DNA from: a candidate division WWE3 bacterium RIFCSPHIGHO2_02_FULL_38_14
Lineage (GTDB): Bacteria > Patescibacteriota > WWE3 > UBA101185 > UBA10185
Reading direction: 5' to 3'
NCBI GenBank assembly: GCA_001772865.1
Contig: MEVD01000006.1
Span: 1 to 35,171 of the forward strand
DNA length: 35,171 bases
Part shown: piece by piece, positions 1-35,171 of the stretch
Layout: every line of letters begins with the position of its first letter
Position numbering within the stretch: the first letter of the stretch is position 1
Notes under the pieces: model-generated
Seen by the model: only the letters and a program-made list of their open reading frames with translations
Told to the model about the DNA's origin: nothing
Databases searched by the model: none
Program-made: the position numbers and the translations under genes

Positions 1-909
1 TTCTTCAACTTTTTTTAAATTTTCCGGTTCTCTTACTTGAGAAAGCCTTACCAACGCGGATGCTTCATCAATTAAATCAATAGCTTTATCCGGCAAAAAT
101 CTGTCGCTTATATATCTATCGGACATTTTAACAGCGGTAGCTATTGATTGATCAGTAATTTTAACTTGATGATGTTTTTCGTATCTTTCACGCAAACCTT
201 TAATTATTTCAATAGTTTCTAAAGTAGAAGGTTCATTTACCATAATAGGCTGGAACCTTCTTTCAAGAGCTGCGTCTTTTTCAATATGCTTTCTGTATTC
301 GTCTATAGTGGTCGCCCCAACCATTTGGAGTTCTCCTCTGGCTAATGCGGGTTTTAGCATATTCGCAGCATCCATTGCCCCTTCTGCGCTCCCTGCTCCC
401 ACAACCGTATGTAATTCGTCTAAAAAGAGAATAATCTGTCCCTGGGCCTTTACAACCTCTTCTATAATATCTTTTAAGCGTCCCTCGAACATGCCCCTGT
501 GGGAAGTTCCGGCTAGAACCGAAGCCAAGTCTAAAGCAAATACTCTTTTGCCCCTCAAAGGCTCCGGAACCTGGCCTCCGACGATTCTTTGTGCAAGCCC
601 TTCTGCAATTGCGGTTTTCCCAACTCCCGGGTCTCCGATTAAAACAGGATTATTTTTAGTTCTTCTTGATAGAATGTGAATTACTCTTTCGATCTCGTTT
701 TTTCGACCAATCACTGGATCGAGCTTTCCCTGTTTCGCAAACTCTGTTAAATCACGGCCGAATTTATCCAATTTTGAGGTAGAGGATGCTTCTTTAAGAA
801 GCTCTTCGTGGCAAACTTCACATAACGCCATATACATTTGTCTGCCATCGACTATTTTATTTGTAGAAATTACTGCGGGGCGTTGTCCGCATCTGTGGCA
901 GATAACCAT
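1..909 (-). CDS. Clp protease ATP-binding subunit, ClpE/ClpC-like (5' part)
   Basis: This is an AAA+ unfoldase of the ClpC/ClpE/ClpB type, expected to feed substrates to ClpP or disaggregate proteins in the cytosol. The first 303 residues are visible and the gene runs off the window. Residues 1-35 form a zinc-finger-like module (CxxC at 4-7 and a second CxxC near 31-34), as in ClpE, instead of the double Clp_N repeat. The first AAA+ domain follows, with Walker A GDPGVGKT, Walker B LFLDELH and an arginine-finger region LERRFQP. The pore-loop segment reads GTSHRG where ClpC proteins have GTKYRG, so the aromatic tyrosine is histidine (codon at 499-501). The ATG at 909 lies 6 nt from a -10-like TAATAT, and a CIRCE operator covers the -35. 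The family is certain. The choice of ClpE over ClpC is inferred from the N-terminus. Confidence 0.93.
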
Positions 910-915
910 ATTTGT

Positions 916-945
916 ATATTAACACAAATATATTAGCACTTGCAA
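916..945 (-). promoter_or_regulatory. clp promoter, leaderless type
   Basis: On the minus strand, TTGCAA (945-940) and TAATAT (921-916) are separated by 18 nt. Only 6 nt separate the -10 from the ATG at 909, so transcription would begin at or next to the start codon. There is no Shine-Dalgarno sequence. The -35 hexamer lies inside the CIRCE element. Confidence 0.65.
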
Positions 946-959
946 TAGGCGAGTGCGAA
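933..959. promoter_or_regulatory. CIRCE operator (HrcA binding site)
   Basis: The plus strand reads TTAGCACTT, nine unpaired bases, then GAGTGCGAA. The consensus CIRCE is TTAGCACTC-N9-GAGTGCTAA, so 16 of 18 arm positions match and the spacing is exact. CIRCE is the known operator of the heat-shock repressor HrcA. Its overlap with the -35 of the clp promoter fits direct repression. Confidence 0.9.
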
Positions 960-960
960 A

Positions 961-1005
961 GAGGAATAAGTCCTTGTGATACAAAGATTTATTCCTCTTT
1001 TTTTT
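961..1005. terminator. 17-bp hairpin with T-tract, terminator-like
   Basis: Bases 961-977 pair with 981-997 (one mismatch, one G-T pair) around a 3-nt loop. Eight T residues follow on the plus strand (998-1005). It reads as a canonical intrinsic terminator in the plus direction, yet no plus-strand gene lies upstream. On the minus strand it contains the stop codon of the 60-residue gene and is followed only by a short T run, so it may be a weak terminator or 3' end stabiliser separating that gene from clp. Confidence 0.5.
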
Positions 1006-1171
1006 CTTCAAACATCGACTCGCGCGCTTGACGTGCGCGCATCTGAGCGTGTTTGATGAAAACTCTTGCGCGGAGCAACTTGCTCCACACAACTTTATCA
1101 GTATCCTTTCGGGAGAGGTACTCTTTTCCCCGCGAAAGTTTTTTCACTAAATCCGCCAAATTGTATCCCAT
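989..1171 (-). CDS. Small basic hypothetical protein, 60 aa
   Basis: I do not recognise this protein. It is 60 residues, rich in Lys, Arg and Glu, with no membrane segment or cysteine motif, and probably helical. The ATG is supported by one of the best ribosome binding sites in the window: AAGGAGG at 1184-1178, 6 nt before the start. A TATAAA-like -10 lies upstream at 1207-1202. The gene has higher GC than its surroundings in the middle (an inverted GCGCGC repeat near 1022-1040). Its stop codon lies inside a long hairpin. It stands alone between polA and clp and transcribes in the same direction. The strong SD and isolation favour a real small gene. Confidence 0.65.
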   Translation of the reverse strand: MGYNLADLVKKLSRGKEYLSRKDTDKVVWSKLLRARVFIKHAQMRARQARESMFEEKKEE

Positions 1172-1177
1172 GGCGAA

Positions 1178-1184
1178 CCTCCTT
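1178..1184 (-). promoter_or_regulatory. Strong Shine-Dalgarno of the 60-aa gene
   Basis: The minus strand reads AAGGAGG, a near-perfect anti-16S match, 6 nt before the ATG at 1171. It decides the start and is unusual in a window where first genes mostly lack an SD. Confidence 0.8.
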
Positions 1185-1296
1185 TCTTTCTTAAGAATTA
1201 ATTTATACTACTTAAAAAATAATAAAAAGCAACGAGTAACAAATTTAATTAATAATTAAGGATTAAGTAACTAGCGTAAATGTATTTTAATAAAAA

Positions 1297-3123
1297 TTAA
1301 TGCTCCCAAACATCACCCACAAACGGCTCAGACTTAACCGGAACTTTTTTTATAATCAGTTCACCTGCCCGAATCATTTCCTCCTGTTGAAGTAACGACC
1401 AATCTTGCGCCTGGTCTTCCCTTACTTCGCAGACCACTTCATCATGTACTGTATGAGTAACGAATCCATCGACACCTTCTTTCTTTAATCGATCTTTCAT
1501 AAATACAAGAGCATATTTAGTAACATCCGCATTAGTTCCTTGTATCGGGTGGTTTTTTGCTTCTCGTTGGATTTGGCTGATTCTTCTATTATAATCCGGT
1601 TCTGATTTATCTGGTATGTTATACCACCTTTTTCGGCCGGCTGGAGTTTTACTCCAACCTTTGCTGACGGCATTTTTTGCAACGGTATCCAGAAAGCTTC
1701 TTACGTGAGGAAATATTTTAAAATACTTGTCCAGATACTCTTTTCCGACTTCCGGTGTAACCCCTATCTGTCGTGCCAAACTACCTGGACCCATTCCATA
1801 CATTAACCCAAAATTTATAATTTTTGCGGCTTGGCGCAGATCGGGATATTTCTTTTTAAAATCCGCACTGTATTCTTTATTAAACATAAGAGCTGCTGTG
1901 AACGAATGCACATCAGAATCGTTTACTGCCTGAATAAGTTTTTGATCGCCGGAAACATCTGCTAAAATTCTCATTTCCATTGAGGAATAATCCGTAACTA
2001 CCAATTTATATCCGGGTGCGGGAATAAAACATTCTCTAAATGGAGCCTCTTCCGAATTCCTTGGTATTTGCTGCAAGTTAGGATTTTGACATGAAAATCT
2101 GCCGGTAGCTGCCCCCAGCTGAATAAAATCGGGGTGCAGACGTCCGGTTACCTTGTTCACTTTTTCCAACAAAGACTCCCCGAAGGCCGAAATAAGTTTT
2201 TCATATCCTCTATAATCTCTTAATATTTTGGCGACAGGATGCTCGATTGTGGCAAGAATATTATCCCCGGTAGAAGGAACATCCAGCCCAAGCCTGTTAT
2301 TAAACAGATCCATTAGCTGCACCTGCGAATTTATGTTAATAGCGTCAACGGAATTTCCGAATAAATCTATTCCATTTGTTGCATAATATTGCCTTATCGA
2401 CTCCTGAAAATCATATGCGTACTTGTTCCTTTTTTCCTTTAGTGATGCGATAATATCCCTCCACCTTGAAACATTTATAAATATACCTCGCAGCTCCATT
2501 TCTGCAACCACTCTTGTTACTGCAAACTCCAATTTAGCAATGTTTACTAATTGCTCATTTTTTAACTTTTCCACTTGCTGTTCAAAAATGGGAAATAGCA
2601 TTAATGTATCTAGCGCTGAATATATTAATTGTTGTTCAGTTATTTTTCCCGTGTAATTTTCAAAAGTTTTTCTAGTTTCTTTTTCCAGATCAGTTTCTAA
2701 ATACTGACTTACTAAATTCCTCAATGAAATCAATCCCATACTGCCTTTTAATCCTGCGGTTAAAATTCCTTCAGCCAGCATTACATCAAAAATATTGGCG
2801 ATTTCAATTCCAAAATGATACTTCAAAAATCCGTAATCAAATTTTCCGTTCTGCATTAACTTAATTGTTTTAGGATTTTCCATTAAAGCTTTAAATCTCT
2901 CATTTTCTTTTAAATGTAAAACTCTAGCATCAAAAATATAGGAGATTTCGGGGGTTCCTAATTGAATTAATAATACCTTGCTTGTGTATGGATCAAATCC
3001 CGTCGATTCCAGGTCAATAGCGATTATCGACTCCTTCTCAAGCTTTTCCAGAGAATTTTCTATTTCGGAATCTTCAGTTATATATTGATATTTCGGATTC
3101 TTCGGATCGAATTTCAATTCCAC
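1297..3123 (-). CDS. polA: DNA polymerase I, family A, with 3'-5' exonuclease but no 5' nuclease
   Basis: Replication and repair polymerase of 608 residues. Residues about 30-190 form a DEDDy proofreading exonuclease: D37/E39 in AIDLES, N92/D96 in the second motif and Y168/D172 in YSALD. The polymerase domain has motif A around D378 (DYSSMEMR), motif B R430-Y442 (RQAAK..NFG..YG) and motif C HDE at 560-562. The exonuclease therefore looks active, unlike in many Klenow-type relatives. The N-terminal FEN-like 5' nuclease domain of full-length (about 900 aa) PolI is absent, so primer removal needs another enzyme. The start is GTG, with TATTAT ending 6 nt upstream and no SD, so it may be transcribed alone as well as from the gat operon. 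The gap to gatB is 48 nt. Confidence 0.95.
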   Translation of the reverse strand: MELKFDPKNPKYQYITEDSEIENSLEKLEKESIIAIDLESTGFDPYTSKVLLIQLGTPEISYIFDARVLHLKENERFKALMENPKTIKLMQNGKFDYGFLKYHFGIEIANIFDVMLAEGILTAGLKGSMGLISLRNLVSQYLETDLEKETRKTFENYTGKITEQQLIYSALDTLMLFPIFEQQVEKLKNEQLVNIAKLEFAVTRVVAEMELRGIFINVSRWRDIIASLKEKRNKYAYDFQESIRQYYATNGIDLFGNSVDAININSQVQLMDLFNNRLGLDVPSTGDNILATIEHPVAKILRDYRGYEKLISAFGESLLEKVNKVTGRLHPDFIQLGAATGRFSCQNPNLQQIPRNSEEAPFRECFIPAPGYKLVVTDYSSMEMRILADVSGDQKLIQAVNDSDVHSFTAALMFNKEYSADFKKKYPDLRQAAKIINFGLMYGMGPGSLARQIGVTPEVGKEYLDKYFKIFPHVRSFLDTVAKNAVSKGWSKTPAGRKRWYNIPDKSEPDYNRRISQIQREAKNHPIQGTNADVTKYALVFMKDRLKKEGVDGFVTHTVHDEVVCEVREDQAQDWSLLQQEEMIRAGELIIKKVPVKSEPFVGDVWEH

Positions 3124-3129
3124 AGTTAC

Positions 3130-3135
3130 ATAATA
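3130..3135 (-). promoter_or_regulatory. -10-like element of polA (leaderless arrangement)
   Basis: TATTAT on the minus strand, separated by 6 nt from the GTG start at 3123. No convincing -35 and no SD are visible. The spacing equals that at other first genes here. Confidence 0.45.
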
Positions 3136-3171
3136 CCAGACTTTAATTTAATCAAAAGATTAGGTGACTTT

Positions 3172-4503
3172 TCAATCAATAGCAGTATTAAATTTCTTAT
3201 TTATTTCAGACTTAAGAAGCTCCCGGACTTTTACAGGATCTGCCTGTCCTTTAGTATTTTTCATAACCTGTCCAACTAAAAATTCAATAGCTGATAGTTT
3301 ACCCCCTTTAATGTCGTTAATTATATTTCTGTTGTTTTTTACCACTTCCTCTAAATAATTTTTCAGGTTTTTTTCATTTATGATTCTATTTGTACTTACA
3401 TTTAATAATTTTTCGAATTCTTCAAAACTCATGTCTCTGGATTCTTTCTTATTAATTAATATATTGGCTGTTTTTACCGGATCAAGCCCGCTTTCAACAA
3501 AACCTTCAAATTTCTTAAGTAGACCGAATGAATATCCAGTAGACAAAATAGTAGCTATATTGGCCGTCAATCCATACCTTGTCATAAGTCTGGTCTTTTT
3601 TTGCTGCGGAAGCTCCGGTAGCGAATTTTTCAATTCTTCAATATGTTTTTCGTCAAAGTAGAGTAGGGGAATGTCGGGTTCCGGAAAATATCGATAGTCG
3701 TGGGCTTCTTCCTTTACTCTTTGTGAAACAGTAGTTCCTGATCTTTCATCCCACCCGCGGTTCTCTTGATTAACGACATTACCTTTTTGTAATATTTCTG
3801 TTTGTCTTTTTATTTCAGCAATAATTGCTTTTTCCATAAATCTGAAAGAATTTATATTTTTAATTTCTACTTTATAGTCTGGGAGAATGTCGTTATATTC
3901 CATTTCTTGTGTTCTTAAGGATATGTTTGCCTCCAACCTCATCTGCCCTTTTTCCATATCCGCATCGCCTATTCCCAAAGTTATTATTAAATCCTGTATT
4001 TTTTTACAAAATTCTACCGACTCCCCCACCGTTTTAAAAACCGGTTTAGTAACTATTTCAACTAAAGGCATGCCTGATTTATTAAAATCAATTAAAGTCC
4101 TACCATTTTCATGAAATGACTTAGCCGTGTCTTCTTCCAGGTGAATTCTTTCTAAAGATACTTTATTACCTGAATCCAATTCAATTTCTCCGCCTTCACA
4201 TAACGGTTGTTTGTACTGGCTGATTTGAAATCCTTTAGGTAGATCCGGGTAAAAATAATGCTTTCTATCAAATCTGGATTCTTTGTTCAATATACTGTCT
4301 AACGCCAATCCCAGCACTTGAGTCTTTTTTATCGCTTCAAAATTTGGAACCGGTAATGCACCAGGCAGGCCCAAGCAAACTGGACAAACGTGAGTATTCG
4401 GCTCTGCTTCATATATATTTGAATCACAGCCACAGAACATTTTAGTTTCTGTTTTTAAATGTATATGTACTTCCAATCCTAATACCAGTTTATATTCAGT
4501 CAT
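3172..4503 (-). CDS. gatB: Asp-tRNA(Asn)/Glu-tRNA(Gln) amidotransferase subunit B
   Basis: GatB is the tRNA-binding and kinase subunit of GatCAB, which converts misacylated Glu-tRNA(Gln) and/or Asp-tRNA(Asn) to Gln- and Asn-tRNA in the cytosol. The N-terminus LVLGLEVHIHL and the zinc cysteines C24, C26, C40 and C43 are typical. The cradle domain is complete and a YqeY-like helical tail ends the protein. At 443 residues it is slightly shorter than the usual 475 or so. It is the fifth gene of the gatC-gatA-HEPN-SDR-gatB series, 18 nt after the SDR gene. The stop is TGA. Confidence 0.97.
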   Translation of the reverse strand: MTEYKLVLGLEVHIHLKTETKMFCGCDSNIYEAEPNTHVCPVCLGLPGALPVPNFEAIKKTQVLGLALDSILNKESRFDRKHYFYPDLPKGFQISQYKQPLCEGGEIELDSGNKVSLERIHLEEDTAKSFHENGRTLIDFNKSGMPLVEIVTKPVFKTVGESVEFCKKIQDLIITLGIGDADMEKGQMRLEANISLRTQEMEYNDILPDYKVEIKNINSFRFMEKAIIAEIKRQTEILQKGNVVNQENRGWDERSGTTVSQRVKEEAHDYRYFPEPDIPLLYFDEKHIEELKNSLPELPQQKKTRLMTRYGLTANIATILSTGYSFGLLKKFEGFVESGLDPVKTANILINKKESRDMSFEEFEKLLNVSTNRIINEKNLKNYLEEVVKNNRNIINDIKGGKLSAIEFLVGQVMKNTKGQADPVKVRELLKSEINKKFNTAID

Positions 4504-4521
4504 TTTAAGTTCCGATGCTTT

Positions 4522-5211
4522 TTAATAATTTAAATTCCTTATTACTACCTGAGAAAGAAAATTATCACCCTCAACTGAAAGCATGTAAGAAACAACTTTT
4601 GCCACTTCTTTTGGTTCAATGGCTTTTTGAACATCTCTTAACTTTCCTGCTTTTTCAAAAAATGCTGTATTCATTAGTGACGGGTGAAGACTAAGAACTT
4701 TAATTCTATGTTTTGAAACTTCCTGCCTTAAACACTCAGTAAATCCTGTTAGAGCCCATTTACTGGAATCATAAACAGTTCTCTCCGGTTTGGTTGTAAT
4801 TCCCGAAACCGAATTTACAATCAAAATTGTTCCCGACTTTTTATTTATCATCATCGGAAGAACCGCCCTCGTCATAAAAACAACACCTAAAGTATTTATT
4901 TCAAAAGTTTTCTTAATATATTCCGGATCATTATTTTCTAATGGGCCTTGAATCCAGATTCCCGCATTGTTAATTAACACATCAATCTTTCCGTATTTTT
5001 CCGAAATATTACTAACTGCTTTGTCAATTTGGGCATAATCAGAAACATCACAAACATAGTAATCAATATTTAATTTTGATGCTGTTTCTTTTAATTCGGA
5101 TTCTTTTTCGGAAGTTATAATAACCTGATATTTATTTTTTAACTCCATAGCAATTGCCTTTCCCAATCCTCTACTCCCTCCTGTAATTAATACTATTTCT
5201 TTTTCATTCAT
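4522..5211 (-). CDS. SDR family NAD(P)-dependent oxidoreductase
   Basis: A 229-residue classical short-chain dehydrogenase/reductase. Visible are the cofactor loop TGGSRGLG (10-17), NNAG (81-84), catalytic S134 and the YxxxK pair Y147/K151 (YDSSK). The substrate cannot be told from the sequence. The acidic or basic residue after the second strand that would separate NADH from NADPH use is not clear. An AAAGGATG SD lies just upstream of the ATG. It sits inside the gat operon between the HEPN-like gene and gatB, with no obvious functional link to tRNA amidation, so the grouping may only reflect genome compaction. Confidence 0.92.
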   Translation of the reverse strand: MNEKEIVLITGGSRGLGKAIAMELKNKYQVIITSEKESELKETASKLNIDYYVCDVSDYAQIDKAVSNISEKYGKIDVLINNAGIWIQGPLENNDPEYIKKTFEINTLGVVFMTRAVLPMMINKKSGTILIVNSVSGITTKPERTVYDSSKWALTGFTECLRQEVSKHRIKVLSLHPSLMNTAFFEKAGKLRDVQKAIEPKEVAKVVSYMLSVEGDNFLSQVVIRNLNY

Positions 5212-5237
5212 AAAATCATCCTTTTGTGAAAAAATAA

Positions 5238-5633
5238 CTAAACTCGCACATTCAACAACCTTAAAGCGATTCTAAATGTCTCTACGGCTTCATTTACAAC
5301 ATAATAAGGCGGCTCATAAGCTGCTTCATGTACTAAATTGTTCCTTATTTTGTGTGCCTCCCAGATTTTATTGTAAATATTTCTTTCATATCTATCATTA
5401 GCTGATTTAAGCCTCTCTCCCATGGTTTCACCTTCAAAAATATCTTTCAGCGCTTGGTCTAAGCTTCTGTCTGCGGAAATTAATGCCTGCCTTAGCTGGC
5501 TGGGAGATCTTAACCTCAATAGTTCATCTATTTTTATCCAGTCGCTTTTGATTCTATCCTCTGTTTGCTGTGATACAGAATATCGTCGGTAACCCTTTGT
5601 AAATCCTAACAATTTTTTAATAAATTCAAACAT
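5238..5633 (-). CDS. HEPN-like helical protein of unknown function
   Basis: 131 residues, predicted all-helical, with a basic and aromatic N-terminus. Near the C-terminus is RNNLVH, an Rx4H motif preceded by a helix ending in HKI. This pattern is typical of HEPN-fold proteins, where it forms an RNase site or a degenerate nucleotide-binding site. The assignment rests on this motif and helix content only. The start is supported by GGAGG in the 3' end of gatA, and the gap to gatA is 6 nt, so the two are co-transcribed. No partner nucleotidyltransferase (MNT) gene, as in HEPN-MNT toxin-antitoxin pairs, is adjacent; the next gene is an SDR enzyme. It could instead be a housekeeping helical protein. 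Confidence 0.75.
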   Translation of the reverse strand: MFEFIKKLLGFTKGYRRYSVSQQTEDRIKSDWIKIDELLRLRSPSQLRQALISADRSLDQALKDIFEGETMGERLKSANDRYERNIYNKIWEAHKIRNNLVHEAAYEPPYYVVNEAVETFRIALRLLNVRV

Positions 5634-5639
5634 AAGTTT

Positions 5640-7064
5640 TTAAACCTCCGGAAATTTCTTATGAAAATCAGTAATTTCCTGAAAAGCATGTGCAGCTGCC
5701 AAAACTTTTACTTCAGCCAGCTGCTCGCCAATAAACTGAATACCTACCGGCATACCTTCGGAAAATCCTCCGGGAATTGCTATAACGCATAGACCCGCCA
5801 TAGAACCGGGTGTCTGCATTGTATCTGTCAGTTCACCGTATAAATCTTCTTTTGATCCTATTTTATAAGCTACGCTTGGCATTGTAGGACCTATAATTAG
5901 ATCAACACTTTCAAAAGCCCTTTTGAAATCTTCGATAATTAAAGTTCTCACTTTTTGAGCTTTTGAATAATAAGCGTCATAATACCCCGAACTCAAAGCG
6001 TAAGATCCAAGCATCATTCTCTTTCTGGCTTCAAATCCGAAATGATCTCTTAGATGTCCAAATCTGATCCCGTCAAATCTGGCTAGGTTTGATGAAACTT
6101 CAGATCTCTGAATAATTGTGTAAATCGCCAAAGAATATTTAAAATCCAATAAATCTATGTCTATAATTTCCGCACCGTTTTCTTTAAGCATTTCAACACT
6201 TTCTAAAACAGCTTTTTTAACACCCGATTCAAATTCTGTTTCAAAATATGATCTTGGCTTACCTATTTTTAATCCCTTTAAACTTACATTTTTAATTTTT
6301 TCTAAATAATCCGGCACTTCCGTATTAGATGTGGTTGCATCGAAAGGATCTTTTCCTGCTATTACTTTCAAAACTAAAGCAGCGTCTTTAACTGTTTTTG
6401 TCATAGGGCCGGGAGAATCGGTTGAAGAAGCCATTGCAATCAATCCGTACCTGCTTACTCTTCCATAGGTGGGTTTTAATCCTGTAATTCCCGACCATGA
6501 AGCTGGACATCTAATACTTCCGCCTGTATCTGAACCTATTGCAAATATACACATGTTTGCTGAAACCGCGGCTGCAGAACCTCCTGATGATCCACCGGGA
6601 ACTCTCTCTAAATCCCAAGGATTGTGAGTTGTAAAAAAATCGGAGGTTTCGGTAGAAGCTCCATGGGCAAAGGCATCCATATTGGTTTTACCTAAAAGAA
6701 TCGCACCTGCCTCCGCAAGTTTTTTCGTAACTGTAGATTCGTAGGGAGGAATATATCCTTTTAATATTTTTGAAGACGCCGTAGTTTCTATTCCAAGAGT
6801 ACTAAAGTTGTCTTTGCATGCATAGGGAATACCTAATAACGGTTTTTCCTTAAATACCTTTTCTCCGTATAATTTTATTTCTTTGTCTGCTTTATTTGCA
6901 TTTTCTATGGCTGAATCTTCAGTGACTTTTAAAAACGCTTTTATTTTAGGGTCGCGTATTTTGATTACATAAAGACAGGTCTCAACCAGATCAATGCATT
7001 TAAATTCACCTTTTTTCAATCCTTCTATCGATTCTATAACTGTTAATTCATTTAATTTTTTCAT
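5640..7064 (-). CDS. gatA: Asp-tRNA(Asn)/Glu-tRNA(Gln) amidotransferase subunit A
   Basis: GatA is the glutaminase subunit: it releases ammonia from glutamine and channels it to GatB. It has 474 residues, the normal length. The amidase-signature triad is intact: K84 in CKDN, S159 in PGGSSGGS and nucleophile S183 in SDTGGS. It follows gatC by 7 nt on the same strand and precedes the HEPN-like gene by 6 nt. The SD is weak, and translational coupling to gatC is likely. Confidence 0.98.
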   Translation of the reverse strand: MKKLNELTVIESIEGLKKGEFKCIDLVETCLYVIKIRDPKIKAFLKVTEDSAIENANKADKEIKLYGEKVFKEKPLLGIPYACKDNFSTLGIETTASSKILKGYIPPYESTVTKKLAEAGAILLGKTNMDAFAHGASTETSDFFTTHNPWDLERVPGGSSGGSAAAVSANMCIFAIGSDTGGSIRCPASWSGITGLKPTYGRVSRYGLIAMASSTDSPGPMTKTVKDAALVLKVIAGKDPFDATTSNTEVPDYLEKIKNVSLKGLKIGKPRSYFETEFESGVKKAVLESVEMLKENGAEIIDIDLLDFKYSLAIYTIIQRSEVSSNLARFDGIRFGHLRDHFGFEARKRMMLGSYALSSGYYDAYYSKAQKVRTLIIEDFKRAFESVDLIIGPTMPSVAYKIGSKEDLYGELTDTMQTPGSMAGLCVIAIPGGFSEGMPVGIQFIGEQLAEVKVLAAAHAFQEITDFHKKFPEV

Positions 7065-7071
7065 TTATCAA

Positions 7072-7374
7072 TTAATCTCTATCAAATACTCCCTTGGTAA
7101 CTATTAATCCGTTTTCAGTTTCCCCGGCATTTGACAGTACGGCTTCCCTTTTTAGAGTTGCCTTATTATCTTTAGATGAAAACACATTCTTTTCACCGGT
7201 CACATGAGATGTTTCAACGACAGCAGCAGTATCAAGCTCCCCTATGACATTCATATAATTCAGTGTGTCTGTAAATAATGCGGATAGTTTCTCAACTTCA
7301 GCGTCAGATATTTCAAGTCTGCAAAGCTCAGCTACATGTTTAACTTGTTTTTTAGATATTTTCGATTCAGCCAT
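7072..7374 (-). CDS. gatC: Asp-tRNA(Asn)/Glu-tRNA(Gln) amidotransferase subunit C
   Basis: A 100-residue GatC, the small subunit that clamps GatA and GatB together. The N-terminus (KQVKHVAELCRLEIS) and the TLNYMNVIGELDT segment are characteristic. It is the first gene of the gat operon. A clean TATAAT lies 9 nt before its ATG, giving a leader of about 2 nt without an SD. Confidence 0.95.
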   Translation of the reverse strand: MAESKISKKQVKHVAELCRLEISDAEVEKLSALFTDTLNYMNVIGELDTAAVVETSHVTGEKNVFSSKDNKATLKREAVLSNAGETENGLIVTKGVFDRD

Positions 7375-7383
7375 ATGAATTAG

Positions 7384-7389
7384 ATTATA
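7384..7389 (-). promoter_or_regulatory. -10 element of the gat operon
   Basis: Perfect TATAAT on the minus strand, 9 nt from the gatC ATG. No good -35 is visible. It would drive gatC-gatA-HEPN-SDR-gatB and possibly polA with almost no leader. Confidence 0.5.
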
Positions 7390-7407
7390 CAGTTCTGTGA
7401 AATGTAA

Positions 7408-8313
7408 TCACATTTCCAGAAGTCTTTTTATTCTATCTTCTACTGGAGGATGAGTTTCAAATAAATTTCCAAAAAAACTAACCTGATTTTCGTGTCTTCC
7501 TTTTAATGGATTTGCAATGTACATATGCGCTGTTGCTCCGTTTGCCGCTTCAAGAATCTCTCTGTCACTTGAAATCTTCACCAAAGCGTCAGCTAATCCT
7601 TTTGGATATCTTGTTAATAAAGCCCCCGAAGAATCTGCCAAATATTCCCTATTTCTACTGACCGCAAGTTTAATTAATGTAGCAATAATTGGAGATAATA
7701 TTATAAAAATTATTCCTATCAACATAAGTATCCCTCCCATTTCTCTTCCCCGTCTTCTTCCGCCTCCATAGAATGCGCCTCTAGTAAACCAGTCAGCCAA
7801 TAGAGTTACCGTTCCTACTAAGATACTTACAATAGAAAGAAGCCTAATATCATAGTTTTGGATGTGGCTTAATTCATGTGCAATCACACCCTCAAGTTCC
7901 AGTTTCTCCAAACTGTTTACGATCCCCGTGGTAAAACAAATAACCGCATGCTGCGGATCCCTCCCCGTAGCAAAGGCGTTCATTGCCGTGTCTTCTATCA
8001 TGTAAATTTTAGGTTTTGGTATTCCTGATCCAATACACAGATTCTCAACAAGATTATGCAGATATTTATTTTCCTCCGGTTTAACTTCTTTTGCGCCCGA
8101 TATAGCTAAAACAATTTGAGCTGAATTGTAATAGGAAATAAAACTGGTAATTCCGGAAAAAATTAAAGCGTATCCAACAAATGGGAGTCCCAGTCCTTCT
8201 CCCCAAAACTCTCCGATAAACCAACCCAGAATTGAAACAACCAAAACAAAGCCAGCCATTATCAACCAGGTCTGACGCTTGTTGTTGTCAATATGATTAT
8301 ATATATTAGGCAT
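7408..8313 (-). CDS. htpX: HtpX-like membrane zinc metalloprotease (M48)
   Basis: A 301-residue M48B peptidase that degrades misfolded membrane proteins. The zinc site is H146-E-L-S-H150, and the third ligand is E223 in NREYLAD. Hydrophobic segments lie near residues 14-32 and 42-60 before the catalytic domain, and 155-175 and 190-218 after the HExxH. The ATG at 8313 lies 6 nt from TAAGAT and has no SD. It is downstream of lemA on the same strand, a pairing seen in many bacteria, but 111 nt containing a long inverted repeat separate them. No CIRCE is visible at this gene. Confidence 0.95.
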   Translation of the reverse strand: MPNIYNHIDNNKRQTWLIMAGFVLVVSILGWFIGEFWGEGLGLPFVGYALIFSGITSFISYYNSAQIVLAISGAKEVKPEENKYLHNLVENLCIGSGIPKPKIYMIEDTAMNAFATGRDPQHAVICFTTGIVNSLEKLELEGVIAHELSHIQNYDIRLLSIVSILVGTVTLLADWFTRGAFYGGGRRRGREMGGILMLIGIIFIILSPIIATLIKLAVSRNREYLADSSGALLTRYPKGLADALVKISSDREILEAANGATAHMYIANPLKGRHENQVSFFGNLFETHPPVEDRIKRLLEM

Positions 8314-8319
8314 GAAACT

Positions 8320-8325
8320 ATCTTA
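8320..8325 (-). promoter_or_regulatory. -10-like element of htpX (leaderless arrangement)
   Basis: TAAGAT on the minus strand, exactly 6 nt before the ATG at 8313. The inverted repeat at 8358-8402 lies upstream and could serve as an operator for this promoter. Confidence 0.4.
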
Positions 8326-8357
8326 ACAAATCTTTTAAATTATGGTATATAATACTG

Positions 8358-8402
8358 CTAGAGGTTAACTTGAGCTGTATTGATCCGGAACAATAGCTCT
8401 AG
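8358..8402. repeat. Nested inverted repeat between lemA and htpX
   Basis: The outer arms CTAGAG (8358-8363) and CTCTAG (8397-8402) are perfect complements. The inner arms GAGCTGTATTG (8372-8382) and CAATAGCTC (8391-8399) pair with a 2-nt bulge around an 8-nt loop. Outer and inner arms share bases, so alternative folds are possible. It has no T-tract. It may be the lemA transcript end, an RNA switch or a repressor operator for htpX. Confidence 0.6.
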
Positions 8403-8406
8403 TTGG

Positions 8407-8413
8407 CCTCCTT
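8407..8413 (-). promoter_or_regulatory. Orphan Shine-Dalgarno-like sequence
   Basis: The minus strand reads AAGGAGG 12-18 nt after the lemA stop. No ATG, GTG or TTG follows at a usable distance; the nearest TTG is 13 nt away and would open only an 11-codon frame. It directly precedes the inverted repeat at 8358-8402. Its context (AGAAAGGAGG) matches that of the 60-aa gene at 1178. Confidence 0.45.
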
Positions 8414-8424
8414 TCTTTTATAAA

Positions 8425-8976
8425 TCAAAAATCAACTTTTACAGGTTCTCTTTCGGTTACCTGCGCTTCAAAGAATTTTTCGGGTAAGAAACCCATCATA
8501 CTTGCCATCATATTATTCGGAAATACCACTAAAGTTTCGTTATATTCTCTCACTACTGAATTGTAGAACTGTCTGGAGTAGGCAATTTTATCTTCGGTAT
8601 CGCTAAGTTCTTTCTGAAGATTTATAAATCCTTCCTGCGCTTTTAGCTCAGGATAAGCTTCAGCTACTGCAAAAAGTGATTTTAGCGCACCGGTCAGCAT
8701 ATTATTGGCTTCCTGAACCTGTCCTACATCTTTCGCATTCATTAATGCAGATCGTGCCTTTGTGACATTTTCAAAAACTTCTTTTTCGTGAGCGGCGTAT
8801 CCTTTTACTGTTTCAACAAGGTTTGGAATTAAGTCAACCCTTCTTTTAAGCTGGACATCAATGTGACTCCAGGCTTCTTTTATTTTCACCTTTAATGACG
8901 CTAATTTGTTATAAACACCAATTACAAATAACACAACAAGTGCAAGTGGAACAAGCAAAACTAATAACGCTTCCAT
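8425..8976 (-). CDS. lemA: LemA family membrane protein
   Basis: 183 residues. One N-terminal membrane segment (about 3-22) is followed by a long helical domain on the other side of the membrane. Family hallmarks are [36 protein letters not shown] and [18 protein letters not shown]. The molecular function is unknown in the family; it is often paired with HtpX, as here. The ATG has a strong AGGAGG 4 nt upstream. Confidence 0.96.
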
Positions 8977-8996
8977 TTTTCCTCCTTTTTCAACTT

Positions 8997-9028
8997 AATG
9001 ATTATGTATTGATTCTATCACAATCATT
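8997..9028. terminator. Inverted repeat at the polX 3' end
   Basis: AATGATT (8997-9003) and AATCATT (9022-9028) are perfect 7-bp complements around an 18-nt loop. The repeat overlaps the polX stop codon and lies between polX and lemA. There is no T-tract, so termination is only a possibility. Confidence 0.3.
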
Positions 9029-10778
9029 TAGAATTGATAATTTTTTCAAATTCATCCAAATTCAAAGTGTTAATTATATCTGATTTTGTGCATCCACCAC
9101 GTCTGGCAACGTCAATTCCGTAGTTTAAATAATAAAGCTGGTCAGTAGCGTGCGCATCGGTATTTACAAAAAACTTTAATCCGTATTCCAAAGCTTCTTT
9201 AATTAAGTCGTCCGTCAAATCGAGTCTGTTAACCTGTGAATTTATTTCAAAGTATTTATTGTTGCTTTGAGCTGCTCTAAAAACTTTTGTCCAGTCTGTG
9301 TCGCTGGCATCTCTTTCGTTTATTAATCTTCCGGTCGGGTGGCCTATAAAAGTAACATAAGGATTTTCTAGGGAATTTATAAGCCTTTTTGTTATAACTT
9401 CCCGGTCCTGATCAAATGATGTATGAATGGATGCAATAACATAGTCCAATTCTTTAAGAAGTCCGTCAGGAAGCGCTAATGTTGTATCAGCCAAAATATT
9501 AACTTCATATCCGAAAAAAAGCTTTATGTCTTTATATTTTTCGTTAAGTTTTTTAATTTTCTCTTTTTTTTCATAAATTATCTTTTCAACAGCTTTATAC
9601 CCACGGCTTTGAACACTTGGAGCATGGTCGGAAATCCCGTAATATTTATATCCCATCGTATGTGCTGTTTTTACCATTTCCTCCAAAGTATCTACCCCGT
9701 CTGAATCCGTTGTATGAGTATGACTATCTCCTTTGATGTCTTCTAATTTAACTAGTTCAGGAACTTTATTTTTTAAAGATAGCTCAACTTCATTTTTGCC
9801 GTGCCTCAATTCCGGAGGTATATACTGCATGTCTAAAAACTTATAAAACTCCTCTTCGGTAGAAAATTTATATAGTTTATTTCTATAAGTAATTCCGTAT
9901 TCCGACAAAGATTTGCCTTTTTCCAGGCTGTATGTGCGCAGAATAATATTATGCTGCTTAGAACCTGTAAAATACTGCATCATTGAACCATAAGCCGCTG
10001 GATCCGAAGTTCTTAAGTCTACCTGAATATCATTTTTCAGCACGACCGAAACTTTTTTATCTCCTTTTGAAAGCACGTCATCAATTTCCGGATACTTCAT
10101 AAAATGCTCAATAACTTTTTCACTGTTATTTGTTGAAACAGCAATATCGATATCACCTACCGTCGGGTTTCTTCTTCTTAAAGAGCCTAATGATTCAGCC
10201 TGCAGAACTACGTTAAGTTTCTTTATATAATTAAGCAGCCTATCGGATATTTCTTCTGCCTGAAATAAAAGCAGTCTTTTCTTTGCGTTTTTAGTCATTT
10301 TGGCTTCAGTTATGGCATCTAAAATATCTTTTTCTGATTTTTCACCGAAACTTTCCAAATTACGTATCTGACCTTTCTCTGCAGCAAGTTTTACTTTTTC
10401 CATTGCACTGCTTCTGTCTGACAATTTAAAAGCCATCGCCAGTTTTAAGGCTTTTTTTGCGCCTATTCCGCGCACTCCGATTAAGCCGAACATACCTTCC
10501 GGAAGCCCTTTTTTAACCGAATCAAACTTATCTACTTTTCCCGTCTTAAAAAGCTCGTCTAAATGAGACTCCAGAGTTGCTCCCACTCCCGGTATTTCTC
10601 TTAATCGCTTATCTTCCCACAGGTCATAAACTGTTGAAGTCAGGTTATCAATTGCTGATATCGCGTTCTGATATGCTCTGGTTTCAAAAATATTAAATCC
10701 TTTAACTTCCATCGCAGCTAATACTTCTTTTAATATTTGGACTATTTCTCTATTTGTGAATTTATGGGGTTTATCCAC
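9024..10778 (-). CDS. polX: Family X DNA polymerase with PHP domain
   Basis: A 584-residue bacterial PolX, a gap-filling base-excision repair polymerase joined to a metal-dependent PHP exonuclease/phosphoesterase. Residues 1-110 carry the helix-hairpin-helix 8-kDa region (IPGVGATL, GVRGIGAKKA). The polymerase signature is GSLRRR with D209 and D211 (GDID) and the third Asp D254 (VDLR). The PHP domain begins with DSHTHT (351-356), followed by EVNIL, ASIHTSF, IGHPTGR and NTDAHA. The start is GTG, with TAAAAT ending 6 nt upstream and no SD. With a FEN-less PolI nearby, PolX may matter for repair in this genome. Confidence 0.96.
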   Translation of the reverse strand: MDKPHKFTNREIVQILKEVLAAMEVKGFNIFETRAYQNAISAIDNLTSTVYDLWEDKRLREIPGVGATLESHLDELFKTGKVDKFDSVKKGLPEGMFGLIGVRGIGAKKALKLAMAFKLSDRSSAMEKVKLAAEKGQIRNLESFGEKSEKDILDAITEAKMTKNAKKRLLLFQAEEISDRLLNYIKKLNVVLQAESLGSLRRRNPTVGDIDIAVSTNNSEKVIEHFMKYPEIDDVLSKGDKKVSVVLKNDIQVDLRTSDPAAYGSMMQYFTGSKQHNIILRTYSLEKGKSLSEYGITYRNKLYKFSTEEEFYKFLDMQYIPPELRHGKNEVELSLKNKVPELVKLEDIKGDSHTHTTDSDGVDTLEEMVKTAHTMGYKYYGISDHAPSVQSRGYKAVEKIIYEKKEKIKKLNEKYKDIKLFFGYEVNILADTTLALPDGLLKELDYVIASIHTSFDQDREVITKRLINSLENPYVTFIGHPTGRLINERDASDTDWTKVFRAAQSNNKYFEINSQVNRLDLTDDLIKEALEYGLKFFVNTDAHATDQLYYLNYGIDVARRGGCTKSDIINTLNLDEFEKIINSK

Positions 10779-10784
10779 AAATAA

Positions 10785-10790
10785 ATTTTA
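10785..10790 (-). promoter_or_regulatory. -10-like element of polX (leaderless arrangement)
   Basis: TAAAAT on the minus strand, 6 nt before the GTG start at 10778, with no SD. Confidence 0.45.
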
Positions 10791-10825
10791 CCATCAAAAT
10801 TTCCTTATCGTACAATACGCTTTTA

Positions 10826-10854
10826 TTGAACTTTACATACGGAGTTGCTACTAT
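10826..10854 (+). promoter_or_regulatory. Promoter of tRNA-Asp
   Basis: TTGAAC (10826-10831), a 17-nt spacer and TACTAT (10849-10854). Transcription would begin near 10861, about ten bases before the mature tRNA. It is among the best-formed promoters in the window. Confidence 0.7.
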
Positions 10855-10870
10855 AAGGTGCACACGCTTT

Positions 10871-10947
10871 GGGGCCGTAGCTCAGTTGGTTAGAGCGCTT
10901 CCCTGTCACGGAAGAGGTCGCGGGTTCGAGACCCGTCGGTCCCGCCA
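10871..10947 (+). tRNA. tRNA-Asp (anticodon GTC)
   Basis: The full cloverleaf can be drawn. The acceptor stem GGGGCCG pairs with CGGTCCC with one G-T pair. The D arm is GCTCAGTTGGTTAGAGC, the anticodon loop CTGTCAC gives GTC, and the T arm contains GGTTCGAGACC. The CCA end is encoded. Confidence 0.97.
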
Positions 10948-10989
10948 TTAATAAATTTAACTGCATTGTCTACTGCCCAGAAAATATGA

Positions 10990-11009
10990 ATTTCGCTTAA
11001 ACGCGAAAT
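10990..11009 (+). repeat. Hairpin before the LysM gene
   Basis: ATTTCGC (10990-10996) pairs with GCGAAAT (11003-11009) around a 6-nt loop. It lies just upstream of the SD-like AGGGGGTGA (11015-11023) and has no T-tract. It may be a 5' UTR structure of the LysM gene or processing debris after the tRNA. Confidence 0.45.
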
Positions 11010-11035
11010 ACAAAAGGGGGTGAATCTAATTTCAC

Positions 11036-11653
11036 ATGCCCGAAGCTAATCAAACAAACCCAAAAGAGTCCAGAGACGGGCTGGCGTTGATATTAGGCGG
11101 TATATTCATTTTAGGATTGGTTTTTGCTACATACACTTACTTCAATAAAAGTTCGGAAGTACAAAATACCGAACTAAGTTCTGAAGAAACTTCCATATTG
11201 GATAAACTTAAAAATATAATTTCATCAAATACTGTGCGTGAAGAAGGAGAAGAAGAAGAAAAAGGAGATGAGATAGCACAAGGAGAGAAAAAAGAAACGA
11301 GTGAAGAGGGACAAGTACAGGATGAAGAAGAAATTAGCAAACCTGAAGGAAAAAATGGAAGTTTATTGAACTTAGGTACAGGCGGGCCGACCAACGGCAC
11401 TGAGAATAAAGAGGAAACCGCGTTTTCGGAATTAGCGTGGATACCCAATGATTATACTAAAGGTGATATATCCGGATCGTCATATAAAGTAAAAAGCGGA
11501 GATACATTATGGGAAATATCAGACGGAATATACGGCAGCGGATTTGAATGGACCAAAATTCTTGAGGCGAATAAGGATTCGGTAGGATTTTTACCGAACG
11601 GTAGTCAAGCTTTGATTGTTCCCGGACAAGTATTATCGTTACCGGCACCATAG
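11036..11653 (+). CDS. Membrane-anchored LysM domain protein
   Basis: 205 residues. A short cytoplasmic start is followed by a membrane helix (about 15-33), a low-complexity acidic linker (about 63-105, rich in Glu and Lys) and one LysM domain at 149-202 (YKVKSGDTLWEIS...IVPGQVLSLP). LysM binds GlcNAc-containing glycans, so the protein probably ties the membrane to peptidoglycan or a surface polysaccharide; no catalytic domain is present. The SD-like AGGGGGTGA is 12 nt before the ATG, rather far. It is a single gene between tRNA-Asp and tRNA-Gly and may be read through from the tRNA-Asp promoter. Confidence 0.9.
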   Translation: MPEANQTNPKESRDGLALILGGIFILGLVFATYTYFNKSSEVQNTELSSEETSILDKLKNIISSNTVREEGEEEEKGDEIAQGEKKETSEEGQVQDEEEISKPEGKNGSLLNLGTGGPTNGTENKEETAFSELAWIPNDYTKGDISGSSYKVKSGDTLWEISDGIYGSGFEWTKILEANKDSVGFLPNGSQALIVPGQVLSLPAP

Positions 11654-11674
11654 GAATTTGGGAACTAATCGTGG

Positions 11675-11749
11675 TTTTTTTTACTGCCTGAAAAGTGATT
11701 AATAGCTGCTCCCTAACTCTGCAGGTGGGGAGGCGGTGAAATTATTAAT
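11675..11749 (+). other. Structured intergenic element before tRNA-Gly
   Basis: The stretch begins with eight T residues (11675-11682), perhaps the end of the LysM transcript. A two-part hairpin follows: ATTAATA (11698-11704) pairs with TATTAAT (11743-11749), and inside it CTCCC (11709-11713) pairs with GGGAG (11728-11732) around a loop containing the palindrome CTGCAG. I match it to no known RNA family. It could be a small RNA, a transcript end or a remnant. The SD-like GGGAGG before ATGATC opens only a 7-codon frame. Confidence 0.4.
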
Positions 11750-11774
11750 GATCGAATGCTTTGATCTATAAATG

Positions 11775-11780
11775 TATAAT
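11775..11780 (+). promoter_or_regulatory. -10 element of tRNA-Gly
   Basis: Perfect TATAAT, 21 nt before the mature tRNA start. No clear -35 lies at the standard spacing. Confidence 0.5.
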
Positions 11781-11801
11781 AGTGAGGTTTAAATTCAAAA
11801 C

Positions 11802-11877
11802 GCGGACGTGGCTTAGCTGGTAAAGCGTCTCCTTCCCAAGGAGAAGATCGCGGGTTCGAATCCCGTCGTCCGCTCCA
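11802..11877 (+). tRNA. tRNA-Gly (anticodon CCC)
   Basis: The acceptor GCGGACG/CGTCCGC pairs perfectly. The anticodon stem TCTCC/GGAGA encloses loop TTCCCAA, giving anticodon CCC for GGG codons. The T arm is GGGTTCGAATCCC and the CCA end is encoded. Confidence 0.96.
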
Positions 11878-11945
11878 GATAATTTTGAGTGCTCCCCTAA
11901 AAAGATTTAAATAAATTAAATTTTAATTATTTCCAATATTCCTGA

Positions 11946-11951
11946 TACTAT
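11946..11951 (+). promoter_or_regulatory. -10-like element of the 129-aa membrane gene
   Basis: TACTAT, 6 nt before the GTG at 11958. The same spacing recurs at other first genes and supports this start. Confidence 0.4.
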
Positions 11952-11957
11952 ATAAAC

Positions 11958-12347
11958 GTGTTAAATATAATCAATTTAATTGTGTTTTTCCCTATAATTA
12001 TAGATTTTTTTAAAGAGTTTCCTGTTTTACAAAAAAACTTTAAATACAGGGTAATAAAAGGGTATATATTCCTCGTAGGACTTCCACTTATATTTATATA
12101 TATTAGCAGCAATGCAATAAATGCTATGTTTAGTAGTTTACCTAATATTAATTTAATTTTCACAATTCATGTACTATTTGCATATATCACAAGTAACAAA
12201 TTATTTTATTATCGATTAAAAAGAGAGAAAATTGATTTCGGAACTGAAAGATGGTTTATGACGAGATTTTACAGGGATCTATTTTACGCACTTATTCTTG
12301 CTTTGCCGGCTCTTGGGTATTTTTTTCTACTTCATCCAATTTATTAA
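11958..12347 (+). CDS. Small multi-pass membrane protein of unknown function
   Basis: 129 residues with about four hydrophobic segments (near 3-16, 35-55, 64-82 and 108-126) and a short basic loop. I recognise no family. The GTG start lacks an SD, but TACTAT lies 6 nt upstream as at other first genes. It lies on the plus strand between tRNA-Gly and the convergent LAB_N gene and overlaps that gene by 4 nt at its 3' end. A 71-codon frame on the opposite strand is shorter and has no start signal. Its reality is likely but not certain. Confidence 0.6.
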   Translation: MLNIINLIVFFPIIIDFFKEFPVLQKNFKYRVIKGYIFLVGLPLIFIYISSNAINAMFSSLPNINLIFTIHVLFAYITSNKLFYYRLKREKIDFGTERWFMTRFYRDLFYALILALPALGYFFLLHPIY

Positions 12348-12670
12348 CTTACCAGTCTGTCGGCTTTCTTTTTATTGTGGATAAGCATTAGGTTTCTTAT
12401 ATAGATTAATGTATTTAGAATTGACGCCGTAGTAAATACAATATCCTGCCGTCGAATGGAATATACCAAAATCATTAATGAGCCTGCGATGCTCAAATAC
12501 CAGAAAGCAACCGGAATAACACTTTGTTTCTTTTTTTCCGATTCCCACCATTGAACAACAAACCTCATAAAAAAAACAAACTGGGCTGTAAAACCAAATA
12601 TTATCCAAGGATCCCAGAATTTTTCAATTATTTGCTGTATTTGTCCCGGCATACTTGTTGATAGTATCAC
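12344..12670 (-). CDS. LAB_N (lipid A biosynthesis N-terminal) domain membrane protein
   Basis: 108 residues with three hydrophobic helices. The segment FVVQWWESEKKKQSVIP followed by AFWYLSIAGSLMIL is the signature of the LAB_N domain, named after the N-terminus of some lipid-A-disaccharide synthases. Free-standing copies occur near glycosyltransferases and polysaccharide genes in bacteria without LPS. The function of the free domain is not established. The start overlaps the stop of the MFS gene (ATGA), so the two form an operon and are translationally coupled. Confidence 0.85.
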   Translation of the reverse strand: MILSTSMPGQIQQIIEKFWDPWIIFGFTAQFVFFMRFVVQWWESEKKKQSVIPVAFWYLSIAGSLMILVYSIRRQDIVFTTASILNTLIYIRNLMLIHNKKKADRLVS

Positions 12671-13959
12671 TTGCTGGAATTATTTTCCAACAATTCTATG
12701 TTTTTCTGTGGAAGTTGAAGTTTATTAGGTGTTACAAACATTAATATAAAAGCAACCGTACAAACGATGATTCCTACAATACCCAAAGTTGAAAGGTATC
12801 CGACTTTATCCGACAAAAAACCGACTATTATAGGACCTAAAATATAAGCAAGGGAACCGGTTGATAAATTCAATCCGATTAAATGTTGTTTGGATCCGTT
12901 TAGTCTTTCAAGCAAATCGCTGAAAACGGCCTCACTTAAAGGCCAGGCAAATGAAAGCGAAAGGCTGGATAAAAACACAACTAAAAGAACAGAATATTTA
13001 TCTTTTGTAAACAACAATGAGGCTAAAAATATTCCACCTAAAAGCATACTGGTTAAGTAAAGCCTTTTTTTGCCGGTTTTTATTCCGAGTTTGGAAACAA
13101 TGATACCTCCTAAAATTATCGGAACTGAATAAACTAATATGACAATCCAGTCAATGTAGCTATTTTCACCGAAAAGCTCCAACCCCAATAAACCTCCGAT
13201 AGTCCAGAATGCCGACTCAACAAAAACTAAGGTGATTGATGCTACGATTAGTGTATTCAGCTTTCTTAAGAAGTGAAGCCAGTATTTAAGTTCTGAGGAG
13301 AGGTTAAAATAATATTTTTCCCGGGATTTTATTTTTAATCCTTCATTTTTATCCAATGTAGCTATAACTGCTACTGCCAAACTCAATCCTATTATTTGAA
13401 TCAAAACTGTAATTAAAGCTGATTGGAAAATACTTAATTTAATAAGTAAACCTCCAATGATCGGTCCAAATATAATAGCAAATTCTGATACCATATACAT
13501 AATTCCCCAATCTTTTGAATATTGGTGAACTTTATCCTCTTTAACAATAAATTCTCTTTTTGAGAATGATACAAGCTCAAAATAGACACCCCACGAAGCT
13601 GAAGCTGCCAAAAATAATAAAACCGGTAGTATTGAACTCTCTCCCAAAGAATAATATCTACCCAACGCAGTAAGCAGCGGGAATAAAAATGAAATTAATA
13701 TCCCAAATATCAGCTTCGACTTCCAAGTTAAATTCCTGATCAGTTGAGGAAAAGAAATATCGCAAAATAGTCCTACTAAAGACGAAAAACCCATAATTAA
13801 TCCCAGCGTGAAGTTTGAAAAGACTGATTCCTCAACAATTATCGGAAATATATATGACATTAAGGAATCAACTAAGTGGAAAACTGCAATTGGAACAGCA
13901 AAAAAATAAACAGCACCGATTGGTGAACGATATAATGTTTTAGATAAGGAATACCTCAT
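12667..13959 (-). CDS. Major facilitator superfamily transporter
   Basis: 430 residues with about twelve hydrophobic helices and a central cytoplasmic loop (near 200-230), as expected of MFS carriers. The substrate cannot be told; no strong drug-exporter signature is evident. The ATG lies 7 nt from a perfect TATAAT and has no SD, so its mRNA may be leaderless. It is coupled to the LAB_N gene by an ATGA overlap, so the substrate might be an envelope precursor, but this is inference from position only. Confidence 0.88.
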   Translation of the reverse strand: MRYSLSKTLYRSPIGAVYFFAVPIAVFHLVDSLMSYIFPIIVEESVFSNFTLGLIMGFSSLVGLFCDISFPQLIRNLTWKSKLIFGILISFLFPLLTALGRYYSLGESSILPVLLFLAASASWGVYFELVSFSKREFIVKEDKVHQYSKDWGIMYMVSEFAIIFGPIIGGLLIKLSIFQSALITVLIQIIGLSLAVAVIATLDKNEGLKIKSREKYYFNLSSELKYWLHFLRKLNTLIVASITLVFVESAFWTIGGLLGLELFGENSYIDWIVILVYSVPIILGGIIVSKLGIKTGKKRLYLTSMLLGGIFLASLLFTKDKYSVLLVVFLSSLSLSFAWPLSEAVFSDLLERLNGSKQHLIGLNLSTGSLAYILGPIIVGFLSDKVGYLSTLGIVGIIVCTVAFILMFVTPNKLQLPQKNIELLENNSSK

Positions 13960-13966
13960 TTTTTAA

Positions 13967-13972
13967 ATTATA
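13967..13972 (-). promoter_or_regulatory. -10 element of the MFS/LAB_N operon (leaderless arrangement)
   Basis: Perfect TATAAT on the minus strand with 7 nt to the ATG at 13959. Confidence 0.55.
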
Positions 13973-14021
13973 CGTGAACCCTCTATATGTTGTAATATAC
14001 ACATATTGCCAGAGTAAGTTC

Positions 14022-14044
14022 CACAAAATGGAATACCATTTGTG
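14022..14044. repeat. Inverted repeat between MFS and tRNA-Thr
   Basis: CACAAAATGG and CCATTTGTG pair over nine base pairs with one bulged A around a 4-nt loop. It lies about 50 nt upstream of the MFS promoter and 23 nt before the tRNA. Its role is unknown; it may be an operator for either transcript. Confidence 0.4.
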
Positions 14045-14067
14045 ACTCTTCGCTAGTAATTTATTTT

Positions 14068-14142
14068 GCCGGTGTAGCTCAATGGTAGAGCAACCCCTTC
14101 GTAAGGGGTAGGTTATCGGTTCAAGTCCGATTACCGGCTCCA
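14068..14142 (+). tRNA. tRNA-Thr (anticodon CGT)
   Basis: The acceptor GCCGGTG/TACCGGC has one G-T pair. The anticodon stem ACCCC/GGGGT encloses TTCGTAA, giving CGT for ACG codons. The T arm is TCGGTTCAAGTCCGA and CCA is encoded. Confidence 0.96.
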
Positions 14143-14166
14143 TAAGCCTTTTAGATAGTGTAAAAT

Positions 14167-14172
14167 TATAGA
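14167..14172 (+). promoter_or_regulatory. -10-like element of the Ig-like gene (leaderless arrangement)
   Basis: TATAGA, 6 nt before the ATG at 14179, with no SD. Transcription from tRNA-Thr, which ends 36 nt upstream, could also continue into the gene. Confidence 0.35.
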
Positions 14173-14178
14173 ACACAT

Positions 14179-14916
14179 ATGATTAATAAAAATTATCTTT
14201 TTAATCTTGATTATAGAAAACTCTCAAATCAAGAATTAAAACAAAGGCTCACTACTCTCCTTTTGATTAATGTTCTAACCATTGGGAGTTTGATTGCTGC
14301 TATTACTATATTTGGTCCTCAAATCGGGGGAATGCTTGCTTATATTTCTGTACATAGAAACGAAAAAGACAAAGATAATATACAAAGTACTACAGCACCG
14401 ATATTTTCTAATGTGCCAAAAGCTACCAATAAAGAGTCATTAACTTTAAATGGGATAGCAAAACCCGGCTCCGAAATAAAATTATTCGTAAATGGCCCGG
14501 AAATTTCTACAACTACTGCTGATTCAAACGGTCTTTTCACTTTTGTCGATATAGGTTTGGTAGAAGGAGCAAATACTTTTTTTGCAAAAGCTATAGATAC
14601 GGAAAATAAGGAAAGCCCGCCTTCCCAGGTGATAACAATTGAATATGACAATAAAGCACCTGATATTCAAATTGAGTTCCCAAAAGAGGGAGAAACTGTA
14701 AAAAATCTTGATAAAAGAATAATAGTTAAGGGCAAAGTGAATGAAAAATCGGTAATAAAAGTTAACGAAAAACTTGCAATATTGAAAAATGACTTATCAT
14801 TTGAGGCAATATTGGGAGTTGAGGAAGGTAATTTAGAAGTTAAAATTATCGCAACTGATGAGGCTGGAAACAAAAAAGAAGAATTATTAAAAATCAGGTA
14901 CGAGAAGAGAAGTTAA
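14179..14916 (+). CDS. Membrane-anchored protein with two Ig-like domains
   Basis: 245 residues. The N-terminal cytoplasmic part is followed by a membrane helix (about 27-50). Two bacterial Ig-like beta domains follow at about 72-156 (GIAKPGSEIKLFVNG, EGANTFFAKAID) and 160-242 (VKGKVNEKSVIKVN, GNLEVKIIATDEAGN). Such domains serve adhesion or scaffolding at the cell surface; no enzyme domain is present. Its 3' end overlaps the convergent polymerase gene by 23 nt. There is no SD, and the start is supported by a -10-like TATAGA 6 nt upstream. Confidence 0.85.
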   Translation: MINKNYLFNLDYRKLSNQELKQRLTTLLLINVLTIGSLIAAITIFGPQIGGMLAYISVHRNEKDKDNIQSTTAPIFSNVPKATNKESLTLNGIAKPGSEIKLFVNGPEISTTTADSNGLFTFVDIGLVEGANTFFAKAIDTENKESPPSQVITIEYDNKAPDIQIEFPKEGETVKNLDKRIIVKGKVNEKSVIKVNEKLAILKNDLSFEAILGVEEGNLEVKIIATDEAGNKKEELLKIRYEKRS

Positions 14917-16090
14917 AATATTCCGCAAGCGCTAAAAACAATATCCATAAAACAGCTATTTGAGGAAAAAACAAAGAATTTACAAATAATGAATGAACCA
15001 TCAATCCTAAGAAAGATAACGTATAAAATATAAATTCTTTAGATTTAAAAAATAATATAAGAGGATGCATCAATCCCATTAAGAATATTACAAATCCTAT
15101 AATTCCTGTCGTAGCCAGAACCAAAAGTAAGCTCGAATCCGAACCGGCTCCGGAATGTCCACCTAACGTATCCGGAGAAACAAAACCATATTCCAGCTGA
15201 GCGTATCTGTACGCGTTAAATCCGACACCAATTACCGGGTTATCTTTAGATATTTCCACGGCATTACTCCATGAAATAAACCTATAATAAGCCGAATCAG
15301 CTGGATCAGTGCTACCAGAGATTCTGGTTTGAATACGCGGAACCGCAAAATATGCTAAAAATGCCATTAGTCCCGCCATAATAATTAACTTTGGTGATTT
15401 TAAAATACCGTAAATAAGCACAATTAAACTAAACATCAACCAGGCGCTTCTTGAAAATGTTAAAAGTAATGATATTAAAAATAATATTAACAATATATAA
15501 AAAAGCTTCTTTGAAATTCTGCCTTTTAAATCCAATTTATAGTATAAAAGTAAAATAAAACATAGGTTTATGTAAGCCCCGGTAAAGTTCGGATCAAAAA
15601 ATGTAGAAGCCAACCGGTATTTATGTGGATCCCATCCAAAATCGGGATCAAGAACCTCAAAATCCGGCAATATAATTAATTGGATAAAACCTAATATACA
15701 AATTATAACTCCTGACAATATTATTGTTTTAATAATAATATCCGTTTTGATAATGTTTTTAGTTAATAAATTAAAAGTTGTAGTTGCAAACAATAGATAA
15801 ATAAATAATCTTATAAGGTATGAAATTGAAGTTAAAAATTCAAATGTCTCAAGTTTATATTTGTTTGCTACTAATGTCGTTAATCCGATGAAACAGAATA
15901 TAAAAAACATAACTAGAGTCTTAGGAATAATAAGCTGACGATTAATAAGTAAATATACAATTCCCAATAATGCATATATTAAAATAAAAACGTCAAACAA
16001 ATATAGATTTATTCCTTCTGATTTTGAAACAGAAGATAATTGGCCTAAGGCCAGTATGAAAAAACTAATTACAAACAGACTTTTAAGCAT
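14894..16090 (-). CDS. O-antigen ligase/polymerase-like (Wzy/WaaL type) membrane protein
   Basis: 398 residues with ten or more hydrophobic helices and one long extracytoplasmic loop (about 235-310) containing VGVGFNAYR, a typical spot in the Wzy_C/O-antigen ligase family. It probably polymerises or transfers a lipid-linked surface glycan on the outer face of the membrane. Its ATG lies inside the 3' end of the flippase gene (8-nt overlap), so the two are coupled. Polymerase and ligase cannot be told apart from sequence alone. Confidence 0.88.
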   Translation of the reverse strand: MLKSLFVISFFILALGQLSSVSKSEGINLYLFDVFILIYALLGIVYLLINRQLIIPKTLVMFFIFCFIGLTTLVANKYKLETFEFLTSISYLIRLFIYLLFATTTFNLLTKNIIKTDIIIKTIILSGVIICILGFIQLIILPDFEVLDPDFGWDPHKYRLASTFFDPNFTGAYINLCFILLLYYKLDLKGRISKKLFYILLILFLISLLLTFSRSAWLMFSLIVLIYGILKSPKLIIMAGLMAFLAYFAVPRIQTRISGSTDPADSAYYRFISWSNAVEISKDNPVIGVGFNAYRYAQLEYGFVSPDTLGGHSGAGSDSSLLLVLATTGIIGFVIFLMGLMHPLILFFKSKEFIFYTLSFLGLMVHSLFVNSLFFPQIAVLWILFLALAEYFNFSSRT

Positions 16091-17381
16091 ATTTTTCTTT
16101 CCACGCCTTTACTGCAAAAAATACCAGCATTATTAATATCAGCGATTCTGAAATCCATGTTATTGATGACGAAGCATAAAAAGAATATTTCGGTATGAAA
16201 TAAACATTTGCCGATAAATTAAAAACCGCGCTTATAAGGTATATAAGAGGCAGATATTTCTGTTTTTCTAAAGTAACAATTAGCCATGATAAAGGCTGCG
16301 TCAAGTAAAAAACAACCAGACCAATAAAAAGTATTCTTAAAACTTCCACCGACTGTAAAAACTGCGAACCTCCTAATATATCTATTGCCAATGGAGCCAA
16401 TAATATTCCCACTATACTTGAGAAGATTCCCATACCTGCCATTATCATCATCGATTTTAAAAACGTACCTTTTAACCTGGACTTCCCCTCCACCATATGT
16501 ATTACCAAAATTGGGTAGGCAGCATTCATAAAAAATGTCGGTACAACCAATGAAACTTCGAATATTTTATACGCTAGGCCATATATAGCCACACTTTCCG
16601 TGTTATTTAAATTAAATTCAGCGGGCAGTTTCATAATTGAAATTAAAATCGAATCCGCCTTAAAATTAATCTGGCTAAATATAAACATCAATCCTAAAGG
16701 CAGAGTTTGGAAAAGTAAGTATTTTATTAACCCTGTATCTACAAATTCCTTAGAGATTATTAGTCCCCTGCCTGATTCATTAAAGACCTTTTTAACGAAA
16801 TAAATATTTATTAAAAATGTTCCCAGCCCGCCTAATACATAGCTGAAATTTACTAAATACACCGGTAGCTTTAATAAAGTGAAGATTAAAACAAATATCA
16901 GGATTGCAAAACTGCCCAGCACATACCCTACTGTTGAAAGATCATACCTAAGCCTTGCCTGAAATATGATGTTAGTAGTTGCGTATAATGCTTGAGTTAA
17001 AATCAGCAGAAGGCTGATATAAATTCCAAATTTAAGTGTGTCTGAATAAGGAAAAAATTGAAGCGCAAATATACAGAACACTATTAACACAAAGGACATA
17101 ATAACTCTAAGAACTAATACATTTACGAAATACTTAACACTTTTCTCCCAATCCTGTGAAATATCCCTGGTTGCAATAGCATTTATACCAAAATCGACAA
17201 TAATGAAAAATAATGCTGGAAAATTCTGCATTAAATTAAACTCTCCAAATCCTTCTCTACCGTAAGCTCTGGTTACTATAATTGTTGCTAATACAGTAAT
17301 TGACATGCTGACGATTTTCCCGACCAGCTGGTAAACCGTATTTGCTGCAACTTTTTTAGATGTAGATGATGAAAATATCAT
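16083..17381 (-). CDS. Polysaccharide flippase (Wzx/MATE-like MOP superfamily)
   Basis: 432 residues with about twelve to fourteen hydrophobic helices. The N-terminus (NTVYQLVGKIVSMS) and ITRAYGREGFGEFN match polysaccharide biosynthesis proteins of the MOP superfamily, which flip lipid-linked oligosaccharides. It sits between the glycoside hydrolase and the polymerase-like gene in one operon. The ATG overlaps the preceding stop region, and a TAGGATG SD is embedded in the end of the glycoside hydrolase gene. Confidence 0.9.
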   Translation of the reverse strand: MIFSSSTSKKVAANTVYQLVGKIVSMSITVLATIIVTRAYGREGFGEFNLMQNFPALFFIIVDFGINAIATRDISQDWEKSVKYFVNVLVLRVIMSFVLIVFCIFALQFFPYSDTLKFGIYISLLLILTQALYATTNIIFQARLRYDLSTVGYVLGSFAILIFVLIFTLLKLPVYLVNFSYVLGGLGTFLINIYFVKKVFNESGRGLIISKEFVDTGLIKYLLFQTLPLGLMFIFSQINFKADSILISIMKLPAEFNLNNTESVAIYGLAYKIFEVSLVVPTFFMNAAYPILVIHMVEGKSRLKGTFLKSMMIMAGMGIFSSIVGILLAPLAIDILGGSQFLQSVEVLRILFIGLVVFYLTQPLSWLIVTLEKQKYLPLIYLISAVFNLSANVYFIPKYSFYASSSITWISESLILIMLVFFAVKAWKEKYA

Positions 17382-17382
17382 A

Positions 17383-18588
17383 TTACTCGCATCCTACCGA
17401 AGTTATCCGCGCTGTTTCAAGTTTTTCAGGATTTCCCGCTTTCTTCTTAAGTGATTTTATGGCGTTAAAACTCGCATAAGGTACAAAATCTTCCCTAACC
17501 CATGAAAAATGATCATATGGAGCTCTGTACCATATTGTAAACGGAGTAACCGCCACCACTCTGTCGTCCTTAAGCCAGTATTTCTCATAAGCTATTTTTA
17601 TATTTTCGGCTACTTTACCAGAAGATAAATAAGAAGGGTTATAAACATCTCCTTCGGAGTGAGCCCATCCCGTTTCTGTAATGAATACGGGCATGTCTTT
17701 ATTTATTCCGAATATTCTTTTTAAAGTATCCAGCTCATATTTATACGCTCTTATACTAAACCGCCCTTCAGCATCAGGATTACCGCTGAAATTCGGCTGA
17801 GGGTATGAATGAGAAGCCCAGCCGTCCAGCTTGTTGAATATGCCGTCAACTTTATCTTCCATTTTTAGCATAAAATCCACCGCATCCATTGTTGTTGAAG
17901 TATTTCCGGCGCTAATATTAAATGCGCCGTTAAGCATAAAAAAGTCCGAATTCTCTTTTTTAAAGGCTTTTATTGTATAGTTCAGCACTTCTGAATATTC
18001 TTTGGGATCTACTTTTCCGAACCAAAAAGCAGCGTCATTAGGTTCGTTGTACACACTAATATATCTTTGCTTAATAGGCCAGACAAATTTATTTAAAAAT
18101 TCGGCTGCCTCATAAGTATTTTCTTTATAATCGTCGGTGTTAACGGTGTGCAGTTGTATTATTGGAATTAAATGTTTTTCACTCAATTTAGAAAATACAT
18201 TTAGCCATTTATCGTAACTTTTGTCTTTTATATTGAATGGAATCAGAACATACCCCCAGTCGCCTCCGTTTGAATTAACCAGATTTTGGGCGAGTTCAAA
18301 GTACTCCCCTACTTCAGCATAAATATATATACCAAACTTATTATTTCTTTTCTCAGAATCGGGTGGTTTTGAATAATAAAAATATTCTATCTGGCTCTGA
18401 AACGGGCAAATAGATGAAGTGTTTTGTTGACTACCAATATCCGGTATTTTCGGTTCTATAACGGCAAATAAATTATCTTGTTCCATACCGGCAATTCCGG
18501 TTATTTTATCCCTAAATATTAGCAGAAATGCCAGCAGCACTATCAAAAACAAGCCTATATACATGAATAAATCACCTTTTCTTTCCAT
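17383..18588 (-). CDS. Membrane-anchored glycoside hydrolase, clan GH-A type
   Basis: 401 residues. One N-terminal membrane anchor (about 9-26) is followed by a TIM-barrel-like domain outside the cell. The clan GH-A acid/base is E182 in VYNEPN and the nucleophile is E305 in ITETGW; SHSYPQP lies between them. The family (GH39, GH5 or a relative) and substrate are unclear. As first gene of the GH-flippase-polymerase operon it may trim or process the glycan exported by its neighbours. The ATG lies 6 nt from TAAAAT, without an SD. The next Met (residue 9) would still leave the anchor. Confidence 0.85.
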   Translation of the reverse strand: MERKGDLFMYIGLFLIVLLAFLLIFRDKITGIAGMEQDNLFAVIEPKIPDIGSQQNTSSICPFQSQIEYFYYSKPPDSEKRNNKFGIYIYAEVGEYFELAQNLVNSNGGDWGYVLIPFNIKDKSYDKWLNVFSKLSEKHLIPIIQLHTVNTDDYKENTYEAAEFLNKFVWPIKQRYISVYNEPNDAAFWFGKVDPKEYSEVLNYTIKAFKKENSDFFMLNGAFNISAGNTSTTMDAVDFMLKMEDKVDGIFNKLDGWASHSYPQPNFSGNPDAEGRFSIRAYKYELDTLKRIFGINKDMPVFITETGWAHSEGDVYNPSYLSSGKVAENIKIAYEKYWLKDDRVVAVTPFTIWYRAPYDHFSWVREDFVPYASFNAIKSLKKKAGNPEKLETARITSVGCE

Positions 18589-18594
18589 GTGGGT

Positions 18595-18600
18595 ATTTTA
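18595..18600 (-). promoter_or_regulatory. -10-like element of the GH/Wzx/Wzy operon (leaderless arrangement)
   Basis: TAAAAT on the minus strand, 6 nt before the ATG at 18588. It lies back to back with the promoter of the GH18-like gene within a 48-nt divergent region. Confidence 0.45.
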
Positions 18601-18624
18601 TCATCATTTATTTCCGGAAAATTG

Positions 18625-18630
18625 TATAAT
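18625..18630 (+). promoter_or_regulatory. -10 element of the GH18-like gene (leaderless arrangement)
   Basis: Perfect TATAAT, 6 nt before the GTG at 18637. It decides the start: an upstream in-frame GTG at 18589 would lie before the promoter. Confidence 0.55.
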
Positions 18631-18636
18631 TACTTG

Positions 18637-19869
18637 GTGAACAAACGCGTATTAATTATATTAGGCATAATTATAGTTATTCTGGCAGCCACAAATTTTA
18701 TACTTGATATAAAAAAACCCCGAAACGAAAATAAAATTATCAGCCCACTGGGAAAATCTTTCAGTATTGATTCAGTAGTTAAAAAACATGAAAATCCAAA
18801 ATACCTGACTTACGGCTACCTGCCTTATTGGTCTTTAGGCCAAGCTAAGTATTTTCAATATGACAAACTAACCGATATCTCATATTTTGGTTTATACATA
18901 AATAGCAACGGCTCTTTTAGAACACTCACCGAAGATGGTGAGCCGAATCCCGGATATGATACATGGAAAAATGATAAAAATTTAAATGAAATTATCAATA
19001 AGGCAAAAATATACGGTACAAGATTTTCGCTTACGGTTATTTCACACGAGGATGAAGCGTCCGACAAATTTTTATTCTGCAAAATCTGCTGGGATACATT
19101 AACCGATAATTTATTTATAGAATTGGAATCTAAAAAAATAAAAGATGTTAATTTAAACTTTGAGTACGTAGAACTTACCGACGGGAAAACAGCCGATAAA
19201 TACACCGAGTTTGTTAGCTACATAAATAACAAACTCAAGCAAAAATTCGGAGAAGACCAGAAGCTTGTAGTTTCAACTTTTGCCGATTCGTTAGTTAAAG
19301 AAAGAGTTACTAAAATACCGGATATAGCTTTTGCCGCTGATTCGATTTTTATAATGGGCTATGACTTTCACAGACCTGATTCGGATAAAGCCGGCCCGGT
19401 TTCTCCTATTAACGGAAAAGGTGTACACGCCGAATACGACATTGAAACTATGTTAAATGATTATTTATCGTACCTGCCTCCAAACAAGCTAATTCTGGGA
19501 GTACCTTATTACGGATATAATTGGGTAGTTAAAGAAGAAAAACCTTATGCGGAAAGAATTCCCGGTTCGGATGAAATCGGTTTTTCTCAGCCTCAAACAT
19601 ACTCAGCTATAATGGATACAATTCTTGAGGTTAAGCCTGCTATTAAATGGGATGACCTTGGAAAAGTTCCCTATTTTACATACAAAAGCCCAAGTACGAA
19701 ATCAAACAGAGAAGTATATTATGAAAATGTGGAATCTTTAAAAATAAAGTACGAATTAATCAAAAGTAAAAAATTACTGGGTGTGGGAATATGGGCTTTA
19801 GGCTATGACGGGGGATATATAGAGCTTTGGAATCTTTTAAGTGAATATTTTAACAATGGCAATAAATAA
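18637..19869 (+). CDS. GH18-like (YaaH/chitinase-type) membrane-anchored protein
   Basis: 410 residues from the GTG chosen because TATAAT ends 6 nt upstream. A membrane anchor (4-24) precedes a GH18 barrel: YGYLPYWSLG, VNLNFEYV, IMGYDFH, PGPVSP and LGVPYYGYNW. The catalytic Glu is E176. GH18 enzymes carry DxxDxDxE; here the positions read K169, N172, N174, E176. N172 also occurs in YaaH-like members, but the Asp two residues before the Glu, which holds the substrate acetamido group, is Asn. Activity may be altered or lost and the protein may bind GlcNAc glycans instead. It is divergent from the polysaccharide operon. Confidence 0.85.
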   Translation: MNKRVLIILGIIIVILAATNFILDIKKPRNENKIISPLGKSFSIDSVVKKHENPKYLTYGYLPYWSLGQAKYFQYDKLTDISYFGLYINSNGSFRTLTEDGEPNPGYDTWKNDKNLNEIINKAKIYGTRFSLTVISHEDEASDKFLFCKICWDTLTDNLFIELESKKIKDVNLNFEYVELTDGKTADKYTEFVSYINNKLKQKFGEDQKLVVSTFADSLVKERVTKIPDIAFAADSIFIMGYDFHRPDSDKAGPVSPINGKGVHAEYDIETMLNDYLSYLPPNKLILGVPYYGYNWVVKEEKPYAERIPGSDEIGFSQPQTYSAIMDTILEVKPAIKWDDLGKVPYFTYKSPSTKSNREVYYENVESLKIKYELIKSKKLLGVGIWALGYDGGYIELWNLLSEYFNNGNK

Positions 19870-19870
19870 A

Positions 19871-19947
19871 TGGTGGGCCCGCCTGGACTTGAACCAGGGA
19901 CCTTTCGAATGTGAATCGAACGCTCTAACCAGCTGAGCTACGGGCCC
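19871..19947 (-). tRNA. tRNA-Val (anticodon CAC)
   Basis: On the minus strand the acceptor GGGCCCG/CGGGCCC pairs perfectly. The anticodon stem TTCGA/TCGAA encloses TTCACAT, giving CAC for GTG codons. The T arm is CTGGTTCAAGTCCAG and CCA is encoded. It is convergent with the GH18-like gene, two bases from its stop. Confidence 0.96.
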
Positions 19948-20047
19948 GTAGATGTAAATACAATTTTACACTACATGCCAAACCAGCCATACTATAACAA
20001 ATTAAAGCTAAAAGAACGATTTGACTGATAATTATAAAATATAAATC

Positions 20048-20076
20048 TTCGCATTACAACTAAAATGATTTAAAAT
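20048..20076 (+). promoter_or_regulatory. Promoter of lepB (leaderless arrangement)
   Basis: TTCGCA (20048-20053), a 17-nt spacer and TAAAAT (20071-20076), then 6 nt to the ATG at 20083. The -35 matches consensus at four of six positions. No SD. Confidence 0.55.
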
Positions 20077-20082
20077 ACTTAA

Positions 20083-20631
20083 ATGAATCTAAGTATAAAA
20101 AACATTTTCAGGATTTTTGTAGATTTTATTGAAGTCGTAGTTATCTCTTCACTGGTTTTCGCATTTGTATACTTTTTTGTCGGGCAGCTGCTGAGAATTA
20201 CCGGAGATTCGATGGTCCCTACTTTTAAAGACGGTGAACAAATAATAGCTGAAAAAATATCCATAAAATTTAAGGATTTGGAAAGAGGGGAGATTCTGAT
20301 TTTTAATCACCCACAGAATAATAGCAGACTCCTGATTAAGCGGGTAATTGCCTTGCCCGGAGAAAAAGTAAATCTTATTAATGGAAAGGTGTTAATTAAC
20401 GGATCGGAGATTTTAGAGCCTTATCTCCAGCCAACAACCCAAACTTTCGGAATGAAAATTATTAAAGATGAGGCAGAATTTAATGTTCCGGAAGATTCTT
20501 ATATTCTCATGGGAGACAATAGAGAACAGAGCGCTGACTCTAGAGAGTTTGGACCGGTTAAAAAAGATATGATTATCGGACGCGCTTTTTTAGTTTTTTA
20601 TCCGCTTGATAGTATTAGAGGTTTACGTTAA
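20083..20631 (+). CDS. lepB: Signal peptidase I
   Basis: 182 residues, S26 family, which cleaves signal peptides on the outer face of the membrane. One N-terminal membrane helix (about 14-36) precedes the catalytic domain. The nucleophile is S43 in GDSM and the general base K86 in [12 protein letters not shown]. The box [16 protein letters not shown] is complete. It is a single plus-strand gene. Its last 17 nt overlap the end of rpmA on the other strand. Confidence 0.96.
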
Positions 20632-20869
20632 TTTTTTTCTTTTTTCGGGAATTGTTAATAAACTGAACTACACCGTTAACTTTTGAGAATATAGTAAAGT
20701 CTTTTCCCATTCCTACATTTAAACCGGGAATAAAAGTCCTGCCTCTTTGTCTTACGATAATCTCGCCCGGTTTAACTAATTGACCGCTTGATACTTTTAA
20801 GCCCAGTCGTTTCCCGGCTACATTTCCACCTTGTCCTGCTTTTGAACTTCCTGCTTTTTTATGTGCCAT
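20615..20869 (-). CDS. rpmA: 50S ribosomal protein L27
   Basis: 84 residues. The N-terminus [15 protein letters not shown] fits L27, whose tail reaches the peptidyl-transferase centre, and [17 protein letters not shown] is diagnostic. There is no N-terminal extension of the kind cleaved by Prp in Firmicutes. It follows rplU by 12 nt, the usual order. A Lys-rich tail ends the protein. The 3' end overlaps lepB. Confidence 0.97.
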
Positions 20870-20881
20870 ATATTTTTTAAT

Positions 20882-21373
20882 TTATAATTTATTATTTTTC
20901 TTCACAGAAATTTTTGATTTATTTGTATTTTTTTCCTGATCAGTAACTTTAGAAGTTTTGGTTTTTATTTCTTCCTGTACTTTTGATGTTTTTTTGGCAG
21001 TAACTTCATCAGATTTTATTTTTTTCCTTGTCTCTATTTTAACCGGTTTGGTTTCTTGGATTGTTCTATCTTCACCAGTCTTGTTTATTTCATCTATCCT
21101 GATAGCCGTTAAAGGCTGTTTGTGGCCTTTTTTAACCCTATATCTGGATTTAGATTTAAATCTTTGGATCGTAACTTTTTTTCCTGTTTCTTCGCCTAGA
21201 ACGCTGGTTTTTACCTTCACATCAGTTAAATATGGATCACCAACATACAAATCAGTACCGTTTGAATAAGCCAGTACCTCCACCTCAATTTTAGGCTGCC
21301 TATTAACCTTTAGTTTTTGACCTTCTAAAACTTTTAATTGTTTGCCATCAAGCTTTATTACTGCGTACTTCAT
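20882..21373 (-). CDS. rplU: 50S ribosomal protein L21 with Lys-rich C-terminal extension
   Basis: 163 residues from the ATG at 21373, chosen because L21 proteins begin YAVIK-GGKQ-KV (here MKYAVIKLDGKQLKV); an in-frame TTG 14 codons upstream would lie near the -35 of the promoter. The canonical L21 domain covers about 1-103 and ends after QPLTAIRIDEI. A 60-residue low-complexity tail rich in Lys, Thr and Ser follows. No SD is visible, and the leader would be only about 12 nt. Confidence 0.95.
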   Translation of the reverse strand: MKYAVIKLDGKQLKVLEGQKLKVNRQPKIEVEVLAYSNGTDLYVGDPYLTDVKVKTSVLGEETGKKVTIQRFKSKSRYRVKKGHKQPLTAIRIDEINKTGEDRTIQETKPVKIETRKKIKSDEVTAKKTSKVQEEIKTKTSKVTDQEKNTNKSKISVKKNNKL

Positions 21374-21391
21374 AGCTTCAGAACAGATATT

Positions 21392-21420
21392 ACTATAAAT
21401 ACGTTTTTTAGGCAATGCAA
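21392..21420 (-). promoter_or_regulatory. Promoter of rplU-rpmA
   Basis: TTGCAT (21420-21415), a 17-nt spacer and TATAGT (21397-21392) on the minus strand. Transcription would start near 21385, about 12 nt before the ATG. Confidence 0.5.
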
Positions 21421-21443
21421 GGTATAATCAAGGTTAATTCCCA

Positions 21444-21749
21444 TTAAAAGTAGTCCATTAATGGTAATATTTCCACAATTTCGGCTAAGTCATCACCGGC
21501 GATTCGGTTTTTTCTTACTATTCCACAAAATTCACATTTGTGCACCAGCATTTCTTCCCCGTCCGGTCTTTGTATTTTCCCAACCGGCTTCATCAATCCG
21601 CCGCACGGTGACATTCTGTCTCCTCTATTTAAGTCTACATGAAGTGAAAACAGGCAGTAAGGGCAATGATTTCTATTTTTTGTCCCCCAAGCAGCATATT
21701 TAACCGATTTATGACAGTTTCTGCATTCAAATCCCCGCCTTGCCGGCAT
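21444..21749 (-). CDS. RNHCP domain zinc-ribbon protein
   Basis: 101 residues. It contains the eponymous RNHCPYC motif (26-32) and paired cysteines C9/C12, C29/C32 and C72/C75, with C49 between, so it probably binds two zinc ions. RNHCP proteins are small, and their function is not known to me. Its ATG directly follows the TAA of the upstream gene, so it is co-transcribed with it. Confidence 0.9.
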   Translation of the reverse strand: MPARRGFECRNCHKSVKYAAWGTKNRNHCPYCLFSLHVDLNRGDRMSPCGGLMKPVGKIQRPDGEEMLVHKCEFCGIVRKNRIAGDDLAEIVEILPLMDYF

Positions 21750-23087
21750 TTAGTGAGTTCCCACAATAATCAGAACATCAAAATTTTCTGATTCGGGTAG
21801 TGTTTCTTCTGTTACTACTGTGTAAGATCCTTCCAAGTCTTTGCTTAGTAATTCTTTATATGTTGCTTTAGTTTGTTTAAATTTTAAAAGTGTATCCTGT
21901 CGTCCGATTTCATCGGCATTTCCGATTTCCGCTACATTATATCCTAGATTATTTAGAAAATCCCTGGTTTTTGCAGCAATACCCGGAATACCGGCACCGT
22001 TTTCTACTTTTATCTTAAGGTCGTCTTTTTTCAATTCCGGTTTTTCAACTATAGAAGGGCTGGATTCCATAACTTGATCGTTAAGTGCATCTGACGTAGG
22101 TTGTACTTTCTCGGTACCCGCTACCTCACCGGTATTTTCTGTTGTCCTGTTTTTAAATACAAATAAACCAACTGCCAAAAATGCTACGAGTATCAGAGCT
22201 AATCCAGCCGGTACAAGAGATAAATTCTTTTTCGACATTGCAGGTACTTGAAGCATATTAACTATATTTAGTTGTCTTGAGTATAAATCGGGATTATTCT
22301 CCATTACGTATTCAAATAACAAATGTAACTTATAATCATCCAATTCCGTGGAACTTTTTGTATCTATTTCCAACGGATAAACCTGGCAGTCAGGGTCTAA
22401 ACTGAAAAATTGAGTGTTAAGAGTATAGATTTTAGTTATCGGATTCGCTCTCTTATAAACAGACAGTTCGGAAACCAATTTTTGAAGTTTTTCGGGGGAG
22501 ATATCATCTTCATAAACAGCGCTGAAATAAACTCCGTTCATTTCAGAAAGAGCTATCATTTGGTCATAAACATTTTTGACAACAAAGATACATGGTTCAT
22601 TTTTATTGGTAAATTTAGGAAGAAGCAATACCCAGGGAACTACGCTTTTCAATGGCTGTTTGAGTAAATTACAAACTTCCAGGTATTTTTCTAAAATATC
22701 CTTTTTAATTCCTATAAATTGATAAACAAAAGGAGCTATTTTTTGGTATGAAAAATACAAATCTTCTATTGATACATCCTTTAATTTGCTGACAGCTTCC
22801 GAGATGATCTGCTCTTCTATATCATTTGATTTTTTGCTTACCGTTACAAATTTTAGTATTAAATTTTTCGGTTCAACCAAGAAACTTACCGAAACATCCG
22901 GTTTTTTATGATTGAATGATTGAAAAAGTATTTCTTCAATGCGCTTTGAAATTGATTCGGGATTGACAATAAGAGAATCATCACATTCTTCTTTCCCCAG
23001 CTCCAGAGTAGATCCCATAAATCCCACTTTGCTGTTAAGAGTAGCCTTTAATATATTGTTATTTATCGAAATCAGCAGGTCATTCAT
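21750..23087 (-). CDS. Bitopic protein: PilM/GspL-like cytoplasmic part, membrane helix, LytR_C domain
   Basis: 445 residues from the ATG at 23087. About 285 N-terminal residues resemble an actin-like PilM/GspL fold (SVSFLVEP, SEAVSKLKDVSIEDLYF, a segment like IKKDILEKYLEVCNLL), a weak resemblance judged by eye. A membrane helix (about 291-313) and a Ser/Thr/Glu linker follow. The C-terminus (about 357-443) is a LytR_C domain (IKVENGAGIPGIAAKTRDFL...LGY). LytR_C is found on envelope proteins outside the cell. This suggests a membrane bridge between a cytoplasmic assembly and the wall. An in-frame TTG at 23102 is the alternative start. It lies after rodA and before the RNHCP gene. Confidence 0.8.
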   Translation of the reverse strand: MNDLLISINNNILKATLNSKVGFMGSTLELGKEECDDSLIVNPESISKRIEEILFQSFNHKKPDVSVSFLVEPKNLILKFVTVSKKSNDIEEQIISEAVSKLKDVSIEDLYFSYQKIAPFVYQFIGIKKDILEKYLEVCNLLKQPLKSVVPWVLLLPKFTNKNEPCIFVVKNVYDQMIALSEMNGVYFSAVYEDDISPEKLQKLVSELSVYKRANPITKIYTLNTQFFSLDPDCQVYPLEIDTKSSTELDDYKLHLLFEYVMENNPDLYSRQLNIVNMLQVPAMSKKNLSLVPAGLALILVAFLAVGLFVFKNRTTENTGEVAGTEKVQPTSDALNDQVMESSPSIVEKPELKKDDLKIKVENGAGIPGIAAKTRDFLNNLGYNVAEIGNADEIGRQDTLLKFKQTKATYKELLSKDLEGSYTVVTEETLPESENFDVLIIVGTH

Positions 23088-23107
23088 AGGCAAGCTTATC
23101 AATTAAA

Positions 23108-23137
23108 ATTATAACATAGTGAACGTTAAGGTCTCAA
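23108..23137 (-). promoter_or_regulatory. Promoter of the LytR_C/RNHCP operon
   Basis: TTGAGA (23137-23132), an 18-nt spacer and perfect TATAAT (23113-23108). Transcription would begin near 23101, leaving about 14 nt before the ATG at 23087, with no SD. Confidence 0.65.
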
Positions 23138-23139
23138 AG

Positions 23140-24189
23140 TCACTCTTTGCACATTGACTGAACAAGTCCCAGCAAAATTAAAGAAGAAAATAATGAACTT
23201 CCGCCATAAGATACAAAAGGAAGCGTTATTCCTGTAACAGGTAACATTCCCAAATTCATACCAACATTTACAGTGTACTGAAACATAAACACGAAAAATA
23301 CTCCGATTATTAAAAGGCTCTTAAATGTAGTATTAGCTTTTTTGCTCAAATAAAGAATATAAATCAGGAAAAACATATATATTAAATTAAAAATTACTAT
23401 TCCGATAAACCCCCATTCTTCGGCAAAAGAAGCGTAAATAAAATCCGTCCAAAAAACGGGCAGAAAGCCCAAATGAGATTGAGTTCCCATTTCAAACCCC
23501 TTTCCCATAAATCCACCCGATCCAATAGCTATTAAAGATTGAGTTACATTATAACCAGCGCCTAAAATATCAAGTGAGGGGTTTAAAAACACAAGTACTC
23601 TCTTTTTTTGATAATCCTGAAGTAAACTCCAAAACGGAGATGACAATAATCCTAGAACTATAAAAGCACCTACAAAAAAATATTTGCTTAATCCCGCATA
23701 AAAAAGCAATCCTATAACTACTACAAAAAGAACAAGAGCACTTCCCAGATCCGGCTGAATCAGAACCAAAATCACTATAAGTAACGACATTAAACTCACA
23801 TTTAGCATTTTTCGGGCTGAATTAATATTTTTAGCGTTTGAACAAATTAAAGCCGAAAGTGAAATTATGAGGGAAATCTTTGCAAACTCCGAAGGCTGAA
23901 TCACAAAAGTACCGATTTTTATCCAACTGGATGAACCGTACTTTTCTATTCCCAAAAGCAGTGTAATAGTAAGAATTACAAATGTAGGAAAATAAAATGC
24001 TTTCCAATATTTAAAGAATAATTCTGACGGTGCAGCGGAAATTAAGATATATAACAAATATCCTATTATAAAATAAACGAGCTGGTTTTCAGCCAGTTCT
24101 TTGTGAGTTGACCTAAGAGTGATATAACCAATCGAAAATAATAGAATCGGAAGAATTAATAAAGGTAGATTAAGTTTTCGTATAAACAC
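23140..24189 (-). CDS. rodA: Rod-shape SEDS glycosyltransferase RodA
   Basis: 349 residues with about ten membrane helices. SEDS family motifs are present: QPSEFAKI, QPDLGSALV, the extracellular loop with AEEWGFIG, and PVTGITLPFVSYGGSSL at the end. RodA polymerises peptidoglycan glycan strands with a class B PBP during elongation. A second SEDS protein (FtsW) lies in the dcw cluster, which supports the RodA assignment here. The start is GTG with TAAAAT 5 nt upstream. It follows the adenosyltransferase gene by 11 nt. Confidence 0.92.
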   Translation of the reverse strand: MFIRKLNLPLLILPILLFSIGYITLRSTHKELAENQLVYFIIGYLLYILISAAPSELFFKYWKAFYFPTFVILTITLLLGIEKYGSSSWIKIGTFVIQPSEFAKISLIISLSALICSNAKNINSARKMLNVSLMSLLIVILVLIQPDLGSALVLFVVVIGLLFYAGLSKYFFVGAFIVLGLLSSPFWSLLQDYQKKRVLVFLNPSLDILGAGYNVTQSLIAIGSGGFMGKGFEMGTQSHLGFLPVFWTDFIYASFAEEWGFIGIVIFNLIYMFFLIYILYLSKKANTTFKSLLIIGVFFVFMFQYTVNVGMNLGMLPVTGITLPFVSYGGSSLFSSLILLGLVQSMCKE

Positions 24190-24194
24190 TCATC

Positions 24195-24200
24195 ATTTTA
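24195..24200 (-). promoter_or_regulatory. -10-like element of rodA
   Basis: TAAAAT on the minus strand, 5 nt before the GTG at 24189 and abutting the stop region of the preceding gene. It may give rodA an independent leaderless transcript. Confidence 0.3.
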
Positions 24201-24767
24201 TCATTTCATCCATATGGTTTCTTCAATTTTTGCCGATTTGTTAATATATCTTGCCAGTACAAATAATAAATCCGACAACCTGTTTAAATATTTTATTACT
24301 GGTGTAAGTTCGTTCATTTTTCTTATTTTTATTTCCCTTACTAAACTTCTTTCAGTTCTTCTGCATACAGCTCTGGCAATGTGAAAATATATTGCCATTA
24401 CATCTCCTGAAGGCAGAATAAAGTTTTTCAATTCCGGCAGTTTTCCATTAAAATCATCAATAAAAGATTCCAGCTCTTTTACTTTTTCATTGTAATATTT
24501 AATTTCTTTAATTTTCTCTTTTTTCTTCGAGGAAGCTATTAAAGCACCTAAATTAAAAAGCTCACGTTGAATTTTTATTACAATATCTTTAATACTTTTA
24601 TCCGAAAAATGGGGAACACCGCGTGAATAGGTAAGTCCAAGAATAGAATTTAATTCATCCAGATTTCCTAATATTTCAAAGATATTTTCAGATTTAAAAA
24701 ACCTCCCGCCAAAAAGGAGAGAGGTTTCGCCGTTATCTCCGGTCTTTGTGTATATTTTTGCACCCAT
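24201..24767 (-). CDS. Cob(I)alamin adenosyltransferase, PduO type
   Basis: 188 residues from the ATG at 24767; a TTG three codons upstream overlaps the nrdJ stop. The ATP-binding start KIYTKTGDNGETSLL, the DELNSILG segment, RAVCRRTERSLV and YLNRLSDLLFVLARY are typical of PduO-type adenosyltransferases. The enzyme makes adenosylcobalamin from reduced corrinoid and ATP. It follows nrdJ by 2 nt, so the two are made together. NrdJ needs exactly this cofactor, so the pair is functionally coherent. No B12 synthesis genes are in the window; salvage is inferred. Confidence 0.95.
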   Translation of the reverse strand: MGAKIYTKTGDNGETSLLFGGRFFKSENIFEILGNLDELNSILGLTYSRGVPHFSDKSIKDIVIKIQRELFNLGALIASSKKKEKIKEIKYYNEKVKELESFIDDFNGKLPELKNFILPSGDVMAIYFHIARAVCRRTERSLVREIKIRKMNELTPVIKYLNRLSDLLFVLARYINKSAKIEETIWMK

Positions 24768-24769
24768 AC

Positions 24770-27256
24770 TTAACAAACGCTAAATCCGCATTCAATGCAT
24801 TTTGAGCACCCTTCCTGCTGTATCAAAGATGAATTTCCGCACTCCGGGCACATATTTATATACGAAAACACCGACACTTCTCTTTTATTCTCTTCCACTA
24901 AATTGCTTCCGTTAGATCTAATCTGCACACCATATTCTTCTGCCAATACTTTGGCAACAGCATCCGGCACCGAGCTTACCCTTTTAGCTCCAAAACCCAC
25001 GGACCGGGCGCCTCCAATTCCTATAAGCTGAACAACAATTTCCTTTAGAGTTTTTAATTTATCATTCGAACCTCTAAGCCATCCAGAAATCAATCTTCCC
25101 AACGCTTCAGATAAAGCTGTTACGTCGCTTCCTGCTTTGCCTACGTTGGCGAATACTTCAAACGGGCTTCCGTCATCATTTTTATTAATTGTTATAAATG
25201 CCCTTCCCTGCGGAGTCAATACTTTGTAAGTAGTTCCGCTTAATTTATAAGCTCTGTCCATAGATTTTATGAATTCAGATTCGACAACAACATTACTCGG
25301 TTCTGATAATCCCTTTTTATCTTTAGTTTCTTTGGTTTCCAGAACAACCTCCTGCCTGGTCCCGGTTACATAAACCGTTAATCCTTTACATCCCAGCTCC
25401 CATCCCAACATATATGCTTTTGCTACATCGTCAATTGGAGCATTTTCCGGAAAGTTGCATGTTTTTGAAATAGAATTATCTATAAAAGTCTGAATAGATG
25501 CTTGAAGTGTAACGTGCTCTGTTGGTGTTATATCTGCCGAAACCACAAAGACATTCCTGATTCTTTCAGGAAGCTCTGGTACATTTTGACATGTACCAGT
25601 CTGAACTACTTTTTCAATTATTCTTTTCCGAGTTTCGGAATCATACCCAAGTTTAGTAAGGGCTTCTTCAAAATAAGGACTTACATAAGTAAGAGTTAAA
25701 GTGCCTTCATCTCCTGCAGCCTGATAAACATTGCGTAAATAAGCTAAAGCGAACGCTGGTTCACAACCATACCCCTCTACTCCGGCAACTGTAGAAATGG
25801 TTCCGGTTGGAGCCATGGTAGTTTGAGCACCATTTCTTATGCCATGCAGTTTAATTCCGTCAGTTATTAGATCCCAGTCAAGTCTTGGCCTGCCGAAATC
25901 TCTGCTGTAAAGTTTTAAAGGAATAGGCGGTTCCCATCTTAAATTCTCCGGATCGTAGATACTTCCTTTAATTTTTAAAAACGGACCGCGCTCTTCTGCC
26001 AATGCAATTGATGTTTTCATAGAGTGGTATCTCATAAACTCCGACACTTGAGCTGCAAATTCATTACCTTCGTCACTTCCGTATCTGATACCCATGGAAT
26101 ACATCGCATCAGCCAAACCCATGATACCAAGTCCGATCCTTCTGACATTTTCTGCGGCTTCTTTTAACTCAGGAACTACCGGTATGTATGTGTTTGCTGT
26201 AACTACATTATCAAGAAATCTGGTTGATAATTCGATTACGTCCTGATACAGGTCCCAGTCCAGTAAACCGTTTTCATCAAGCAATTCATTTAAATTAATT
26301 GAACCTAAGCAGCAGTTTTCGTAAGGTCCCAGCCACTGTTCGCCGCAAGGATTTGTGGCTTTAAGTTCATACATATGAGGAACAGGATTAGTACGATTGG
26401 CGGCATCAATAAACAACACACCCGGTTCTCCGTTTTTATAAGCATGCTGAACAATCAAATCAAATATTTCTCTGGCTCTGGGAGTTTCGACTACTTTTTT
26501 GGTATGCGGGTCTATTAATTCATAAGAAGTGTCATCCTTCACCGCTTGCATAAAAACATCTGTCACTGCTACAGAAATATTAAAGTTTGAAATTGCGCCC
26601 TCTTTTTCCTTGCACTTAATAAATTCTCTTATATCCGGATGGTCAACCCTTAAAACTCCCATATTCGCGCCTCTTCTGACACCTCCCTGAGCAACCTCAC
26701 CGAACGATGTATCATAAACCTTCAAAAATCCAATCGGACCGGTAGCCGACCCATTGCTGGAAGACACTATTGAACCTTTGGATCTCAAATCGGAAAAAGA
26801 AAATCCGTTCCCTCCACCGGATTGCTGAATCAACGCTGCTACCCTTAATGTAGAAAAAATACCGTCTTTGCCTTTTCCCAAATCGTCAGCAATAGGAAGT
26901 ACAAAACAGGCAGCCAACTGCCCAAGAGGAGTACCGGCACCCGTAAATGTAGGAGAATTCGGAAAAAACTGCTTCTGCGATAAAAGATTATAAAATTCTA
27001 TTTTAGAGGTTTCTACATCTCTATAAGGTCTGTCCGGTTCTGCAACAACACGGGATATTCTTTCAAACATCTCCTCAGGGGTTTCAGCTACCACCCCACT
27101 GTCGTTTTTTCTTAAATATCTTTTCTCTAAAATTTTTCTGGAATTATCTGTAAACTTAATATTTTTATTTTTTTCTAATCTTATAGGGGATCGTGCAGTA
27201 GAAAGTTTTAAGCCTAACGAGTCGGAACTACTTCCGGACGAATTAATCCAGTTCAT
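24770..27256 (-). CDS. nrdJ: Adenosylcobalamin-dependent (class II) ribonucleotide reductase
   Basis: 828 residues. It reduces ribonucleotides to deoxyribonucleotides using a radical from adenosylcobalamin. The thiyl-radical cysteine is C304 with N302 and E306 in TNPCGEQ. C117 (AACFVLP) and C315 are the likely redox pair. [10 protein letters not shown] and [12 protein letters not shown] are conserved. There is no N-terminal ATP-cone. The C-terminus carries a zinc-ribbon-like Cys tail ([13 protein letters not shown], final C828), as in related NrdJ enzymes. It needs no oxygen and no separate radical subunit. The ATG has no SD; a strong hairpin ends 3 nt before it. An in-frame TGA six codons upstream rules out an extended start. 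Confidence 0.97.
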
Positions 27257-27378
27257 AGAGCAGGGGAAGATTCATGAGACGACAACCTTCCACTGCCTGT
27301 GAAGATTGACGGCCCGTGAAGCTTTTTTTGAGAGCCAGCAATTGTTTAGACTTCCTAGCTAACAGTTAATTTATTACG
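27257..27378 (-). promoter_or_regulatory. Structured leader of nrdJ, possible regulatory RNA
   Basis: The predicted leader is about 122 nt. On the minus strand GCAGTGGAAGGTT pairs with AATCTTCCCCTGC (13 positions, one mismatch, one G-T) around an 11-nt loop, and the stem ends 3 nt before the ATG. Two upstream copies of CTTCAC can each pair instead with GTGGAAG in the 5' arm, so alternative folds compete. No SD is present. I cannot fit it to the cobalamin riboswitch core, but the B12-dependent enzyme makes corrinoid sensing a reasonable guess. Confidence 0.5.
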
Positions 27379-27384
27379 TCGTTC

Positions 27385-27414
27385 AATATAATCATAACCG
27401 CTTTATATGTACAA
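27385..27414 (-). promoter_or_regulatory. Candidate promoter of nrdJ
   Basis: TTGTAC (27414-27409), an 18-nt spacer and TATATT (27390-27385) on the minus strand. The start would be near 27378. Confidence 0.4.
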
Positions 27415-27578
27415 CTAACAATAATTGAGATATTCCCATTTTTAATAGTTATTTTAGGAGAAATAAAATGAATGTACCAATATATATTCGAACAATATAT
27501 TATTTCAATATTTACCTTTAGCTCTATTAATATCGGTAATTGAAACGGAATTTAAAACATTAAAATCTTATATATAAC
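27415..27578. other. AT-rich remainder of the nrdJ-ftsZ gap
   Basis: The gap between nrdJ and ftsZ is 322 nt. Besides the nrdJ leader and promoter I see very AT-rich sequence without a clear ftsZ terminator. On the plus strand AGGAG precedes an ATG at 27468 that opens a 17-codon frame ending at 27521; it may be chance. Confidence 0.4.
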
Positions 27579-28718
27579 TTATTTTCCTCTTAAAAATGCT
27601 GGAATATCGTATTTAGTGTCTGAATCGTCCGTAAAATCCTCCGGCTTCCATGCCGGCTTTTCCGGCTGATCTTCTTTTAATGGTGCCTGTTGTTCGGCTT
27701 CCTTCTTTTCCTCTTTGCGAACTTCATATGAGATAGGAAGACCCAGCTTGCTCCTCATTTCTCTGCTGTTGTCAAAACCGGTTGCAATAACAGTAATTTT
27801 AATCTGGTCATTCATATTCTCATCTATTGTGGTTCCGAATATAATATTTGCATCAGGACTCGCCAATCCTCTGATTATTTCAGCTGCTTCGTCTACTTCC
27901 TTCATAGTCAAATCAGCGCCGCCTATTACATTAAATAATATCCCGGTAGCTCCTTCTATTGAAACTTCCAACAATGGAGACGAAACGGCAGCTTTCGCTG
28001 CTGTCGAAGCTCTTCCATCACCACTTCCGATACCTATTCCCATTAAAGCGGAGCCTGCGTCTTTCATTACAGCACGGACATCGGCAAAATCAACATTTAT
28101 TAATCCGGGCATAACTATTAAATCCGAAATTCCCTGCACACCCTGATTTAAAATGCTGTCCGAAACTTTAAAGGCATCCATAACGGTCATTTTTTCATCT
28201 GCTATTTCAAGCAATTTTTGGTTCGGAATTACTATTAAGGCATCAACTTCTTTTTTTAGATTTTCTATACCTATCTCAGCATTTTGCATTCTTTGTGCGC
28301 CTTCAAATTTAAATGGCTTGGTTACTACTCCGACAGTTAACGCCCCTAATTCGCGTGCTAAGCGGGCTATTGTAGGTGAAGCACCCGTTCCCGTACCGCC
28401 TCCCATACCTGCCGTAACAAAGATCATATCTGAACCTTCCAGATTAGACTGAAGAAGCTCCATGGACTCCTCAGCAGCTTTTTTGCCTATATTAGGATCG
28501 GATCCGGCACCAAGTCCGTTAGTAATATCTTGTCCTATAGGTATTTTGATGAACGCTTTATTAATTGAAAGTGCCTGGGCATCAGTATTTACAGCAATAA
28601 ATTCCACGCCGGAAATCTGCCCGGAGTTAATCATAGTGTTGATAACATTACATCCCGCACCTCCAACACCGACAACTCTAATTTTTGCAAATCTTTCTAT
28701 TTCAGGTTTTACTAGCAT
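27579..28718 (-). CDS. ftsZ: Cell division GTPase FtsZ
   Basis: 379 residues. The tubulin signature GGGTGTG (106-112) and the T7 loop NVDFADV with D210 and D213 are intact, so GTP hydrolysis is expected. After the globular domain comes a charged linker (about 318-362), then the conserved C-terminal peptide DIPAFLRGK, which binds FtsA. It is last in the cluster, 186 nt after ftsA, with its own candidate promoter. No SD is visible. Confidence 0.98.
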
Positions 28719-28746
28719 ATAAGTTAAATGAACAGCTTACAAACTT

Positions 28747-28774
28747 ATAGTATTAATAAGCTAAGTATTAGCAA
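28747..28774 (-). promoter_or_regulatory. Candidate ftsZ promoter overlapped by an inverted repeat
   Basis: TTGCTA (28774-28769), a 16-nt spacer and TACTAT (28752-28747) on the minus strand. The inverted repeat TAAGCT (28757-28762) / AGCTTA (28774-28779) spans the spacer and touches the -35. Confidence 0.45.
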
Positions 28775-28789
28775 GCTTAGAAAATACTA

Positions 28790-28815
28790 CTATCATATAC
28801 TAATTTTGATGATAG
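28790..28815. repeat. Inverted repeat in the ftsA-ftsZ gap
   Basis: CTATCAT (28790-28796) and ATGATAG (28809-28815) are perfect 7-bp complements around a 12-nt loop. A further CTATC-type half-site (CTATCG) lies a little beyond, near 28830. It may end the ftsA transcript or bind a regulator of ftsZ. Confidence 0.45.
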
Positions 28816-28904
28816 CACTTTTTCCTTACTATCGTTTGGAAATGAGCCGCTAAACAAACATTTCCTTTTACAGGTCCGGAAAAGAAAACTATTGAAATCT
28901 ATAG

Positions 28905-30176
28905 TTAGGGCAGAAATGATTTTAATTTTTCAATAATTTTACTGAATACTGAATTCATCTTACCGCGTCCGGTGTCAAAATTCAACATCGTATTGCTTTT
29001 CATTTTTCCTACTCCATATAATACTGCACCGACCGTGGCAGAATATGCAGGTCCCTGAATTTCATCTATAAGTCCAGTTACTCCCCTCGGAAAACCTACA
29101 CGTACCGGCATTTTCATAACAGCTTTCGCAACTTTTTCAACACCAGCCGTTAAAGCTCCTCCTCCTGTTACTACTAAGCCGGCTGGTAGTTTACCTTGCA
29201 AGTTAGCTTTATTAATTTCTAAAACAATTAATCTAAAAATTTCATTAAGTCGTGCATCGATAATTTCGTATAATAATTTTTTATGAACAGTATCTGATTC
29301 CAGACCAAATTCCGAAACATCAAATTCTTCCATCTTTTTGCGGTCACCGTTGGTTAAAACTGCTGTTTGTATAAACATCTCCTGTTTTTCATTGCTCAGC
29401 TTTATTTTTATTTTCTCTGCATCTTCAAGCCTTGTTCTTAAACCGATAGCAAGGTCATTCGTTATATACCTTGCACCTATAGGCAGCACTCTTGAATATA
29501 TCGGACTTCCTTCCAGAAAAGCTACTATCGAAGTAGTGCCGCCTCCGATATCAACCAGAACGGTTCCCAATTCTTTTTCAGTATCGGTAAGCACGGATTC
29601 GGCAGAAGCAATTCCGATATAGACAAGGTCGTCAACTTGTATTCCTACTTGGGAAACACATTTAATTAAATTTTTCATCGCCGTTGAAGATCCATGAATG
29701 ATATTTGTTTCAACTTCCAGACGTACTCCCGACATACCAATCGGATCTTTAATTCCGGCTTGTGAATCTACCATAAAATCCCTGGGGATTACATGGATTA
29801 TTTCTCTGGATGAAGGTATAGACACAGCCTGCGCGGCCTCAGTTACTCTTATAACGTCTTCTGTGGATATTTCCGAGCCTTGATGGGAAACGGCTACCAC
29901 GCCATGCGAATTTTGGGTTTCAATATGTGTACCGTTAATAGTAACCAGAGCAGATGAAATTGAAACACCAGCCATTCTTTCCGCCCGCTCTAAGCTTGAG
30001 GAGATTGATTCAACTGCTGCATCAATATCTACTACATTTCCTTTGCTTATTCCTTTAGACGGAACACTGCCCGAAACACCGATAATTGAAACTTTATTAT
30101 CCGTAACCGCCGCCACCGCCGAACTTATTTTTGTAGAGCCTATGTCGATACTAGTAATAAACTTTTCTTTGGGCAT
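28905..30176 (-). CDS. ftsA: Cell division protein FtsA
   Basis: 423 residues, actin-like ATPase that anchors FtsZ to the membrane. Phosphate-binding loops are SIDIGSTKIS at the start and VDIGGGTTS in the middle; the adenosine motif is TGGGALTAGVE. The 1C domain typical of FtsA lies between. The C-terminal amphipathic helix (FSKIIEKLKSFLP) would insert in the membrane. It follows ftsQ by 48 nt. The SD is weak: GAGGAAG lies about 20 nt upstream of the ATG. Confidence 0.97.
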   Translation of the reverse strand: MPKEKFITSIDIGSTKISSAVAAVTDNKVSIIGVSGSVPSKGISKGNVVDIDAAVESISSSLERAERMAGVSISSALVTINGTHIETQNSHGVVAVSHQGSEISTEDVIRVTEAAQAVSIPSSREIIHVIPRDFMVDSQAGIKDPIGMSGVRLEVETNIIHGSSTAMKNLIKCVSQVGIQVDDLVYIGIASAESVLTDTEKELGTVLVDIGGGTTSIVAFLEGSPIYSRVLPIGARYITNDLAIGLRTRLEDAEKIKIKLSNEKQEMFIQTAVLTNGDRKKMEEFDVSEFGLESDTVHKKLLYEIIDARLNEIFRLIVLEINKANLQGKLPAGLVVTGGGALTAGVEKVAKAVMKMPVRVGFPRGVTGLIDEIQGPAYSATVGAVLYGVGKMKSNTMLNFDTGRGKMNSVFSKIIEKLKSFLP

Positions 30177-30224
30177 AATAAAAATTATTTCTTCTTCCTC
30201 ATATTAATATAGAGGCAAAAGATA

Positions 30225-31013
30225 TTAATATGATACTATTACTTTATCATATCGTAAATCAATTCCCTTCACAGTTTTACCTGAAGAAGTTTCATTAACC
30301 AATACGTCTATAGCGGTTTCAATTGAAGTCTTCAAGTCTTTTTCCTGGGAAATAAATATTTCTATCCCGTTATTTAAATAAACTTTTGTATATCTGGAAG
30401 AAAAACTTAAACTGCTAACTTTCATATCCTTTTCATTAATAATAGACATTAATGTATTGTAAAAAGGAACTATGGTTCTATTTATAAATGTTCCTACTTT
30501 AATTTCCGAGTCGTACTGAATTTTGGGAAGATCCATAAATTTCTCACTTACAAATCCCAATACATATCCGTCTTCATCAACTAAATAATTATTTGAAGAA
30601 CCGTTTTCGTAAATTACTGCTAATGGTATTCTTTCTTTTATTTTCACTACTAACTTTGAAGGTAGATGTTTTTCGACGGAAATGGTTTTAATACCTAGAA
30701 AATTCTTTTCTGCTAAATCTGTGATCTTTTTCTTGTTCAAAGTAAATATATTCTTACCCATAACATTTGAACTGACAATTTTATATAGGTCTGTTTCATT
30801 CACAAATCTTTCAACACCGTAAATACTCAATTTATTGATTTCAAATGTTGATGAGTAGAAAAACTCATTTAGAACCAAGCCTAATATTAATCCGAACAAA
30901 CATCCAAATATTGCGGTTTTTAAATAATTTGTAAAAACTCTTTTAAATCCACCGATATCTCTTTTCTTTTTATTTTTGATAAATTTATTAAATACAATCT
31001 TTTCGGAAGGCAT
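30225..31013 (-). CDS. ftsQ: Cell division protein FtsQ/DivIB
   Basis: 262 residues. A basic cytoplasmic N-terminus (KKKRDIGGFKR) and a membrane helix (about 30-50) precede a POTRA domain (about 57-125, INKLSIYGVERFVNE...). The FtsQ domain (SVEKHLPSKLVVKIKERIPLAVI, then YLVDEDGYVL) follows outside the cell. The protein scaffolds the divisome. TAAAAT lies 6 nt before the ATG, so it may have its own leaderless transcript inside the cluster. Confidence 0.92.
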   Translation of the reverse strand: MPSEKIVFNKFIKNKKKRDIGGFKRVFTNYLKTAIFGCLFGLILGLVLNEFFYSSTFEINKLSIYGVERFVNETDLYKIVSSNVMGKNIFTLNKKKITDLAEKNFLGIKTISVEKHLPSKLVVKIKERIPLAVIYENGSSNNYLVDEDGYVLGFVSEKFMDLPKIQYDSEIKVGTFINRTIVPFYNTLMSIINEKDMKVSSLSFSSRYTKVYLNNGIEIFISQEKDLKTSIETAIDVLVNETSSGKTVKGIDLRYDKVIVSY

Positions 31014-31019
31014 TATTAT

Positions 31020-31025
31020 ATTTTA
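31020..31025 (-). promoter_or_regulatory. -10-like element of ftsQ (leaderless arrangement)
   Basis: TAAAAT on the minus strand, 6 nt before the ATG at 31013 and next to the murG stop. No -35 is evident. Confidence 0.35.
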
Positions 31026-31026
31026 A

Positions 31027-32148
31027 CTAAAGATACTTAAATACCAGATCAGTAATTTTAATTTCTGCGTCTTTAATTACATTAATGCTATTATCTTTTA
31101 TTTTGTAATCGTGAATATTTTTAAGCATATGCTCTACTTTTTGAATAAATATTTCGATTGAAAGATTTTTTTCCTCTATAATCTCGGCTAATCCGGCTTT
31201 CGAAACTACTTTTGCATTAACTAATTGCTCGTTATGGGATACCCAGGGAATCGGAATTAAAAGTGCGGGTTTTTCCAATGCGATAATTTCGCTTATGGTG
31301 TGGGCTCCCGCGCGGGATATAACCATACTACAAAGATTGAAAACCTCTCCTATTTCATCATCAAGCACAAATTTAACGGGAATATACTTGCCAGGTTGAT
31401 CTTTAAGGTTTTCCGCAATGATTTTTAGAGTATCATAATCCTTAAAATACGAGTGGTCACCGCACTGATGAATAATATTTACGATTCCTAGAATTTCCGG
31501 TAGAGAATCTTTAATTAATAAATTTATTTTATGAGATCCTGTTTTGCCGGCAGTCACATATATAGTCGGTAGACCGGAATTTACCTCAAATTTACTGCTG
31601 GATGACTTGAAAATCTCTTTTCTTAACGGTATGCCGGTTAATACTGACTTTTCCTTAGGATAAAACTTCTCCGATTCAGACCATGAAAGCATGATTTTCT
31701 TTGTAATTTTAGAAATCAATTTATTTGCGTAACCGGCAACCATTGTTTGTTCATGAGTGATTGAGGGTATCTTTAAAATATATCCTGCAATTATTACGGG
31801 AACTGCCAAGTATCCGCCAAATGATAAAATCATATTCGGCTTTATTTGAAGCAACAATATAAATGCCCGTAAAAATCCCAGAGGAATTTTTGCCAACCTA
31901 AAAACATTGTACGTTTTATAAAATTTACCTGCCTGTAGAGAAAAAAACTTTATTCCCATTCCGTTAATCTGTCTGAATTCCAAAGTGGTATTAATATCCC
32001 CCTTCATAGAGTACTTATGCCCGAACCAATATATTTCCACTTTTGGGTCTCTTCTCAATATTTCCCGAATTACAGGGATAGCAGAAGTGTGATGTCCGCC
32101 AGTAATTACAACTTTCTTAGATTTAGATTTAAGATTTTTTAGAAACAT
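31027..32148 (-). CDS. murG: UDP-GlcNAc:lipid I transferase MurG, divergent
   Basis: 373 residues from the ATG at 32148; a TTG five codons upstream is the alternative. GT28/GT-B fold enzyme that turns lipid I into lipid II on the inner membrane face. The N-terminal loop reads ITGGHHTSAIP where MurG usually has GGTGGHVFPG, so one Gly is lost but the His stays. The C-terminal half shows VTAGKTGSHKIN (usual GGSQGA-xxN), SRAGAHTISE (usual SGALTVSE) and SHNEQLVNA (usual QQ-xNA). The pattern is MurG, but more divergent than its neighbours. It overlaps ftsW by 20 nt. Confidence 0.88.
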   Translation of the reverse strand: MFLKNLKSKSKKVVITGGHHTSAIPVIREILRRDPKVEIYWFGHKYSMKGDINTTLEFRQINGMGIKFFSLQAGKFYKTYNVFRLAKIPLGFLRAFILLLQIKPNMILSFGGYLAVPVIIAGYILKIPSITHEQTMVAGYANKLISKITKKIMLSWSESEKFYPKEKSVLTGIPLRKEIFKSSSSKFEVNSGLPTIYVTAGKTGSHKINLLIKDSLPEILGIVNIIHQCGDHSYFKDYDTLKIIAENLKDQPGKYIPVKFVLDDEIGEVFNLCSMVISRAGAHTISEIIALEKPALLIPIPWVSHNEQLVNAKVVSKAGLAEIIEEKNLSIEIFIQKVEHMLKNIHDYKIKDNSINVIKDAEIKITDLVFKYL

Positions 32149-33295
32149 TTGCCAGTATTCCAAGCCCCATCATACCAAATAACATTGAAGAGCCGCCATA
32201 TGATATTAAAGGAATCGGAACTCCTGTCAAAGGTATAATTCTTGCCATAGCAGCAACATTTACAAAAAACTGAATTCCGAACCAAGTAGTGACCCCTACC
32301 GAAAGCATTCTTCCCAAATTATCACCGGCATTTTTAGCAGTTTCATATCCTCTATATAATAAAAAAGTAAATAATGCTATAACAAGCAAAGAACCTGCAT
32401 ATCCCATTTCCTCCCCGACTATTGCAAAAATAGAATCAGCGGATGTTTCAGGTAGATATTGAAATTTCTGCCTCGACTGCCCCAGCCCAACTCCCAAAAG
32501 TCCTCCTGATCCCAAAGCTATAGAGATTTGTTTTGAATGGTAGCTTTCTTCAGTCTCTTCATTCCCCGAAACTTTTATATATGATATTAGTCTTTCACGC
32601 CGGTAAGGCGACAATAACATAACTGTCAATCCCAGAACGGCAATTATCGGAATTATAATAAAAAGCTTCTTGATTCCCGCGCCTGAAGAAAAATATATTG
32701 CTGTACCTATAATAAAAACTATAGCAGCGGTAGACATATTCGGTTGCAGCAAAATCAAAAAAGAAAATAATGCTGTGGGAATAAAATAAATCCAAAATGC
32801 CTCATTTTTACTTCGATTTAAGTATTTCTCCAAATGAACTGATAGATATAAAACTAGTGAAAATTTCGCCAACTCAGCCGGTTGAAAGCCCAGCACACCT
32901 ATCAGAGGCACCTTTGGCAAAGGTTCCGGATTTAAATAAAACCATCTATTAGCGCCATTTAAACATGGAGTGAAAATAGTATTTTCCGAACAGGGAAATA
33001 TTCCCACAACAGCAAGGATAAACAGCAAAACCAGGCTTATTAAAAAAAGTATATACGCCGGCTTTCTGACGTTTGAATAATCTATTTTATAAAAATAAAT
33101 AAAACCGAGAGTTCCTAAAACAGCCCAGGCAATTTGCAAATAAGCAAATCTATATGCTTCTCCGAATGTTCCGTAAGAAAACACCGCCGTAGCGTCATAA
33201 ACCATAATTATTCCGAACAGCACTAATGCAAATATGGTACCGATAAGTTTTTTATCCGGAGTATAAACAGGCAAGTTTTTTATTTTTTTTCTCAT
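32129..33295 (-). CDS. ftsW: Division SEDS glycosyltransferase FtsW
   Basis: 388 residues with about ten membrane helices. SEDS motifs: GFQPAELAKFSLV, LQPNMSTAAIV, an extracellular loop with ADSIFAIVGEEMGYAG, and PLTGVPIPLISYGGSSM. The first extracellular loop is enlarged (about 100-140) and holds two cysteines (PCSEN, PCLNG) that could form a disulfide. A good SD (GGAGG) lies 11 nt before the ATG. It stands between mraY and murG, the usual dcw position, but murD is missing. Confidence 0.95.
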   Translation of the reverse strand: MRKKIKNLPVYTPDKKLIGTIFALVLFGIIMVYDATAVFSYGTFGEAYRFAYLQIAWAVLGTLGFIYFYKIDYSNVRKPAYILFLISLVLLFILAVVGIFPCSENTIFTPCLNGANRWFYLNPEPLPKVPLIGVLGFQPAELAKFSLVLYLSVHLEKYLNRSKNEAFWIYFIPTALFSFLILLQPNMSTAAIVFIIGTAIYFSSGAGIKKLFIIIPIIAVLGLTVMLLSPYRRERLISYIKVSGNEETEESYHSKQISIALGSGGLLGVGLGQSRQKFQYLPETSADSIFAIVGEEMGYAGSLLVIALFTFLLYRGYETAKNAGDNLGRMLSVGVTTWFGIQFFVNVAAMARIIPLTGVPIPLISYGGSSMLFGMMGLGILANVSKKS

Positions 33296-33319
33296 TCACT
33301 GATTTCCTCCAGAAGTTGT

Positions 33320-34399
33320 TTAAAGTAAAGCAACAAATACCCCTAAAAATGCAAAAAATATTCCCGCCAGCCAAAACCTCATTGTTACTTTTGTTTCAGG
33401 CCATCCTAGCAGCTCAAAATGATGATGGAACGGGGCCATTAAGAAAAGTCTTTTCTTAGTAAGTTTTACAGAAAATTGTTGTAATGGGCTGGACAGTCCG
33501 TCAATTAAAAACACTCCACAAATTATAAACATTGCGATTTCGCGGTGCATTACAATAGATAAAACAACTAATACGGCACCCAATACATGAGAACCCACAT
33601 TTCCCATAAATATTCGTGCTGGAAACACGTTAAAATAAAGAAAAGGTAAAAGTGCTCCCAGCAAAGTTGCGCTAAATGTAGCCAATGAATTGTAATTCAG
33701 AAATACTGCAATCACCCAATAAGCACATATAGCAATAAAAGCAAGACCTCCCGCTAATCCGTCCAAACCATCTGTAAAAGCAACAAAATTAAGCATTGCC
33801 ATAAAAACAAAAAATATTACTACAGGATATAGAATTCCGATATGAATATCTCCAACCAGAGGAAACCAAATATAATCCCATCCTAATTTTATATATGCCC
33901 ACAGTGCCACAAAACCTGCAATTGAACCTTGAATAATAAATTTCTGGTGGGTTTTAAGCCCCGACTCATATTTGCTTCCCACCAAATCCATTGATTTAAT
34001 TAATGGCGACCAGATTTTAAGATTTGCAAATTTAAGAATCACAATCAAAGTTCTACTTAATTTCCCCGTATAAACAGCCAGTAGATTCGGCAGTCCGGAT
34101 TTTCTATAAACTTTTGATAAGTCCTCCAAAATACCAAAAAGCCCGGCTAAAGCAGACACAAAAAGAGGAAACAAAGTTTGTGTTCTAGAACGGTTAAAAA
34201 TAAAAGTTACCAATGCCACAGATATTAAAAAAACAAGTCCTCCCATAGTAGGTGTGCCCGTTTTTTTAAAGTGCGTTTCAGGTCCGTCCGTCCGCACTTC
34301 TTCACCCATCTGAAACCTGTAAACAAAATTAATCCAAAACGGATAAAGCAAAAAAGTTATAAAAAATGTTACAAAAAAATAAATCAGATCAATTAACAT
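33320..34399 (-). CDS. mraY: Phospho-MurNAc-pentapeptide translocase MraY, with catalytic substitutions
   Basis: 359 residues with about ten membrane helices; makes lipid I from UDP-MurNAc-peptide and undecaprenyl phosphate. The overall pattern is MraY: GTPTMGG near the start, FTDGLDGLAGG (D210, D213) and the MraY-specific APFHHHFE (H325-327). Three expected residues differ: the DD pair reads E92-D93, NxxNLTDGLDG reads NFVAFTDGLDG, and the MGD-xGS aspartate is N267 (codon 33599-33601). An extra cytoplasmic loop (about 120-150) is present. The start overlaps the end of murA by 11 nt. It is clearly in the MraY family by position and HHH motif; activity is an open question. Confidence 0.93.
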   Translation of the reverse strand: MLIDLIYFFVTFFITFLLYPFWINFVYRFQMGEEVRTDGPETHFKKTGTPTMGGLVFLISVALVTFIFNRSRTQTLFPLFVSALAGLFGILEDLSKVYRKSGLPNLLAVYTGKLSRTLIVILKFANLKIWSPLIKSMDLVGSKYESGLKTHQKFIIQGSIAGFVALWAYIKLGWDYIWFPLVGDIHIGILYPVVIFFVFMAMLNFVAFTDGLDGLAGGLAFIAICAYWVIAVFLNYNSLATFSATLLGALLPFLYFNVFPARIFMGNVGSHVLGAVLVVLSIVMHREIAMFIICGVFLIDGLSSPLQQFSVKLTKKRLFLMAPFHHHFELLGWPETKVTMRFWLAGIFFAFLGVFVALL

Positions 34400-35171
34400 A
34401 ACTGAATTTAGCTCCTAAACTTCCGAACTTTTCAAAAAAATCCTCGAACCCTCTGCTAATATACTCAAATCCTCCTATTTCACTCTTTCCCTCAGCATAT
34501 AGTGCCGCTAAAACCAAAACAGCTCCGGATCTTAAATCTATTATATGCGATTTTACCCCTTTAAGCTTAGTTGGTCCGGTTACTCTCGCCACTGTATACG
34601 GCTCGCCGCTTTTATTAAAGTCATAATAATCATCGCTTATCACGGGAATTAAATTTACTTCCGATGGTTTAAGAATTTCTATCTTCGCACCCATTCTGTT
34701 CAAGTCCTTGGTAAATTCGAACCTATTTATATACACTGTATCGTGAATAATGCTGACACCGTTCGCTTTAGTCGCCAGCAATACTAACAGTGATTTCCAA
34801 TGAGTCATAAAGCCGGGTGCCGGAGCAGTGTTAATTTCAACAGGTTTAAGCTCCTCATTTGCATGCCAGACTCTCATTTCATCACCGGAAAATTCGAAAT
34901 TTGCTCCCATTTTAGTCAATACATTTGTAAACGATGTAATGCCGGATTTTTCTACTCCTTTTATAGAAATATTTCCATTGGTCACCAAAGCTCCTACAGC
35001 AAATGCAACCGCCTCGTTAATATCATTTTGTACCTTAAATGAAGTACCTCTAAATATACGCTTACCTAAAATTCTGATTTTGCGCGGCTCAATTCTGTCA
35101 ATTTCAGCTCCGATAAGATTGCAGAAAGAAATTAAGTCATTGATTTCCGATTCTTCAGCAGCATTAATAAT
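34389..35171 (-). CDS. murA: UDP-GlcNAc 1-carboxyvinyltransferase-like MurA (3' part)
   Basis: The last 260 residues of an EPSP-synthase-fold MurA; the 5' end, including the PEP-binding Cys, lies outside the window. Seen are INAAEE, VYINRFEFTKDLNRMGAKI (conserved Arg), DLRSGAVLVLAAL and the final ISRGFEDFFEKFGSLGA. MurA makes UDP-GlcNAc-enolpyruvate, the first committed step to peptidoglycan. In the active-site loop PGFPTDxQ the Asp is His: PGFMTHWKS (His codon 34800-34802). The usual PDRIEAGT reads QNDINEAV. Family membership is clear, but it may be a diverged paralogue. Confidence 0.88.
   Translation of the reverse strand: MINAAEESEINDLISFCNLIGAEIDRIEPRKIRILGKRIFRGTSFKVQNDINEAVAFAVGALVTNGNISIKGVEKSGITSFTNVLTKMGANFEFSGDEMRVWHANEELKPVEINTAPAPGFMTHWKSLLVLLATKANGVSIIHDTVYINRFEFTKDLNRMGAKIEILKPSEVNLIPVISDDYYDFNKSGEPYTVARVTGPTKLKGVKSHIIDLRSGAVLVLAALYAEGKSEIGGFEYISRGFEDFFEKFGSLGAKFSYVN

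Follow-up and report, generated by a model that had tools for sequence, protein, structure and literature searches.

What controls the gene for ribonucleotide reductase (RNR), the enzyme that supplies DNA building blocks, in a bacterium in which the usual RNR regulator is missing, and does the leader of that gene take part? In most bacteria RNR genes are controlled by NrdR, which senses nucleotides via its ATP-cone (PMC9110341). The window, by which we mean the whole 35,171-nt stretch of DNA that was analyzed, comes from a genome of ~941 kb in the WWE3/Katanobacteria group and carries the following genes:

24201..24776, minus strand: pduO-type cobalamin adenosyltransferase (PF01923, 172 bits), overlapping the end of nrdJ
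24773..27256, minus strand: nrdJ, a class II adenosylcobalamin-dependent RNR of 828 amino acids without an ATP-cone (TIGR02504, 637 bits, plus Pfam)
27579..28718, minus strand: ftsZ, the upstream neighbor of nrdJ, used for the species tree

The nrdJ-pduO pair lies within a division and cell-wall cluster (23140-32163, minus strand), with ftsQ-, ftsA-, and ftsZ-like genes upstream and an ftsW-like gene downstream, and this neighborhood was seen again in many relatives.

The gap of about 320 nt between ftsZ and nrdJ had drawn attention in an initial annotation made from the window alone, and the sequence elements described there are present in the leader. No SD precedes the nrdJ ATG (27256), as is normal in this genome, where a strict SD was present in 29 of 143 genes sampled from stretches of the genome as background. 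A stem, GCAGTGGAAG (27296-27287) with CTTCCCCTGC (27269-27260), adjoins the ATG, has one mismatch, and can be extended to about 13 positions. CTTCAC occurs twice on the minus strand, at 27321-27316 and 27304-27299. The 13-position stem is present in the minimum free energy (MFE) fold of the window leader, a leader that folds no better than shuffled sequence (z = −0.94). As a conserved structure, this stem did not survive comparison: its GGAAG/CUUCC half is unique to the window genome and absent from the leaders of relatives. Its 3′ arm is listed here for reference:

27260..27269, minus strand: 3′ arm of the earlier-drawn alternative stem (partner 27287-27296), a window-specific extension

We compared the leaders of NrdJ orthologues from 57 relatives, and the gap between ftsZ and nrdJ proved to contain a conserved hairpin whose parts in the window are as follows:

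27271..27320, minus strand: RNR-leader hairpin (P1, P2, and loop), ~50 nt, scored by covariance model R2 at 66.9 bits (E of 8e-16 in the genome)
27267-27324, minus strand: modeled region of the RNR-leader hairpin (R2)
27313..27320, minus strand: P1 5′ arm, UUCA-C-GGG, with a mismatch at C 27316 (alignments A1 and A2)
27310..27311, minus strand: 5′ side of a 2-bp CG step between two 1x1 mismatches (A2 columns 16-17 with 50-51)
27301..27308, minus strand: P2 5′ arm, CAAUCUUC, including part of the second CTTCAC copy (A2 columns 19-26 with 41-48)
27291..27300, minus strand: terminal loop, ACAGGCAGUG, containing GCAGU (27292-27296)
27283..27290, minus strand: P2 3′ arm, GAAGGUUG (A2 covariation)
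27271..27281, minus strand: 3′ side of the CG step, GGG partner, and P1, CG-U-CUC-A-UGAA (A2 covariation)

In full order the window hairpin reads UUCA-C-GGG-C-CG-U-CAAUCUUC-ACAGGCAGUG-GAAGGUUG-U-CG-U-CUC-A-UGAA, with the first CTTCAC copy in P1 and the second in P2. The initial annotation had described competing pairings; the one involving the second copy, CAATCTTC/GAAGGTTG, is helix P2, conserved and with very strong covariation, whereas the long stem drawn against it is specific to the window.

Pairing was scored in two alignments, A1 with 16 sequences and A2 with 19. In A1, 87.8% of cells were paired, versus 75.6% in shuffles, and 18 of the 19 pairs had at least one change on both sides; in A2 the values were 87.2% versus 74.0%, again with 18 of 19 pairs doubly changed, and 46 doubly changed cells, a level reached by 0 of 500 shuffles. 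These shuffles ignore relatedness (mean pairwise identity, 0.56), and the slid-register controls, which keep it, gave 41 to 54% paired cells for A1 and 42 to 55% for A2. Compensatory changes were found at every P2 pair (A2 columns 19-26 with 41-48), the CG step (columns 16-17 with 50-51) reads CG in 15 of 19 sequences and GC or GU in 17 of 19, and the loop GCAGU is invariant in all 19 aligned genomes. RNAalifold recovered the same hairpin unprompted. The covariation that had been suggested as a check on the 13-position stem is thus found in the arms of the hairpin, and the arms of the stem itself are not conserved. Along the nrdJ sense strand, G-U outnumbers A-C by 58 to 14 cells, so the constraint acts on RNA; the opposite strand scored 34 bits versus 67. 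We concluded from these alignments that a conserved, covarying RNA structure is present on the sense strand, as would be looked for in a structured cis-regulatory mRNA leader, and the earlier proposal of such an RNA at the nrdJ start codon is supported.

In the family leaders, the hairpin ends roughly 10 to 20 nt before the start codon. The window hairpin is followed by UCUUCCCCUGCUCU-AUG and not by the U run that follows the G+C-rich hairpin of an intrinsic terminator. Boxes resembling −10 elements are present before the hairpin, but at no consistent distance, and we propose no transcript start there. The likeness of the loop's CAGUG to an iron-responsive element (IRE) was also considered and rejected, the loop not being closed by an IRE stem.

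R2 found a single hairpin copy per genome. The hairpin precedes nrdJ in 17 of the 27 genomes of the WWE3/Katanobacteria family, and when the nrdJ leader of one genome (G003, L073) was held out, the model recovered it at 49 bits. Counting the copies before other enzymes described below, all 20 family copies precede an RNR gene, a constant placement that makes the hairpin specific to RNR genes. It was not found in other families of the class, nor at the NrdJ loci searched in Chloroflexota, Omnitrophota, and sister CPR families, and a search of 380 genomes of the phylum gave no credible match beyond the family. The sole outside hit is in G276, where the ends of two converging genes flank a perfect hairpin and there is no RNR; we attribute it to chance. 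Within the family, the four genomes of genus g15 have at best degenerate hairpins (L028 and L020, about 12 bits, in the right place), none was found in G009 or G001, and the G022 assembly, with neither ftsZ nor any RNR, is uninformative for the count. All these absences are soft, the genomes being mostly incomplete.

Three genomes of the family without this NrdJ carry the hairpin before another RNR, with 7 to 10 nt between its modeled end and the ATG. In G013 it precedes a class III nrdD (R2, 28.8 bits; E of 1.8e-4 per genome); the NrdD is complete, has an ATP-cone, exceeds the TIGR02487 and NF006126 cutoffs, and is followed by a radical-SAM NrdG-like activase. Neither a PF02867 RNR nor PduO was found in a search of this genome. 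In G018 (18.8 bits; E of 0.12 per genome) and G006 (21.7 bits; E of 9e-4 in a targeted 34-kb search) the scores by themselves are weak, and the matches rest partly on position, directly before an RNR start in both genomes. Both precede RNRs that we call RTPR-like, a naming tested only in G018, where it fell below the curated cutoff, and extended to the G006 protein by likeness. These two RNRs have an ATP-cone and lie directly after ftsZ, as in the window; no PduO was found in either genome (RNR loci L076 in G018 and L106 in G006).

In the FtsZ tree G013 is sister to the NrdJ-bearing G017 (100/97), so the leader was retained through a change of enzyme class. Three other genomes (G004, G008, and G016) have nrdJ away from ftsZ and keep the hairpin. 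Given the nrdDG and RTPR-like carriers and these displaced nrdJ genes, the hairpin tracks RNR function rather than B12 or the ftsZ locus. The B12 framing of the initial annotation is therefore not upheld, the same hairpin preceding a B12-independent class III RNR. One further NrdD was noted in G010 (L107), on a short contig (C65) with glutaredoxin- and dUTPase-like neighbors and without a hairpin; this contig is probably phage DNA.

NrdR has a pattern of its own. A match to it was absent from 19 of the 20 genomes with the hairpin; the exception, G010, has, besides its hairpin, a protein with a weak match to NrdR (60 bits versus a cutoff of 124.65). This divergent protein, at L108 817-1305 (C52), could be a working NrdR, a degenerate one, or a contaminant. 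Sister families of the class often have nrdR adjoining nrdJ, on its upstream side. Within the family, G009 (weakly placed in the FtsZ tree) lacks the hairpin and has NrdR immediately before nrdJ, and genus g15 and G001 have no NrdR and a hairpin that is degenerate or absent, so neither is strictly needed. The overall pattern fits a replacement of NrdR by the hairpin, as an association in the content of incomplete genomes and not as proof. NrdR and NrdR boxes give RNR-specific control across RNR classes, tied to nucleotide status (PMC9110341), and in this the hairpin would resemble them; unlike NrdR, which is a protein acting on DNA, it is an RNA, and its bearers are almost all without NrdR.

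How might the hairpin act on the start codon? One part of the leader, beyond the hairpin, is relevant:

27259..27263, minus strand: CUGCU (CUGYY), 2 nt before the AUG, able to pair with loop GGCAG (27293-27297)

CUGYY lies at or within a few nucleotides of the AUG in 9 of 20 leaders, from nine genera, versus 0.76 expected from shuffles; the background in the window genome is 6 of 143 genes, with the window nrdJ included. The motif occurs as CUGCC, CUGCU, CUGUC, and CUGUU, and this YY variation keeps the pairing with the loop GG via G-U. In G010 and G018, where the loop is UGCAG, four pairs with CUGYY remain. The linker of 3 to 7 nt is short relative to the closed stem of about 20 bp, so the GGCAG/CUGYY pairing excludes P1; a classical H-type pseudoknot with P1 intact was rejected on the same ground, such a linker being too short to span the stem. 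In the other genomes, the MFE fold is more stable than the sequestered state by about 3 to 16 kcal/mol. The window genome is the only one in which GGCAG/CUGYY grows into a long stem rivaling the hairpin in energy, and only there is the alternative (state B, −20.8 kcal/mol) the MFE fold. As judged from these leaders, the long competing stem of the initial annotation is a window-specific extension of the GGCAG/CUGYY pairing. Mutually exclusive folds at the start codon thus stand in part: the loop pairing, in 9 of 20 genomes, is a plausible translational switch, and the full alternative stem is confined to the window. The other 11 leaders have no CUGYY before the AUG (that of G016 falls within the coding sequence). 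Pairing at the start codon therefore cannot be a mechanism common to all, and the loop must have another, more general partner.

Our main reading, to which we give a probability of roughly 0.62, is that the hairpin is a cis-acting leader RNA of the family's RNR gene that adjusts translation initiation. We infer that it would do so in response to a signal of RNR or deoxynucleotide (dNTP) status, in part substituting for NrdR. The exposed GGCAGUG loop would be the receptor for this signal, be it a small molecule or a protein. In the window and eight other genomes, one state would have the loop GGCAG paired with the CUGYY abutting the AUG, such that the start would be free when P1 is closed and could be covered when P1 is open. 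In this way the hairpin would stand in for the missing NrdR repressor.

A tentative possibility is that the signal is received directly, as in a nucleotide riboswitch in which dATP, another dNTP, or ATP would bind to the loop and the mismatched stem and so exert feedback on RNR synthesis. The hairpin accompanies RNRs of different classes, the protein that usually senses dATP/ATP, NrdR, is missing, the window NrdJ is without an ATP-cone, and an RNR-linked nucleoside riboswitch, 2′-dG-I, is known elsewhere (PMC8872408). However, a simple hairpin in which about 7 loop bases are strongly conserved would make a small aptamer for selective binding, and the RNRs of G013, G018, and G006 do carry ATP-cones.

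Also tentative is a protein-binding leader, in which a WWE3 RNA-binding protein would recognize the GGCAGUG loop hairpin, much as in ribosomal-protein or repressor-hairpin leaders. RNA hairpins bound by proteins usually combine an invariant loop with a stem that covaries and differs in sequence, and this is the arrangement here, with one hairpin and a loop conserved in 19 of 19 genomes. Against it, there is no candidate protein, and autoregulation by the enzyme is unlikely, given that the hairpin precedes three RNR types. These two readings, nucleotide and protein, both overlap our main reading and could be two ways of receiving its signal. In its most specific form, which we regard as doubtful, an RNA dNTP sensor would have taken over the job of NrdR in Katanobacteria, controlling whichever RNR class is present (II or III) via one small hairpin and representing a new class of deoxynucleotide riboswitch (for dATP or the dNTP pool) at SD-less starts.

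It is unlikely that the hairpin is constitutive and serves only for mRNA stability or for positioning the ribosome at a start that lacks an SD. The scarcity of strict SDs in this genome and the closeness of the hairpin to the AUG would suit such a role, but it leaves unexplained the invariant loop, the single copy per genome, and the tie to three RNR types. A sensor of adenosylcobalamin or another cobamide, matching nrdJ and pduO, is improbable: most hairpin copies do precede nrdJ-pduO, and RTPR is likewise an adenosylcobalamin enzyme, but the G013 copy precedes nrdDG in a genome lacking a detected PF02867 RNR and PduO, G018 and G006 are without PduO, and no cobalamin family was matched. We consider dNTP status a likelier signal than adenosylcobalamin. 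A DNA operator palindrome for a transcription factor would agree with the near-palindromic sequence and the 34 bits of the opposite strand, but is very improbable given the one-strand excess of G-U over A-C, the asymmetric loop conservation, and arms that diverge while keeping their pairing.

The leader RNA that we favor was also compared with known families. Cobalamin riboswitches (RF00174, RF01482, and RF01689) often precede B12-related genes, nrdJ among them, and have a multi-helix core with a kissing loop. Unlike these, the hairpin has no multi-helix core, matches none of the models, and is not restricted to B12-related genes. The 2′-deoxyguanosine-I riboswitch is a three-way junction of the purine-riboswitch type. 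In Mesoplasma florum it resembles the hairpin in being a leader RNA ahead of a gene for an RNR subunit (PMC8872408), whereas the consensus here is one hairpin that does not conform to the three-way-junction purine model. The Rfam nrdJ RNA motif, reported in Streptomyces (PMC8388888), is likewise an nrdJ-associated RNA with a candidate cis-regulatory role; unlike it, our hairpin also precedes nrdD and RTPR-like genes and is confined to WWE3.

The window and 17 further loci gave no Rfam match at gathering or relaxed E values, the nrdJ motif included, and this agrees with the initial annotation, which could not fit the leader to a cobalamin riboswitch. A 19-bit match to freshwater-2, on the other strand and elsewhere, was set aside as chance. 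By model search, which tests membership and not ligand, the hairpin is outside the cobalamin, 2′-dG, and Rfam nrdJ families. We found no report of it in the literature searched; subscription papers were mostly outside that search, and an earlier report is possible. On sequence grounds, the best reading is that it works like a translational leader or riboswitch and is a previously uncatalogued RNR leader RNA. That one hairpin was kept with RNR genes through exchanges of enzyme class, with NrdR missing, suggests that in a major uncultured lineage DNA-precursor synthesis is under RNA control. The question of what replaces NrdR becomes testable in vitro with a 60-nt RNA and could bring to light a riboswitch of a new class or a novel RNA-binding regulator.

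Two minor observations concern individual nrdJ loci. The nrdJ match of G003 (L032) is in two pieces, with an in-frame TGA listed in the first, possibly reflecting an alternative code, a sequencing error, or a broken gene. The nrdJ leaders of G001 and genus g15 (L016, L017, L018, L020, and L028) have an extra GGCAG(U/C) upstream, after an AT-rich −10-like stretch, which is possibly a rearranged form of the element.
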